Source: an uncultured Myxococcales bacterium | Lineage (GTDB): Bacteria; Myxococcota_A; UBA9042 | DNA: 64,000 nucleotides | Assembly: GCA_903919145.1 (NCBI GenBank) | Contig: CAIXGW010000041.1 | Coordinates: forward strand, 1-64,000 | Direction: 5' to 3' | Shown here: positions 1 through 64,000 of the stretch, piece after piece | Layout of the letters: each line of letters opens with the position of its first letter | Position numbering within the stretch: the first letter of the stretch is position 1 | Notes under the pieces: model-generated | The model's input: the letters and a program-made list of their open reading frames with translations, nothing else | Database searches by the model: none | Told to the model about the DNA's origin: nothing | Position numbers and translations under genes: made by a program

Positions 1-1
1 A

Positions 2-1243
2 GTCGCGTGGCGCGATGGCAAACTAGAGCGGTTGACTGAGGCCTCGTCGCGCGGTCTGTCGGTCGAGCTGTACGTCGATGGTCGGTACGCCGCTGTCTCA
101 ACAAGCGATATTCGCCGCGAGGCCGTGGCGTCCTTCCTGGCAGACGCCGTGGTGATGACCCGGGCGCTGACGGCGGATCCGCACCGCAAGCTGCCTGACC
201 CAGCGCGCTATGCCCCGCCGGAGGTTGCGCTTTCACCGGATGCGCGTGGGCTGCAGTTGGCGGATCCCAGCCACGCCGAGCTGAGCGCCGTCGAGCGCCG
301 CCTGACCGCCCAGCAGATCGAAGAGGCCGCCCGCGCCGTCGACAATTCAGGGCGGATCCTAAGCGTCTCCACCGGCGTCTCCGACAGTCAAAGCGAGACC
401 TACCGCTGCGACTCGCAGGGCTTTACCGGCTGGCGGCGCGGCACCGCTTTTTGGTGGTCGGCCGAGGTCAGCGTCCAGGATCCCGACGGCCGTCGCCCAG
501 AAGCCGGTGACTACCGCGGTGCGCGCTTCCGCAGCGATCTGATTGACCCTTCGGCTGTCGGCCGCGGCGCTGCCGAGCGCACCCTGGCCCGCATCGGTGC
601 CTCCAAGCCGGCCACTGCCACCTGCAGTGTGGTCGTGGATGCCAGATGTGCTGGGCGCCTGCTGTCGGCCTTGCTGGGGCCCTTGAGCGGCGCGGCCTTA
701 CAGCAGCAGCGCTCTTTCTACCAAGACCGCGAGGGCACCGTGGTCGGCTCGACCTTGCTGCACATTGACGACGATCCCTTTGTTGTACGCGGGCTTGGCT
801 CGCGTCTGTACGACAGCGACGGTCTGGCTTCTCAGCCAATGGCAATCTTTCAAGACGGCGCCGTCCGCGGCTTGTACGTCGATACCTACTACGGCAGCAA
901 GCTCGGCCGGCCCGCGACCACCGGCGGCGCGTCTAACCTAGCCTGGCGCCTAGGAGATCTCGACCAGCCCGGCCTGCTGGCCCAGGTTGGAGAGGGCGTG
1001 TTGGTCACCGGCTTCCTGGGCGGCAACTCCAATGCGACGACTGGAGATTTTTCCTTTGGTATTCAAGGTTTTGCTATTCGCAATGGCCAACTGGCAGAGC
1101 CGCTGGCAGAGATGAACATGGCCGGCAACCACCTGCAGTTCTGGCAGCGGCTGGTGGCCGTAGGCAGCGACCCCTACCGCTACTCAGCCCTGCGCACCCC
1201 CACGTTGGTATTTGACGGCGTGACGGTGGCCGGGGCAAGCTGA
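2..1243 (+). CDS. PmbA/TldE-family protein (TldD/PmbA metalloprotease partner), 5' end truncated by window edge
   Basis: Frame is open to base 2 (VAWRDGKLERLTEASSRGLSVELYVDGRYAAVSTSD...). C-terminal half has the PmbA-like pattern (DDPFVVRGLGSRLYDSDGLASQPMAIFQDGAVRGLYVDTYYGSKLGRPATTGGASN) and no HExxxH motif. Confidence 0.8.
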   Translation, partial: VAWRDGKLERLTEASSRGLSVELYVDGRYAAVSTSDIRREAVASFLADAVVMTRALTADPHRKLPDPARYAPPEVALSPDARGLQLADPSHAELSAVERRLTAQQIEEAARAVDNSGRILSVSTGVSDSQSETYRCDSQGFTGWRRGTAFWWSAEVSVQDPDGRRPEAGDYRGARFRSDLIDPSAVGRGAAERTLARIGASKPATATCSVVVDARCAGRLLSALLGPLSGAALQQQRSFYQDREGTVVGSTLLHIDDDPFVVRGLGSRLYDSDGLASQPMAIFQDGAVRGLYVDTYYGSKLGRPATTGGASNLAWRLGDLDQPGLLAQVGEGVLVTGFLGGNSNATTGDFSFGIQGFAIRNGQLAEPLAEMNMAGNHLQFWQRLVAVGSDPYRYSALRTPTLVFDGVTVAGAS

Positions 1244-1365
1244 CCCTGGCCGTACCCCCGCCGCCTGCAGGGGAGCGAATGAACCTGGCCTGTGCAGCGT
1301 TGAACTGCCACTGCGGTTGGCATCCAAGCCGGCCTTGTGCTTTGTCTCTTGCCCTGGAGCCCGCC

Positions 1366-1815
1366 ATGCGCCTGATTGCCCTTGTGATGATCCTGACTTC
1401 TCTGACCGCCTCCAGCGGGTTTGCCGCCGTGGCCGCGCCAGGTGGGGGCACCGGAGACCAGCGCGTAGAGGACGCCAAGGCCGACACCGTAGAGGCGCTA
1501 GTCCTGCGCTTTCTGCAGGCGGGCATGGCCGGTAGCTTTGAGAAGTACCTGGCCGAAGTGCACCCGGACCGCCGCAGCACCGCCGACCAGAAGTCGCAGC
1601 TGATGCGCTACGAGTGGAAGCGCTTCGCCGGTCAGGCTGCGTGGTACGTGCCCGACCCAAAGAATCCCAGCTTTACGGTAGAGCGCCGTCAAAACCTGAG
1701 CGAGACCAAGGTCAAGCTGTTTCTCAAAGACTACAAGAACACCGCATCGATGCCGCGGCCGATCGAGCTCAGCAAGTGGGACGGGCGCTGGTACGTGACC
1801 TCAAATTCCCTGTAG
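1366..1815 (+). CDS. Secreted hypothetical protein with N-terminal signal peptide
   Basis: MRLIALVMILTSLTASSGFAAVAA signal-like N-terminus; internal ATG of ORF 1279..1815. Confidence 0.55.
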   Translation: MRLIALVMILTSLTASSGFAAVAAPGGGTGDQRVEDAKADTVEALVLRFLQAGMAGSFEKYLAEVHPDRRSTADQKSQLMRYEWKRFAGQAAWYVPDPKNPSFTVERRQNLSETKVKLFLKDYKNTASMPRPIELSKWDGRWYVTSNSL

Positions 1816-1880
1816 TCGCCAGCCTACGTGGATCCGGGCCCCGCGCGGAACTGCTGTCCGCGACACCAGCAAGGCCCTGC

Positions 1881-1912
1881 GACAGTCCCCTAGGCATTGT
1901 CTGTGCATTGAA
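1881..1912 (+). repeat. REP-like palindrome copy 1 (GACAGTCCCCTAGGCATTGTC + tail)
   Basis: 21-nt imperfect palindrome; see finding. Confidence 0.8.
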
Positions 1913-2066
1913 ATTAATAAGTATTCTTCCGTAGGGAGCGCGGCTGGCCGGTCAGGTGCCGCGTGGTGACACTGCGGAGATAGGTCGCCGCGCCCGAGTG
2001 CCGTGAGGTCGTGATCACGGCGATTTGTTGCAGCCAACGAGGCGATCGCGGTCTTGGCGAAGGCCC

Positions 2067-2100
2067 GACAGTACCGTAGGGAGTGTCTGATCTCTGATCT
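2067..2100 (+). repeat. REP-like palindrome copy 2 (GACAGTACCGTAGGGAGTGTCTGATCT)
   Basis: Same 21-nt spacing between GACA and TGTC plus CTGATC tail. Confidence 0.7.
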
Positions 2101-2247
2101 TGCAGACTATTTCTGTTTTCTCCGGCGGACCTGTCCTGGCCTCCCCCTCGCCGTGAAAAGCCTTTTTTGGCCTTGTGCGCGGCAAAGCCGGCCAGTCGAC
2201 GAGAACTGATCTTGCATGGGCAAATCCGCCCAGCCTGCGAGACCGCC

Positions 2248-3453
2248 ATGAAGGAACTGCGCCTCTACGACTCGGACCACTATTGTGAAGTCACGCTGAG
2301 GACTGCTGGCGGCGACTTTGGCTTTGATCTGAACGATACCGGTCTGCGCGACCTGATCTACGGCGTGTTCGCCGAGGCCATCCAGCGCTACAATGTGGCC
2401 GTGTTCGTCTTTCATTTCATGAGTAACCACTACCATGGACTGTACGGCTTCAGCTCAGCGGAACAACTGGTGATGTTCTTCGCGTTCTTGCATGGCAACC
2501 TGGCCCGGCTGGCTCACCGAACCAACGGCACCAAGGGCAAGTTTTGGGCGCCTCTCAAGGTGTTCGCTGTCGCCAAGGATGCCGAGTCGGTCGGCAGGCG
2601 CGTGCGCTACATCATGGGGCAAGCTGTTGCTGCAGGCCTGGTCGACCACCCGGGGCAGTTTCCTGGAGCGTCGTCAGTGGATGCGATGTTGTACGGCACC
2701 CGACTGATGGGGCGGCAGTTTGACAACACTAGCCGCTGTCGAGACGCGGCGCGTTTGGTGGGTGGCGCCAAGGCAGACGAGGCCTACGAAACATGGGTCG
2801 AACTGCCGCTGTCGGTGCCAACATGCTGGGCGGATTTGAGCGGCGACGAGTTGCGGCGAATGTACGCTGGAATCGCCGCGGAGCTGGCCGGCGGCGGGGC
2901 CGACCTTGGGCACGGACACGGACAGTCCTGTGGGGATTGTCTGATCCATGAAAATACGAACAATTGTTGGGGACAGGCCATCGACGACGAAGCTCCCAGC
3001 GGGTCCTTCCCTCCCCCAGCCGCGGCACGAGTTGGCACCCCAGAGGAACCGGCAAGCGCAGGACCCGAGCCAAGCCCCGCTCCCGCAGCAGGCCGCGAGC
3101 CCGTGTGCACCCAGCCGCCCAAGGCGCGCGTGCCAACCCGCGTGGCCGAAGATGGCGGCAGGTACAGCCACGGTCCGGTCAAGCCCAAGCGGATGGACGG
3201 CAAGCGCAATCGCGGACGGCCACCGCGGCTGCTGTCTGTTGACGAGCGGATGGTCGACGAGTACGAGGAGCGCTACCAGGAGTCGGTTGCGGGGTACGGC
3301 GTGGCCAAGGCTGGGTGGCGCGGTGGGTCCAAGCTCCGCAGCCGCGCCCTGCACGGTGTCGCGATCACGCTGCCGCCGGGCATGCTGCTGGGGACATTGC
3401 CGCTACGGCTAGGGGGCGAAGGGTGGGCCGGCTGTCTGCCGGTCATCGGGTAA
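2248..3453 (+). CDS. REP-associated tyrosine transposase (RAYT)-like, Y1/HUH transposase IS200-like domain with long C-terminal extension
   Basis: HUH motif in FVFHFMSNHYHGLYG; Tyr helix RRVRYIMGQAVAAGLVDHPGQFPGASS matches the YIxxNxVxAGLVxxPxxxPxSS pattern; flanked by palindromic repeats. Confidence 0.8.
   Translation: MKELRLYDSDHYCEVTLRTAGGDFGFDLNDTGLRDLIYGVFAEAIQRYNVAVFVFHFMSNHYHGLYGFSSAEQLVMFFAFLHGNLARLAHRTNGTKGKFWAPLKVFAVAKDAESVGRRVRYIMGQAVAAGLVDHPGQFPGASSVDAMLYGTRLMGRQFDNTSRCRDAARLVGGAKADEAYETWVELPLSVPTCWADLSGDELRRMYAGIAAELAGGGADLGHGHGQSCGDCLIHENTNNCWGQAIDDEAPSGSFPPPAAARVGTPEEPASAGPEPSPAPAAGREPVCTQPPKARVPTRVAEDGGRYSHGPVKPKRMDGKRNRGRPPRLLSVDERMVDEYEERYQESVAGYGVAKAGWRGGSKLRSRALHGVAITLPPGMLLGTLPLRLGGEGWAGCLPVIG
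2921..2954 (+). repeat. REP-like palindrome copy 3, inside the RAYT C-terminal extension (GACAGTCCTGTGGGGATTGTCTGATCCATGAA)
   Basis: GACAGTCC-TGTG-GGATTGTC stem and CTGATCCATGAA tail. Confidence 0.8.
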
Positions 3454-3522
3454 CTGAAGAACCGGAGAACGCGTCGAAGTTTCTGCCTGTTTGAGGTGCA
3501 ACGTGTCGCAGTATCACATCGG

Positions 3523-3542
3523 ACATTGCCGTGGGGACTGTC
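3523..3542 (-). repeat. REP-like palindrome copy 4, inverted, downstream of RAYT
   Basis: Reverse complement reads GACAGTCCCCACGGCAATGT(CCGAT). Confidence 0.75.
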
Positions 3543-3877
3543 GGACCTGCGCAAGGGCACCGGGCGGCAAGGGAGCCATTGGAGGTTAGCGAGCCAGTTT
3601 CCCGGGCGGGGCGCCGCGGTGCGACGGTGACCAGTACCCAAAGCAGCAAGACGCTTCAGGTCGACACGCGCATCCCGTGTGTAGGCAGGCTGTTTTATTG
3701 GCTATTCTTTGCCGCCCGACAACCCGGAGCCGTGACCCAACCCTGCGCGAGCTTGGGTTTTGCTGGCTTGGACCGCGGGTCCCTGGAGAGCGCCCGATCG
3801 GTCTGAGCTGGCCGCAAAGACGTGCGGCTGGGGGGCGCAGCCTGGCGCCTGCCATGGTCTGCATCGACCGTTTGCAG

Positions 3878-5347
3878 TCACCGCTCGCGCCTCCGTGCCA
3901 GCTCTAGGGCCCGCTGGTTCGGCTCAAAACCGGGGAGCACTTGGTCCGCGCGCTCAAAGCTGGCCACCGCTTGCGGCCAGCGTCCGGCCTTGGCGTGCAG
4001 CTGTCCGAGCCGATGCCAGGCATTGAAAGACTCAGGAAAATCAAGGGTCGCCCGCTGCATCAGCGTCAGGTCGTCTCGCCAGTCCAAGGTGCGCCGCGCG
4101 CTCAGCCCCGCCAGCAGCAGCGCGATGGCCGCGGCGACCCCCAGCACCACGCGCTTCTCAGCCCTGCCCGCAGCGAGCCACAGCGGCTTTTGGCTCAGCG
4201 CTTGCGCCCCGCCCGCCAGCGCCAGACAGGCGCCGATGCTCGGCAAGTAGAGGAAGCGCTCCGCCGCCCCCACCGGCAGCGGCAGCAGCTGGCTGGTGGG
4301 CAACAGCCCCAGCAGCCACCAAGAAAGCCCAAGGGCAATCAGCGGAAACCGCTGCCGCCACCGCCAGGCCAGCCACGCCGGGACTGCCAGCGCCGCCACG
4401 CCCAGCAGCGCCCTTGGGTCCAGCGGCGTCAGCGCCGGCGGGCACAGTGTCCAGTCATAGAACGGCACCAGCGGCCAGGGCCACAGCCACAGCCGCGCGT
4501 GCAGGCTCTGGATCGCCAGCGCCGTCCACACCTTGACGGGCCCCGGCAGCGCGGCCAGGTACGGCAGCGGCGTCTCTACCACCAGCGCCGACCGCACCAG
4601 CAGCCAGCCAAGGGCCACAGCCGTCAGACCGGCGTACAGCGGCCATTGGTCGCGCAGCCTGCGCCGCAGCGCCCAGTCCTGGGTGGCCAACAGCGCCGGC
4701 AGGACTGCCCCCGACTCCTTGCCCAGCAGCGCCACGGCGTACAGGCCCCACAGCGCTGCCTGCCGCCGCAGCCGCGCGGGTCTGTTGGAAAATTGCAGGC
4801 CCAGGGCTATGGTAACTGCGCTCGCCGACAGGAGCTCAGACCGATAGGTCACCAGGCACACCACTTCTGTGTGCACCGGATGCACCGCGAAGAGCAGCCC
4901 CGCCAGCCACGCGCCGCGAGCGTCCGTCCAGCGGCCCGCCAGCAGGGCGACCAGCAGCGTGACCAGCCCGTGCAGCAGCAGGTTGACGGCGTGAAAGCCA
5001 AGCGGCTGCAGCCCCCACAGCGCGTACTCTATCGTCCAGGTCAGGGCAGCCAGCGGCCGCCAGTAGCTCAGGCCGATCGCGTGATCCAGGCCGTCCTGGG
5101 CGGTCGCCGTCCAAGCGTGTCCAAAAAGACCAGGGATATTAGACAGAACGCGGATCTCTGGGTTGGCGACCAGGTTGTAGAGGTCGTCCATCGCAAAGCC
5201 ATTGGCCAGCGCGCCCACGTGCACGACCAAAGCCAGCAGCCCGCACCACAGCGCGGCACGCAGAGTCGCTGCCCCTGTCGCCCCTGCCGTCGCACCCATC
5301 GGCGGACCGGGGGCTGCAGCCAGCTCAGACGAGCCAACTCCTAGCAT
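3878..5347 (-). CDS. GT-C-type membrane protein with TPR-like C-terminus (TMTC/DUF1736-like glycosyltransferase family)
   Basis: GFAMDDLYNLVANPEIR ... YWRPLAALTWTIEYALWGLQPLGFHAVNLLLHGLVTLLVALLAGR; many TM segments; C-terminal TPR-like DFPESFNAWHRLGQLHAKAGRWPQAVASFERA. ATG overlaps the stop region of the upstream carbamoyltransferase. Confidence 0.7.
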   Translation of the reverse strand: MLGVGSSELAAAPGPPMGATAGATGAATLRAALWCGLLALVVHVGALANGFAMDDLYNLVANPEIRVLSNIPGLFGHAWTATAQDGLDHAIGLSYWRPLAALTWTIEYALWGLQPLGFHAVNLLLHGLVTLLVALLAGRWTDARGAWLAGLLFAVHPVHTEVVCLVTYRSELLSASAVTIALGLQFSNRPARLRRQAALWGLYAVALLGKESGAVLPALLATQDWALRRRLRDQWPLYAGLTAVALGWLLVRSALVVETPLPYLAALPGPVKVWTALAIQSLHARLWLWPWPLVPFYDWTLCPPALTPLDPRALLGVAALAVPAWLAWRWRQRFPLIALGLSWWLLGLLPTSQLLPLPVGAAERFLYLPSIGACLALAGGAQALSQKPLWLAAGRAEKRVVLGVAAAIALLLAGLSARRTLDWRDDLTLMQRATLDFPESFNAWHRLGQLHAKAGRWPQAVASFERADQVLPGFEPNQRALELARRRER

Positions 5348-7071
5348 TTCCCCGGTTTCTTGAGCAGGAACGGGCCGACGGCCAGGGCATCCATGTCGGT
5401 AGTGAAGTAGCACTTCAGGGCTTCTTCTACGCTGGTGACGATGGGCTCGCCGCGGATGTTAAAGCTGGTGTTCATCAGCACGGGGACGCCGGTGCGCTCG
5501 CCAAAGGCCTTGATCACGTCGTAATAGCGGGGATTGTCTTGGCGCTTGACGGTCTGCACCCGCGCGCCGCCGTCCACGTGGGTCACGGCCTGCAGGTGGT
5601 GCACATGCTCGGGTCGCGTTGGGTAGACCACTAGCATAAAGGGCGCGATCTCGCCGTTCTCAAAGAACTCAGCAGCCCGTTCCTCTAGGACGGCTGGCGC
5701 AAAAGGACGAAACCACTCGCGAAACTTGACGCGGGCGTTGACGATATCCTTCATCTCCGCCGGGCGCGGGTCGGCCAGGATGGTCCGGCAGCCCAGGGCC
5801 CGCGGGCCAAACTCGGCGCGGCCCTGGAACCAGCCGACGATCTTGGACGCAGCCAGCAGATCGGCCGCCGCCTCTGAGATATCGGCCGGCCGCTCAAAAG
5901 TGCAGCCAGACAGCTGCAGAACCGCCTCGATCGCCTCATCGCTATAGCCTGGGCCCCAGTAGTCGATCAGCGGATGCAGCTGCGGCGGGTCAGTGCGGCC
6001 CTGCGAATCGCCGATCTGGTGGGCCACGTACAGAGCGGCTCCGAGGCTGGTGCCGGCATCCGAAGACGCGGGCATGAAGTAGCACTGCTCAAAGCCGGTC
6101 TCAAAGCGGATCCGCGAGTTGGCCACGCAGTTGAGGGTCACGCCGCCGGCCATGCACAGCCGCGTCTCGCCGGTCAGCTGCCGGGCCATCTGGGCCAGGT
6201 GCAGCAGCAGATCCTCGGTCACTGCCTGAAACGACGCGGCAATGTCCATGTGGCGCTGGGTCAGCTCACTCTCTGGCTGGCGCTCAGGCCCCAACAATTC
6301 CAAGAGCTTTTGGGTGAAGCGGCGGCGGCGCGGCACAAAGTAGCTGAAGTAGCTCAGGTCCAGCTCAAAGCCGCGATCCGTCAGCGTCACCAACCGGCGA
6401 ATCTGCTCGTAGTACAAGGGCTTTCCGTAGCTGGCCAGGCCCATTACCTTGCCTTCGCCGTCGTTGGGCTCAAACCCCAAGTACTGGGTAAACGCGGCGT
6501 AGAAACTGCCGACCGAGTGTGGGAATTCTATGCGGTGCAGCACCTCAATGGCGCCGTCGCGGCGGGCCCGGCTGATCTGCGCTGCCGTGCGCTCGCCGTA
6601 GCCGTCCACCGTCAGGATCGCCGCGCTGTCAAAGCCAGACAGGTAGAACGCCGCTGCCGCGTGGCAGGTGTGGTGGGTAAGATAGTGGATTTTCAATGGC
6701 TTGACAAAGCCTTGGGTGGTGTTCTTGAGGTGGAACGTCTGCTCGACGCGCTCGACCTCGCTGCCGTCCAGCTGGCGCAGCAGGTGAGCCGGCACGCTGT
6801 ACAGGTACTCCATGTGGTCGCGTGGCACCGCGGTCATGCGGCCGTTGGGCGCCTCGGCGTGGATGCCCGGATTCCAGAAGAAGGCTACGGCGTCCAGATC
6901 CGCAAGCTTGAGGCCTGCTTCCTTGAGCACCCACTTGATGGCCTTGGTCGGAAAGGACGCGTCGTGCTTGATGCGCGACAGCCGCTCTTCCTGGACCGCG
7001 CCAGAGATCCTGCCGTCGATGATCAGCGCGGCCGCCGCGTCATTGGAGAAGTTGATACCCAGGACTTTCAT
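5341..7071 (-). CDS. Carbamoyltransferase (NodU/CmcH family)
   Basis: MKVLGINFSNDAAAALIIDGRISGAVQEERLSRIKHDASFPTKAI; MAGGVTLNCVANSRI; GRAEFGPRALGCRTILADPR; NTSFNIRGEPIVTS. Confidence 0.92.
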   Translation of the reverse strand: MKVLGINFSNDAAAALIIDGRISGAVQEERLSRIKHDASFPTKAIKWVLKEAGLKLADLDAVAFFWNPGIHAEAPNGRMTAVPRDHMEYLYSVPAHLLRQLDGSEVERVEQTFHLKNTTQGFVKPLKIHYLTHHTCHAAAAFYLSGFDSAAILTVDGYGERTAAQISRARRDGAIEVLHRIEFPHSVGSFYAAFTQYLGFEPNDGEGKVMGLASYGKPLYYEQIRRLVTLTDRGFELDLSYFSYFVPRRRRFTQKLLELLGPERQPESELTQRHMDIAASFQAVTEDLLLHLAQMARQLTGETRLCMAGGVTLNCVANSRIRFETGFEQCYFMPASSDAGTSLGAALYVAHQIGDSQGRTDPPQLHPLIDYWGPGYSDEAIEAVLQLSGCTFERPADISEAAADLLAASKIVGWFQGRAEFGPRALGCRTILADPRPAEMKDIVNARVKFREWFRPFAPAVLEERAAEFFENGEIAPFMLVVYPTRPEHVHHLQAVTHVDGGARVQTVKRQDNPRYYDVIKAFGERTGVPVLMNTSFNIRGEPIVTSVEEALKCYFTTDMDALAVGPFLLKKPGKC

Positions 7072-7256
7072 GCCACTCCAGCGCCGGACCCGGGGGGCAG
7101 GGTGCGTCGGCGGCTGGAGAATAGCAGGGCGCGGCGGCTGGGCAAACCCGCCAACGCAGGCCGCGTCCTGGCAGCGGCTACTGGCTCAACAGCGCGGCCG
7201 ATCCCGGTGGGAGGATCGCATGGGCGCGGGGATCTGCGGGTCGACGGGCTTGGCCT

Positions 7257-8066
7257 TCAGCAGCAGGAGCGCCGCACCGGCTTGAGGGCCTCAATGGTGG
7301 CCGATGCGATGAAGTTTTCTACCCCAGAGCCAGGAATCCAGTCGGCGATAAAGCCGTGGCTGTCGGGCGCGATGTTGATGCGGATGTCCGTGAAGCCCGC
7401 CTCCTGCAACAAGGATTTCACCGTGTCGACGCTGGCGGCGCCCGCCACGCAGGCGACCAGGGCCGCCACGTCTTGGGCCAGGGCCGCCGGCAGAGGCTGG
7501 GTACTGACCACGTCAGAGATGGCCAGGCGCCCGCCCGGCTTGAGCACGCGCAGGGCGTCCTGAAAGACGGCGCCCTTGTCAGGGCTCAGGTTGATGACGC
7601 AGTTGGACAGGATGACGTCGACCGTGTTGTCGGCGACGGGCAGATGCTCGATCTCGCCCAGGCGAAATTCAACATTGGTGGCGGCCAGTTGCTGCGCATT
7701 GGCTCGTGCCTTGCTGACCATGTCGGGCGTCATGTCCACGCCAATGACCCGCCCGGTCGCGCCCACCCGCTTGGCCGCCAAGAAACAGTCAAAGCCGCCG
7801 CCGGCGCCCAGGTCCAGCACGGTTTCTCCCGGTTGCAGGGCGGCGATGGCCTGGGGGTTGCCACAGCCCAGCCCCATGTTGGCGCCGTCTGGCACGGCCT
7901 GCAGATCGTCTTGCGAGTAGCCCAGCTGCAAGCTGGCGTTGGCGTTGCCGTTCGGGCTGCAGCAGCCGGGGGCGCAGCAGGCATCAGCGCTGCCTACCGC
8001 TCGTGCAACTTGGCCGTACTGCTCGCGAACGGCGGCGCGGATTGCATCTTTGCTTTGCTCATTCAT
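7257..8066 (-). CDS. arsM: Arsenite methyltransferase
   Basis: SAM-binding VLDLGAGGGFDCFLAAKRVG; NCVINLSPDK; Cys-rich N-terminus CCAPGCC and C-terminal RRSCC. Start chosen at MNEQSK. Confidence 0.85.
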   Translation of the reverse strand: MNEQSKDAIRAAVREQYGQVARAVGSADACCAPGCCSPNGNANASLQLGYSQDDLQAVPDGANMGLGCGNPQAIAALQPGETVLDLGAGGGFDCFLAAKRVGATGRVIGVDMTPDMVSKARANAQQLAATNVEFRLGEIEHLPVADNTVDVILSNCVINLSPDKGAVFQDALRVLKPGGRLAISDVVSTQPLPAALAQDVAALVACVAGAASVDTVKSLLQEAGFTDIRINIAPDSHGFIADWIPGSGVENFIASATIEALKPVRRSCC

Positions 8067-8078
8067 GCTGGCTCTCTC

Positions 8079-8114
8079 TTGTTTGGCTTGTTTAGCTTGT
8101 TTAGCTTGTTTGGT
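8079..8114. repeat. 9-bp tandem repeat (TTGTTTRGY x4) just upstream of arsM start
   Basis: ttgtttggc ttgtttagc ttgtttagc ttgtttggt. Confidence 0.85.
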
Positions 8115-8303
8115 CTGGTTGACCTGGCTGGCCGGGTGATTGGCTGGGCGTCCGCCGCTACCCGCGGCAGTCATCCAATCGTAAAACGACGATAGGATGG
8201 CGGGCCAAAGCTGTCAAGAGATCGATGACGAGGCCGATCGAATCGCGATGCTGCGCTGGATTGCCGCGGTTGTGGGGCCGGTCGGTGGCCCAGCTGGCTC
8301 GAG

Positions 8304-9965
8304 CTACTTCGCGACGGGCCGCGCACCGGCTGGCTGATCGGCGTCTGTGAGCCGGAACAGCGCCCGCGGCAGGCCAGGCTCGCGCACCAGCGGCAAGGGC
8401 CGCCAAGAGGGCGCGGCAATCACCCACGCCGCGCTGGGTTGGCCGCCAGCGCCGCTGTCAAAAGGCAGCAGGCGCAGGTGGGGCACTGCCTCATAGGTCT
8501 GCCAAAGGAAAGCGTCATCGTGGCCGACCACGTCATACGCTACGGCAGCCACGCCGGCCCGCCGCAAGCTGGCGCCGACCAGCGAGCTGCGGTGGGCCAC
8601 GTGTTCCGGCGCAGCATAAAGCAACACGGCTGCGGCCAGCCCAGCGCCGGCGATCGCGGCGATCCACGCCCTGCTGGGCCAACGCGCAGCGGCAGCCGTC
8701 AAGGTGGCAGTGTCAGGCTGCGCCATGGCGTCCTGCTGGCCGGCCGGTCTTGCCTGGGCGTTGAGCCAGCGACTGCCGTGGCGGCGGATGAGCCGCTGCG
8801 CCGGCCCTTCGATCCCTTTCCAGGCCACCAGCGAGGTGACGATCAGCAGCGCCAACTGGCCGCCAAAGACCCAAGGCGAATGGAGCTGGTCGTGCGGCTC
8901 GCCAAGCCAGCGAAACCAAGCGTTCATCACTGGTTCTTGCAAGACGTAGAGGGCAAAGCTCGCCTCGCCCAGGCGGACCAGCCACGGCGCCTGCAACCAC
9001 CGCGCCACCCAGCCGCCCTGCGCCAGACCCAGGACGATCGCAGCAAAGGCCAGCGAGAAGAGCGAATTGTGCAGTAGATCGCGGGGAAGATCGGGCCACA
9101 GCGCCGTAACGCCCAGAGAGATGCCTGCGCCCGCCAAGACCAGGGCGTCGGCCTTTTGCCAAGAAAGCCGCGGCAAGACGGCGTGCAGTCGACCGGCGGC
9201 GATGCCAACCAAGAACTCTGGAAAGCGAAACAATGGGTTGTAGCTAACCACCCGCGGCCATGGGTCAAAGCCGGCCAAGCGCCAGTCCCAGGCCATAGAG
9301 CGCCCAAAGGCCAGGCCCGCCAGCCCGACCAGCCAACAGCCCACCGCCAGCGCAAGCAAGCGCGAGGCACGCCGCTCGCGGCCAAACAACGGCAGGACCA
9401 GCGGAAAGCACAGGTAGAAGAAGGCCTCTACGCTGATGCTCCAGCCCGGCGTGTTCCAGCCAAAAAGCGTACGCGGCGTCCAGGCTTGCAGTGCCAGGGC
9501 CGAGGCAAAGAAGCCCTGCAGGTTGTGGCGGATGGTGCCGCCCGCTTGCAGTCGCTGCACCACGCAGATAGCCCAGCCCAAGAAGTACAAGGGCCACACC
9601 CGGGCCACCCGCGCCAGCCAGAAGGCCTTGGGATGCTCTACCCGGCCGCGATCGCCTTGGTAGGTATACGTCAAGATGAAGCCAGACAGGACGTAGAACA
9701 GTGCGACGGCCGAGTCGCCGTGGTCGCGCAGTCGCTCCAGCGGCGCCGGCAAGCTGGCCCAGGCAGTGCAGCGCGCGTGGTAGAACACCACATGCAAGGC
9801 GGCAAAGAAGCGAATGGAAGTCAGCGCATCCAGACGTGCAGTCGGGGCGTGACCGACGGCTGGGTCGGCCGCCGCGGTCGGCTGGGTGGGCCCTGTCCCT
9901 GGCCCGGTCGGTACTGCCCCTGTAGGCGCTGACGCTGTGGCTGTGGGCGCTGTCGCGGTGGGCAC
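8304..9965 (-). CDS. Acyltransferase 3 family (OafA/YrhL-like) membrane protein
   Basis: ARLDALTSIRFFAALHVVFYHARC ... VALFYVLSGFILTYTY ... FWLARVARVWPLYFLGW; multiple TM helices. Confidence 0.85.
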   Translation of the reverse strand: MPTATAPTATASAPTGAVPTGPGTGPTQPTAAADPAVGHAPTARLDALTSIRFFAALHVVFYHARCTAWASLPAPLERLRDHGDSAVALFYVLSGFILTYTYQGDRGRVEHPKAFWLARVARVWPLYFLGWAICVVQRLQAGGTIRHNLQGFFASALALQAWTPRTLFGWNTPGWSISVEAFFYLCFPLVLPLFGRERRASRLLALAVGCWLVGLAGLAFGRSMAWDWRLAGFDPWPRVVSYNPLFRFPEFLVGIAAGRLHAVLPRLSWQKADALVLAGAGISLGVTALWPDLPRDLLHNSLFSLAFAAIVLGLAQGGWVARWLQAPWLVRLGEASFALYVLQEPVMNAWFRWLGEPHDQLHSPWVFGGQLALLIVTSLVAWKGIEGPAQRLIRRHGSRWLNAQARPAGQQDAMAQPDTATLTAAAARWPSRAWIAAIAGAGLAAAVLLYAAPEHVAHRSSLVGASLRRAGVAAVAYDVVGHDDAFLWQTYEAVPHLRLLPFDSGAGGQPSAAWVIAAPSWRPLPLVREPGLPRALFRLTDADQPAGARPVAK

Positions 9966-10055
9966 TGGCTGGACCTCTGAGAGCTGCGCGCTGGGGAGCC
10001 GTGAGCTCGCAGCCCTTCACCGAGGCCGGGAGCCGTCGCCCCAGGGGCGCCCTGG

Positions 10056-11600
10056 CTAGAATACCGGCTGGCACACCTGAAAGGTCGTCATGCTGTCGTT
10101 GGCAAACTTCACGCCGCCCTTGCAGGCCCAACTGGGGCAGTCGGCGTCGGCCTTGCACTGACTGCCAGAGGCGCTGCACTTGCCATTCTTGCAGCCGCCC
10201 GGCAACACTGCGCAATCATTGTTGTTCTTGCAAAGCGCCAGGCAGCCGCTGATGCCGCACCAGCCTGTCTCGCACAGGGCAATCACGCCCACCACCGGAT
10301 AGTCGTTGCAGGCCTGGGTGCCCTTGACGCCAGCCGTGCCCACCGGGTTGCTCTGCTTGGGCGAGCAGCGCGCCTGGTAGTCGGCCAGCAAGGTGATGAC
10401 CCGGCAGACTTCGCCGGCTTGGCAGTCGCTGTTGGCGGCGCAGGGCGCAAAGTTACTGCCGGGCAGGCAGATTTGGTCGGTCTGGCCCACCAGCACCTGG
10501 GCCGGCGAGTTCTGCTCGACACAGCGGAATTCCGCCCCCATCGTGCCCTTGACGGCGCCGGTGCACTGGCTGACCTGGCCCGGATCCTCGATTCCATCGG
10601 GCCCTGCGGCGCCCGTCAGGTTGTTGACCTGGTCCTGGGCAATAGAGCACTTCTTGGAGCAGACGCCGCCCACACACAGCCCGCCTTCGCACTGGTTGTG
10701 CATGCACTCAATGTGCTGCTTTTGGGCGAATTGCGACGCGCCAGGCGGCGGCACCGGGCACTCTTCGCTGGGTCCGCAGTACTCGCCAAACTTGCGCTTG
10801 ATCTTGGGGTTGTCGAGCTTGCAGGAGTTGGCCGAGCAGAACTGGTTGATCTGGCACTGGCCGCAGCTCTTGGCGCAGCTCGGCTTGGAGAAGCCGCAGG
10901 CAATCCCGCTGCACGGGCAGTCGCCGCCGCCAGCAGTGCACTTGTTGGCTTCGCATTTTTCGTCGGCGCCGCAGCCGCCGCAGTTCTGGGCGCAGCCGGG
11001 GGGGACACCGCAGACCCCCGGCTTGCACGCGCACTTGGGGTCCGGCACGCACGCGTAGTTGCTGCACAGCAGCCCGGTCTGGCACTCGCCGCACGCCTTC
11101 TCGCACCCGGGCCAGGTCCCGCACTCCAGGTTGGTGCAAGAGCAGTCCAAGTCGCAAAAATTGTTCAGGCAATTCAGGCCCTCATCGCAGCCGCCGCAGT
11201 CTTTGCCGCAGCCGGGCAGGATGCCGCACTCTTTGGCCTCGCACTTGCAGTTGGGATCGGCCTCGCACATGTTGGCGTTGCACAAAGCGCCCTTGGGGCA
11301 CAGGCCGCAGTCCAAGGACGGGCAGCCGGGCGGGTTGCCGCACTCCAGGCCGGCGCAGGTGCAGGTGTCGGGCGCGTCGGCGACTTCTTTGGCCACGTCG
11401 GCTTTGACGTCGGGCTTGGGGGCCACGTCTTGCGCAGGACCCTTGTCGCTGATGGCGTAGATGTCGGCATAGGCCAGGCCCGGCTGGTTGGGCGTGCTCT
11501 GGCTACAGGCGCTTAGACCTGCGCCCCCCAAGGCCAGCCACAGTCCAAGCACGGGTACGGAACCGCCAGCTGCGGCGCGCAAAAGCAATTGGACGACCAT
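10056..11600 (-). CDS. Cys-rich repeat lipoprotein
   Basis: Lipobox-like GLSACSQ; about five ~37-aa modules CxC..ECG..PGC...CG.C..G..C..N.C; strong SD (AGAGGAG) before the ATG at 11600. Confidence 0.7.
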   Translation of the reverse strand: MVVQLLLRAAAGGSVPVLGLWLALGGAGLSACSQSTPNQPGLAYADIYAISDKGPAQDVAPKPDVKADVAKEVADAPDTCTCAGLECGNPPGCPSLDCGLCPKGALCNANMCEADPNCKCEAKECGILPGCGKDCGGCDEGLNCLNNFCDLDCSCTNLECGTWPGCEKACGECQTGLLCSNYACVPDPKCACKPGVCGVPPGCAQNCGGCGADEKCEANKCTAGGGDCPCSGIACGFSKPSCAKSCGQCQINQFCSANSCKLDNPKIKRKFGEYCGPSEECPVPPPGASQFAQKQHIECMHNQCEGGLCVGGVCSKKCSIAQDQVNNLTGAAGPDGIEDPGQVSQCTGAVKGTMGAEFRCVEQNSPAQVLVGQTDQICLPGSNFAPCAANSDCQAGEVCRVITLLADYQARCSPKQSNPVGTAGVKGTQACNDYPVVGVIALCETGWCGISGCLALCKNNNDCAVLPGGCKNGKCSASGSQCKADADCPSWACKGGVKFANDSMTTFQVCQPVF

Positions 11601-11812
11601 TGTGCTCCTCTGTTGGCTCTTGCCCTTGTCAGCCATAGGGTACCCGCCGGGTCTCAGCGTTCCAACAAGGATAGCGCATTAGTCGCAGTTGCGGAGGCTG
11701 GCGGGGCGCTAGCATCCCGCGCCCGCTTCCTTGCCGAGCCAAGGTCGGACCTAGGAGTTGCCGTACCAGGGGGCCCAAAGGCTCCGTGGCCCAGCGGCGA
11801 GGCTCTGCGGTC

Positions 11813-13621
11813 CTAGGCGTACAGCGACTCGATCTCCGCTGCGTACTTGTCTCGGATGACTTTGCGCTTGATCTTCATGGTCGGAGTGAGCTCTCCCCCT
11901 TCAATGCTGAACTCGCCGGGGATGATGAGCCAGCGCTTGACCGTCTGAACTTGGGCCAGATGGCTGTTGGTGCTGTCGATGGCCCGCTGCAGGTGGGCGC
12001 GAAAACGCTCGCAGGTCGCCGCCGCCGCCACGTCGCGGGCTGGGCTGCCGATGATCTGGGCTTCGCTGGCGATCTTTTCTGGATCCAGGGTCAGCAGCGC
12101 AGACAGGTACTTGCGTTGGTCGCCAATGACCACCGCCTGGGCTACCAGGGGGATGCCCTTGAGCAGCCCCTCTATCAGCTGCGGGGCCACGTTCTCGCCG
12201 CCGGCGGTGATCAGCAGGTCCTTTTTGCGGTCGGTGATCTTGAGCATGCCGCGCTCGTCCAGCGTGCCCACGTCGCCCGAGTGCAGCCAGCCCTTGGCGT
12301 CCATGGCCTCGGCCGTTGCTTCTGGGGCCTTGAAGTAGCCCTTGAAGACGTGGCGGCCGCGCATGCAGACCTCGCCATCTTCGGCGATCTTCAGCTCGGC
12401 GCCAGGCATCACCGGACCGGTCTTGCCGGTGGCCCAGCACTGCGGCGTCGAGATGGTGCCGGGGCCGGTGCACTCGCTCATGCCGTACACTTCGTGGATG
12501 ACGATGCCCAGCGAGAGGAAGTACTCCAGCGTGGACTTGGAGATGGGCGCGGCACTGGTGATCTGCACGCGGCAGCGGTCCAGGCCCAGGGCGGCGCGCA
12601 CCTTGGCAAACACCAGCTTGTTGGCCAGCTGGTACTCCCAGCCGGGCTCTTGGCCGTTTTGCAGCGCATAGCCGCCGCGCAGCCCCACCTCGCGGGCCCA
12701 CGTAGCGATCTTCTTCTTTAGCGCCGAGTTGTCGGCGGCAGCCGCCTGGATCTTGGCCTGGATCTTCTCCCAGACCCGCGGCACGCCCAAGAAATAGTGG
12801 GGGCGCACTTCGCGCAGGTTGTCACCCAGCTTGTCCAGGCTCTCGGCAAACCAGGTGCAGCCGCCCAGGTAGATCGGCCCGTGCAGAGACACGATCTGCT
12901 CGGCAATGTGCGACAGCGGCAAGTAAGAAAGGCACTGATCCCCTTGGCGGATATCGACCGTGCCCAGCACCTGGCGGGCGGTCCACGTCAGGTTGTCGTG
13001 GGTCAGCATCACGCCTTTGGGTTGGCCGGTGGTGCCCGAGGTATAGATCAAAGTGCAGACGTCATCGGCCTTTTGCGCTGCCATGCGGGCTTCAAGCTCG
13101 CTTTGGGGCACCTGCAAGCCCAGGCGCAGAAACTCCTCCCAGGAGTGGACACGCGGGTCGTCGTCGGCGCCATTCATCAGCACAATGTGGTGCAGGTCCG
13201 GCAGGCGCGGCCAGATCTCGCGGTACTTGGCCAGCTGCCGCTGGTCCTCCAAGACGGCCACCGCCGCTTCGCAGTGTTCGGTGATGAAGTGGCACTGCTC
13301 AGCGGAGTTGGTGGTATAGATGCCCGCTGGCACCGCGCCGCAGTGGATCGCCGCCAGGTCCGCCACAAACCACTGGGGGCAGCCGCTGCCCAGAATCGCC
13401 ACGCCTTTTCCAGGCTTGGCCCCCAGGTGGATCAGCGCCCGCGCCGCCTGGTGGACTTCGCTGTGGTACTCGCTCCAGGTCGTCGCCTGCCACAGGCCGT
13501 CGCGCTTGATCCGCATGGCCGGCTGATCGCCGTGGGTGCGGGCAGTCAGATCCAGGGCTTCAAACACGCGGCGCACATCGGAAAGCGAGGTCGGCGTGGC
13601 CTGTGAAATCGGCGAGGGCAT
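11813..13621 (-). CDS. Long-chain fatty-acid--CoA ligase (AMP-binding)
   Basis: IYTSGTTGQPKGVMLTHDNL; YGMSECTGPGTIS; GWLHSGDVGTLDERGMLKITDRKKDLLITAGGENVAP. Confidence 0.93.
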   Translation of the reverse strand: MPSPISQATPTSLSDVRRVFEALDLTARTHGDQPAMRIKRDGLWQATTWSEYHSEVHQAARALIHLGAKPGKGVAILGSGCPQWFVADLAAIHCGAVPAGIYTTNSAEQCHFITEHCEAAVAVLEDQRQLAKYREIWPRLPDLHHIVLMNGADDDPRVHSWEEFLRLGLQVPQSELEARMAAQKADDVCTLIYTSGTTGQPKGVMLTHDNLTWTARQVLGTVDIRQGDQCLSYLPLSHIAEQIVSLHGPIYLGGCTWFAESLDKLGDNLREVRPHYFLGVPRVWEKIQAKIQAAAADNSALKKKIATWAREVGLRGGYALQNGQEPGWEYQLANKLVFAKVRAALGLDRCRVQITSAAPISKSTLEYFLSLGIVIHEVYGMSECTGPGTISTPQCWATGKTGPVMPGAELKIAEDGEVCMRGRHVFKGYFKAPEATAEAMDAKGWLHSGDVGTLDERGMLKITDRKKDLLITAGGENVAPQLIEGLLKGIPLVAQAVVIGDQRKYLSALLTLDPEKIASEAQIIGSPARDVAAAATCERFRAHLQRAIDSTNSHLAQVQTVKRWLIIPGEFSIEGGELTPTMKIKRKVIRDKYAAEIESLYA

Positions 13622-13812
13622 GGGCGAGTCTCCAGATCAAGATTTGCCCTGAGAATCGCCGATCTTGGCAGCGCCGGTCAACTGACTTGCAGGGCCAGCC
13701 GGCAATCCAGAGCTGGCGTGCTGTACTCCCGCAAACCCGGAGTTCGCGGCGGGCGGCGGAACCGATAATTCGCCCTGGGTTGCACCTGGTTTTTGTTCAG
13801 AGGTCTTGGGTC

Positions 13813-14760
13813 CTAGCGGATGTAGCTGGCAACGGCTGTGGCCAGGTCGACTTGGCCCGCCAGCACGTCGGCCAGGCCGCGCAGGATCGGCGTCTCGACC
13901 CCCTTGGCCTTGCACAGCTTGGCCACCACCGCCGCGGCGTCGGCGCCGTCGATGTTGCCCAGTGTGGCCTTGATCTCGCTGATGGTTTTACCGCGGGCCA
14001 GCAGGCGGCCGGCCTGCATGTCGCGGCTGTCCGCTTCCCGCTCTACCAACAGGAAGCCCAGGCCGGCAAAGCCATAGGCGGAATGGGCCTCTCCGCCGGC
14101 GGCCACCACGGCGCTGGCCAGCTCGGCAGCGGCGTTGGCCACCAGACCGGCGCGCGCCGCTGGACCAAAGCCCAGGCCATCGGCGATGCCCAGCGCCAGG
14201 GCCAGGGCGCTGGCCGCCGCCGCCGCCATCTCGACGCCGACCTGATCGCGCTCAGGCTTCAGGTGCAAGACCGGGCCGTGCAGCGCGTCGGCTGTGGCCT
14301 GCTGGACCTCTTGGAAGCGGCTGGCGATCACGGCGGCGTTGGGCCGTCCGGCGCGCAACTCGTCAACCAGGGCCGCGCCCAGCAGGGCACCGGTGCGCAA
14401 CACTGCCGTCTCCTCGGCCATTACCCGCTGGGGCAGGGCGCCACTGTGCGGATCCAGGCCGCGCACGGCGTGCACCAGCAGATGCGCCCCATCCAACACG
14501 TCTCCCAGGCTGCGGCACAGCCCGCGCAGCCGGGCCGCCGGCACTGCCAGCAGCACCAGCTCGCAGTTGTTGGCGACATCCAGCAGCTCGCGGGTGGTGC
14601 GAACCCTCTCGGCTGGCAGCTCCGCGGTTGGGTCAACTTCGCCGTCCTCGCTCCACAGCACCACTGGCGAACCTTGCCGCGCCGCCAGCTGCGCCAAGGT
14701 GGTGCCCCAGCGCCCGGCGCCCAGCACGCCAACGCCCGGGCGAAACGCGTTGCGGTTCAT
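13813..14760 (-). CDS. Glycerol-3-phosphate dehydrogenase (GpsA)-like protein lacking canonical catalytic residues
   Basis: GVLGAGRWGTTLAQLAARQGSPVVLWSED N-terminal NAD fold; GIADGLGFGPAARA and GFAGLGFLL align with GpsA, but the conserved Lys/Asp positions are substituted. Confidence 0.7.
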   Translation of the reverse strand: MNRNAFRPGVGVLGAGRWGTTLAQLAARQGSPVVLWSEDGEVDPTAELPAERVRTTRELLDVANNCELVLLAVPAARLRGLCRSLGDVLDGAHLLVHAVRGLDPHSGALPQRVMAEETAVLRTGALLGAALVDELRAGRPNAAVIASRFQEVQQATADALHGPVLHLKPERDQVGVEMAAAAASALALALGIADGLGFGPAARAGLVANAAAELASAVVAAGGEAHSAYGFAGLGFLLVEREADSRDMQAGRLLARGKTISEIKATLGNIDGADAAAVVAKLCKAKGVETPILRGLADVLAGQVDLATAVASYIR

Positions 14761-16373
14761 ACGGCCCCCTTGCTGGTGGTGGAAAGTCCAATGCTCTCCA
14801 GGCGATTGGCATAGTAGTACAGCAGGCGCGGGTGCTGGATCTCACTGCCGCTAGAGGTGGCCCGCAGCACCGGCGCCGAGTGGTACATCGCAAAGATCCG
14901 CTGCGCCGCTTCGACCAATTGCAGCGCATTGAGGCGTTGCACATCGTGGGCCAGCTGCAGCTCGCCCTTGGCAGCCAGGAACTTGCAGGCATCCAGCACC
15001 GCATCGACTTCCGCCGCCAGGTCCGCTTGGCTCAGGTGATCGCCGCGGCAGACGCGCAGCCGCTGGAACAGGTCGGCGCCCGGGTAGCGGTGCGCCACCA
15101 GCCGCCACGCCGCGTGGGCCACCAGCGCCGTAGAGACCACCACGGTGTTCTGGCGAAAAGATTTGGTGATCGCCTGGCCGCAGCGGCGGGTGTACTCGGC
15201 GTCGCGATCGCCGTCTTGCACCACCTGGCCGCCGCGCCACAGGTAGCGGGCCGTGTCGATCGGCCGGCCGCGCGGATCGCGAGACGTGCCGTTGGCATCC
15301 ACCGGGTTGCCAAACAGGTCCAGGGGCTCGCCAAAACGGATGTAGGTCGTATACTCCAACTGCATCATCTTATAGAGGAAGGTTGCCACTTCTTTGGGCC
15401 GGCTGAACTCGTCGTCGTCAATGATGTAGCGGTGGCCGCCGTCCTGCCGCAGGGCGTCTTCGATCAGCGTCTCTGCCTCCAACACCAAGTGGTAGTTGAT
15501 GGTCAGCGGGCACACGTAGATCTCGGCGTTGGGCTTGCCCATCTGCAAGTTGCGCGCGTAGGCCGAAAGCCCCGTGCCCAGCAGGCCCAGCTTGACCTTT
15601 TTTTCGACCTGGTTGCTGCGAGAGCGGGTACCGCCGGGAAAGAACAGCGAATGGTAGCCGCGCTCCAGCAGGACTTCGCTATAGGCTTTGAGCACTTCCT
15701 TATAGAGCGTGTGGCGAATCCGCCGGTCGACCTTGTAGGCCCCCAGGTTGTGCATGAAGAAAGACGTCACCGGGCTGGTAAACAGGTTCTTGCCTGCGCC
15801 ATAGGTCACTGGCGGCAGCCCCGCCTCGTGCAGAGCCCAGCCGACCGCAAGCGAGTCCAGGTTAGAAGAGTGCGTGGGCACCACTATCAGCGTGCCCTTC
15901 TCCGCAAGCCTGCGCCAACTCTCAATAGCGCCTGACAAAATGACCCGCTCGGCCAGCTTCTTGCCGTGGTGCAACAACGTGTCGAGGTTGTTGGTGTTGA
16001 ACAGCGTGCCCAGCCCCAAGGGCAGCAGCTTGGTGGCAAAACGGTAGACGTTGGGGGTGAACCGCCCCGCCACATCGTGGGCATAGTCACTGGTCAAAGC
16101 CCTGACTGTCCTGGTCTTTTCGACGTCAGACAGGTTGTGCAGGTCGCGGGCCAGGTCCTGCCAGTAGCCAAACGGGTGCAGGTCCAGCGCCGTGCTGCCG
16201 CGCTCCAGCCGCTGCATCTCCAGGTACGCCGCTTCGTTGAGCACGTACTCCAGCGACTGGGCGCGATCGCGGTAGCTGGCGGTCACCTTGTCTCGCACCA
16301 CCCGCTCGGTGACGTCGGCCAAGATATCTTCCCGCTCTTCCATGAACTGAAATATCCGCGGCTGCTGGGCCAT
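14757..16373 (-). CDS. PlsB-like glycerol-3-phosphate 1-O-acyltransferase family protein
   Basis: HX4D motif in IVVPTHSSNLDSLAVGWAL; FFPGGTRSRSNQVEKKVKLGLL. Start at MAQQPRIFQF; 4-nt ATGA overlap with downstream gpsA-like gene. Confidence 0.8.
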   Translation of the reverse strand: MAQQPRIFQFMEEREDILADVTERVVRDKVTASYRDRAQSLEYVLNEAAYLEMQRLERGSTALDLHPFGYWQDLARDLHNLSDVEKTRTVRALTSDYAHDVAGRFTPNVYRFATKLLPLGLGTLFNTNNLDTLLHHGKKLAERVILSGAIESWRRLAEKGTLIVVPTHSSNLDSLAVGWALHEAGLPPVTYGAGKNLFTSPVTSFFMHNLGAYKVDRRIRHTLYKEVLKAYSEVLLERGYHSLFFPGGTRSRSNQVEKKVKLGLLGTGLSAYARNLQMGKPNAEIYVCPLTINYHLVLEAETLIEDALRQDGGHRYIIDDDEFSRPKEVATFLYKMMQLEYTTYIRFGEPLDLFGNPVDANGTSRDPRGRPIDTARYLWRGGQVVQDGDRDAEYTRRCGQAITKSFRQNTVVVSTALVAHAAWRLVAHRYPGADLFQRLRVCRGDHLSQADLAAEVDAVLDACKFLAAKGELQLAHDVQRLNALQLVEAAQRIFAMYHSAPVLRATSSGSEIQHPRLLYYYANRLESIGLSTTSKGAV

Positions 16374-16450
16374 GGCGACGCTCCTCCCGGGCGGCCAAAT
16401 GCTACTCCACCGCTGGGGCAGCGTCACCTGGGCCGGCGGGCGTGGCCTCA

Positions 16451-16482
16451 GACAGTCCCCTAGGCAATGTCTGATCCATGAA
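16451..16482 (+). repeat. REP-like palindrome copy 5 (GACAGTCCCCTAGGCAATGTCTGATCCATGAA)
   Basis: Differs from copy 1 at one position in the 21-nt palindrome; same tail as copy 3. Confidence 0.85.
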
Positions 16483-16583
16483 TATGCGGCGGAATTTGGG
16501 CGGGGCTGCGGTCGGTCCAGGCACGCTTGCAGCCCGGCCATGCTTGGGCCAAGCTGCGCCCACGCCGCGCGGCGGAGGGCACG

Positions 16584-16991
16584 ATGGGCGACCACCACAG
16601 CAAGCAAGGCCACGGCCAAGCCGATCCGCCGCCAGCGGCGCCGGCAACACCGCTCGTGCCGCCAGCCGAGGGCCAGGCAGCTGCTCAGCCGTCCGCTTCG
16701 GCCGGTCCGGAGACAGCCGCAGGCCTTGCCCACACCCACCGCCAGCCCAACAACCCGCTGCACGGCGTGACCCTGGAGGTGATGCTGCGCTACCTGGTGA
16801 CCAACCTGGGCTGGCCGGGGCTGGCGCAAAAGATCGCTGTGCGCTGCTTTGCCACCGACCCGAGCATGGGTTCTAGTTTGAAATTCCTAAGAAAAACCCC
16901 GTGGGCGCGCGAGAAGGTAGAGAGCCTGTACCTGTTCATGCTCAGAGAGCAGAAGCGCCACAGCCGCCGCCCGGTCCAGCCCAAGGGCTAG
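16584..16991 (+). CDS. VF530/DUF2132 family DNA-binding protein
   Basis: NNPLHGVTLEVMLRYLVTNLGWPGLAQKIAVRCFATDPSMGSSLKFLRKTPWAREKVESLYL. Confidence 0.8.
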   Translation: MGDHHSKQGHGQADPPPAAPATPLVPPAEGQAAAQPSASAGPETAAGLAHTHRQPNNPLHGVTLEVMLRYLVTNLGWPGLAQKIAVRCFATDPSMGSSLKFLRKTPWAREKVESLYLFMLREQKRHSRRPVQPKG

Positions 16992-17130
16992 TGCCCAAAA
17001 ACGTTAATTCGATCCGGGTTACAACCAGTTCTGCTTCACCGGCCGTGGGCGCGACGGCTAGCTCCTGGTTCCGTGGCTCGCCAACCGCGCCGCAGCGGTC
17101 GCGCCGGCTCCATGACTGGGTATCGCCAGC
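16987..17130 (+). repeat. Second copy of the 42546 element (right-arm orientation), downstream of DUF2132 gene; right boundary approximate
   Basis: GCTAGTGCCCAAAAACGTTAATTCGATCCGGGTTACAACC versus GCTAGTACCCAAGACCGTGCATTCGATCCGGGTTACACCC (34/40 by eye). Confidence 0.75.
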
Positions 17131-17362
17131 GCCAGCACCCGCGGGCGGTCTGGTCGTGACATCGCGATCACCAGATCGGTAACACTTTGATCAGTTGAAA
17201 GAAAGCCGCGGCCCTCCAGCCGACCGCCCAGGGCTCGCCGCCGCGTCCTGTATGACTTGACAGGCATGTCAGGCTCGCGTGCAGCGATTTCGCTTCTGCG
17301 GGCCCAATGCGTAGCGTAGGAGGGAGCCCACTTTCGGGCCCCTAGAGCAAAGAGAGATCGCA

Positions 17363-17737
17363 ATGCGCAAAAATCCCCTGACCTCGCTGGCCCTGTTCAC
17401 CGTCGGCGTCCTGTCTGTGGCTGGCCTGTATGCCTGTGACAGCGAGCCCGCCAAGAGCGAACCCGCGGCGACCGCCAAGGATGCTACTTCAGACGGCTCA
17501 GACGCCGCAGCTCTGGCCGATGCGGCCACCACCTCCGACGCCGCCAGCGGTTCTGACACGGCCGCCGCTGACACCACAGCTGACACCACTGCGCCGCTGC
17601 CAGACGCCGCAGCCGATGCTGCAGTGGACGCTGACGATGTGGGGCTGGCCGATGCAGCCAGTGCTGCGGATGCCGCTGAGGATGCCAGCCCCACTGCGGA
17701 TGCGGCTGGCCCGCCGGCCGACGTGACCTCGACCTGA
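17363..17737 (+). CDS. Small Asp/Ala-rich putative lipoprotein
   Basis: MRKNPLTSLALFTVGVLSVAGLYACDSEP lipobox-like, followed by a low-complexity D/A/T tail. Confidence 0.55.
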   Translation: MRKNPLTSLALFTVGVLSVAGLYACDSEPAKSEPAATAKDATSDGSDAAALADAATTSDAASGSDTAAADTTADTTAPLPDAAADAAVDADDVGLADAASAADAAEDASPTADAAGPPADVTST

Positions 17738-17808
17738 TCCCCGTCTGACAGGTCCTTTGCAGTGGCCCGCCGCAGGGTTCTGGCCCCATCGCTACCAACC
17801 GCGCTGGG

Positions 17809-20301
17809 TCACAGGGCCCTGCGGCGGCGCAGCCAGCCTACCCCGACCGCGGCCAGGCACAGCAGCCAAGTAGCTCCGGCGCCAGTAGAAGACCGTCCAG
17901 CGGCACAGCCATCGGCCGCCGCGCTCGCCTTGGGCGCTGGCTTGTTGGCCGCGGCACCATCGCTTGCGTCGGCTGCGCTGGCGTCCGCACTGCCCGCGTC
18001 GGTGGTCGGCTGGGCCGGTGCGGCAGTGGGTTCTTCGGCGTAGGTCAGCGTCTTGGGCAACAATTCCTCGGTGGTCGGCTCGCTCTGATCGTCCAAGGGC
18101 GCTGGCGCAAGGCCCGCGGGCTGGGCGCCGGCCTGCCAGAAAACATAAATATCATCAAGCACATACTTGCCAAGACCCCCTTGGCTCAGGCGCACTCGCT
18201 CCAGGCCGCCCCACGGGTCGTTGATCAGCACGCCGCCGTCATCGGCGCCGACGATCAGCACCCAGTGCCAGTCTTCTTTGCTGCCGTAGAAGCTGGCGTT
18301 GCCGCCCGGCCAGTGCACCCCCGCCACCACTGGCATGCCTGACTTCAGCGCGCCGGCAATGAACTTGGCGGCGCTCTCACTGATACAGTCGGCCTTGGCG
18401 CTGTAGCTGTGGGCGGGAACCAGACCTGCGGGCGCTTGCCCCCACAGCACCAGGCACTTGCCAGAGACTTGCTTGCCAGAAAGCTCATAGGTAGTGCCGG
18501 CATAGCCGCCGTGCTTCTTGCGCCAGGCGTTCTCTGTCACCGGGTCGTTGCCGGTCTTGCCATCGACCTCGCGCTCTACGCCCAGCAGCTGGTGCATCAT
18601 CGACAGCGACGTGATGGTGCAGCCCGAGTTGTGGATGGTCAGGCCGGGGCAGGTGCCCAGCTGGTCCGAAAAGTCCTTTTGATTCCAAACTTTCAGACCC
18701 TTGCCGGTCCAGACGTCCAGGCTGCCCTCAAACTGGCCGCAGCCGTTGGCGCTGGAGACTTTGAGCGAGCCGGTCGGCGGCTTGGGCGCGGCCCCGCTGT
18801 CTGGCATGGCGGGTTGGCAGAGGTCGGCTTGGCCGGCGGGCATCGCCTTGCAGCCGCCCGGGCAGGCAAAAGTCGAGGTGGCGGTGCCGCCGGAGCACTC
18901 GGTCAGCAGCGGGCCGTCACACCAGCCTCCATCAGATTTTCCTGAGCAGAAACAGGCTCCTTTGACCTTGCAGGCGGCCGCGGCTGGGGCCGGCTGACCG
19001 CAGCCCTTGGCGCAAGAGACCGCCTTGCCGACTTGGCCACCCACGCACTGGACCAGATCGGCGCCAGAGCACCAGGTGCCGTCGGTCTTGCCCGAACAGG
19101 GCCCAGCGCCAGAGGTTTTGCAGGCGTCGGGCACCCCGGGGGGCATGGGGATGCAGCCGCTGGGGCAGCTGAAGGCCCCTGCCATGGCCCCGCCTTTGCA
19201 GGTCAAGAGCTTGTCTCCGCTGCACCACGCGCCGTCGGCCTTGCCCGCACAGGCCTTGGTGGGGTCAAACGGCGGCGGGGCACAGGCGTCGGCGGCGCCA
19301 GCCGGGTGTTCCAGGCAGCCCTGGGCACAGTCCTTGCTGCCCACGACCTGGCCCCCCTTGCAGATCCTCAGCAATTGGTCTTGACACCACGGGCCATCGC
19401 CCTTGCCGGTGCAGGGGCCGTTGGGCAGCGGCGCCGGCTTGCACTGGTCGGCGACGCCGGCGGGTTGCTGCTGGCAGCCGTAGCTGCAGCTCTGGGCCGT
19501 GGCCACCTTGCCCGCTTGGCACTGCAGCAGCTGATCGCCGTCGCAGAAGCCGCCGTCGCCCTTGCCGGCGCAGGGGCCCGTGGCTGAGGGCGCCGCCTTG
19601 CACTGGTCAGCCACGCCCGGCGGCATCGACTGGCAGCCGTACGGGCAGAGCTGCGAAGCGGCCGTCTGGCCACCTTTGCACTGCAGCAGCTTGTCGGCGT
19701 CGCACCAGCTGCCATCGACCTTGGTGCTGCACGGGCCCGGCGCGGCAGGGCTGGCCTTGCAGATGTCGCTGACACCCGGTGGCTTTTGCTCGCAGCCGTT
19801 GGCACAGCTCTGGCTAGATGCGACCCCACCGGCTTTGCACTGCAGCAAATTGTCGCCGTCGCACCAGGCGCCATCGGCCTTGCCACTGCACGGCCCGCTG
19901 GGGGCTGGCGCGCCTTTGCACAGATCGGCCGTGCCGGCGGGCATCGACTGGCAGCCGTAGGGGCACGGCTTGGTCGAAGCGACCGCGCCGCCGCTGCACA
20001 TCAGCAAATTGCTGCCGTCGCACCAGGCGCCGTTCTGCTTGCCGGCACAGGGGCCGCTGGGGTTGGCGCACTTGTCTGGCACGCCTGGCGGCATGGAGAC
20101 GCAGCCGGCGCCGCAGCTCTGGCTGGCCGCGGTGCTGCCGCTCTTGCAGGTCACCAGGTTGTTGCCGTCGCACCACAGGCCATTTTGCTTGCCGGTGCAG
20201 AAGGCGGCCTGAGCTGGCGCGGCCCACAAGAGGCCACTGGCCGTCAGCACCATGCCGACCAGGACCGCGCCGGTTGCGCTGAACAGTCTGGAAAAAAACA
20301 T
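17809..20301 (-). CDS. Secreted multi-repeat Cys-rich protein with C39-like peptidase domain and MYXO-CTERM-like anchor
   Basis: Signal peptide MFFSRLFSATGAVLVGMVLTASGLLWAAPAQA; nine ~50-aa CxGKxDGxWCDGxxLLxCxGG repeats; GLTIHNSGCTITSLSMM...HWVLIVGADDGGVLINDPW; C-terminal DGCAAGRSSTGAGATWLLCLAAVGVGWLRRRRAL. Confidence 0.8.
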   Translation of the reverse strand: MFFSRLFSATGAVLVGMVLTASGLLWAAPAQAAFCTGKQNGLWCDGNNLVTCKSGSTAASQSCGAGCVSMPPGVPDKCANPSGPCAGKQNGAWCDGSNLLMCSGGAVASTKPCPYGCQSMPAGTADLCKGAPAPSGPCSGKADGAWCDGDNLLQCKAGGVASSQSCANGCEQKPPGVSDICKASPAAPGPCSTKVDGSWCDADKLLQCKGGQTAASQLCPYGCQSMPPGVADQCKAAPSATGPCAGKGDGGFCDGDQLLQCQAGKVATAQSCSYGCQQQPAGVADQCKPAPLPNGPCTGKGDGPWCQDQLLRICKGGQVVGSKDCAQGCLEHPAGAADACAPPPFDPTKACAGKADGAWCSGDKLLTCKGGAMAGAFSCPSGCIPMPPGVPDACKTSGAGPCSGKTDGTWCSGADLVQCVGGQVGKAVSCAKGCGQPAPAAAACKVKGACFCSGKSDGGWCDGPLLTECSGGTATSTFACPGGCKAMPAGQADLCQPAMPDSGAAPKPPTGSLKVSSANGCGQFEGSLDVWTGKGLKVWNQKDFSDQLGTCPGLTIHNSGCTITSLSMMHQLLGVEREVDGKTGNDPVTENAWRKKHGGYAGTTYELSGKQVSGKCLVLWGQAPAGLVPAHSYSAKADCISESAAKFIAGALKSGMPVVAGVHWPGGNASFYGSKEDWHWVLIVGADDGGVLINDPWGGLERVRLSQGGLGKYVLDDIYVFWQAGAQPAGLAPAPLDDQSEPTTEELLPKTLTYAEEPTAAPAQPTTDAGSADASAADASDGAAANKPAPKASAAADGCAAGRSSTGAGATWLLCLAAVGVGWLRRRRAL

Positions 20302-20767
20302 GGTTGCCTCCATTGGCACCCAAGGCCGCAACCTTGATCCGCTTGGCACGCGGACCTTGCTCTCAGGCCTTGGGCCCTGCTGCTGGGCCCTTTCATAGCC
20401 CCATCAAAGGCGGATCCAGAACCCGGAGCCAACCTAGGACATGGGGTAATAGCTGCGCCGCGGCTGCCCGTGGGGCTGGCTGCAGCGCCGAGCGTCGCGC
20501 TTTTTGCCGGGATTTTCAACGCCTGCTGCTGGCAGGGCCGTCCGTCGGGGTCTAGGGGTCCCAGCAACGCGGCTGGCGCCGCCGTGGGCAGGCCATCCGC
20601 AAGCGCACGACCCAGAAGCCTTCGATTTGGCCGTAAGCCCGTGGGCGAGCCGCTCGGACCTTGACAGTCGGCGGCGCCCCTCGCTTACTCTTGTCCTCTG
20701 GCTACACAGACCGCTGGGCTTGGACCTGGTGCTCTGGTCAAAGGCCGTGATTTCTTTAGAGGTCGCC

Positions 20768-21607
20768 ATGGACATGGTCTGGACTGTAACAATGCTTCTG
20801 CCGGTCGCCGCCGGCGTGGTGCTCGGCGTGGGCTCTGCAGTGCGGCGCCTGGCAGGGCGGCCGCGGCCGGGGCCAGACAATCAGGCGTCGCTGCTGTCTC
20901 GCGCTGGCGAAGTGGTGGCGGCTCTGCTGATCGGCGGTGCGGTGGTCGATGGCGCTGTGCGCGGTCAAGACCTGCTGGTCGATGTGCAGTGGACAATCAC
21001 CTTTGCCTTGGCGGCCGCGCTGGTGCAGATCTCCTTGGTGGCTGCCGGCATGCGCTTGATGGTCGGCGGGGCGCTGCCCAAGCTGTTGAGCCAAGGCAAC
21101 CTGGCCGCCGGGCTGTTGGCCGCAGGTCAAGAGCTGGCAACGGCGCTGGTGGTCGGCCACGCCTTGGTGGGGGCTGACTGGGCGGCGCTGGTGCCAGGGC
21201 TGGCCTTTGCGATCATCGGCTGGTTGGCGATGCAGCTGCTGGTGGCGGCCTTTCGCGCCTTGACGCCGTGGGATGATGCCGAGCACATCGCCGATGGCAA
21301 CGCCGCCTCCGCACTGTCTGGCGCGGGTCTGGTGCTGGCGGTCGGCCTGCTGGTCAGCCATGCGACGTCTGGTGAATTTGATGGCTGGGCCGCCTCGCTG
21401 CAGGCCTTTGCCGAGACCTGCGGCTTTGCGCTGTTGCTGGTGCCGGTGCGCGTCCTGTTCATTCAGGGCTTGCTGCTGCGCGGCGGGCTGCGCTGGCGCC
21501 ACGGCCTGCTCGACCAGCTGGTGGGCCAGCAGCGCAACCTTGGCGCCGCCGCCCTGGAAGCGGCCGGCTACGTCGGCACGGCCCTGGCGCTGCGGGCGGT
21601 GCTCTAG
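20768..21607 (+). CDS. DUF350-like integral membrane protein (two repeats)
   Basis: Duplicated multi-TM units with LSQGNLAAGLLAAGQELATALVV and IADGNAASALSGAGLVLAVGLLV. Confidence 0.7.
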   Translation: MDMVWTVTMLLPVAAGVVLGVGSAVRRLAGRPRPGPDNQASLLSRAGEVVAALLIGGAVVDGAVRGQDLLVDVQWTITFALAAALVQISLVAAGMRLMVGGALPKLLSQGNLAAGLLAAGQELATALVVGHALVGADWAALVPGLAFAIIGWLAMQLLVAAFRALTPWDDAEHIADGNAASALSGAGLVLAVGLLVSHATSGEFDGWAASLQAFAETCGFALLLVPVRVLFIQGLLLRGGLRWRHGLLDQLVGQQRNLGAAALEAAGYVGTALALRAVL

Positions 21608-21610
21608 CCA

Positions 21611-22918
21611 ATGCAGCCAAGCGCCCCTCTTGCCCCAGCTGCGCCCGTGCTTGCGGCCCTGGCGCCCGTTGACGACCAGGCCTACGCTGCACTGGCTCAG
21701 CGGATTATTGCCGATGGCTGGCTGCCCGACCCGTGGATCGACGGCTCGCCGCGCTTTGACCCGCAGGCCCTGGCACTGCCGGTCAGCCGAGTGGCCGCTC
21801 TGACCCGCGCTGCCGAGTCGGTCGCCGCGGCTTGTGACGAACTGTGCCGGCTGTGCGCCCAGAACCCGCAGCTGCTAGAGGGCCTGGCGATGACGCCATG
21901 GCAGCGCGCCATGTGGTTGGCCACGGCTCCGCTGTGGCATGGCTTGGCCCGGGCCGACGTTTTTGAGGTCGGCGACGGTGCCATTCAAGTTTGTGAAATC
22001 AATAGCGACACTCCCTCGGGCATGGCCGAAGCGGTGGTGCTCGGGCGGCTGCTGGCGGGCGAGCGCGATGCCAACCGCCACCTGCTGCGCCGCTGGGTGG
22101 AATTGGTGCGACAGGTGGCGCCGCCCACTGCGGGTCTGATCGGCCCGCCGGTTGCCGGCTTGCTGTGGCCGACCGAGCAGACCGAAGACCTGCCGATGCT
22201 GCTGATGTGGCAGCACGGCTTGGAGCAGGCGGGCTGGCAGGTGGTGCGCGGGTCGCCATTCAACCTGACGCTGGCCGCCGATGGCCGCGCGGCGCTGTTG
22301 GGCCAACCCTGCGATGTCATGGTGCGCCACTACAAGACCGACTGGTGGGGAGAGCGCCTGCCGGTGTGGCGAGACGAGGCGCGCCTGCCTGACACGGCGC
22401 CGCTGGCCCAGCAATTGGCGGTGCTGATGGAGGCGGGCTGGGCGGGCCGCACCGTCACCCTCAACCCCCTGGGGGCCGCTCTGCCGCAAAACAAGCGCTT
22501 CTACGCGTTGCTGTGGCAGATCCTTCGCGACCAGCCTGAGCAATTCAGCGCCGAGGCCCGCCAGGCGATCCGCGCGCACGTGCCGCCGACGTGGCGCCTT
22601 GAGGATCTGAGCACCGATCAGCTGCAGACCGAGCGCGAGCAGTGGGTCTTGAAGTCCGACTACGGCTGCGAAGGCGATGAGGTGGTGCTAGGCTGCCAAG
22701 TCACGCCGCTGGTGTGGGCGCAAGCGCTGGCCCAGGCGATACCGGGGCGCTGGGTGGCGCAACGGCGCTTCGATGCCGCGGTCGATCCAGAGGGCGCGCA
22801 GGTCAACTACGGCGTGTACTTGATCGGCGGGCAGGCTGCGGGCCTGCTGGCGCGGCGCTCGCCAGGAGCGACGGACCGGATGGCGCGGATGGCGGCAGTA
22901 GCCATCACACGGGAGTAG
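21611..22918 (+). CDS. Glutathionylspermidine synthase-like ATP-grasp amidoligase (GSP_synth, YgiC/YjfC-like)
   Basis: IQVCEINSDTPSGMAEA; HYKTDWWGERLPVW; WVLKSDYGCEGDEVVLG; VAQRRFDA. Confidence 0.8.
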   Translation: MQPSAPLAPAAPVLAALAPVDDQAYAALAQRIIADGWLPDPWIDGSPRFDPQALALPVSRVAALTRAAESVAAACDELCRLCAQNPQLLEGLAMTPWQRAMWLATAPLWHGLARADVFEVGDGAIQVCEINSDTPSGMAEAVVLGRLLAGERDANRHLLRRWVELVRQVAPPTAGLIGPPVAGLLWPTEQTEDLPMLLMWQHGLEQAGWQVVRGSPFNLTLAADGRAALLGQPCDVMVRHYKTDWWGERLPVWRDEARLPDTAPLAQQLAVLMEAGWAGRTVTLNPLGAALPQNKRFYALLWQILRDQPEQFSAEARQAIRAHVPPTWRLEDLSTDQLQTEREQWVLKSDYGCEGDEVVLGCQVTPLVWAQALAQAIPGRWVAQRRFDAAVDPEGAQVNYGVYLIGGQAAGLLARRSPGATDRMARMAAVAITRE

Positions 22919-22921
22919 TGG

Positions 22922-24274
22922 ATGACCGAGCCCAACAAGCCAATAGAACGCTTGGCCTTCTTTGACGAGCCCCAGCTGGTTGGCGCGCGCTGGTGGCAGC
23001 CGTCCGTTACCAGCTCGGCGGCGAGTTCGGTCAGCCGCCGCGCGGTGTTGGCGATTGTCGGCGGGTTCATTGGCATCCCGCTGTTGGTCGGCGTCGCTCA
23101 AACGTGCAGCAGTGAAGACGACGATCTGCCAGACGCCAATGCCCAGCTGCGCGCCCTTGAACTGCAGCAGGCCGAGGGTTGGGACGTCGGCAGCAAAGAC
23201 AAGCTGTGGCCGCCTCAGGACTTTGTCGATACCGACGTCGATGGCAGCACCGGCTGGCAGGCGCACGTGACCACGCTGCCCCAAGATTTTGCCGCCGGAT
23301 TGACCTACCAGTCCTGGCAGGTTCCCACCTTGTTGCAGATGCCTGGCTTGCCGGTCAATGCGTCTTTGGCCAAGCGACTCAAGCCTTTGCGCGATGCCGG
23401 GGTGACCAGCGGCTGGCGAATTGGCCGCGGCGTGGCCCACCTGTGGGCGCAGCTGCCCCAGCCGCCGATGGACACCTTGCTGGTCGTGGACTTGCCGGGG
23501 GCGCAAGCCGTGGCGGTGGCTGCGGCGCTGAGTGATCTGCTGGTGCCGGTGTGGGTTCTGGACGGCTGCCCCCATCCGCTGGGCGTGGTGCCCTGGCAGC
23601 GCACGCTGGGGGCCATGCTGTACCTGCTGCCGGAATTCAACAGGCAGAAAGCGCGTCGACCCCTGGCGGCACCACCCATGCTGGTCCTGGACGGCCAGCG
23701 ACTGGCCCCCTACAGCGATGAAGCCAGCCAATTCGACAACCGCAGCCTTGCCCAGCTGCCCCAGCCGCAGCAGCTGCAAAGTGCTGGTATTGCGCGGGTA
23801 TTGCTGCTGACCGACCTGACCCACGACCGCGACGACCTCAACACTCAGCTGGAGGCCATGGTCGCCAAAGGCATCGACGTGCGCCTGCTTCATGCCGGCG
23901 ATTTCAGCGGTGCGCTGCGCCAGGTGCCTGGGGATGCCCAGACCATGGAGTTGACTGCAGAAGAGCTGCAGTCGCTAGAATCCGGTGTGCCGGCTGGTCT
24001 TTTTGATCCCATGCTGCGCTGCCGTTTTGGCCCTTCGCCTGCCCATGAGCTGGCTTTCTGGCACATGCTCGGCTGGCATCTGGCCGCCCAGCCGCTGCCG
24101 CCCGGCGTCTACCCGACTCCGACCATGGCCTGGCGAATTGCCCCGCGCTACAGCGGCGCGCTGCGGGTTGGCAGCGTGCGCTATGGCCGCTGGCGCCCCT
24201 ACAGCCGCTCTTTTGGCTCTTCTAGTTCGCGCAGTGGGTCTTGGACGCGCAGCGGTGGCTCGTCTTTTGGGTGA
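22922..24274 (+). CDS. Membrane-anchored protein with Ser/Gly/Arg-rich C-terminal tail, encoded in the GSP-synthase operon
   Basis: One TM (RRAVLAIVGGFIGIPLLVGVAQTC); tail RSFGSSSSRSGSWTRSGGSSFG; tightly packed behind the GSP synthase gene. Confidence 0.65.
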   Translation: MTEPNKPIERLAFFDEPQLVGARWWQPSVTSSAASSVSRRAVLAIVGGFIGIPLLVGVAQTCSSEDDDLPDANAQLRALELQQAEGWDVGSKDKLWPPQDFVDTDVDGSTGWQAHVTTLPQDFAAGLTYQSWQVPTLLQMPGLPVNASLAKRLKPLRDAGVTSGWRIGRGVAHLWAQLPQPPMDTLLVVDLPGAQAVAVAAALSDLLVPVWVLDGCPHPLGVVPWQRTLGAMLYLLPEFNRQKARRPLAAPPMLVLDGQRLAPYSDEASQFDNRSLAQLPQPQQLQSAGIARVLLLTDLTHDRDDLNTQLEAMVAKGIDVRLLHAGDFSGALRQVPGDAQTMELTAEELQSLESGVPAGLFDPMLRCRFGPSPAHELAFWHMLGWHLAAQPLPPGVYPTPTMAWRIAPRYSGALRVGSVRYGRWRPYSRSFGSSSSRSGSWTRSGGSSFG

Positions 24275-24337
24275 AGCCAGCTGGCCAATTCTGTGGCCAA
24301 AACCTGGATTTTCTGCAGGCAATTGAGAGAGGCGACA

Positions 24338-24898
24338 ATGGCGTGGACGTTCTTTTCGCTGCAGATGGCCTTTGAGTCGCGGCCCGACGACACCTGGCGG
24401 CGCCATGTGCGCAATGCCATTGTCAGCGGTCAGGCCAACCAAGATGCCGAAGACAAGCGCAGGTTCTACCAGGAGCTGGTGCCGTTGCTGGTCGGCCGCC
24501 TGCCGCAGCTGCGCCGGGTGGCGTGGGACTTGCAGCGGACCGCCTCTACCCAAGCCGATTTTGACGAGTGGGTCACCGACTTGGAAGACAGCAGCGATGT
24601 CGAGCCCCCTGACCCCACTGCTGCCGAGCAAGAGGCGCGCCACGTGGTCGTGACGCTGCTGGTCTTGGCCGCTGGCGGCGGCAACGCGGACCAAGCGCTA
24701 GGAGAAGCCTGTGATTTTCCAGAAGATCGTTGGCTCAAGCGCCAGTCCCTGGCTCGGATCCTCAGCGTGGTGCCGATGTTGAGCTTCAGCTCCGTGCGCA
24801 GCGATGCCGTCTACCTGCAGCCCGGCCGCGGCCTTCCCGGCATGACGGCAGAGGAGCTGGAAGAGGGCTGGGTCGATATGGCGCTGGTTGAAGACTAA
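24338..24898 (+). CDS. DUF1517-like protein
   Basis: MAWTFFSLQMAFESRPDDTWRRHVRNAI ... EARHVVVTLLVLAAGGGN, resembling the DUF1517 pattern; same operon. Confidence 0.45.
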   Translation: MAWTFFSLQMAFESRPDDTWRRHVRNAIVSGQANQDAEDKRRFYQELVPLLVGRLPQLRRVAWDLQRTASTQADFDEWVTDLEDSSDVEPPDPTAAEQEARHVVVTLLVLAAGGGNADQALGEACDFPEDRWLKRQSLARILSVVPMLSFSSVRSDAVYLQPGRGLPGMTAEELEEGWVDMALVED

Positions 24899-25092
24899 GA
24901 ATTTGTCCAAGAACATCTCCAACAGATCCAAGCTGCTGGGTGGGTCGCAAGCTCACCGCCATGCGGCCGACTCGCCGCTCTCTGTCCAAGCCGGGCGACC
25001 GACGTGTTTTCGGATAGGTCCCAATTGCGCAACGGCTGGTGAAGCGGCATTCTCCCGGGCGGGCGCATTGCCTCGGGTTGCGGTGAATCGGC

Positions 25093-26493
25093 ATGGGTCA
25101 GACGCTTGGTCGCGCAGTCAACTGGACACGGACCCGCCAGCTGCCGGCGCTGCTGGCGCTTGGCCTGGCGGTCTCAGCCGGCACGGGGGCCTGCAAGGGC
25201 GGCGCCAGCCGCGGCGAGCCTGCGGCGCCGGTGCCCCCCAGCGCGGCGGCCAAGCCCTCGCAGCGCCAGCGGCCCGCCCCAGCTGCGGTCGCTGAAGTGG
25301 CTGTCGCCGCTGAGGTCACCAGCGCGGCGAGCCCACCGGAGGCCGTAGCCTCCGCTCCTCTGGCCGTGCGCCACGCGGTCGCCCAGATCCCGGCTACCGC
25401 CCCGGCGGCCGGCGTGCGCCTTGGCGAGCGCTGGGCAGCCGTTTGGCGCGCCGACCGGCACTGGCAGGCCCGGGCTTTTGATGCCGCCGGGCACACTGTG
25501 TGGAACGCACCGGCGGTGCCAGCCCAAGACGGGCCCATCGACGGGGTCTTGGCGACTGCCGCGGGCAGCAAGGTGTGGGTAGGGGCGGTGGCCGGCTTGC
25601 AGGTCGCCTGCTTGCAGGGCAGCGGCAGTGGAGGCGTCAAAGTCCTTCGCACGCCGCTCATCGGCTTGGTCGGCCAGAGCGACGGCAGCGCGGTGCTGGT
25701 GCTGGCCAGCGGCGGCCCGGGAGCACAACTGGCTAGGCTCAAAGAAGATTTTTCAGCTGTCTGGGAGAGAGAAGTGGCCTTGCCCGGCGCCGTGACCGCT
25801 GTGACGGCCACCTTGCGCGACGACCTGCTGCTGCTGGGCCGCGGCCAGGGCAGCACCGCCGGCTGGTGGGCGGCGCGCGTCGGACACAGCGACGGCGGCC
25901 TGGCATGGACGCGGGCAATTCCGGCCAAGAGCTTGCCCGCCGATGCCGATCTGTTGGCAGTCGCGCCCTCCTCGCGCGGTGCAGTACTCTACGCTGCGGA
26001 TCGCCGGGCGGCGCGCAGCTGGACGGTAGTGGCCCTGGATGCCAACGGCCATGTCGAGTGGTCGCAGCCCTTGGAGCGGCGCGCGCCGCGGGTGGTGGCG
26101 GCTGCGGCCCTGCAGGGGTCGTGGATGACCCAGACCCGCGATGGGCAGGTGCTGCTGCAGAGCCTTGAACCTATGGGAAAAGCGGGTGAAAGCTTGGCCG
26201 CCTATGCGCTTGACCTAGAAGAGCCCCTGGCCGTCGGCAGCGATGGCAGCGCCGCGTGGCTCATCAGCCGCGCCCCCCACCCAACGGGCAGTGGCAGTGA
26301 ATTGCTGTTTACGCGCTGGAGCTTGGGCGAGGGGACGGAGGCCCCCTCTTGCGATCCGGGGCCCTGCCAGGCCGTCCGCCGCAGTGGCGACCGTTGCAGC
26401 CGTACCACTTTGGCCGATGGCTCGGCTTGCGGCTCCAGCGCATCCTGTGCCGCCGGCGTGTGTGTGCGGAAGCGCTCCCAGCCTTCTCCCTAG
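25093..26493 (+). CDS. Putative lipoprotein, possibly beta-propeller-like
   Basis: Lipobox-like VSAGTGACKGG; repeated hydrophobic/Trp segments (VWRADRHWQARAFDAAGHTVWNAP...); C-terminal Cys-rich CDPGPCQAVRRSGDRCSR. Confidence 0.5.
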   Translation: MGQTLGRAVNWTRTRQLPALLALGLAVSAGTGACKGGASRGEPAAPVPPSAAAKPSQRQRPAPAAVAEVAVAAEVTSAASPPEAVASAPLAVRHAVAQIPATAPAAGVRLGERWAAVWRADRHWQARAFDAAGHTVWNAPAVPAQDGPIDGVLATAAGSKVWVGAVAGLQVACLQGSGSGGVKVLRTPLIGLVGQSDGSAVLVLASGGPGAQLARLKEDFSAVWEREVALPGAVTAVTATLRDDLLLLGRGQGSTAGWWAARVGHSDGGLAWTRAIPAKSLPADADLLAVAPSSRGAVLYAADRRAARSWTVVALDANGHVEWSQPLERRAPRVVAAAALQGSWMTQTRDGQVLLQSLEPMGKAGESLAAYALDLEEPLAVGSDGSAAWLISRAPHPTGSGSELLFTRWSLGEGTEAPSCDPGPCQAVRRSGDRCSRTTLADGSACGSSASCAAGVCVRKRSQPSP

Positions 26494-26607
26494 CAGCCCG
26501 TGGCCTGAATTTGCACAGAGTTATCTAGGCGTCATCGCTCGACGGCTGGGTACTTCTGCCACTGGGCTTCCCCAGCGGCGCCCGATTCCCCGTTGCTGTT
26601 CAAAGCT

Positions 26608-28734
26608 CTATTCTTCGGGTCGGTCGCTGGTCAGCGGATCCACCACGGCACTGCAGGCACCGTCATCGCCCATCTTGCCGCGGCCGGTGATGCGAAAGGT
26701 AGAGGCCTGGCCATCGCAGTCCAGGTCGGCATAGGCCGACAGCACAAAGCGCGCTTCGCCCAGCGAGCCAGAGGACTCAAACTCGTAGCGGTAGCGGCTG
26801 TCAGAGCCGCCCTCGATGCCCAGGGCCTGCCAGGTGGGGCCCAGCTGCCAGCTGCTGGCGTCGCAGCGGCGATCGCCATCGGCATCCATGGCCGGCTCGC
26901 AGCAGCTCTGCGGCGGGTTGGGCGGGGCGCTGGGCGGAAACTGGCAAGCAGGGGCGTCGGCGTGGGCTTCGCCATACCACACCGCGGCGGCGCGGGCCAG
27001 GCGATCGAGATCGGCTCTGGCCTCTATAGTCTTGCTTTGGTTGCTGTATCGCAGGAACGCTGGCACAGCAAACGCAGCCACCAGCGGCGCGACCCCTAGC
27101 AGGGTCGCCTGCAGCTGCGGATCGCCAATGGCGCGCAGCAAGACCCCTTCGCCGTCCAGCTGCAGTGATGCGCCAAAGTAGCGCTGACCCTGGAGCTTCT
27201 TGGCCCACTGCTCCAGCAACGGCCCGACTTGCTGGGCGTTCTTGTCTCCCGCCAGGGCGGCGCGCGCGGCGTCCATGACGGGCTGAATGTCGGCCACCGC
27301 GCCCACAAACACGTCGCCGTCCAAGGCCTCGACCACGGCGGTGTCCGCCAGAGAATCGCCCTTGCTGCGCTCGCCAGCGGCCAGCAGCACGGCCGAGCTG
27401 GGGGCAATCAGCACCGCATCGTCGAGCCTAGCGACCACCGCGCCCAGCGGGCCGGCCTGCAGCTGCCAGCCCTTCTTGCCTTGAATCGTTATTTCCGTTG
27501 CTGTTACTCCGCTTTTTCCGGCAAACAGCCCAATCAGCTTGGCCACCAGCGCGTCGGCCTTGGGGGCATCGACCACGCCGACCGCCACCAGCCAGGTCGG
27601 CAGGGCCTTGCCGCCGGTCGATGCCGTGGCCAGGGCAGAGGCCATGTCCACGCCGCCGCACAGATGACCAGAGAACGCCTCGGTAATTTCACCCCAGCCC
27701 ACGCCGGTAAAGGCCAGCATGGCGGTGGCGGCGGGCAGGGCCGTGCGCGTCGATGCCGGGGTCGAAGGCGGCAGCAGCTTGCCAATGCCGCCAGTGGCCT
27801 CCAGCAGGTTGGCCGACAGGCGGGCGCCGGCCCAGCCGGTCTTGGGCAGCAGGCGGGCGCAGCGCGGCGGGTTGCGCTTGGGCTTGACGATCTCTGCCAG
27901 GGCGGTGCGCCCGGCGGCGGTGGCGCCGATGCGCCAGCCGCTGCGGTCGCTGAGCCACGCTGCTTGATAGGGGAACAGGCCGCCAAAGAACGCCAGGTCG
28001 GCACCCACTTCGGCGCGGGGCTGTAGGGCCATCAGCGCAGTGTTGTCGGCCCAGGCCAGCAAGTAGCGATCGCCGGCATCGCGCCGTGCCTTGGCAAAAC
28101 CACCGTGCTTGGCCAAAGGCGTGCCGCCGCCGCGCAAAAAGCCTTCAAAGCCGGCGCGCAGCAGCGCCAGCTCCTGGGGCGAGGCCCCGCCAGGCACCGG
28201 CATCAGCGCCAGCCGTTCGCCCTCGCCTCCCAGCCACAGCGCCTCGCCCGAGACGGTCAATTCTTGAATGGCGCCCAGTTGTTTACCAAGGGTCACCGTG
28301 AGGCCCGCCTTGGCCAGGGCGGCCTGCAGCTTGCCGCGGTCGGTCACCCGCGCCAGCGCCACCGGCAAGGGGGTCCGTTGCTCGCTGCGCATCAGCCGGC
28401 GATCGGCTACCAGGGCAATGCCGGTGGCTGGGTCCAGGCCCCAGGCCTGCCACGCCTGCGCATCGCCGGGATCGCCGCCCAGTCTTGCCACAATGGCCGG
28501 GCGGTTGAATTCCGCCGGCAGCTGCTTGAGCGCCGCGGCGTCCAGGGCCTCCAAACCCTGCTTGGCCAGCTTGTCCAAAGAGCGCAATTCCATGGCTGCC
28601 AGGGTCTGGCTGCTGTCCAGCTCGTCTAGCAGGCTGGTCGCGCGGCCACCGGCGTTTTGCCAAAGAAACCAAATGCTTGCTGCAGCGATGGCCAGAGCCA
28701 TACTGGCCAACATTGCGATCACAACTTTGCGCAT
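26608..28734 (-). CDS. Large membrane-anchored periplasmic protein with C-terminal type IV pilin-like domain
   Basis: N-terminal TM MRKVVIAMLASMALAIAAASIWFLW; C-terminal VAAFAVPAFLRYSNQSKTIEARADLDRLARAAAVWYGEA and FVLSAYADLDCDGQASTFRITGRG resemble pilin/pseudopilin segments. Confidence 0.6.
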   Translation of the reverse strand: MRKVVIAMLASMALAIAAASIWFLWQNAGGRATSLLDELDSSQTLAAMELRSLDKLAKQGLEALDAAALKQLPAEFNRPAIVARLGGDPGDAQAWQAWGLDPATGIALVADRRLMRSEQRTPLPVALARVTDRGKLQAALAKAGLTVTLGKQLGAIQELTVSGEALWLGGEGERLALMPVPGGASPQELALLRAGFEGFLRGGGTPLAKHGGFAKARRDAGDRYLLAWADNTALMALQPRAEVGADLAFFGGLFPYQAAWLSDRSGWRIGATAAGRTALAEIVKPKRNPPRCARLLPKTGWAGARLSANLLEATGGIGKLLPPSTPASTRTALPAATAMLAFTGVGWGEITEAFSGHLCGGVDMASALATASTGGKALPTWLVAVGVVDAPKADALVAKLIGLFAGKSGVTATEITIQGKKGWQLQAGPLGAVVARLDDAVLIAPSSAVLLAAGERSKGDSLADTAVVEALDGDVFVGAVADIQPVMDAARAALAGDKNAQQVGPLLEQWAKKLQGQRYFGASLQLDGEGVLLRAIGDPQLQATLLGVAPLVAAFAVPAFLRYSNQSKTIEARADLDRLARAAAVWYGEAHADAPACQFPPSAPPNPPQSCCEPAMDADGDRRCDASSWQLGPTWQALGIEGGSDSRYRYEFESSGSLGEARFVLSAYADLDCDGQASTFRITGRGKMGDDGACSAVVDPLTSDRPEE

Positions 28735-28953
28735 CAGAAACTCCCGGGTGCAGCGACCCCTGTGCTTGTACGCTCAGCCGCCGGCAACGGTGTAGGCCAG
28801 GGTGAGACGGAGGGCAGAAGGCAAGGGGCGAGCCGCTAGTCTAGGCAGGGCAGGGTGGCAAGTCAATCTGGTCAGACTGGCAAAAACCTTGACTATGCCG
28901 CAGTTGGGCCTGAAACTGCCCCGCGGACCCGCACTCCCCCATAGGACCCATTG

Positions 28954-31323
28954 ATGGCAAAGCCCATGCCCGTCGCTGCCTACCAAGCCCTGTCCAGCCC
29001 CTTGGAAGACCTGCATGGCCACTATGACGCGGTGGTGGTTGGTTCTGGCTACGGTGGCGCGATTGCCGCTTGTCGCCTGGCCCAGGCCCGCCGTCGCGAC
29101 GGCAGCCGCTTGCGCATCGCGCTGTTGGAGCGCGGTCGCGAGAGGGGCCCGGGCAGCTATCCAGACACCATGCTTGAGTTCAGCGCTTTGGCCCAGTACA
29201 CCACCCCGGCAGGGCGCATCGGCCCAGAAGACGGGATGTTTGATTTTCGCATGGGCGGGGATGTCGCCGTCATCCAGGGCTGTGGCCTGGGCGGCACGTC
29301 GCTCATCAACGCCAACCTGGCAGCCGAGCCGCTGGACTGGGTGCTGCAAGACAGCGCTTGGCCAGAAGAATTTCGCCGCGATCTGCCCAACTGGCCGGCC
29401 TACCTCCACAGCGCCAAGTCGATGCTTCAGCCCGCGCCCTATCCGGCTGACCGGCCGCTGCCCGGCAAGCTCGGCGCCTTGCGCAAGTCTGCCCAGGCGC
29501 TGGGGATGCCCTGCCAAAGCTGGCCAGTCAACGTCACCTTTGAGGCGCAGGTCAATCCCGCCGGCATGGCGATGAGCGCCTGTGACGGCTGCGGCGACTG
29601 CGTGACGGGCTGCAACCGTGGAGCAAAAAACACCACACTGTTCAACTATTTGCCTATGGCTCGCCGCCACGGAGCTCAGCTGTTCTGCCAGCTGCTGGTA
29701 GAGCGCCTAGAGCGGCACGACACCCGCTGGCTGGTCCACTACCGGCCCATCGGCGAAGGTCGCGAGTCTCTGACCGCGGACCTGCCCTTTGTGACGGCGG
29801 ATCTGGTCATCCTGGGCGCCGGAGCGCTGGGCAGTGCCGAGATCCTGGAGCGCAGCCGCAAGGCTGGCCTGCCGATGTCGGCTCGGCTGGGGATGCAGTT
29901 CAGCGGCAACGGCGATGTGCTGGCCTTTGGCTTCAACTGCGACGCCGAGGTGGGGGCGGTGGGCAGCGGCAGCAGCGAGCCCAGCACCGATTTTCCACCC
30001 GGCCCCTGCATCACCGGCGTCATCGACCTGCGTGCTACCGAGCAACCCAAAGAACACGGGATGTTCATTATGGATGGCGTGGTGCCGGCGGCGTTTGTTC
30101 CCGCCATGCCGGCGGTGCTTACGGCAGCGGCGGCGGCGCTGGGCAAAGACAGCGACCACGGCTGGGCGGACAAGGCCCGCGAGCTGGCCCGCGAGGCGAA
30201 GATGCTGGTGCCGGGCCTGCGCGGCGATGCCCTGGACAACACCCAGACCTATTTGGTGATGTGCCATGACGCCGGCGAAGGTCAGCTGGCCTATGACAGC
30301 GACGGTCGCGCCAGTGTGGTGTGGCCCGATGCCGGCAAAGCGGCCTACCTAAAGGCTGTTGACCACCGGCTCCAGCAGTGTACGGCTGCCCTGGGCGGCA
30401 CCCACGTGCCCAATCCGGTGTGGACGCCCCTGCTCGACAACAAGCTCATTTCCTGCCATCCCATGGGCACTTGCGCCATGGCCGAGCGCGCCGAGCAAGG
30501 CGTCGTGGATCACAAGGGCCGTGTGTTTGCTGGCGAAGCTGGTGCCGAGGTGCATCCGGGGCTCTACGTCACCGACGCCGCAGTCATTCCCCGTTCCCTT
30601 GGGGTCAACCCGCTGTTGACCATCTCAACTCTGGCAGAGCGGGCGATGGTTCACCTGCTGGCCGACCTGGGCCTGCAGCGCGATGACAGCCTGCCGCCAC
30701 TGCCGCCAGCCGCGCGCCACAAGCTTGGCATGCGCTTTACCGAGCGGATGGCTGGGCACATTGGCCTTGGCGAGACAGTGGATTGGGATGAGCAATTCTG
30801 GCAGCCGGGTGTGCAAAAAAGCGCCGCCGAGTTTGTGGTCACCGTCCACAGCGATGACTTGGATGAGGTGCTGGACCATCCGCAGCACCGCGCCCGCCTG
30901 ACCGGCACCTTCAGCCTGCCCGCGCTGAGTGCCGAGCCCATGACGCTGCAAGACGGCGAGTTTCAGCTATTTATCGACGACCCGTCGGACCCTGCCGGCA
31001 AGAAGATGGGCTACAACTTTGACGCGTTGACCAGCGATGGGCAGTTGTACTGCCTGCGCGGAGAAAAGCTCATCCACGATGGCGACGGCTTTGACCTGTT
31101 GACCGACACCACCCGCCTGTTTGCCACGGTGTACCGGGGGCCGGTCGCCGACGGAGTCATTGCCGGCAAGGGCATTCTGCTGGTCTCCATTGCCGACCTT
31201 CCGGCGGCCCTGGCCAGCCTGACTGTCTTGAACGCCCGTAACGGCGCCGAAAAGGCGGACGCTCTGTACCGCGCTGGCCGCTTCTTTCTGGGTTCTCTTG
31301 CAACGGCCTATCTCGGCAACTAA
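28954..31323 (+). CDS. GMC/cholesterol-oxidase-like FAD oxidoreductase with C-terminal extension
   Basis: YDAVVVGSGYGGAIAACRLAQA; SACDGCGDCVTGCNRGAKNT; HPMGTCAMAERAEQGVVDHKGRVF; C-terminal MRFTERMAGHIGLGE domain. Confidence 0.85.
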   Translation: MAKPMPVAAYQALSSPLEDLHGHYDAVVVGSGYGGAIAACRLAQARRRDGSRLRIALLERGRERGPGSYPDTMLEFSALAQYTTPAGRIGPEDGMFDFRMGGDVAVIQGCGLGGTSLINANLAAEPLDWVLQDSAWPEEFRRDLPNWPAYLHSAKSMLQPAPYPADRPLPGKLGALRKSAQALGMPCQSWPVNVTFEAQVNPAGMAMSACDGCGDCVTGCNRGAKNTTLFNYLPMARRHGAQLFCQLLVERLERHDTRWLVHYRPIGEGRESLTADLPFVTADLVILGAGALGSAEILERSRKAGLPMSARLGMQFSGNGDVLAFGFNCDAEVGAVGSGSSEPSTDFPPGPCITGVIDLRATEQPKEHGMFIMDGVVPAAFVPAMPAVLTAAAAALGKDSDHGWADKARELAREAKMLVPGLRGDALDNTQTYLVMCHDAGEGQLAYDSDGRASVVWPDAGKAAYLKAVDHRLQQCTAALGGTHVPNPVWTPLLDNKLISCHPMGTCAMAERAEQGVVDHKGRVFAGEAGAEVHPGLYVTDAAVIPRSLGVNPLLTISTLAERAMVHLLADLGLQRDDSLPPLPPAARHKLGMRFTERMAGHIGLGETVDWDEQFWQPGVQKSAAEFVVTVHSDDLDEVLDHPQHRARLTGTFSLPALSAEPMTLQDGEFQLFIDDPSDPAGKKMGYNFDALTSDGQLYCLRGEKLIHDGDGFDLLTDTTRLFATVYRGPVADGVIAGKGILLVSIADLPAALASLTVLNARNGAEKADALYRAGRFFLGSLATAYLGN

Positions 31324-31344
31324 GTCCACAGCAAAGAGGCGAGC

Positions 31345-33645
31345 ATGGAGACCAGCTTGGCAGGCATGCTCCAGCAGTTGCGGGCTTGGGTCGAGCGCAC
31401 GACCGCGTGGCGCTGGGTGGCGCTGGCCGGGGGGCTGGGCTTTGGCCTGGCCAGCGAGTTCTTTGCCAATGCCGCGCAGCTGTCTTTGGTGCTTGAGTTC
31501 TTGGCGCTTGTCGTTGTGTCCGTCTTCTGCGGCATTTGGCCCACGCTGGCCGCGGCAGAGATCGCGCTGGCGCTGCTGTGGTGGGTGCTGGTGCGCCGCA
31601 ATCGATCCAGCTGGCTGGCGCGCTTTGTCACGGACGTCAACCGCACCCTGGGGCACGTAGAGGCGCTGGGGCCGCTGCTCATCTTGGCGATGCTGCTGGA
31701 TGCGCCGGCGTGGGTGCGTTTTGGCGGCGCGGCCTGGACGGTCGCCTGGGGTCCCAACATCCTGGACCGCATAGTGATTCAGTGGCACTGGCTGCGCACT
31801 CAGCGCCAGCCTACCGCAAGCTGGGTGCAGTCGGCTCGGCGGGTGCCGATGTACGCCGTCACCGTGATGGGCGCGGCGGCGCTGCTGGCCCTGGCTCCAG
31901 AGCAGTGGCGGGCCATGCTGCCTTCGACGCTGGCCGTTTTGGCGGGCATGGCCCTGCGCTTGGGCGTGACGTACCAGGGCGGCCGCCGCGGCTCTGGCTT
32001 GGTGCACCGGCAGTGGAGCAAATTCAGTGATATCGCCGTGACCATGGCCATCGTGCTGGCATTTGGCTATGCGGCATGGAGCCTGACGCAGCTCCGGTCT
32101 GGCGATCAGACCCGCCACCGCCTGACCCAGTCGGCCTGCGCGCCGCGGCCGCCCGGCGAGCCTGTGTTGGCCGTCTGGCTGCTGGCGGACACCCAGTTTC
32201 ACGAGCTGCGCGGCCAGCGCTCTGCGGCCAACCTGCCCATGGTCGATGCCGTGGTGCCGGTGGCGGTGCGTCCGGTGGTGCTGGACCTGCTGAGCGGGGT
32301 CACTCTGGACCACTTTGCCATGCAATATCGACAGTACGCCGCCAAGCACCCAGCGACCAAGCTGAGCTATGCCTACCTGGGCGACCTGGCCGACGTGGGC
32401 TGCACCAGCGAGATCGAGCGGTTCGACGCTCACTGGCGGCGCTTTGAGCCTGCCGACTGGAAGGGCGCCCCGGGCAGTCTGCTCGGCATCGCCTCGGGCA
32501 ACCATGACAACACGTTTGTTGGCAATTTCTACTGGCACCCCGACTGGAAGTCCGCCTGCGAACTGCCCAAGACCGTGACCGAAGTCAGCGAACGGCTAGA
32601 CAAGGCCACCGCCGACGCCTACCTGAGTCGCTTTGTGCAGCGCTACGGCGTGTCCGAAAAGTGGCTGCCCAGCCAACCCATCCAGTGCTGGGCGGGCAAG
32701 GTAGAGGGCAAAGCGGCCCTGCCGATGGTGAGCAAGGTCGGCATGCTGCCAGCCGATTCCACCGGGCCCGCCCGCCCGGTCTTTGCCGTCTTCTTGGACA
32801 CCGGCGACGCAGGCCTGTGGCAGTTTGGCGTGGCCGGCTCCCTGGGCAACCTCTCTGCCCCGCAGCTGGACGCGGTGCGCCAGCAGGTGCCGGCCGACGC
32901 GTGGATCCTGCTGATGCTGCACCACCCCATCGATCAGATAGGCCGGTTTGGCCTGCACCGCCTGGGCGAGATCATTGGCGAGTGGCGCAGCGGCCCGCTG
33001 GGTGATCGCCTGCTGCTGGTGGTGTCTGGCCACACCCACCGCTCTTACTGGCACCCCAGGTCGAGCGCCGGCGGCCAAGAATTTGCCGAGTTCACGGTGG
33101 GGTCTACCACGGATCCCACCCAGGAAGCGGCCGTCCTAGAGCTGCGCGGTACGGCAAGCCGGCCAGACGTGTTTGTGGCCACCGTGCCGGCAGTCCACCG
33201 ACCGGGGATGGATTGCAGCGAAAGCGGCGATCTCGACGCCGCCCAGTGCCAGGCGCTGCTGGTCGGCCTCACCGACCGCTGCCCCGCTGTGGCCCAAGAC
33301 GACTGCAATTTTCGGGTCTCCAGCAGCCAGGCGATGACCCGCAGGCAGCGCCAGCTGGCCAACAACCTCTTTGCCTGCCTGGGCATGCCACCAGGTCCCA
33401 ATACCTTGGATCCACAGGTCTACACGCGCAGAGCGCTAGAACGGCCAGAGGACCGCGCCAAGCTAGTGTGTCTATCCTGGGCGGCGTCGCTGCTTCAGTC
33501 CAAAAAGGGCGACGGCTGGCTGTACCTGGACGCCCTGCACTGTCTTGAAGAGCGCAGCGTGACGCTGGGCGGCTTCTCGGTGCACCTGCCGTACGGCAAG
33601 CCCGCATCTGCGCCAACCGCGGTGCCGGTGGTGAGGCGCCAGTAG
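31345..33645 (+). CDS. Calcineurin-like metallophosphoesterase with N-terminal membrane domain
   Basis: VWLLADTQFHE; GIASGNHDNTF; LLMLHHPID; LVVSGHTHRSYW. Confidence 0.8.
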   Translation: METSLAGMLQQLRAWVERTTAWRWVALAGGLGFGLASEFFANAAQLSLVLEFLALVVVSVFCGIWPTLAAAEIALALLWWVLVRRNRSSWLARFVTDVNRTLGHVEALGPLLILAMLLDAPAWVRFGGAAWTVAWGPNILDRIVIQWHWLRTQRQPTASWVQSARRVPMYAVTVMGAAALLALAPEQWRAMLPSTLAVLAGMALRLGVTYQGGRRGSGLVHRQWSKFSDIAVTMAIVLAFGYAAWSLTQLRSGDQTRHRLTQSACAPRPPGEPVLAVWLLADTQFHELRGQRSAANLPMVDAVVPVAVRPVVLDLLSGVTLDHFAMQYRQYAAKHPATKLSYAYLGDLADVGCTSEIERFDAHWRRFEPADWKGAPGSLLGIASGNHDNTFVGNFYWHPDWKSACELPKTVTEVSERLDKATADAYLSRFVQRYGVSEKWLPSQPIQCWAGKVEGKAALPMVSKVGMLPADSTGPARPVFAVFLDTGDAGLWQFGVAGSLGNLSAPQLDAVRQQVPADAWILLMLHHPIDQIGRFGLHRLGEIIGEWRSGPLGDRLLLVVSGHTHRSYWHPRSSAGGQEFAEFTVGSTTDPTQEAAVLELRGTASRPDVFVATVPAVHRPGMDCSESGDLDAAQCQALLVGLTDRCPAVAQDDCNFRVSSSQAMTRRQRQLANNLFACLGMPPGPNTLDPQVYTRRALERPEDRAKLVCLSWAASLLQSKKGDGWLYLDALHCLEERSVTLGGFSVHLPYGKPASAPTAVPVVRRQ

Positions 33646-33699
33646 CCAGCTTTGCAGTTGGTTGGGACCATGCTCAACCGGTTATCGGCCAATTTGCGT

Positions 33700-34317
33700 C
33701 TATTTCTGCAGCGACTGCGCCGACACGCCCATCTGCAGCACGGTCTCGACGTCGCGAAACAGCACCATGACCGCTTGGTCGTGCAGCACGGTTTCCACGA
33801 TCCCCAGCCCATGCTGCTTGTGCAGCAGCACGTCCCCGGCCTTGTACGTCCGGGTGGCGTTGTAGGGCCGGCCGTCGCGGGCGGAAAGCGTCGCAGTCAG
33901 GCGCTGCCAGCGCACCAGGGCAGAATCATTGGCGGTCGCCGGCGGCGGCGGCAGCACCTCTTCGCGAATCGGCCCGCCCGAAGAAGGCGGCCCCAGGTCG
34001 GGGTCGCGGCCCATCATCTCGCGAAAGGCCTTGAGCGGTGCCGCCAGGTCGTTCTTGTCGCCGTTTTTGCGGCTGGCAAAATTGACCACGGCCGGGCTGC
34101 TGGTGCCCACCCGCTTGCGCGTCATGCCAGACAATTTCTTGATTTGTTTGGACCTTACCTCTTCGAGACTCATCTCGGGGTGCAAAGGTCCAGTGTGGCG
34201 GCAAGTTCGGCACGTGACCGAGAAGATCTCTCGCCCATCGGTGGCCGAGACGATCTGGTAGGTATTGAGCTTGCAGCGCGTGCAGTAGCCGTCGATCTCG
34301 TCGCCGACTTTGACCAT
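33700..34317 (-). CDS. Zinc-ribbon protein with C-terminal HxxGxGxV (Tudor/KOW/CarD-like) domain
   Basis: GYCTRCKLNTYQI...VTCRTCRH; C-terminal YKAGDVLLHKQHGLGIVETVLHDQAVMVLFRDVETVLQMG. Confidence 0.5.
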   Translation of the reverse strand: MVKVGDEIDGYCTRCKLNTYQIVSATDGREIFSVTCRTCRHTGPLHPEMSLEEVRSKQIKKLSGMTRKRVGTSSPAVVNFASRKNGDKNDLAAPLKAFREMMGRDPDLGPPSSGGPIREEVLPPPPATANDSALVRWQRLTATLSARDGRPYNATRTYKAGDVLLHKQHGLGIVETVLHDQAVMVLFRDVETVLQMGVSAQSLQK

Positions 34318-34430
34318 GATCAGCCTCTATGGGCGTTTGCGGTAGGAAGGGCCGCGGGCGTTGGAGCCAGCCACGCGGCCAAAGGCGCATCCTGCTGTCA
34401 GGGGGCGGCCGACTGCGGTAGACTGGCGCT

Positions 34431-36113
34431 ATGTCCAAGCCGTTGCAAGCCCCAAGTGCACCTTTGCCGCAAGAATTCACGCCAGAGGCGCCTTCTCAGC
34501 CCTCAGGGGCGGTCGCGGACCTGTCAGAGGGCCTGTTTGACGGCCCGCCCCTGCCAGAAGAGCCCTTCTTTGACGGCCCCGCCTTTCCCGATGAGCCAGG
34601 CTTCTTTGATGAATCACCCAATGATTTTGCGCCTGAGTCCGGCTCTCCGCGCGCCGCGCCGCTGCCTGCCCAGCGCTCTGCCGCGCCGCGCCGGCTGACC
34701 TCGGGGCGCGCCGCTGCGGCAGCTGGCGGGGCTGGTGCTGGTCAAGGCCCTGTTCCACCTGCAGATCTTCCGGCTGAGCGTGCCATCCTTTCGGCCTGCC
34801 TGTCGGACCCCGATGCCGTAGCCCTGGCACAATCTGCCATGCGCGCTGCGGACTTCTACGATCCTCGCCACAGTGCAGCCTTTGAGGCTATCTGCACCCT
34901 GGCGCTGCGCAATGAACCGACCGACGTGATCTCCGTTTACGGCGAACTGGAGAAGGCCGGTCACGGCGACCTGGTGGGCCTTGGCTATCTGACCGACTTG
35001 ATTGGAGATGTTGGCAGCTCCTATGCGGTGGAGCACTACGCCAAGCGCGTGTCCAAGCTGGCGACGGTGCGCAACATCTTGGCCGTCACCCACCGCGTGC
35101 AGACAGAGGGCTACAAACGCGGTGTGGATCCAGATGCTTATGTGCAGCTGGTAGAGCACGAGCTGGCCGAAGCGCTCAAGCAGACGGTCAGAGACGGGCC
35201 GCAGCAGGTCGGCGAGCTGGTGCCCGGCGTGTTTCAGGGGATCCTGGATGCCCGGGCCCGCGGCGGCGAAGTCGTAGGCATGTCCACGGGGTTCAGCGCA
35301 GTGGACCGCTGGCACCTGGGTCTGCACACCACCGACCTGATCGTGCTGGCGGCGCGGCCTGCCATGGGCAAGTCGGCGTTTGCGCTCAACATGGCCTTCA
35401 ACGTCGCCCGCAACCGCCGCCGCCACGCCGTGGACGACTTTGACCGCGCCAGGGTGGCGGTGTTCTCTCTTGAAATGGGCCGCGAGCAGCTAGTCCTGCG
35501 CTTGCTGTCGGCCCGCTCTGGCGTTGGCTTGACGCTGCTGCGCAAAGGCGAGCTGTCCGCCGAAGACGAGATGCAGCTGCGAGAGGCCGCCGCGGAGCTG
35601 GCCGACCTGAATCTGTTTCTGGACGACACCCCCGGCCTGACCCCCGGCGATCTGCGCGCTCGCTGCAAGCGCCTGGAAATGCAGGGGCCCCTTGACCTGG
35701 TGGTGGTCGACTACCTGCAGCTGATGCGCGGCAGCGGCGGCGCCAAGCAGAGTCGTGAGCAAGAGGTGGCCGAAATTTCCAGAACGCTCAAAGGCTTGGC
35801 CAAAGAGCTGCGCTGCACCGTGGTGGCGCTGTCGCAGCTGAACCGCGGCCTGGAAGCCCGGGCCGACAAGCGCCCGATGATGAGCGACCTGCGCGAGTCT
35901 GGATCCATCGAGCAAGATGCCGACATCATTTGGTTTATTCACAGAGAGCACTACTATAAGCCAGACAGCGCTCCCCCCCACGAGGCCGAGCTGATCATCG
36001 CCAAGCAGCGCGCCGGTGCCACGGGCGTCATCAAGCTGCACTTTGACGGGCCGCTGACCAAGTTTGGCAACCTGGACGACCGCGCCAATGATCAGTGGGT
36101 GGGCGGGCATTGA
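34431..36113 (+). CDS. dnaB: Replicative DNA helicase
   Basis: PADLPAERAILSACLSDPDAV; LIVLAARPAMGKSAFALNMA; LVVVDYLQLMRG; RESGSIEQDADIIWFIHRE. Confidence 0.95.
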   Translation: MSKPLQAPSAPLPQEFTPEAPSQPSGAVADLSEGLFDGPPLPEEPFFDGPAFPDEPGFFDESPNDFAPESGSPRAAPLPAQRSAAPRRLTSGRAAAAAGGAGAGQGPVPPADLPAERAILSACLSDPDAVALAQSAMRAADFYDPRHSAAFEAICTLALRNEPTDVISVYGELEKAGHGDLVGLGYLTDLIGDVGSSYAVEHYAKRVSKLATVRNILAVTHRVQTEGYKRGVDPDAYVQLVEHELAEALKQTVRDGPQQVGELVPGVFQGILDARARGGEVVGMSTGFSAVDRWHLGLHTTDLIVLAARPAMGKSAFALNMAFNVARNRRRHAVDDFDRARVAVFSLEMGREQLVLRLLSARSGVGLTLLRKGELSAEDEMQLREAAAELADLNLFLDDTPGLTPGDLRARCKRLEMQGPLDLVVVDYLQLMRGSGGAKQSREQEVAEISRTLKGLAKELRCTVVALSQLNRGLEARADKRPMMSDLRESGSIEQDADIIWFIHREHYYKPDSAPPHEAELIIAKQRAGATGVIKLHFDGPLTKFGNLDDRANDQWVGGH

Positions 36114-36176
36114 GGCAATGCGGCGCGCCCTATACAATCCTGCGCCCGCAGCTGACGTGCAGGGCCGAGGCTTGGA

Positions 36177-37490
36177 ATGAAAGTTGTTGTGATTGGCAGC
36201 GGTTACGTAGGGCTTGTTGCGGGCGCCTGCTTCGCGCACAGCGGCAATGACGTGACCTGCGTGGACATCGACGCCCGCAAGGTCGAGCGGCTGACCCAGG
36301 GGATCCTGCCAATCTACGAGCCCGGGCTCGACGACCTGGTGCTGCAAGGGGTCTCTGCCGAGCGCCTGCGCTTTACCACCCAGGGCAACGAGGCGATTTC
36401 GCAAGCAGATACCGTGTTCATTGCCGTGGGCACGCCCCCCCAGGAAGACGGGTCGGCCGACCTCAGCCACGTGCTCACGGTGGCCAAGACGATTGGAGAG
36501 AATCTGCAGGGTTATACCGCGGTGGTGGTCAAGTCGACGGTTCCGATCGGCACCTGCGACAAAGTCCGCGCCATCCTTGCACCGCTGGCGGCGGATCGGC
36601 CCGGGGTCAGCGTCGATGTGGTGTCCAATCCAGAATTCCTCAAAGAAGGCGCAGCGCTAGACGACTTTCTGCACCCCGACCGCGTGGTCTGTGGCACCGA
36701 CACCGTGCGCGCCAGGGCCATGCTAGACGAGCTGTACCGCCCCTTTGTCGAAAAGGCCGACCAGATCCTGCACATGGACATCCGGTCGTCGGAGATGACC
36801 AAGTACGCCGCCAACGCCATGCTCGCCACCAGAATCTCTTTTATGAACGAAGTTGCCAACCTGTGTGACCTGGTCGGTGCCGACGTCAAGAATGTCCAGC
36901 GCGGCATTGGCAGCGACGCCCGCATCGGCGCCTTGTTCCTTAACCCGGGGATTGGCTACGGCGGATCGTGTTTTCCCAAGGATGTCAAGGCGTTGATGTC
37001 CACTGGTCGCGATGCCGGTCTGGCCATGGAGATCCTGTCGGCTGTGGAATCGGTCAATGACCAGCAAAAAGGCCTGCTGGCCCGCCGCCTGATCGCCCGC
37101 CTTGGCGACGACCTGCAGGGCAAGACCGTGGCGCTGCTGGGCCTGGCTTTCAAGCCCGACACCGACGACATGCGCGAGGCGCCAAGCCTGACGGTGGTGC
37201 GCAAGCTGCGCGCGGCCGGCGCCAAGGTGCTGGGCTATGACCCGGTGGCGCAGGAGACCGCTGCGGCAGAATTGCACGACACGATCACCTATTGCCGGAC
37301 GTGGCAGCAAGCCGTGGCCAGCGCCGACGCCGTGCTGCTGCTGACCGAGTGGCGGGAGCTGCGCCAAATCTCCCCTGCCGAGCTGGCCGCCGCGACCCAG
37401 TGCCGGCTGCTGTTTGATGGTCGCAATGCCTGGGACCCCAAGGTATTTGCCGCTGCAGGCTTTGAGTACCACGGCGTTGGCCGCCGCTAG
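36177..37490 (+). CDS. ugd: UDP-glucose 6-dehydrogenase
   Basis: MKVVVIGSGYVGLVAGACFAHSGNDVTCVDID; NPEFLKEGAALDDFLHPDRVV; NPGIGYGGSCFPKDVKAL. Confidence 0.96.
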   Translation: MKVVVIGSGYVGLVAGACFAHSGNDVTCVDIDARKVERLTQGILPIYEPGLDDLVLQGVSAERLRFTTQGNEAISQADTVFIAVGTPPQEDGSADLSHVLTVAKTIGENLQGYTAVVVKSTVPIGTCDKVRAILAPLAADRPGVSVDVVSNPEFLKEGAALDDFLHPDRVVCGTDTVRARAMLDELYRPFVEKADQILHMDIRSSEMTKYAANAMLATRISFMNEVANLCDLVGADVKNVQRGIGSDARIGALFLNPGIGYGGSCFPKDVKALMSTGRDAGLAMEILSAVESVNDQQKGLLARRLIARLGDDLQGKTVALLGLAFKPDTDDMREAPSLTVVRKLRAAGAKVLGYDPVAQETAAAELHDTITYCRTWQQAVASADAVLLLTEWRELRQISPAELAAATQCRLLFDGRNAWDPKVFAAAGFEYHGVGRR

Positions 37491-37503
37491 CCTGGCAGCC
37501 CCA

Positions 37504-37535
37504 GACAACTCCCAGGGGAATGTCTGATCCTTGAA
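37504..37535 (+). repeat. REP-like palindrome copy 6 (GACAACTCCCAGGGGAATGTCTGATCCTTGAA)
   Basis: Same architecture and CTGATCCTTGAA tail; 13 bp after the ugd stop. Confidence 0.8.
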
Positions 37536-37636
37536 AGGACAGCTGATCTTGGTGGGGCGCCGTGGGTTGAGCATTGCAATTCTTTCCGCTAACCTCCGGG
37601 TCGCCGTCGCCAAACCCGCGGAAGACCGGAGCCTAG

Positions 37637-39697
37637 ATGACCATGCCCGCGGGCGAAGCCCTTGCCACCTCTGCCCCGGACCACACAGCTCCACCGGTGG
37701 CGCTGCCCGACTTGCTGCTGGTGCCGGCCGACGACCGCGAGCGGGTCTGGTTTGAGACCTACTACCAGGGCGACACCCAAAAGCAGCTGACCGTGCGGGC
37801 CGTCTTGATGGGCTCGGTGCTCGGCGCGTTCATGTCGCTTTCCAACCTCTACGTCGGCCTCAAGACCGGCTGGAGCCTGGGGGTAGCGATCACGTCGTGC
37901 ATCCTGAGCTATGCCATCTGGCAGACGTTTCTCAAGATCGGCCTGGCCAAAGAGCCCATGACGATCCTGGAAAACAACTGCATGCAGTCCACGGCCACCT
38001 CGGCCGGCGCGTCTACGGGCGGCACCATGGTGTCGGCCATCGCCGCCTACCTGCTCATCACCGGCGAAAACATGAGCTTTTGGTCGCTGTTTTGGTGGAC
38101 GGCGTTTCTGGCCTTGCTGGGCGTGTGCATGGCCGTGCCCATGAAGCGCCAGATGATCAACCGCGAGCAGCTCAAATTCCCCAGCGGAATTGCCGCTGCC
38201 GAGACGCTGCGTTCGCTGCACGCCGCTGGCTCTGACGCTATCGACAAAGCCCGCGCGCTGTTTATCGCCCTGGGGGCGGGGGCCGTGATCAAGTGGCTCA
38301 TAGAGGGCCAGGCCGCCCTGGTCACCAAGTCGCTGGTGCCGGCGTGGCTGGCGCTGCCAAGTGAATGGGCTCTGCCTTTTTCCATCGGCAAGCGCTCCGC
38401 CGAGTCCTACGCGCTGACTCTTCCCGTCGACCCTATGATGATGGCGGCCGGAGCCATTGTTGGCATGCGCACGGCGGCCTCCATGGCCGTGGGGGCCGTG
38501 CTGGTCTTTGGCGTGGTGGGGCCGCAGCTCGACCGCGCCGGGGTGTTCAAGGAGATGAAGCTGACCGACTTGTCTGCCCAGGTGGCCGAAGTTCAGCTGG
38601 CCCTGCAGACGGCCCCGGCCGAAAAACACGCAGAGCTCAACAAGAAAATGGTGGCCACCCGCGCCAAGATCGCCACGGTAGAAAACCAAGGCGTAGAGCC
38701 AGCTCTGATGATCCGCAAGTGGTCCCTGTGGACCGGCTCGGCGATGATGGTGTCTTCTGGCCTGATGGCGTTTGGCTTTCAGTGGCGCAGCATCGGCCGG
38801 GCGCTGGGCGGGGCAACGGCGCTGCTGCGGCGGCGCAAGTCCAGCCAGGTCGATCCCCTGGAGGCCATCGAGGTGCCGCCGACCTGGATGCTCATTGGCC
38901 TTGGCATCTCAGCCACCGGCTGCATCGCCATTCTTCACCACGAGTGGGGCGTGGCGTGGTACTGGGGGCTGATTGCCATCGCCTTGTCTTTCCTGCTGTC
39001 GCTGGTCGCCTGTCGCGCTACCGGAGAGACGGACATCACGCCGATTGGTGCCATGGGCAAGGTAACCCAGCTGTTCTATGGTGTGGCGCTGCCCAACCAC
39101 GCCGTGGCCAACCTGATGACGGCAGGGGTCACCGCAGGGGCCGCCGGTGCCGCGGCCGATCTGCTCATCGACCTCAAGTCCGGCTATCTGCTCGGCGCCA
39201 ATCCGCGCAAGCAGTTCATTGCTCAGGCTTGGGGCATTGTCGCGGGCACCTTGGTCGTCGTGCCGGTGTGGTACATCCTGGTGCCGACCGCCGCCGCCAT
39301 CGGCTCGGCCTCCAAGAATTTTCCAGCGCCGGCAGCCGAAGTTTGGGCCTCTGTCGCCAAGTTGCTCAGCCAGGGCCTGGGTTCTTTGCACCCCACCATC
39401 CTGATGGGCATGGCCGTGGGCGCAGTGCTGGGCGTCGCTTTGACGATCGCCGATCAGTACGCCCCGCCGCCCATCAAGAAATGGCTGCCCTCGGCCACTG
39501 GCCTGGGCCTGGCCTGCGTCATCAACTTCGCCGATTCCATTGCCTTCTTGATCGGGGCCGTGGTCGCGCACCTGTGGCAGAAGTGGGACGGCAAGCACGC
39601 CGACAAGCTGCTGGTCCCCGTCGCCTCTGGCATCATCGCCGGAGAGAGCATCTTGGGCATTGCCATCGCGCTGCTGCAGGCGACTGGCACCCTGTAG
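37637..39697 (+). CDS. OPT family oligopeptide transporter
   Basis: QLTVRAVLMGSVLGAFMSLSNLYVGLKTGWSLGVAITSCILSY; NCMQSTATSAGASTGGTMVSAIAAYLL; multi-TM. Confidence 0.92.
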   Translation: MTMPAGEALATSAPDHTAPPVALPDLLLVPADDRERVWFETYYQGDTQKQLTVRAVLMGSVLGAFMSLSNLYVGLKTGWSLGVAITSCILSYAIWQTFLKIGLAKEPMTILENNCMQSTATSAGASTGGTMVSAIAAYLLITGENMSFWSLFWWTAFLALLGVCMAVPMKRQMINREQLKFPSGIAAAETLRSLHAAGSDAIDKARALFIALGAGAVIKWLIEGQAALVTKSLVPAWLALPSEWALPFSIGKRSAESYALTLPVDPMMMAAGAIVGMRTAASMAVGAVLVFGVVGPQLDRAGVFKEMKLTDLSAQVAEVQLALQTAPAEKHAELNKKMVATRAKIATVENQGVEPALMIRKWSLWTGSAMMVSSGLMAFGFQWRSIGRALGGATALLRRRKSSQVDPLEAIEVPPTWMLIGLGISATGCIAILHHEWGVAWYWGLIAIALSFLLSLVACRATGETDITPIGAMGKVTQLFYGVALPNHAVANLMTAGVTAGAAGAAADLLIDLKSGYLLGANPRKQFIAQAWGIVAGTLVVVPVWYILVPTAAAIGSASKNFPAPAAEVWASVAKLLSQGLGSLHPTILMGMAVGAVLGVALTIADQYAPPPIKKWLPSATGLGLACVINFADSIAFLIGAVVAHLWQKWDGKHADKLLVPVASGIIAGESILGIAIALLQATGTL

Positions 39698-39709
39698 CGA
39701 GGAGAGGCT

Positions 39710-40753
39710 GTGACCCGCGCCGACCTGCGCCCGACCGAAAACCAGCGGATTCGTCAGACGGCTGTGCGGACCGCCTCGCTGGTCGGCGGCATCCTGGTCG
39801 TTGGCACCATTGGCTATGGGGGCATAGAAGGCTGGTCCTTCGGCGACAGCCTGTTCATGACGGTCATCACCCTGGCCACCATCGGCTACGGCGAAGTTCA
39901 TCCGCTGAGCGATCTGGGCCGCGCCTTCACCATCTTCATTATCTTTGTTGGCGTGGGCACTTTGGGCTACGCCTTTGCCGAGGTCACGGCCTTCTTGACC
40001 AGCGGTGGCCTGCGCGCCTACCGCCGCCGCGATCGCCTGGAGCGTATCATGCGAGAATTGAAGGGCCACACCATTGTCTGTGGCTGCGGCCGGCTTGGCA
40101 CGGCGCTGGTCGAAGAGCTGCACGCCGAGGGCCAGCCGTTTGTGGTCATCGACCGTGACCCCAAAGTGTTAGAGAGGCTTGGGCTATTTGGAGACATCGC
40201 CTTTTTGCAGGGAGATGCCAATGACGACGCCATGCTGCACGCCGCAGGTGTGGACCGCGCCCACGCACTGGTAGCGGCGCTGAATGACGACGCTTCCAAC
40301 GTGTTTTTGACCCTGACAGCGCGGGTGCTGACCAAGGAGACCAATCCCCAGCTGATCATCCACGGCAAGGCCGAAGACCCGGCCTCACTGGTCAAGCTAG
40401 AGCGCGCTGGCGCCAACCACGTGTTCAGCCCAGGGCGGGTGGTGGGCCACCGGATTGCCCATCAGATCTTGCGCCCGGCGATCACCGAGCTCATCGGGCT
40501 GTCGACCCGCAAAGGCGACCTGGAGCTGGGCATTGAGGAGCTGCAGGCTCAGAACATTGGCGCCGTAGGCAAGACCCTGCGCCAATCGGGGCTGTGGGGC
40601 CGCCCAGAGCTGATGGTGCTGGCCGTAAAAACCCGCGACGGTGGGGTCGTCTTTCCGCCCAAGCCCGATGAGCCGCTGCAGCACGGCGACCGCGTGGTCC
40701 TGCTCGGCCGCCCTGACCAGCTGATTCAGCCGGTGGTGTTTGGCAAGAATTAG
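39710..40753 (+). CDS. Potassium channel with RCK/TrkA-N and TrkA-C domains
   Basis: Pore motif TLATIGYGEVHPLSDLGR; HTIVCGCGRLGTALVEELHAEGQPFVVIDRD. Confidence 0.92.
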   Translation: MTRADLRPTENQRIRQTAVRTASLVGGILVVGTIGYGGIEGWSFGDSLFMTVITLATIGYGEVHPLSDLGRAFTIFIIFVGVGTLGYAFAEVTAFLTSGGLRAYRRRDRLERIMRELKGHTIVCGCGRLGTALVEELHAEGQPFVVIDRDPKVLERLGLFGDIAFLQGDANDDAMLHAAGVDRAHALVAALNDDASNVFLTLTARVLTKETNPQLIIHGKAEDPASLVKLERAGANHVFSPGRVVGHRIAHQILRPAITELIGLSTRKGDLELGIEELQAQNIGAVGKTLRQSGLWGRPELMVLAVKTRDGGVVFPPKPDEPLQHGDRVVLLGRPDQLIQPVVFGKN

Positions 40754-40855
40754 GTCGCAAAGGACTGACAAGTATCTGATCGCCGTACGAATTCTAGCAC
40801 GGCCGCGCCCTAGAAACGGTCGCCCCGGGCACCGCAGTGCCGCTTGGGCCCAAGG

Positions 40856-42130
40856 TCAGTCGGCCATCGCGCTGCCCATGCCCACCGGCCCGTCCAAGTC
40901 GCTGACGCTCAGCGAATAGCGCCGCTCTTCAAAGGCATAGGGCCCCGGCACCAGCTCAATCACGGTGTGGATGGGGATTTCCATGTTCAGCACGTCTTCG
41001 GGGCGCTTGTCCATGAAGTAGGCGTACAGCATCCGCAGTACCGCCTGATGGCCAATGACCAAAACCGGCTCGCTCTCTCTCTCCAGCTCCAAGATCACCG
41101 GCTCCAGGCGTTGCACCACGTCGACATAGCTCTCTCCCCGCGGGTAGCGGTAGTTGAGCTTGTCTACAGCGCGCGCATCGAATTCTTGAGGCATTTTCTG
41201 GGCGATCTCTTGGTAGGTCATGCCATCGCACACGCCGGCGTCGATCTCGTCCAAGGCGCGCCACGGCATGGACGGGACCTGCAGGTAGCTGGCCGTCTCG
41301 ATGGTGCGACGCAGCGTGCTGGTCCACACGTTGGGCGGCCGGATCGAGTGCTCGCGCACAAACCGGCTCAGCGCTTTGGCATAGAGGTGCCCCTCTGGGC
41401 TCAAGCTGGTGTCGCCACCGATCCGTCCTTGCACGTTGAAGTCCGACTCGCCGTGGCGGGTCAGCCAGATGGGGCGGCGCACCAGGTGCAGGTTCATCAA
41501 GAAGTTGACCAGTTTTCCCGGCAGGAAGCCGCGAATGCCGTGCATGACGATGATGCGGCCCACATCAATGAGCTTGATGTAGGCGTAGTCCTCTTCTGTT
41601 ACCGGCTCATAGGTGCGGCTGTAGTGATCAATGCGCGCGCGGAAGTCGCGGGCGGCATCGTCAGGGTTCATGCCCTCATAGTCGGGCGAAGTCAGCTTGG
41701 TTTCGCGGATGTTGGCCTCGACGATCGACGGGTCCTCGCACACCGACTCGATAAACACCACGTCCAGCCCGGCGGCCTGACAGCGATCGTAGACCTGGCG
41801 GCGGCGCTGGGCATTGGTGTTGGTGGCGTCGTAGATGCCCACGCGGCCGCCGCCCTTCATCCACACCAGCATGTCGTCCAGCGCCGCAGTCGCCAGCTCA
41901 TTGCGCAGGCGGTTGCCCTCGACATTGGCTGGATCAAAGAAATCGTGGCGGTGGTGGGTGCCCAGCTTGCGCCGGCGGTAGTCGCCGATGTTGAAGGTGC
42001 GCGCACTAAAACCCAGCCAGTTCAAATAGCGCGCCAGCTTGCGCGACACAAAAGTCTTGCCGCGGGCGGGCAGGCCAACCAAGACCAGGACCAGCTTGGT
42101 GGCTTCGGGAGTGAAGGGGTCGTAGCGCAT
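40856..42130 (-). CDS. Bifunctional 6-phosphofructo-2-kinase/fructose-2,6-bisphosphatase (PFKFB-like)
   Basis: VLVGLPARGKTFVSRKLARYLNWLGFSARTFNIGDYRR; YDATNTNAQRRR; FIESVCEDPSIVEANI; LTRHGESDFNVQGRIGGDTSLSPEG; IGHQAVLRMLYAYFMDK. Confidence 0.93.
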   Translation of the reverse strand: MRYDPFTPEATKLVLVLVGLPARGKTFVSRKLARYLNWLGFSARTFNIGDYRRRKLGTHHRHDFFDPANVEGNRLRNELATAALDDMLVWMKGGGRVGIYDATNTNAQRRRQVYDRCQAAGLDVVFIESVCEDPSIVEANIRETKLTSPDYEGMNPDDAARDFRARIDHYSRTYEPVTEEDYAYIKLIDVGRIIVMHGIRGFLPGKLVNFLMNLHLVRRPIWLTRHGESDFNVQGRIGGDTSLSPEGHLYAKALSRFVREHSIRPPNVWTSTLRRTIETASYLQVPSMPWRALDEIDAGVCDGMTYQEIAQKMPQEFDARAVDKLNYRYPRGESYVDVVQRLEPVILELERESEPVLVIGHQAVLRMLYAYFMDKRPEDVLNMEIPIHTVIELVPGPYAFEERRYSLSVSDLDGPVGMGSAMAD

Positions 42131-42319
42131 CGGTTCCTCAGCGGTGGGCAAATTGACGAGCGCGCAAGCATAGCACAGCTCGTTTGCCTTGTCGGGTATA
42201 GGTGATGTGCTAGGATGGGCCGTCGGCCAGCGGGCACCCCCCACAGGGCGAGGGCGGCCACCAAACTCCTTCAATCCCAACAGAACCACCCAAGCAGCAC
42301 CGCTGCCGTTAGGAGAGCC

Positions 42320-42550
42320 ATGCAGCCTCGCCAAGGTACCGCCTCAGAATTCGTTCTGTCGATCTTGACCAAGCACCCCGACCGCGAATTTCGCCCGGGC
42401 GACCTGGCGGACCTATCGGCCGGTCGCTTCAGCCGCGACAACATCTTTGCCTCGCTCAGGTTGTTCTTTGCCGACGGCCAGGTGATCCGCAACAAGGATG
42501 GCCGCGACGCCTGGTGGGCGATTACTGAAGCCGGCCTGCAGACCCGCTAG
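42320..42550 (+). CDS. Small putative winged-helix protein
   Basis: SD-like AGGAG upstream of ATG; FRPGDLADLSAGRFSRDNIFASLRLFFADGQVIRNKDGRDAWWAITEAG. Confidence 0.5.
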   Translation: MQPRQGTASEFVLSILTKHPDREFRPGDLADLSAGRFSRDNIFASLRLFFADGQVIRNKDGRDAWWAITEAGLQTR

Positions 42551-42689
42551 TACCCCAAACCCCAATTTCGTTCCGGGTTCCGCAGCGGACGCGGTTTGGG
42601 GTACGGAACAAGACCCAGCAGCAGCCGCCAAGACCTGTGAACAAGAGCCGGGTGTAACCCGGATCGAATGCACGGTCTTGGGTACTAGC
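42546..42689. repeat. ~144-bp intergenic element with inverted arms (GCTAGTACCC ... GGGTACTAGC)
   Basis: 10-bp perfect terminal inverted repeat; arms similar over ~40 bp; internal hairpin CCGGGT-GTA-ACCCGG. Confidence 0.8.
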
Positions 42690-42742
42690 CCTGAGCCCCT
42701 TCTCTCCTGCATCGCCGTCCTGTGCGGCACTGAGCGGGCACC

Positions 42743-44089
42743 ATGCCATCATTGCAGTTTCCCCTACAGGAGAGCTTGTATGCCGAGCACCTGAGTGTGC
42801 TTCAGCGCGGCTATGAGCGAGTACTGGAACAGCACGGCTACGCATGCGCAGTGGTCCTGAGCGGTCAGCCCTTGCGCAAGTCCATGGCAGATGACCAGTA
42901 CTGGCCGCTGCGCATCACCCCGCACTTTGCCCACTGGCTGCCCCTGCAGTCGCCTGGCTGTGCGCTGGTGGTGCAGGCTGGGCAGCGCCCGCGGCTGTTG
43001 TGGTGGCAGTGCGCCGATTTCTGGGAGGGGCCGCCAGAGCCCGCGTCGCTGCTGTGGCGCGAACACCTGACGGTAGAGACCTACACCGACGCCGAGCACC
43101 TGCTGCGCCAGCTGCCGCGCCCTGCCGCGCTGTGGCTGGGAGACGACCGCGAGCTGGCCACCCTGGGGGACCCGGACCCCGACGCCGAGCGCCGACTGCG
43201 GGCCGTCAGGGATCTGGACGAGCTGCGGGTTCACAAAACCCCCTACGAAGTCGAGTGTTTGGTCCACGCCAATGCCCGCGCGGCGGCCGGGCACCAGCGG
43301 GTGCGGCTGGCCTTTGCCAGTGGCGACTGCAGCGAGCTGGACCTGCACCTGCAGTACTTGTTGGCTACCTCTCAAGATGATCCAGAGACCCCTTACAAGA
43401 ACATCGTGGCGCTGGGCCACCACGCCGCCACCTTGCACCACGTGGCCTATGGCAAGCGCCCGGGCCAAGCGCAGTCTCTGCTGCTGGATGCCGGCGCCAC
43501 GTTTCTGGGCTATCACGCAGACATTACCAGAACTTGGATCAAGGGAGACGGCGCGGCCGCCGATGTGTTTCGGGCCCTCATCGACGGCGTAGAGCGTCTG
43601 CAGCTGGCCCTCTGCGACGGCGCCACCGCCGGCCGCAACTATCAGGACCTGCACGATCAGGCCCACCTGCACATCGGCGTCTTGCTGCGCGACCTTGGGA
43701 TCGTGCACAGCTCGGCCGAAGAGAGCGTAGCCAAAGAGGTGACGTTCGCCCTGTTTCCCCATGGCCTGGGCCACTCTCTGGGCCTGCAGACCCATGACGT
43801 GGCCTGTGCCCGCATCCGCCCCCGCGCCGACAACCCGTACCTGCGCACGACCCGCCTGATCGAGCCGGGCATGGCCCTGACCGTCGAGCCGGGCGTCTAC
43901 TTCATTGACGCTCTGCTGCAGCCGCTGCGCCACGGCCCACAGGCGGCGCTGCTCAACTGGCCGCTGCTGCAGGCGCTGGCGCCCTTTGGCGGGGTCCGCA
44001 TCGAAGACGACTTGATCATCGGCAGCGGCCCTCAGGGCTTGCGCAACCTGACCCGAGAGGTCCTGCCCCAGGGCGGCGGCGCGGCCTGA
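42743..44089 (+). CDS. pepQ: M24-family Xaa-Pro dipeptidase
   Basis: LLDAGATFLGYHADITRTW; HGLGHSLGLQTHDV; IEPGMALTVEPGVYFI; GVRIEDDLII. Confidence 0.85.
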   Translation: MPSLQFPLQESLYAEHLSVLQRGYERVLEQHGYACAVVLSGQPLRKSMADDQYWPLRITPHFAHWLPLQSPGCALVVQAGQRPRLLWWQCADFWEGPPEPASLLWREHLTVETYTDAEHLLRQLPRPAALWLGDDRELATLGDPDPDAERRLRAVRDLDELRVHKTPYEVECLVHANARAAAGHQRVRLAFASGDCSELDLHLQYLLATSQDDPETPYKNIVALGHHAATLHHVAYGKRPGQAQSLLLDAGATFLGYHADITRTWIKGDGAAADVFRALIDGVERLQLALCDGATAGRNYQDLHDQAHLHIGVLLRDLGIVHSSAEESVAKEVTFALFPHGLGHSLGLQTHDVACARIRPRADNPYLRTTRLIEPGMALTVEPGVYFIDALLQPLRHGPQAALLNWPLLQALAPFGGVRIEDDLIIGSGPQGLRNLTREVLPQGGGAA

Positions 44090-44152
44090 CCGCGGTCTGG
44101 GCGGTTGAGTCAGCAATTTTGAGCAATTGCAAACGGATTGCGGCAAGAGCCC

Positions 44153-46117
44153 TTAGGCCGTGCCATGGCGCAGCTGCAGCCACATCTTCTCGGAACGCTG
44201 CTGCAGCTCTGCCAGGTTGTCCACGCCGCGCTGGTAGAGGTGGTCCAGCATTTGCTCGGCGTAGGCGGTGCTGGCCTGGCGTTCGCGCACCAGCTCGGCC
44301 ATCTGCTGCTCCAGGCCTTCTTGCAGCACTCCGCAGTTCACGTCGATGGCCACGTACTGGTCGACCTTGGGCCGCGGCCGCCGTCGCCCGCCAAACCGGA
44401 CTTCCAGCGCCTGCCGCCACTGGACCAGCGCCTCGATGACGGGCAGCGTCAGGCCGGGCAGGCCGACAAGGCGATCGCGCTCCACGTCGGCGGCCGTCTG
44501 AATCTGCCTGAGCAGCAAAGTCTTCTTGCGGTCCTGGGTCACTGCAGGGGGCAGATCGGCTTGCAGCAGGGGCACTTGCTCCAGCGCTTGCTGCAGCGCC
44601 GGGTCAATGGCATCGCGCTCCAGCTTGTCGATCTCTTGCTGGCGACGGGCCACCATGCCCAAGTGCCGGTCGGTCAGCAAGCTGAAGGCTTCGGCGATCT
44701 GCCGGTCGCGGGCGCGGTGCTGATAGGCCTCGGCCCGCCACAAGTCGCCGTGGTGGACCACCGTTTCCAAGCGAGTCTGCAGGTCCTGCACGGCATTTTG
44801 CCACGGCTTGAGCCGCCCGCGCTGCCACAGAACGCCGGCCACCCACACGCCAATGCCTGGGCCCAGCAGCGCCTTGGCTGACCAGCCGCTGTCCTGCGCC
44901 AGAAACGCAGTGCCGCTCAGCGCCATCAGCCCGCCCAACACCCTGACGTAGTAGCTGGGCACGTGGGCCGGCGGGTCGTGGCGGATCACCCGCTGCGCCA
45001 GCGCCAGCACCTGCTCTTGGCCCAGCGGCTGCTCATAGACAGTGGGATCGGGCGGCGCTGCCGTCGTTGCCATGGCGCGGCACAGCTCTTCCAGGACGTC
45101 GGTCCGAGGCGCCCAAGTGGAGACGTACTGATCGCGACCAGCCCGCGCAAAATACGCGTAGTGCAGGCTCGCTTCAATCTGGCACCACGGGCAGCGCGAT
45201 GCCCCTTTGGGGACGGCATGGGCGTCTTCGACCGGGCAGGTCTCCAGCTCTTCGGCAAAGGACAGCAGGTGCTGCAGCCACTGCTGCGGAGACGGCCGGC
45301 CCTCTTCTGCGCCCTCTGCACCAAAGGCCAGCAAGAAGCTTTGCTGGATCGCCCCAGGTGCTGCCGTCATGGGCAGCAGGTGCGGCAGGCGCTGGGCCAC
45401 CTGCGGGTAGTCGAATTCGCTTGCGGCAATGGCCGCACCCAGGTCGCCGGCCAGACCGCCCGAGAAGGGGTGGCGACCCATAAACACCAGCTTGAACAGC
45501 AGCACGGCCAAGCCAAAGCGGTCATGGTTGGGTGTGCGGACGACCTGCGAGAAGCGCACGCCCTGCAGCTCTGGCGGGGTGTAGTCAGCCACGCCCACGC
45601 CGGTCAGGTAAACGCGCTCGCCCTGGCGAATCTGAAAGGAGTCGGCATCCACCAGCCACGGCCGGCCCAGGCCGTCCAGCAGCAGGTTGCGCTCGTTGAC
45701 GTCGCCGACTACCACCCCGTGGGTGTGCAGCCCGGCAAAGATCCGGGCGCACTGGGCTGCCACCTCGACCAGGGTTCGCCAGCTGGCCTTGGGAAAAGTC
45801 TGCTTGCGCTGTTCTGGGTTATAGAGTTCGTGCACCGGGTGCTGGCTGGCCAGGCGCGTCATCACAAAGCCGCGCACCCGTCCCTCTTGGTCGCGCAGAA
45901 TTCTCTGGGGCCAGGCGCACTGTTCGGCCAGCTCTGGGGCGCGCCGCAGCAGCTGCACCATCCAGCTCAGCTTGTCGACGCGCTCTTGGCCAGGCATTTC
46001 GGTGTAGATCTTGGCAGCCAGCGTCGGCTCGCCAGCGACGGCGTGGACAAAGCCTTCGCCGCCGCGGCCAATCTCGGCGGCCAGCTCGATGCGCCGTTCG
46101 CCGTCATGCAGCTGCAT
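44153..46117 (-). CDS. Protein kinase-like (YegI/TerY-P type) with zinc-ribbon-like, TM and helix-hairpin-helix C-terminus
   Basis: IGRGGEGFVHAVAGEPTLAAKIY; GDVNERNLLLDGLGRPWLVDADSFQI; HDRFGLAVLLFKLVFMGRHPF; RDRLVGLPGLTLPVIEALVQW (HhH-like). Confidence 0.8.
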   Translation of the reverse strand: MQLHDGERRIELAAEIGRGGEGFVHAVAGEPTLAAKIYTEMPGQERVDKLSWMVQLLRRAPELAEQCAWPQRILRDQEGRVRGFVMTRLASQHPVHELYNPEQRKQTFPKASWRTLVEVAAQCARIFAGLHTHGVVVGDVNERNLLLDGLGRPWLVDADSFQIRQGERVYLTGVGVADYTPPELQGVRFSQVVRTPNHDRFGLAVLLFKLVFMGRHPFSGGLAGDLGAAIAASEFDYPQVAQRLPHLLPMTAAPGAIQQSFLLAFGAEGAEEGRPSPQQWLQHLLSFAEELETCPVEDAHAVPKGASRCPWCQIEASLHYAYFARAGRDQYVSTWAPRTDVLEELCRAMATTAAPPDPTVYEQPLGQEQVLALAQRVIRHDPPAHVPSYYVRVLGGLMALSGTAFLAQDSGWSAKALLGPGIGVWVAGVLWQRGRLKPWQNAVQDLQTRLETVVHHGDLWRAEAYQHRARDRQIAEAFSLLTDRHLGMVARRQQEIDKLERDAIDPALQQALEQVPLLQADLPPAVTQDRKKTLLLRQIQTAADVERDRLVGLPGLTLPVIEALVQWRQALEVRFGGRRRPRPKVDQYVAIDVNCGVLQEGLEQQMAELVRERQASTAYAEQMLDHLYQRGVDNLAELQQRSEKMWLQLRHGTA

Positions 46118-46991
46118 GCCCGTCTCCGTGGCCGGTGGCTTTGCGCGGCCCTGGGGACTTGCGCACCGCCAGGATCAGGCTGACGTCGTCGTCGGTGCGC
46201 TCGGCGACACGAGGCGAGGCCAAGAACGCCTGCAGGTGCACCAAGAGCTGCTGGGGCTGTGCGCGGCGCAATTCGGCCGACAATCCCTCAAAGAACGGCG
46301 AGAACGCCTGCTGGCGCGCCAGGTCAAGACCCAGCGGCAGCAGGCCATCGGTCAGCAGGGCCACAGCGCCGGCGCGGGCCATGGTCCGCTCGCTCCACTG
46401 CACCCGGTCGTCGCTCAAGAAGTGGGTGCTGTTGGCGTATTCGCCGCGGGCCGGCCACAGAGCGATCTGCCAAGCCCCTGGGCGAGCGCGCTGGGGCCAC
46501 AGCGCCGCGGCCCCGTCGCCGACCTGCACGATCCAGGTCCAGCCGGGGCCGGCGACCAGGCAGGTCAGGGTCGTGGCCAGCTCGCGCACCGGCAGCTCTC
46601 TGGCTTGCGCTGCAGCCACCACCGCTTGCTTGGCTGCCTGCACCACGGCGGCGCCGTCCAGCCCGCGGTCGCGCCGCGCCGTGCGCTGGCTGCGGCTCTC
46701 CAGGGCTTCTCTGCACGCTGCTACAGCGGCGGCCACGGCGACCTGACTGCCCACCGCACCGGCGCTGGCGCTGCCGGCGCCATCGCCACAAGCGGCGATG
46801 AGCCAGACACTGCGGCCGTGGCGCCACTGTTCGACGGCGACTGCGTCATCGCAGCCGCGGGTGCCCTTGCGGCTGCCCGCCACCGCGGCGGCCAGGGCAG
46901 CCCAGTGATCGGTGGCCAAGGCGCAGTCGCCTGCTACGGGTTGGGGGGCGGCGGCGCCCGCTCCGCCTGTTGCGGCTACACCTTGCGTCAT
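46104..46991 (-). CDS. PP2C-like serine/threonine phosphatase (YegK/TerY-P type)
   Basis: IAACGDGAGSASAGAVGSQVAVAAAV; VQVGDGAAALWP; VALLTDGLLPL; RTDDDVSLILAV. Confidence 0.8.
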   Translation of the reverse strand: MTQGVAATGGAGAAAPQPVAGDCALATDHWAALAAAVAGSRKGTRGCDDAVAVEQWRHGRSVWLIAACGDGAGSASAGAVGSQVAVAAAVAACREALESRSQRTARRDRGLDGAAVVQAAKQAVVAAAQARELPVRELATTLTCLVAGPGWTWIVQVGDGAAALWPQRARPGAWQIALWPARGEYANSTHFLSDDRVQWSERTMARAGAVALLTDGLLPLGLDLARQQAFSPFFEGLSAELRRAQPQQLLVHLQAFLASPRVAERTDDDVSLILAVRKSPGPRKATGHGDGHAAA

Positions 46992-47662
46992 CAGACCTTG
47001 GCCCAACCTTCTGGCCCAGAGGGGTTGGCCAGGGGCACTTCTTCGCTGGTGGCCGAATGCGAGACGGACTTGAGCGAGTTGGACAGCCACTGGAACATCT
47101 CGCGAAACATCAGGCCGCGCAGCTGCAGGGGCTGGCGCACGGCGATCTGCCGCAGCACTTCAAAGTTGGCCTCGCCGACGCCCACGGCAAACACCGCAGC
47201 CTGCTTAGAGTTCTCTACGTCTCTCACCAAGTGGATGGCGGCATGCCAGTCGTCGTTGGGCTCGCCGTCGGTGAGCATGAATACCCACGGACGGTAGTAG
47301 GAGACGCCGTTGCCGCGGTAGACCTGCTTGCGGGCCGTCAGCAGCTCCAGCGAAGTGGCAATGGCGCTGCCCATGGGCGTCAGCCCTTCGGCCTGCAGGC
47401 GCGGCGGCTCAAAGTGCTCAATTGTGGTGAAGTCGCAGGCCAGCTTGACGCTACCGCCAAAGGTGACCACCGCGACCTCCACCCGCTTGCGCGCCAGCGG
47501 ATCGCCAAGTAATTCCTCGCGGAATTGCGCCAGGCCCTTCTGCAGCTCCTGCAGTCGCTGGCCGGCCATCGACGCCGAGCAGTCCAGCACCAGCACGCAG
47601 GGGCAGCGCGGCTCTGGATTGGCGGCGAATTCAACGGCGCCAAAGGGTGTTGACTGGCTCAT
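46991..47662 (-). CDS. vWA-domain TerY/YegL-like protein
   Basis: MIDAS VLVLDCSASMAGQRLQELQKGLAQF; VVTFGG; TPMGSAIATSL; PWVFMLTDGEPNDDW. Confidence 0.85.
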   Translation of the reverse strand: MSQSTPFGAVEFAANPEPRCPCVLVLDCSASMAGQRLQELQKGLAQFREELLGDPLARKRVEVAVVTFGGSVKLACDFTTIEHFEPPRLQAEGLTPMGSAIATSLELLTARKQVYRGNGVSYYRPWVFMLTDGEPNDDWHAAIHLVRDVENSKQAAVFAVGVGEANFEVLRQIAVRQPLQLRGLMFREMFQWLSNSLKSVSHSATSEEVPLANPSGPEGWAKV

Positions 47663-47819
47663 GAACCTCCTGAACAGCGGCCACCCCAGCGTGGCACGCC
47701 GCGCTACCGTAGCAGGGTCGGCCACAAAATCCAGCAAACCCCAGTGGCCATGGGGCAACGGCATGGCGCTTGACCGGCGATCGCCAGCGTGCAACGCTGC
47801 AAGCCGTGGAGGGAAGACG

Positions 47820-48926
47820 ATGCACGCGCCAGGGTGGCCCGCGGCTTGCAGCACTTGCTGGTCCCAGCGGGCGCGCAGCGCGTTGGCCTGCTGGCTGGTG
47901 ATGGTCGCTTCAGCGTGCGCAGAGCCTGTCGAAAACGGCTTTCTGGCACCGCGCCGCAGCTATCCCGATGAGCCACCTAGCGGCGCCGCCCTGCGGCTGG
48001 AGCGCTCTGAGTTGCCGCCGGGCAAGACCAAGCTGCGGCTGGGGATTACCCCATTTGAGTCCGACGAGCGCACCCGCGCCGACCTGGCGCCCTTGGCCAA
48101 GATGATCGGCGATATGCTCGGCGTACCTCTGGAGATCGAGCCGGCAGCGAGCTATGAGTCGCTGGTCCAAGCCATCAGCAAGGGCGAGACCGACATCGCT
48201 CTGCTGTCTCCGGTCTCCTACATCCGCGCCCGGATTCAGCAACCCAGGCTGCAACTGGTGGCGCGGGTGATCTCGCAGGGCGTGGCCGAGTACGCCTCGT
48301 TTATCGTGGTGCGAGCCGAAGATCCGGCCCAGGGCTTGGCCGATCTGCAGGGCCGGCGCATGGCCTGGGTCGACCGCATTTCGGCCTCAGGGTTCATCTA
48401 TCCGCTGGCCGCCTTCCGCCGCGTCGGCCTGAATCCAGAGAAACTATTCAAAAGCCAGCGGTTCTACGGCACCCATGAGGCGGCGCTGCAAGCCGTCTTG
48501 AGCGGCGATGCCGATGCGTGCGCGGTGGCGTCCGGCACCTTCGAGCGGCTGGTCAGCACCCAGGGCTCTGACCACCAGCGCACGGCCCTGCGAATTTTGC
48601 ACAAGAGCGGCCGAATTCCTTTTGACGCCCTTGTGGTTTCCGCTGACCTGTCAGCCGACAGCGCCCGGCGCATTGGCTGGGCTTTTCGCAACGTGTCTTC
48701 GCGCACGCCAGCAGGCAGAGAAGTGCTGGCCCGAACCTGGGGCTGGCGCGGCTGGGTACCCTCTGACGATGCTACGTACAACGGCGCGCGCGCGCTGATC
48801 AATGAGGCAGAGGCTCTGTCAGTCGCAGCGCTGCCTCCGGCGGCGCCCGCCGCTGAACCGGCGGTTCCAGGGCCTGCCGGCCTGGCCCCGCTAGCCCAGC
48901 CCAAGGCGGCCACCCGTGTTCACTAG
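47820..48926 (+). CDS. PhnD-like phosphate/phosphonate-type substrate-binding lipoprotein
   Basis: Lipobox-like VMVASACAEP; LRLGITPFESDERTRADLAPLAKMIGDMLGVPLEIEPAASYESLVQAISKGETDIALLSPVSYI. Confidence 0.85.
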   Translation: MHAPGWPAACSTCWSQRARSALACWLVMVASACAEPVENGFLAPRRSYPDEPPSGAALRLERSELPPGKTKLRLGITPFESDERTRADLAPLAKMIGDMLGVPLEIEPAASYESLVQAISKGETDIALLSPVSYIRARIQQPRLQLVARVISQGVAEYASFIVVRAEDPAQGLADLQGRRMAWVDRISASGFIYPLAAFRRVGLNPEKLFKSQRFYGTHEAALQAVLSGDADACAVASGTFERLVSTQGSDHQRTALRILHKSGRIPFDALVVSADLSADSARRIGWAFRNVSSRTPAGREVLARTWGWRGWVPSDDATYNGARALINEAEALSVAALPPAAPAAEPAVPGPAGLAPLAQPKAATRVH

Positions 48927-50328
48927 CCTGCTCAAGCCGCGGGGACGCAAGCTTGCGCGCCGGTTGGCGTTTTGGGTGGCGCTAGGCTGGCTGGTCATTA
49001 TTGTGCCGGCGGGTTCCCTGGGGCTGGCCTCGGTCGCCCTCAACTACCGCGCCGAAGCAGTAGAGCGCGCCGCAGCAACGCTGTCTGCCCTGGCCAGTCC
49101 CACCGCCCTGACGCTGGCCGACTATGCGCTAGAACGGCTAGACAACATCATGACCGACGCCATTTCCCCCGCTGAGTCGGAAGTGCGCCTGCTGGACGTC
49201 TCGGTGCTGGACGCCGAGGGCCGGGTCGTTGGCAGCTCTACAGACCAGCTCAAGCTGCCCGCGGTCGGCAGCCATCACCCAGCCCTGCTTGAGCGCTTTG
49301 CCATTCAAGCCATGGCCTCTCGCCAGCCGGTGTGGCAGCGCCTGCCTCTGACGGCCGACGAAGCGCCGCTGCTGGTGTCGATGCCGGTCGTGTCGGGGCT
49401 GCGCTGGGGCACCCTGATTGGCGTCTTTGATCTGCAGGCCCTAGAGCACCGCCTGCTGAGGTCGCTGGTGGTTCTGCTGTGCGCCACCTTGGGCATTGCC
49501 GTGTTGCTGGCGGGCGTCGTCTACGCGACCTTGACCCGGCTGGCGGTGCGGCCGCTTGAGCACCTTTCGCGGGTCGCGGCGGCCGTGCAAGCGGGCCAGC
49601 GCGACGTGCGGCTGCTGTGGAAACGCGGCGACGAACTGGGGACTGTGGCCAGTAGTTTTGACCACATGGTCGACTCCCTAGAGGCCCATGCAGACGAGCT
49701 GGAGCGCAAAGTGGCCGAGCGTTCTGCCGAAGTCCAGGCCAAGAACCGCGACCTGCAGGCCATGAACCAGCGGTTGGAGCTGGCTGTCTCTGAGCTGGAC
49801 CGGATCGCCCACCTGGACCCGCTGACGCAGGTGGCCAATCGCCGCTCGCTGGCCGGGACGCTGGAGCTGGTGGCCCGACGCCCAGACCGGCCGTGGACGG
49901 TGCTGATGTGCGATCTGGACCGTTTCAAGCGGATCAACGACACCTTTGGCCACGGCGTCGGCGACCTGGTCCTGCGCGAGCTGGCCAATGTCCTTAAAGA
50001 CGGGCTGCGCGGCGCCGACCAGCTGATTCGCTATGGCGGCGAAGAGTTTGTGGCGCTGCTGCCCAATACCAGCGATCTCAGAGCTGTAGACGTGGCAGAG
50101 CGGCTGCGCCGCGCCGTCGCGGCCTGCGATTTCGAAGCGGCGTGTTCTGCGGCGGTGGGTCCATTGACCGTTAGCATTGGCGTGGCTTCGTCACCGGTGG
50201 ATGCCCAGGATCCAGAAACCATCATGAAGCTTGCGGATCGCGCCATGTACGTCGCCAAGGCCGGCGGCCGCAATCGGGTGGTGCGCTGGAGCACCGACCT
50301 GGACGCCGTGCCCGCCGGCGACGCTTGA
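48916..50328 (+). CDS. Membrane diguanylate cyclase (HAMP-GGEEF)
   Basis: Two TM segments, HAMP-like RLAVRPLEHLSRVAAAVQAG, coiled coil, DPLTQVANRRSL...LRGADQLIRYGGEEFVALLP (RxxD I-site and GGEEF). Confidence 0.92.
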   Translation: MFTSLLKPRGRKLARRLAFWVALGWLVIIVPAGSLGLASVALNYRAEAVERAAATLSALASPTALTLADYALERLDNIMTDAISPAESEVRLLDVSVLDAEGRVVGSSTDQLKLPAVGSHHPALLERFAIQAMASRQPVWQRLPLTADEAPLLVSMPVVSGLRWGTLIGVFDLQALEHRLLRSLVVLLCATLGIAVLLAGVVYATLTRLAVRPLEHLSRVAAAVQAGQRDVRLLWKRGDELGTVASSFDHMVDSLEAHADELERKVAERSAEVQAKNRDLQAMNQRLELAVSELDRIAHLDPLTQVANRRSLAGTLELVARRPDRPWTVLMCDLDRFKRINDTFGHGVGDLVLRELANVLKDGLRGADQLIRYGGEEFVALLPNTSDLRAVDVAERLRRAVAACDFEAACSAAVGPLTVSIGVASSPVDAQDPETIMKLADRAMYVAKAGGRNRVVRWSTDLDAVPAGDA

Positions 50329-50380
50329 CAGCGGTCCATCTCGGACTATTTTGGTCCGCCTAACCTCTTTGGAGTTCATC

Positions 50381-50965
50381 ATGGCCTTTACCCAACCCGC
50401 TCTGCCCTACGCCAAGAATGCCCTGGCGCCGTACCTGACTGAAGAGCAGATTGAATTCCACTATGGCAAGCACCACGCCGCCTACTTCACCAACCTGAAC
50501 AACCTGGTGGCCGGCAAGCCCGAAGAGCAGAAGTCGCTGGAAGAGCTGATCCTCACCGGCAGCGGCGGCGTGTTCAACAACGCCGCCCAGGCGTGGAACC
50601 ACACGTTCTACTGGAACTGCATGGCTCCAGGCGCCGGCGGCGCCCCCTCGGGCGCGCTGGCTGCGGCGATCGACCGCGATTTTGGCAGCTTTGATGCATT
50701 CAAAGACGCGTTCAGCAAGGCGTCAGTTGGGGTGTTTGGCTCAGGTTGGTGCTGGCTGGCCAAGAACGCAGAGGGCAAGCTGGTCATCCACCCGTCACAG
50801 GGCCCCGCGGACCTGCCCATGAAGCACGGCCTGACCGCCATCCTGACCGTCGATGTGTGGGAGCACGCCTACTACATCGACTACAAGAACCTGCGCGCCA
50901 AATTTGTCGAAGGGTTTTGGGGCGTGGTCAACTGGCAGTTCGCCTCCGCCAATTTTGGCGGCTGA
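50381..50965 (+). CDS. sodB: Superoxide dismutase (Fe/Mn family)
   Basis: LPYAKNALAPYLTEEQIEFHYGKHHAAYFTNLN; NHTFYWNCM; DVWEHAYYIDYKNLRAKFVEGFWGVVNW. Confidence 0.95.
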   Translation: MAFTQPALPYAKNALAPYLTEEQIEFHYGKHHAAYFTNLNNLVAGKPEEQKSLEELILTGSGGVFNNAAQAWNHTFYWNCMAPGAGGAPSGALAAAIDRDFGSFDAFKDAFSKASVGVFGSGWCWLAKNAEGKLVIHPSQGPADLPMKHGLTAILTVDVWEHAYYIDYKNLRAKFVEGFWGVVNWQFASANFGG

Positions 50966-51042
50966 GCCAGCTCGCACCGATAGCGCGGCAGCCCCGCCTG
51001 GAAGTTGGTGCTTCCAGCGGGTGGCTGCTGCTTGAGTCTGCC

Positions 51043-52518
51043 TTGCGCTGCCTGCCGTCGCCGCGGGTGCTCCTGCTGGCAGCGCTGGCGGTGGCCGGCG
51101 TGGCTGCGCCGCCGTCCCAAGCCTGGGCCGCCGCTGCGGCTTGGGATCCGCCCAAAGACCCGACACAAGGACTCCAGGCTCGCGAGCAACAACCTGGCTT
51201 AGTCCGGGTCGAACTCTCCGCTCTTGGGGCTGGCCGCGGTGTCAGGGGTGGGGGTGGCGCCAAGTCGGCCAAGTCTGCTAAAAACCTCAAGAAAGTCACG
51301 ACGCGCAAGGGCAGGGCCCCGCAGAGCCCGCCCGCGCCGCGCCACCCGCCCCTAGAGGTGCCTCAAGGGCGGCAGGGCGTGCTGGAGCCGATCTACGACC
51401 CCGGGGGCCGCGCGCTGCAGCCGTGGCACGCCGCCCTTGGCCGGGTGCTTCAGCAGAAAACCACTGCGCGCATCGCTTTTTACGGAGCGTCGCACACCGC
51501 GGCGGATCTGTGGACCGGCGAGCTGCGCCGGCGCCTGCAGATGCGCTATGGCGACGCTGGCCACGGGTTTGCCCTGCCTACCCGCTTCAACCCCGGCTAT
51601 CGGCACCAGGATCTGGTGGTAGAGTCCTCCAAGGGCTGGCAGGTGCTGCGCCACCGCCGCGACGATGGGGCGGCGATCGGCAGCTTCGGTCTGGCGGGGA
51701 TGGTCATGCTCTCGGCCGACCCCACGGAGTGGACCGAGGTGCGCACCACCCAAGACAATCCGCAAGGCCGCAGTTTTGACCGCCTGCAGGTGTGGGTGGC
51801 GCCGCAGCCCGGCGGTGGCCACTGGTGGCTCGACCTGGATGGCCAGCGCCACATCCTGGACGGCGGCCAGGCCGCGGCCAAGGTGCGCCAGTGGGACCTG
51901 CCCGATAGCGGTCACGTGCTGCGCCTGCAGCCGGCGGGCGATGGCCCGGTCGGGCTGTACGGGGTGGTCCTGGAGCGCTCCTCTGGCGGGGTAGTGATCG
52001 ACCAGCTGGGTATTCCTGGCATGCGCGCAGAGGTCCATCTGCACTGGCAAGGGCAAGTTTGGGCTGAACAATTGGCCCGGCGCGCCCCTGATTTGGTGGT
52101 CCTGGCCTACGGAACCAATGACGTGGGCGACCCGCAGAGCGCTGCCGACTACGCCGCCGAGTGGCTGCGCGTGTTGCAGCGGGTGCGCGCCGCGGCGCCC
52201 CAGGCGGCTTGCGTCCTGGTTGGCCCCACCGACCGGCTGGCCAAAGACGACAGAGGCCACTGGCAGCCGTTTGCGCGCACGCCAGAGGTGATTGCCGTGC
52301 AGCGCCGGGTGGCAGCCCAGATGGGCTGTGGCCACTGGGATGCGGTGGCTGTGATGGGCGGGCAGGGCAGCATGGAGCGGTGGCGGCGCGCGGGTCTGGC
52401 CGCCCGCGATGGCGTCCACCTCAATCGCGCCGGCTATACCCGCCTTGCCGAGCTGTTCGACGCGGCCTTGCACGCCGGCCTCGCCAAGGTGGTCAGCGTA
52501 CCTAGCAGATCACCCTGA
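51043..52518 (+). CDS. SGNH/GDSL-type secreted hydrolase (start uncertain)
   Basis: ARIAFYGASHTAADLWTGELRRRL; LVVLAYGTNDVGD; DGVHLNRAGYTRLAELF; hydrophobic signal-like VLLLAALAVAGVAAPPSQAWA. Confidence 0.7.
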   Translation: MRCLPSPRVLLLAALAVAGVAAPPSQAWAAAAAWDPPKDPTQGLQAREQQPGLVRVELSALGAGRGVRGGGGAKSAKSAKNLKKVTTRKGRAPQSPPAPRHPPLEVPQGRQGVLEPIYDPGGRALQPWHAALGRVLQQKTTARIAFYGASHTAADLWTGELRRRLQMRYGDAGHGFALPTRFNPGYRHQDLVVESSKGWQVLRHRRDDGAAIGSFGLAGMVMLSADPTEWTEVRTTQDNPQGRSFDRLQVWVAPQPGGGHWWLDLDGQRHILDGGQAAAKVRQWDLPDSGHVLRLQPAGDGPVGLYGVVLERSSGGVVIDQLGIPGMRAEVHLHWQGQVWAEQLARRAPDLVVLAYGTNDVGDPQSAADYAAEWLRVLQRVRAAAPQAACVLVGPTDRLAKDDRGHWQPFARTPEVIAVQRRVAAQMGCGHWDAVAVMGGQGSMERWRRAGLAARDGVHLNRAGYTRLAELFDAALHAGLAKVVSVPSRSP

Positions 52519-52695
52519 GAAAAATAGGCTGCCCTTGACGGAATACAGCAGGTGTGGGACGACATGAACTGAGCAGGGTGGGAACACCCTCCGGACGCAA
52601 GCATCTTGCCGCGACCGAGCAACAGTTTGAGAGCGCCAGCTGCGCTGGTGGTATCAGGGTTCCCGCCGCTGCGCCACCTCGATGGGGGTCGAAAG

Positions 52696-53046
52696 ATGGA
52701 ATTGTCCGTTGTTTTGAAGCTTTCGCCTGAAAATCGCAAAGAAGAAGTCGAAGGCTTTGTGCGCAGGCACCTCGAAGCCAAGCTCAGCAAGATCGAAACC
52801 CGCTGGGGCAAGCCGCTGGCGGTCCGCCTGTCGGCAGAGGAGCAAACCAACGGTTTTGTCGCAACTCTCTCGCTGATGGGCGAGGGTGAGATCGTCGGCA
52901 AGCACTTCGGCGATAAACTTCCCAAGGCCGTCGACGGCGCCATCGACAAGGTGACCCGCCAGTTTGAGGAATCCACCCAGAAGCGCGAGGGCAAGGAGCG
53001 GCAGCGCCGCCTGCCGGTCAACGGCAAGGTTCCAGCGGAGTTCTAG
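52696..53046 (+). CDS. HPF/RaiA-like ribosome-associated protein (tentative)
   Basis: Size and pattern FVRRHLEAKLSKIETRWGKPLAVRLSAEEQTNGFVATLSLMGEGEIVGKHFGDKLPKAVDGAIDKVTRQFEE. Confidence 0.5.
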   Translation: MELSVVLKLSPENRKEEVEGFVRRHLEAKLSKIETRWGKPLAVRLSAEEQTNGFVATLSLMGEGEIVGKHFGDKLPKAVDGAIDKVTRQFEESTQKREGKERQRRLPVNGKVPAEF

Positions 53047-53087
53047 CTCTCCCGCCGGCCAGCGGGCCTGAAGGTTCGCAGGCCGCC

Positions 53088-53172
53088 GTGGGCACCCGCA
53101 GACATGGGTACCCAGAGACCGTGGTACCCAGACACAGTTGTACGCAGACACAGTTGTACGCAGACACAGTGG
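53088..53172. repeat. 16-bp intergenic tandem repeat (consensus GACACAGTTGTACGCA)
   Basis: GAGACCGTGGTACCCA GACACAGTTGTACGCA GACACAGTTGTACGCA GACACAGTGGAGCGGG with degenerate units upstream. Confidence 0.8.
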
Positions 53173-53296
53173 AGCGGGCGTCGGTTTGTCCTCAGACCGG
53201 CGCCCGCTGGCGTTTTGGCCAAGCCGGGCTATAGCCGACCGGGCACTTCAGCCGCGATTCTAGGGCGATTGGCGCTGTGCGCGCTATTGGCGTACC

Positions 53297-54964
53297 ATGG
53301 CGGTTCTGTGCGCGGTCCTGGCTCCGCGCACCCACTGTGGAGGGGTTGTGCGGCCCAAACAACCAAAGATTTCAGTAGCGATCCTGTGGCTGGCTGTGGC
53401 GCTGGCCACTAGTGCCTGCACCGATTGGAACGCCGGAACTGCTGCCGGGCCGTGGGTGCAGGCCTCTAGCAGGGCAGCCGGGGCCGCCGACGCGGCAGCC
53501 ACCGACGCGGGGCCTGGCAGCGCCGCCGGTGTGGTGCAATGGGACACCTGGAAGGCGCCAGAGGTCGCGACGCCGCAACCCGATGGCAAGGGCGACTCGG
53601 CCGACGCTGCGGATACCGCCGAGAGTGGCGACACCGCTGCCCCGCAGGACGCTACCGCCGTGGACATCGCAGCCGCTGACGCCGAAATCGAAGACGCTGC
53701 GGCAGGTTCCGACGCGGTCGATACCAGCTATTCTCTGGATGGCAAGGCTGATTTTGTCGGGTGGCCTGAGCTGCCGCCACCGGCGCCCGATGTCCCCGCT
53801 GCAGACGATGTCTCTGCCCCAGACACCGCCGAATCTGACGGCACCGGCTTGGACGGAACCGAGCCGGATGCGGGCGATCCCGACGCTGCTGCCCAGGACA
53901 CAGCCAATCCCGACGACAGTGGCCCAGACGCCGGCGAAAGCGACGTTGTCGAGTCAGACGTCATGGAACCAGACGTCATGGAGCCAGACGTCTTTCAGCC
54001 AGACAGCAGCGAACTCGACGGCAGCCAGCCCGATGCTGTGGAACTGGACATCTGGGTGGTGGACGCAGAGGCGGACGCGGCAACTGCGGACTCGACCCTA
54101 CCCGACTCCACACTGCCCGACTCCACACTGCCCGACTCCACACTGCCCGACTCCACACTGCCCGACTCCACACTGCCCGACTCTGCACTTCCCGACGGTG
54201 CCCAGGCTCCCGATTGGCAGGGCTATCCGGATTTGCCGTTTGCCGCCGATGCCGACATCTACGGTGGAGCCATCGGCTCGTGCTTGTCGATGTACCTGTA
54301 TCAGCAGGAGCTTTGTGGAGACAGCCACCCAACGGCTTCCTGCATCAACTCGCTGTTGACCGAAGGCAGCCAGTATGCCCAATTTCAGTTTGAGCCGCTG
54401 CGCCAGTGCGAGACGGCGGTCTGCACGGACTTGTGTGCGCTAGCGACCGACAAGCAGTGCATGGAGAGCTGCGTTGGCAAGTACTGCGCCGCGCCCTTCT
54501 TGGCCTGCACGTCCAACGGCGCCCAGGGCACGCAGTCGTGCTCCGACGCTTGGCAGTGCTCCAAGCAATACCCAGACAAGCTGTTGACCATCAGCGCCAA
54601 GTGCTACTCGGCCGCTTCTGCCAAGGCCCAGCAGCAGTTCTCTGCCGTCATCGGCTGCGTCAGCAAGCCCCAGACCAAGGGGTGCATCCCAGAAATCAAT
54701 GCCTGCTTCTCTGCCGGAGCGGCCGCCACTGCCTCGTGCAGCTCCAGCCTGACCTGCATCAACGGCTGCAACAATGACGAGATCTGCGGGTTTACCTGCA
54801 TCGGCCAGGCCAGCCCTGCAGCCACTGCGCTGATTGACGCGATCTGGGCCTGCTCGCTGAACGTCTGCACGCCCAAGTGCGCCGGCAGCAGCGACCCGGC
54901 GTGCCAAGACGACTGCATGAAAAGCGATTGCCAGTCCGAGTTCGTCCAGTGCTTGGTCAACTAG
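53297..54964 (+). CDS. Asp-rich/Cys-rich putative lipoprotein
   Basis: Lipobox-like LATSACTDW; long acidic low-complexity linker; C-terminal Cys-rich domain (CQDDCMKSDCQSEFVQCLVN). Confidence 0.65.
   Translation: MAVLCAVLAPRTHCGGVVRPKQPKISVAILWLAVALATSACTDWNAGTAAGPWVQASSRAAGAADAAATDAGPGSAAGVVQWDTWKAPEVATPQPDGKGDSADAADTAESGDTAAPQDATAVDIAAADAEIEDAAAGSDAVDTSYSLDGKADFVGWPELPPPAPDVPAADDVSAPDTAESDGTGLDGTEPDAGDPDAAAQDTANPDDSGPDAGESDVVESDVMEPDVMEPDVFQPDSSELDGSQPDAVELDIWVVDAEADAATADSTLPDSTLPDSTLPDSTLPDSTLPDSTLPDSALPDGAQAPDWQGYPDLPFAADADIYGGAIGSCLSMYLYQQELCGDSHPTASCINSLLTEGSQYAQFQFEPLRQCETAVCTDLCALATDKQCMESCVGKYCAAPFLACTSNGAQGTQSCSDAWQCSKQYPDKLLTISAKCYSAASAKAQQQFSAVIGCVSKPQTKGCIPEINACFSAGAAATASCSSSLTCINGCNNDEICGFTCIGQASPAATALIDAIWACSLNVCTPKCAGSSDPACQDDCMKSDCQSEFVQCLVN
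54101..54190. repeat. 15-bp tandem repeat CCCGACTCCACACTG (5 perfect copies + 1 degenerate), encodes PDSTL
   Basis: Direct reading of 54101-54190. Confidence 0.97.
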
Positions 54965-54994
54965 AGGCCTCTCGGGACACTCCCCCACAGGCTC

Positions 54995-55900
54995 TTAGGC
55001 TGGCGGCAAAGGCCGGCCGTTAACCCACAGCTGTGGACCCAGCCACCGGCGCGCCACGTCGACGGCCTCTCGCACCTGTTGTTCGCGCACGTCCTCATGC
55101 AATTCAGGTGCTTGACAAAGCCTTGGGTGTTGGCGAGGGGCGGCGTACCACGTCATTAGGTTGACAAACATCAACTGGCCGGCTTCAGCGGCCAGGCCTG
55201 CCAGGTGGCGCAGCACCGGCTTGGTGCAGCACTCTAGGTGGCCCGGCATCAGCAGGTGGCGCACCACCAGCGGCGGCAGGCCGGCTTGCGGCGGCGTCTG
55301 CAGGGCCAGCCGGGCGGTGGCCAGCCAGTCTGGGTGGGTTACGTCGGCGGGCCAGCCAGAAATGCGCTGCGCGCAGGCAGGATTGCCAAACTTGGCGTCG
55401 AGCGACCACACGGCGACCACCCCGTGCAGCAGCGCGCGAGCTTGGGGGCTGACCAGGCCATTGCTGTTCCACACCACCGGCAGGGGGGCCGGGCAGCACG
55501 CCAGGGCCTGCAGCAGCGCGGGCAAATTGACGGTTGGCTCGCCGCCTACCAGCGTCAGCGTGCGGGCGCCCTGGGCCTGGCGCTTGGCCATTCTGCCGGC
55601 AAACCACTGCGGCTCCAGCTCCACCGCCGGGCCACCGCGCGGCTGGACGACCTGCGACCACTCGCTGCAGTACAGGCAGCGCAGCGAGCAGCCGCCCACA
55701 TCGACCAGCCACGTCGGATTCAGCACCGCCTCTTCGCCGACGCTCAGCAGCTCTTTGTAGATCCAGGCCTTTTCGTCCAGCCGGCAGAAGGCGCCGCTGC
55801 GCGACTGCAGGCGGTTGACCCCGCAGTCGCGCGAGCACAGCCGGCAGCTGATCAGGGCCTGGTGGGCCAGTGCCGCGCGATCGCTCAGCAATTGCCGCAT
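54995..55900 (-). CDS. Radical SAM protein, COG1313/PflA-like
   Basis: SCRLCSRDCGVNRLQSRSGAFC; CX3CX2C in GGCSLRCLYCSEW; LVGGEPTVNLPALLQAL. Confidence 0.85.
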   Translation of the reverse strand: MRQLLSDRAALAHQALISCRLCSRDCGVNRLQSRSGAFCRLDEKAWIYKELLSVGEEAVLNPTWLVDVGGCSLRCLYCSEWSQVVQPRGGPAVELEPQWFAGRMAKRQAQGARTLTLVGGEPTVNLPALLQALACCPAPLPVVWNSNGLVSPQARALLHGVVAVWSLDAKFGNPACAQRISGWPADVTHPDWLATARLALQTPPQAGLPPLVVRHLLMPGHLECCTKPVLRHLAGLAAEAGQLMFVNLMTWYAAPRQHPRLCQAPELHEDVREQQVREAVDVARRWLGPQLWVNGRPLPPA

Positions 55901-55903
55901 TGG

Positions 55904-57823
55904 CTAGGCGTTGGCGTGGTGGGACTTGCTGGCTGCCGGATCGTCGTCGCCTGCCAGGGCGGCCTGCACCTGCTGCGAGTGGGCGGCGGTGTTGACGGCA
56001 TCGCCAAAGGCCAGCTCAGCCAGGTGGTTGGTGGCGGAGCTCAGCTCCTCCAGCGCTTGCCGCAGGGGGTCAGCTTGGCGGGTCGATATCGCAGCCCGCA
56101 CGCTGGCCATGGTGGCCTCAATGTCCTGGCGCTCCTCGGCATCCAGTCGCTGGCCCGGGCCGCGCAGCTGGCGGTCGGTGGCGCGCAGCAACTGCTCGGC
56201 TTCCACGCTCAGGTCCACAAAAGCCCGCTCGGCGATGTCGCTTTCCGCGTTGTCAAAAGCGGCTTCCAGCATCTGCTCGACTTCGCTGTCGCTCAGGCCA
56301 TAGCTCGGCTTGACCTCCAAGGTCACCTCGCGGCCGGTGCGAACGTCTCGCGCCGTCACGTGCAGGATGCCGTTGGCGTCAATGAGAAAGCTGACCGCCA
56401 CCCGCGCCAGACCCGCCGCCATCGGCTGGATCGGAATGACAAAGCGAGCCAGGCTCCGGCAATCCCTCACCAATTCGCGATCTCCTTGCAGAACATGGAC
56501 GACCACGCCGGTCTGATTGTCTACGGAGGTGGTGAACTCCTCGGTGGCGCTGGCCGGAATCGAAGAATTGCGCTGAATCAGCTTGGCAATTCCGCCGCCG
56601 ACCGTCTCAATCCCCAGCGACAGCGGGGTCACGTCGAGCAGCAGCATGTCGCGGCGCGAGTGGGTCATGATGTCGGCCTGAACAGCGGCCCCCAGGGCCA
56701 CGACCTGATCTGGGTCGAGCTCGCAGTGAGGAGGTCGGCCAAACAGCTCTTGCACCCGCTGGCGAACCAGCGGAATTCGCGTCGAGCCGCCGACCAGCAC
56801 CACTTCGGAGAGATCGGCTGGCTGCACCCCGGCATCGCGCAGGGCCTGCCGACACGGCGCCAGCGTCCTCTCGACCAGCGGCGCGATTACCGCTTCCAAC
56901 TCGGCGCGGGCCATCTGCCACTGCACCGGGCGACTGGTCAGCGGAGCAAGGTCCAGCGTCCGCTCGGCCGTCTCAGCCTCTGACAGGGCAATCTTGAGCG
57001 CAATCGCATCTTTGCGCAGCCGCTGCAGCAGCTCGGGCTGGCCGCGCACGTCCAGGCCCTGGCGGGCCAGCCCCGCCGCCAGCTGCTCTACCAGGGCCAG
57101 GTCAATGTCGTCGCCGCCCAGGTGGGTGTCGCCGCCCGTCGCCAGCACCTCTGTCAGGCCCTCGTGCAAGTGCAGGATCGAAATGTCAAAGGTGCCGCCG
57201 CCAAAGTCATAGACCGCCACCTTGCCGCTGGCGCCCTTGTCCAGCCCGTAGGCCAGCGCCGCGGCGGTGGGCTCGTTGACGATGCGCAGGACTTGCAGGC
57301 CTGCCAGGCGGCCGGCGTCTTTGGTCGCTTGGCGCTGGGCGTCGTTGAAGTAGGCCGGCACGGTAATGACGGCCTTGCTGACCGGCCTGCCCAGGGCCTG
57401 CTCGGCGATGCTCTTGAGCCGGCGCAGCACAAACGCAGAAAGTTCGGGCGCCGAGTAACGCTTCTGCCCCACCTGCACCCGCACCGCCGCGCTGCCGGCC
57501 TCCGTGTGCACCTGGTACGGCAGCAGCCTGAGTTCATCGACGACTTCGGCGGCGTCGCGGCCCATCAGGCGCTTGACCGAGTAGATCGTGTGGCTGGGGT
57601 CCAGGTGGACGCGAGCGTCGGCTGCCGCGCCGGTCGCCAGCAGTTCGCCCTGCGCGTCAAAGGCAATCACCGACGGCACCATCGGGCCTTCGGCGTCGCT
57701 CAACACGCGCGGCTGGCCATCGGGGCCGACCCATGCGACCAGGCTGTTGGTGGTGCCTAGGTCAATGCCGACGGCAAGCTCAGCCTGGGCCTGTTGCGGA
57801 GAGCAGCCGATAAGGATCGCCAT
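55904..57823 (-). CDS. hscA: Fe-S assembly Hsp70 chaperone
   Basis: [56 protein letters not shown]; position in isc operon. Confidence 0.93.
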
Positions 57824-57925
57824 GAATAGCCCCGTTCCGTAGAAGTTCTCAAGTCAGGTGCCCGGCCGGTCGCCAGGAACAGATCGCAGGGTGAAATGGG
57901 TGCGAACCGCCGCCCGCTGGGCCTT

Positions 57926-58600
57926 CTACGCCTGTTGCGCGGCGCGGTCCAGCATGGCCTTGGCGCGGTTGCGCAGGCGGTCCAGGTAGGCCATCCGCCC
58001 CAGGGCCTGCCGCAGCGCAGTGCGCGCCTGGTGGCGAGCTGCGGGCTCTTCCGCCGCGTCCCAGGCGGTGGAGGCGTCGCGCAGGTCTTCTACCAGGTCC
58101 ACGCGCTCGCCCTCCAATTCCCCAAGCAGGCTAAGCAGTTCTTTGCGATGCTGCCGCGGCGCGTCTTCGCACTCTTCCAGCAGCTCGTTGCGCTCAAAAG
58201 TCTGGGCCAGCTCGATAGGCGTGGGCTTGTAGGCTTCATCCGGGCGATCGCCAGCCAACTCCAAGGCGTACAGGCAGCGCTTTTCCAGGTCGCGCAGCAC
58301 CCGCCAAGCGTCATTGACCAGCGCTGTGTGGCGCTGCGCCATGGCCACGGCTTCGGGACCGTCGCGGTGGAAGCGATCGGGGTGCAGCGAGCGGATCAAG
58401 CTGCGCACCTGTAGCTCCACGGCTGCTTCGTCCAGGCCCAGCTTGGCTGGCACTCCCAGCACCGCAAAATAGTCCGGCAGCGCTTCTCCAGGTTCGGGCC
58501 AGCGGTTAAGCACCACGCCGCCCAGTTCGCCGGCTACCCAGGGGCGCACCGCCGGGTGCTCGGCACCGCTCGCTAGCATCGATTGCATTTGGATGGCCAT
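57926..58600 (-). CDS. hscB: Fe-S assembly J-domain co-chaperone
   Basis: LIRSLHPDRFHRDGPEAVAMAQRHTALVNDAWRVLRDLEKRCLYALEL; adjacent to hscA. Confidence 0.9.
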   Translation of the reverse strand: MAIQMQSMLASGAEHPAVRPWVAGELGGVVLNRWPEPGEALPDYFAVLGVPAKLGLDEAAVELQVRSLIRSLHPDRFHRDGPEAVAMAQRHTALVNDAWRVLRDLEKRCLYALELAGDRPDEAYKPTPIELAQTFERNELLEECEDAPRQHRKELLSLLGELEGERVDLVEDLRDASTAWDAAEEPAARHQARTALRQALGRMAYLDRLRNRAKAMLDRAAQQA

Positions 58601-58669
58601 TGGCTTGCACTGCCTTTGTCGGGCGCGGATGCACTGCAGGGGCGGGTAGGGCGGCAGAGAACGGTCGCG

Positions 58670-59086
58670 CTACACAGAGAACGAGGACCCACAGCCGCAG
58701 CTGGCCTTGGCATTGGGGTTCTTGAACACAAAACCCTTGCCGTTCAAGCCTCCCTCAAAGTCCAGCATGGTTCCGCGCAGAAACACCAGCGACTTGCGGT
58801 CCACAAAGATCTTGGGGTTGTCGCCAAAGACGCTGTCGCCCAGGCGCGGGGTCTTCTCAAAATCCAGCACGTAAGACAGGCCAGAACAGCCACCGCCCGA
58901 GACGCCCACGCGCACACCGACCAGGTCAATTCCCTGTTCTGCCGCCACAATCCGCAGGCGGGCGATGGCCTCTTCAGAGACCTCTAGCACCGGCGCTGCT
59001 GGCGGCGGCGGGCCCACGGCAGGGGCAAGGGTGGCAGGTGTCGGCGGCGTTTCTGGGTTGGGTTGGGTCATTGTCGTCGTTTGCAT
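58670..59086 (-). CDS. iscA: A-type Fe-S carrier with Pro-rich N-terminal extension
   Basis: VGVSGGGCSGLSYVLDFE; SCGCGSSFSV C-terminus. Confidence 0.92.
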   Translation of the reverse strand: MQTTTMTQPNPETPPTPATLAPAVGPPPPAAPVLEVSEEAIARLRIVAAEQGIDLVGVRVGVSGGGCSGLSYVLDFEKTPRLGDSVFGDNPKIFVDRKSLVFLRGTMLDFEGGLNGKGFVFKNPNAKASCGCGSSFSV

Positions 59087-59145
59087 GGTCGACCTCTGTG
59101 GCACTGAGCTGGAAGGACGTTGGCTGGCAAGAGGCGAGCTCTGCC

Positions 59146-59538
59146 CTAGGAATTGCGCGAGGCGCGCTTGGCCTGGTAGTCGCTGACGGCTGCGCGGATC
59201 GCGTCTTCTGCCAGCACCGAACAGTGGATCTTGATGGGCGGCAGGTTCAGCTCCTGCACGATGTCGGTGTTGCGGATGGCCGCGGCTTCTTCCAGGGTCT
59301 TGCCCTTGACCCACTCGGTCGCCAGCGAAGAGGAGGCGATCGCCGAACCGCAGCCAAAGGTCTTGAACTTGGCTTCTTCAATGACCCCGTCGTCGTTGAC
59401 GCGAATCTGCAGCTTCATCACGTCGCCGCACTCGGGCGCCCCCACCACGCCGGTGCCGACGTTGGGATCGCTCTTGGGCAGCGCGCCCACATTGCGCGGC
59501 TGGTTGTAGTGGTCAAGCACCTTGTCAGAGTAGGCCAT
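59146..59538 (-). CDS. iscU: Fe-S scaffold
   Basis: MAYSDKVLDHYNQPRNVGAL; GAPECGDVMKLQI; FKTFGCGSAIASSSLATEWVKGK; IKIHCSVLAEDAI. Confidence 0.97.
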   Translation of the reverse strand: MAYSDKVLDHYNQPRNVGALPKSDPNVGTGVVGAPECGDVMKLQIRVNDDGVIEEAKFKTFGCGSAIASSSLATEWVKGKTLEEAAAIRNTDIVQELNLPPIKIHCSVLAEDAIRAAVSDYQAKRASRNS

Positions 59539-59592
59539 GGTATCCCTCGATAAAGCCGGAGGTTGGAATCAGTGTAAGAGCGCTCGCTGTGC

Positions 59593-60840
<1,248 letters not shown>

Positions 60841-60923
60841 GGCGTTCCTTGGGTCCCGGGCGGTAGGTGGGGCGGGGGAGGGGCAGATTGGTTGAGGCAG
60901 AGAGGTTGCGGCAGAGTGGTTTT

Positions 60924-61319
60924 CTACAGTTGGGCGATGCTCATGCGGTCGAGCACCATCATGACTTCGCGATGCAGGGTATCCAGCGGGTGGCGGATGT
61001 CACAGCTCTCAAAGCGGTTGCACTCCAGCAGGCCCTCGCGGCAGGGCGCCAGGGTGGCGTCGCCGTCCAGGACCCGCACTACTTCGGCCACACTGATCAG
61101 CTCTGGCAGCCGTGCCAAGCGATAACCGCCTGACTTTCCAAGTATGGACTCGACCAAGCCCGCCTGGGCCAGCCGCGCCAGCACCTTGGGGGTCAAATCG
61201 GCCGGCAGGCCATGGCGCACCGCCAGCTCGCGGGCTGACAGCGCGTCGTCGACGCCGAGCTCGCGCAGGGCCTTGAGCGCTACCAAGCCATAATCCGATC
61301 TGCGAGACAAGCGAATCAT
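60924..61319 (-). CDS. iscR: Rrf2/IscR-family regulator
   Basis: [22 protein letters not shown]; three-Cys cluster [19 protein letters not shown]. Confidence 0.88.
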
Positions 61320-61644
61320 GCTGTTCCGTCGCCTTGGCGCTGCGCCTTGCTGCAGGTCCGCCGCGATCACCGTCCGTAGACGGCTTTGGTCACCCCGTTC
61401 GCCAAGTGCGACCAGGTTAGTCCGAGTTTAGGACCGCTGCGCCGCCCTGTCAATCCGCAATCGGTTTTGCCAGTGGAATTCCGTTGTCATTCTGTGGCGC
61501 TGGGGGCGCCGCTGTCGTCGCTCGCCGCCGCTGCCAATGCTCAATCGCGGCGCTGGGTCTGGTCAGAAGCGATTGACATCGGCAGGGCGACCGCCCTATA
61601 TGCCGGCTGCCACGGCGCGGTTTCGCCGTCTTTCGGACTCGACT

Positions 61645-62544
61645 ATGGCCCACGATCCCAGCCACGCTCCCGCTGCCCCCAACGCCGTGCCCGGCATCCG
61701 CTGCATCCTCGGCATTGGCGCCGGCAAGGGCGGCGTCGGCAAATCCACTGTTGCCACCAATCTCGCCGTCGCCCTGGCCCAAAGCGGTGCCCGCGTCGGC
61801 CTGCTAGACGCCGACATCTACGGACCCAGCGTGCCGATCATGCTCGGCCTGCGCGGCGCCAAGCCCGCTGTCAACGCCGAGCGCAAGATCATCCCAGCGG
61901 TGGCCCACGGCATCCAGACGGTCTCCATGGGCTTTATGGTTCAGGAAGACATGGCGGTGGCCTGGCGCGGCCCAATGGTCGGCCGGGCTGTCACCCAGTT
62001 CATCCAGGACGTCGCCTGGGGCGAGCTCGACTACCTGATCGTCGACCTGCCGCCTGGAACCGGAGACATTCTCATGTCTTTTGCCCAGGCGGTGCCAATG
62101 ACGGCCGCGCTGGTGGTGTCGACCCCGCAAGACGTGGCTTTTGCCGACGTGCTGCGCGCGGTGCGCATGTTCTCGATGCTGCACGTGCCGCTGGTCGGCC
62201 TGGTAGAGAACATGTCGAGCTTTCTGTGCCCGGATAACGGCAAGGAATACTTGATCTTTGGCCCGTCCAACAGCCCGGCGCACTGCAAGACCCACGGCCT
62301 GGAGTTTCTGGGCGCCCTGCCCATCGAGCTGCAGGTGTCGCCCTCTGCCGATGCTGGTCTGCCGATCGTTGTCGCCGAGCCCAAGTCGCGCCTGGCAGGC
62401 CTTTACCGCGACCTGGCGGTGCGCCTGGCCGGCATGCTCGACGCGCTGGTCGCCAAAGAGACGGCGCAAGCCGGCCTGGGTCAAGACTTCTTTACCAAGC
62501 CCGCCGCCGCGCCCGCGCAGGTCGTCCACGAGTACAAGCCCTAG
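61645..62544 (+). CDS. mrp: Mrp/NBP35 (ApbC) family Fe-S carrier ATPase
   Basis: ILGIGAGKGGVGKSTVATNLAVALAQSGARVGLLDADIYGPSVPIMLGL; GELDYLIVDLPPGTGD; VENMSSFLCPDNGKEYLIFG. Confidence 0.95.
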   Translation: MAHDPSHAPAAPNAVPGIRCILGIGAGKGGVGKSTVATNLAVALAQSGARVGLLDADIYGPSVPIMLGLRGAKPAVNAERKIIPAVAHGIQTVSMGFMVQEDMAVAWRGPMVGRAVTQFIQDVAWGELDYLIVDLPPGTGDILMSFAQAVPMTAALVVSTPQDVAFADVLRAVRMFSMLHVPLVGLVENMSSFLCPDNGKEYLIFGPSNSPAHCKTHGLEFLGALPIELQVSPSADAGLPIVVAEPKSRLAGLYRDLAVRLAGMLDALVAKETAQAGLGQDFFTKPAAAPAQVVHEYKP

Positions 62545-62716
62545 AGCACCGACCAGGAACCTGGTTTCTGATCGAGAGGTTCTTTGCTTGATGGGTCGCC
62601 CGGCGCGCCCCAGCTCTCGCGCCGGCTTCACTGCCGGCCGTGCGGCTGGCTAAGGCCGGCTTGGGATTGCCCCCAAGCCCCCTTGGGCCAGTTTCCGCGC
62701 GGGCTAGCCCGGCGAC

Positions 62717-64000
62717 CTACTCTACAGCTTCGTCATCGACTTGCTGACGCGCCTTGGGGGGCCGGGGCACCGGCAGCTCTTGGGGCTGCGCTGACACAGG
62801 CTCGGGAGCCAGCTCCTTGTCTTCCAGATCGCTGGCGCCAGCCTCGACGTCGCCCACCGGGGCCGGCAGATTGGCCACTGGCCCGGCCAGCACATGCGGC
62901 AGGCGCGGCAGCGGGGTTGCCGGCACCGCGGCCAGGCCCTGCTTGAAGAACTGTGCAAAAATCGGTACGGCAAGTGCGCCACCGGTGCCTTTGGGCATTT
63001 CTTTGCGGTCGTCGTAGCCTACCCAGACGCCGGCCACCAGATCGGCTGAGAAGCCAACAAACCACGCGTCGCGCCCGCCGTTGCTGGTGCCGGTCTTGCC
63101 TGCTACCGGTCGGCCGGCTTGCTGGGCGTCCTTGCCCGAGCCCTTGCGCACCACTTCGCCCAGCATGTCGACCAGCTGCCTGGCCACCGGCTCGGCCACC
63201 ACCAGCCGCCCCTCGCCGCGCTGCGCCAGAAACAGGTCCTTGCCGGTGCGGTCGACAATCCGCGTGACGATGATCGGCTCAGCGCCGCGGCCACCTGATG
63301 CCAAGGTCGCGTAGGCATTGGTCAGTTCCATGGGAGTCACAGAGCTCGCGCCCAGAGCCAGCGGCAGGCCCGGGGTCAGCGGGCTCTTGATCCCGGCCCG
63401 CGCAGCCAAGTCAGCGATCTTCTCTGGCCCGACCCGCGCCCCCACCTCGACCGCGATCGAGTTGATAGAGAAGGCCAGTGCGTCCCGCAGGCTGTAGCTG
63501 CGGCCGTCGTACGTCCCAGAGAAGTTGCGCGGTGTCCATCCCCGCCCGCCAACCGTAAACGTGCGTTTCTCATCGCGCAGTTCTGAGTCGGCGGTAAACA
63601 AGCCGGCCTCAATGGCCGCGCCGTAGGCAAAGGTCTTGAACGTGGAGCCAGGCTGGCGCAACGCCCGTGTCCTGTCGTAGGGGTGCAGGTCAAAATCGTC
63701 GCCGCCGACCAGCGCCCGCACCAGCCGCGTCTTGGGCTCCAGCGCCACCAACGCCGCCTGCGGGCCAAATTCTGGAGAGAGCAACAGGCCTTTCTCGTCA
63801 TGGTCGCGAACGGAGACCCGCAGAAGGTCGCCGCGCCGGTAGGTCAACGGCCCCGCGGGTGGCGCCTCGACCTCTTTGTCTTTGCCGACCTTAACCTCTC
63901 TTGGGGCATCGCGACCGGCTTGGTAGCGCGCTAGAGCCGTCTTGGGCAAGCGCCCCTCTACCGCACCCAGACTGACTTGGTAAAAGTGCGGGTCGGCGTT
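62717..64000 (-). CDS. PBP1A-like penicillin-binding protein, transpeptidase domain (5' end beyond window)
   Basis: SxxK in PGSTFKTFAYGAAIEAG; SxN in FSINSIAVEVG; KTG in VAGKTGTSNGGRDAWFVGFS. Frame open to window end (NADPHFYQVSLGAVEGRLPKTA). Confidence 0.9.
   Translation of the reverse strand, partial: NADPHFYQVSLGAVEGRLPKTALARYQAGRDAPREVKVGKDKEVEAPPAGPLTYRRGDLLRVSVRDHDEKGLLLSPEFGPQAALVALEPKTRLVRALVGGDDFDLHPYDRTRALRQPGSTFKTFAYGAAIEAGLFTADSELRDEKRTFTVGGRGWTPRNFSGTYDGRSYSLRDALAFSINSIAVEVGARVGPEKIADLAARAGIKSPLTPGLPLALGASSVTPMELTNAYATLASGGRGAEPIIVTRIVDRTGKDLFLAQRGEGRLVVAEPVARQLVDMLGEVVRKGSGKDAQQAGRPVAGKTGTSNGGRDAWFVGFSADLVAGVWVGYDDRKEMPKGTGGALAVPIFAQFFKQGLAAVPATPLPRLPHVLAGPVANLPAPVGDVEAGASDLEDKELAPEPVSAQPQELPVPRPPKARQQVDDEAVE

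Follow-up and report, generated by a model that had tools for sequence, protein, structure and literature searches.

A conserved four-gene set of a Myxococcales bacterium linking a GSP_synth-type ATP-grasp ligase to a protein with a conserved C-terminal tail, its putative acceptor

In Escherichia coli, the gene sets YjfL-YjfM-YjfC and YgiB-YgiC comprise a DUF350 protein, DUF1190 lipoproteins (YjfM and YgiB), and the ATP-grasp enzymes YjfC and YgiC, which are annotated as peptide–spermidine ligases and for which no natural substrate is named in the literature searched. The exported partner, YgiB or YjfM, ends in R-x-G-[FYW]-G...GG. In the related GspS chemistry, that of the glutathionylspermidine synthetase/amidase GspSA, a C-terminal carboxylate is activated and is then attacked by spermidine. 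PspA-associated operons containing DUF350, GSP-synthetase-like ATP-grasp, and DUF1190 genes have been described (PMC11237479; mSystems 2024), and the accessible portions of that article mention neither the gene 3 family treated below nor shared C-terminal tails, earlier notice of which is possible in Iyer (2009), Sui (2012), or Pederick (2023). A chemical precedent is found in the conjugation of SUMO and ubiquitin C-termini with spermidine, an ATP-driven amide formation at the carboxylate of a C-terminal protein Gly, as is proposed here for gene 3, although it is carried out by eukaryotic E1/E2 enzymes and not by an ATP-grasp ligase (PMC12270671).

The locus described here lies in a 64,000-nucleotide stretch of a contig from an uncultured Myxococcales bacterium (the window). 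It has in common with the E. coli sets the ligase family, a DUF350 neighbor, and an exported-type partner with a tail; however, the place of DUF1190 is taken by an unrelated partner of 450 aa whose core is predicted to be alpha/beta, the tail of this partner reads RSGS[WF]xR where the E. coli partners have SRGGFG, and the operon adds a DUF1517-like gene while containing no PspA, YjfI, or YjfK. Compared with GspSA, gene 2 shares the ATP-grasp synthetase fold family and the catalytic Arg/Asp/Glu/Asn/Lys residues, but is without the fused amidase domain and is linked to a tailed protein. With the PspA-associated operons, as far as they are covered in the accessible text, the window set shares the kinds of gene and the membrane/polyamine link, whereas the partner given there is DUF1190 (PMC11237479).

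Gene layout and the ATP-grasp ligase

Re-reading of the sequence showed that the four co-directional genes reported in the first-pass annotation are exact in coordinates, strands, and spacings (Table 1), with gaps of 3 bp between genes 1 and 2, 3 bp between genes 2 and 3, and 63 bp between genes 3 and 4. The description of gene 1 as a duplicated DUF350-like protein was borne out, with its two PF03994 stretches being consistent with a duplicated domain, and a DUF350 gene adjoins gene 2 in relatives too. Gene 4, called DUF1517-like, deserves that name through its relatives only: 10 of 47 homologues match PF07466 (DUF1517; best 1.9e-7), but the window protein itself has no Pfam match. Its AF2 model (pLDDT 92) has no fold match in the PDB, and in the scanned loci gene 4 was never seen without gene 3.

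Table 1. Features of the four-gene locus in window coordinates
Feature	Position	Strand	Start and stop codons	Basis
Gene 1, DUF350 membrane protein, duplicated domain	20768..21607	+	ATG, TAG	Pfam PF03994 1.5e-17, two stretches
Gene 2, GSP_synth-type ATP-grasp amidoligase	21611..22918	+	ATG, TAG	Pfam PF03738, GspS catalytic residues
Gene 3, tailed, predicted membrane-anchored/exported protein of no known family, putative acceptor	22922..24274	+	ATG, TGA	
Gene 3 twin-arginine-like pair R39-R40 and hydrophobic segment	23036..23101	+		
Gene 3 C-terminal tail, residues 429-450, RSFGSSSSRSGSWTRSGGSSFG	24206..24271	+		motif, codon selection, predicted disorder
Gene 4, DUF1517-like, partner of gene 3	24338..24898	+	ATG, TAA	relatives' PF07466 matches

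Gene 2 (435 aa) is, as had been claimed, a GSP-synthase-like amidoligase, matching Pfam GSP_synth (PF03738) at 7.3e-13 with 48.9 bits against a curated cut-off of 29.3; the only other match was a sub-threshold ATP-grasp model, and the N-terminal amidase domain of the GspSA type was absent from the Pfam search. The equivalents of GspS R316, D318, E330, N332, K498, K533, and R598, which presumably serve ATP/Mg and carboxylate binding, are invariant in 46 of 46 relatives and in the window protein. Searching the PDB by phmmer with the single gene 2 sequence gave no match, but a profile search found GspSA and YgiC (7uk8, E 1.8e-4), the latter being the closest solved relative. The two are distant, with an identity judged by eye to be below 30%. 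The HYKTDWW stretch of gene 2 is closer to GspS than to YgiC, whereas its SDTPSG stretch is closer to ADTPTS of YgiC than to ADSASC of GspS.

The four-gene set is kept in Myxococcota, Chlorobi/Ignavibacteria, Acidobacteria, Planctomycetota, and Entotheonella. Among 141 Myxococcota genomes, the ligase subfamily and gene 3 follow one phylogenetic profile (14 of 14 gene-3 genomes), and in a second class (119 genomes) both occur in the same 7 genomes. Where gene 3 is not beside the ligase, it lies elsewhere in the genome in 22 of 25 cases; in the other 3, which may be incomplete genomes, it was not found, and a search of plasmids for it gave no match. One apparent exception to this co-occurrence (G052) was dropped because its GSP_synth gene is a fragment with a stop. 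A genuine and unexplained exception is an Azospirillum locus (L132), whose GSP_synth gene has no tailed neighbor.

The gene 3 family and its C-terminal tail

Homologues of gene 3 form a conserved family (A1) of 52 members, none of which matches any Pfam model, DUF1190 included, and the window protein has neither a Pfam nor an NCBIfam match. Its core is confidently modeled by AF2 and finds no fold match in the PDB, the best candidates, cysteine hydrolases (probability 0.25, TM <=0.31), being noise; assignment to a known enzyme was therefore discarded. Near the N-terminus, x-R-R is aligned in 51 of 52 members, most commonly preceded by S/T/A and followed by a hydrophobic stretch. The consecutive Arg-Arg ahead of a hydrophobic segment is a Tat-substrate motif, and export is predicted. 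Some relatives carry a lipobox-like Cys. Polyangia homologues have a hydrophobic stretch ahead of the tail, and the topology may therefore differ among homologues.

The C-terminus reads RSFGSSSSRSGSWTRSGGSSFG, as annotated at first pass, and follows the pattern R-S-G-S-[W/F]-x-R, a few small residues, and a C-terminal Gly/Ser. The strict motif is present in 65 of 74 homologues, against a mean of 0.26 and a maximum of 2 in composition shuffles, and within the same loci such a tail ends 42 of 48 gene-3 homologues but 0 of the 620 remaining genes; it is thus not a product of chance. Arg443 is invariant (52/52), and the distance from its equivalent to the C-terminus is short and near-constant, mostly 5-10 residues, following a spacer of 32-66. 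The terminal residue is Gly or Ser in 69 of 73 homologues, and Asp and Glu are missing from the last 20 residues in nearly all relatives, with divergent homologues having acidic residues in the tail. Between relatives, 17 of 22 codons have changed and 1 of 22 residues: the tail, which AF2 predicts to be disordered, is itself under purifying selection at the codon level. Mere low complexity is ruled out by the shuffles, the background genes, and the codon comparison, and a one-lineage oddity by the distribution over phyla.

Tails beside other GSP_synth genes

Gene 3 had been suggested to be an unrelated replacement for DUF1190, which fits the comparisons made: the DUF1190 model has no match in the host genome and is absent from the 141 Myxococcota genomes, and no homology was found between the cores (HHalign probability 4%), the single local alignment running tail to tail. 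The DUF1190 alignment (A5) took in one Acinetobacter protein (L130) that by itself has no DUF1190 match, with hardly any effect on the result. Gene 3 does share the C-terminal R-x-G-[aromatic] and Gly/Ser end of DUF1190-type tails, a likeness of kind and not of homology. In several phyla, further neighbors of GSP_synth genes that seem unrelated to these families were also found to carry comparable tails, which suggests widespread, overlooked tagging of C-termini. That annotation had also named two genomic findings that would speak against its proposal, membership of gene 3 in a known enzyme family with an unconserved tail and lack of operon conservation in relatives; instead, gene 3 has no known family, its tail is strongly conserved, and the gene set is kept across phyla. 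On sequence comparison, the genomic side of the proposal is thus supported.

Proposed tail amidation and its alternatives

The operon is probably a C-terminal tail amidoligation system dedicated to one substrate. From the enzyme family we infer both a C-terminal acceptor and a polyamine as the amine. In the cytosol, gene 2 would bind gene 3 by its disordered tail (R-S-G-S-[W/F]-x-R...G/S-COOH) and use ATP to phosphorylate the terminal carboxylate, nearly always the sole one in the last 20 residues; an amine, most probably spermidine or a polyamine like it, would then be joined there as an amide. Once folded and tagged, gene 3 may be exported by way of its twin-arginine-like N-terminus and stay attached to the membrane, and genes 1 (DUF350) and 4 (DUF1517-like) would encode its partners. 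Points that speak against this reading are the distance of gene 2 from YgiC, together with its GspS-like HYKTDWW stretch, the lost tail in one locus (L033), the Azospirillum gene that lacks a tailed neighbor, the acidic residues in divergent tails, and the possible variation in topology.

The group that gene 2 adds to the tail might instead be an amino acid, a peptide, or some other amine of the cell or its envelope, given that gene 2 keeps the acidic polyamine pocket known from GspS only in part (E192-D193 lie at GspS 392-393, with E192 equivalent to E392 and T/P at the E391 position) and that polyamine genes can be missing near relatives' operons. A non-polyamine is nevertheless unlikely: YgiC and YjfC, the annotated peptide–spermidine ligases, have the same reduced pocket, and the host encodes spermidine synthase and AdoMet decarboxylase and, on this gene content, can make spermidine.

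Less probable still is a free peptide-polyamine product like that of GspSA, with the tail serving to bind membranes, nucleic acids, or a partner. Arg/Gly/Ser/aromatic tails act in binding quite generally, and GspSA and its relatives use glutathione, but such a product would leave unexplained the similar tails on unrelated GSP_synth neighbors, the matched profiles of gene 3 and the ligase, and the near-constant distance of the tail motif from the C-terminus. That the tail docks gene 4, unconnected with the ligase, appears very improbable, since similar tails lie beside GSP_synth genes with no annotated DUF1517 neighbor in E. coli, Vibrio, Bacillus, and cyanobacteria; in its favor, gene 4 stays with gene 3 even where genes 1 and 2 lie apart, and in one locus (L033) gene 3 runs on into gene 4 as a fusion with the tail lost.

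More tentatively, and with somewhat less confidence than doubt, the tail amidation proposed for this operon could be extended to GSP_synth ligases as bacteria-wide C-terminal tagging machinery, each serving one dedicated exported protein. Short C-terminal tails of one kind, putatively for recognition and as acceptor, end the members of six or more partner families that appear unrelated: the gene 3 family, DUF1190, and uncharacterized partners in Actinomycetota, Deinococcota, Cyanobacteriota, Bacillota, and the second class in which gene 3 occurs. Amidation (polyamination) of envelope protein C-termini might then be general in bacteria. For ligases of the YgiC/YjfC type, the conserved tails point to both substrate and residue, namely the C-terminal carboxylate of the tailed neighbor, a point that mass spectrometry could address directly in E. 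coli K-12, where spermidine would add 127.147 Da. If true, bacterial envelope proteins would undergo a widespread post-translational modification that has gone unrecognized and is tied to the supply of polyamines and to membrane stress, and several uncharacterized protein families would gain a function.

The four-gene operon and its distribution

The first-pass annotation placed the four genes exactly; they run in the same direction with gaps of 3, 3, and 63 bp. Its descriptions of gene 1 as a duplicated DUF350-like protein and of gene 2 as GSP-synthase-like agree with the Pfam search, which matched two stretches of gene 1 to DUF350 and gene 2 to GSP_synth, and found no family for genes 3 and 4 of the window. 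The DUF1517-like label of gene 4 comes through the relatives, of which 10/47 match (best 1.9e-7). The source assembly, to which the window belongs as contig C41, has 404 contigs (7.0 Mb) and is 93% complete; the loci nearest to the window belong to uncultured Myxococcales and Deltaproteobacteria.

Coordinates of the window genes and of features at compared loci
Feature	Location	Strand	Description
Gene 1	window 20768-21607		DUF350 membrane protein
Gene 2	window 21611-22918		GSP_synth ATP-grasp ligase
Gene 3	window 22922-24274		tailed protein, putative acceptor
Gene 4	window 24338-24898		DUF1517-like
Secreted protein	window 17809-20349	-	846 aa; numerous Cys-rich repeats; C39-like peptidase domain (Pfam 2.1e-8); C-terminus resembling MYXO-CTERM sorting tail
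Joined genes	L033:7280-9241		gene 3 in frame into gene 4; tail motif absent
Decayed fragment	L110:5029-5680		GspS-like, with stop (genome G052)
Azospirillum ligase gene	L132:3516-4607		GSP_synth
Cyanobacterial plasmid proteins	L133:2006-3175; L134:2272-3402		adjoining GSP_synth
Small protein	L147:2738-3094	-	RGGFG-type end

A single scan with the gene 2 query against approximately 85,000 species genomes gave 80 loci, from Myxococcota, Ignavibacteria, Chlorobi, Acidobacteria, Planctomycetota, Entotheonella, and others. In profile searches with the window locus counted in, gene 3 was found in 56/81 loci and gene 4 in 48/81, with no case of gene 4 without gene 3; in many Polyangia, genes 3 and 4 lie nearby but on the strand opposite to genes 1 and 2. 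Gene 3 is absent from the ligase locus in 25 genomes, 22 of which carry it elsewhere. Among 141 Myxococcota genomes, GSP_synth is present in 15, including every one of the 14 that carry gene 3, and no DUF1190 was found; the fifteenth GSP_synth genome, which lacks gene 3, contains the decayed fragment. Furthermore, among 119 genomes of a second class, the 7 with gene 3 are exactly the 7 with the gene 2 subfamily. Hypergeometric values, rough and uncorrected for shared ancestry, are 2e-18 and 2e-11, respectively. The joined gene at L033 is either a genuine gene fusion or the product of a deletion in the assembly.

The gene 3 protein and its tail

The N-terminus of gene 3 shows GA[RK]WW, an x-R-R pair, and then a hydrophobic stretch, with a lipobox-like Cys in relatives from Chlorobi and Entotheonella; judged from sequence, it may be a Tat-like signal anchor or a lipoprotein signal. 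The core (residues ~65-412) was predicted with high confidence, matching no PDB fold at E<=1e-3, and the tail was predicted to be disordered. Residues D190, H218, D257, R260, D272, R274, and D305, invariant in a 52-sequence alignment, hint at a putative active or metal site.

The tail Arg, R443, is among the 17 invariant residues of this alignment, preceded by a variable spacer of 32-66 residues and followed by 4-10 residues in 48/52 sequences. The motif [RN]-x-G-[STY]-[FWYLM]-x-R was found within the final 45 residues of 65/74 homologues, compared with a mean of 0.26 and a maximum of 2 for shuffled tails, and a looser form matches 72/73 proteins. These 73 end in Gly (47), Ser (22), Ala (2), or Leu (2), with no Asp or Glu in the final 20 residues. 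Between the window and locus L002, 17/22 tail codons but only 1/22 residues are changed, with Ser codons swapped between TCN and AGY, while the full-length proteins are 47% identical; selection therefore acts on the tail sequence itself. No similar tail was found among 620 other genes of these loci (simple ORF caller). In seven Polyangia loci (L007, L011, L023, L037, L041, L044, and L047), a hydrophobic stretch (e.g., VPVVVALGTGAILGAAL) lies immediately before the tail. Other relatives have at this position a similarly long stretch rich in Arg and Ser; the hydrophobic stretch could return the tail to the cytosol.

Tails beside other GSP_synth genes

The combination of DUF350, GSP_synth, and a tailed partner is already known from E. 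coli, in which YgiB ends in TRGGFG...RSMGG and YjfM in SRGGYGRSSSARGHWGG. In a small sample judged by eye, 15/16 plasmid GSP_synth neighborhoods contain a comparably tailed protein, the exception being Azospirillum, with a 642-aa hypothetical protein upstream. The tailed neighbor is DUF1190 in Vibrio, Rhizobium, Pseudomonas, Aureimonas, Sulfitobacter, Asticcacaulis, Roseomonas, and, by Pfam, Tistrella. Tailed neighbors lacking DUF1190, which the first-pass annotation had suggested seeking, do occur: those in Acinetobacter, Tsukamurella, Deinococcus, Leptolyngbya, Trichormus, Virgibacillus, and Bacillus have no over-threshold Pfam family. The two cyanobacterial plasmid proteins end in SG[MF]GS.RSGG.SS and show only a sub-threshold Pfam match, to Sec8_N. 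In the second class, a YgiC-like ligase occurs without gene 3 in four genomes, each of which encodes, directly upstream of that ligase, a small protein with an RGGFG...GA/SA end (L146-L149; ~120-175 aa, unclassified).

Comparing the profile of gene 3 with that of DUF1190 in HHalign gave no core homology (4%), the sole alignment pairing tail with tail; 4/7 invariant DUF1190 residues lie within its tail. Divergent Myxococcota gene 3 homologues (L105-L108; genomes G121, G098, G158, and G079), immediately neighboring GSP_synth and DUF350, end in GGFG..VP.PS...G, which is intermediate between the two tail types. The literature searched, which did not reach the key papers, contained no mention of the gene 3 family, of its operon with a DUF1517-like gene, or of a tail common to unrelated partners.

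The ligase and the proposed modification

Against PDB, the gene 2 profile matched YgiC (7uk8) best (E 1.8e-4), followed by GspSA, and the equivalents of GspS R316, D318, E330, N332, K498, K533, and R598 are invariant in 46/46 relatives. At the metal-site Glu/Asn, the family's SDTPSG is closer to YgiC (ADTPTS) than to GspS (ADSASC), with the E-D pair of YgiC instead of the E-N of GspS, whereas its HYKTDWW stretch is closer to GspS. In the GspS reaction, the glutathione C-terminus is first phosphorylated, after which spermidine is joined via N1 (PMC6272389). YgiC and YjfC are annotated in RefSeq as peptide--spermidine ligases, a naming that follows Pederick et al. (2023), as cited in PMC12568646.

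Most likely, the ligase would join a polyamine to the C-terminal carboxylate of the tail as an amide, in the cytosol, because ATP is required, and ahead of export. The tail as acceptor, the identity of the amine, and the roles of DUF350 and gene 4 are what we infer. Spermidine synthase and AdoMet decarboxylase are both present in the host genome, and a chemical precedent is offered by SUMO, whose C-terminal Gly can be amidated by spermidine (+127.147 Da; PMC12270671). Operon contexts described in PMC11237479 tie such gene sets to membrane stress.
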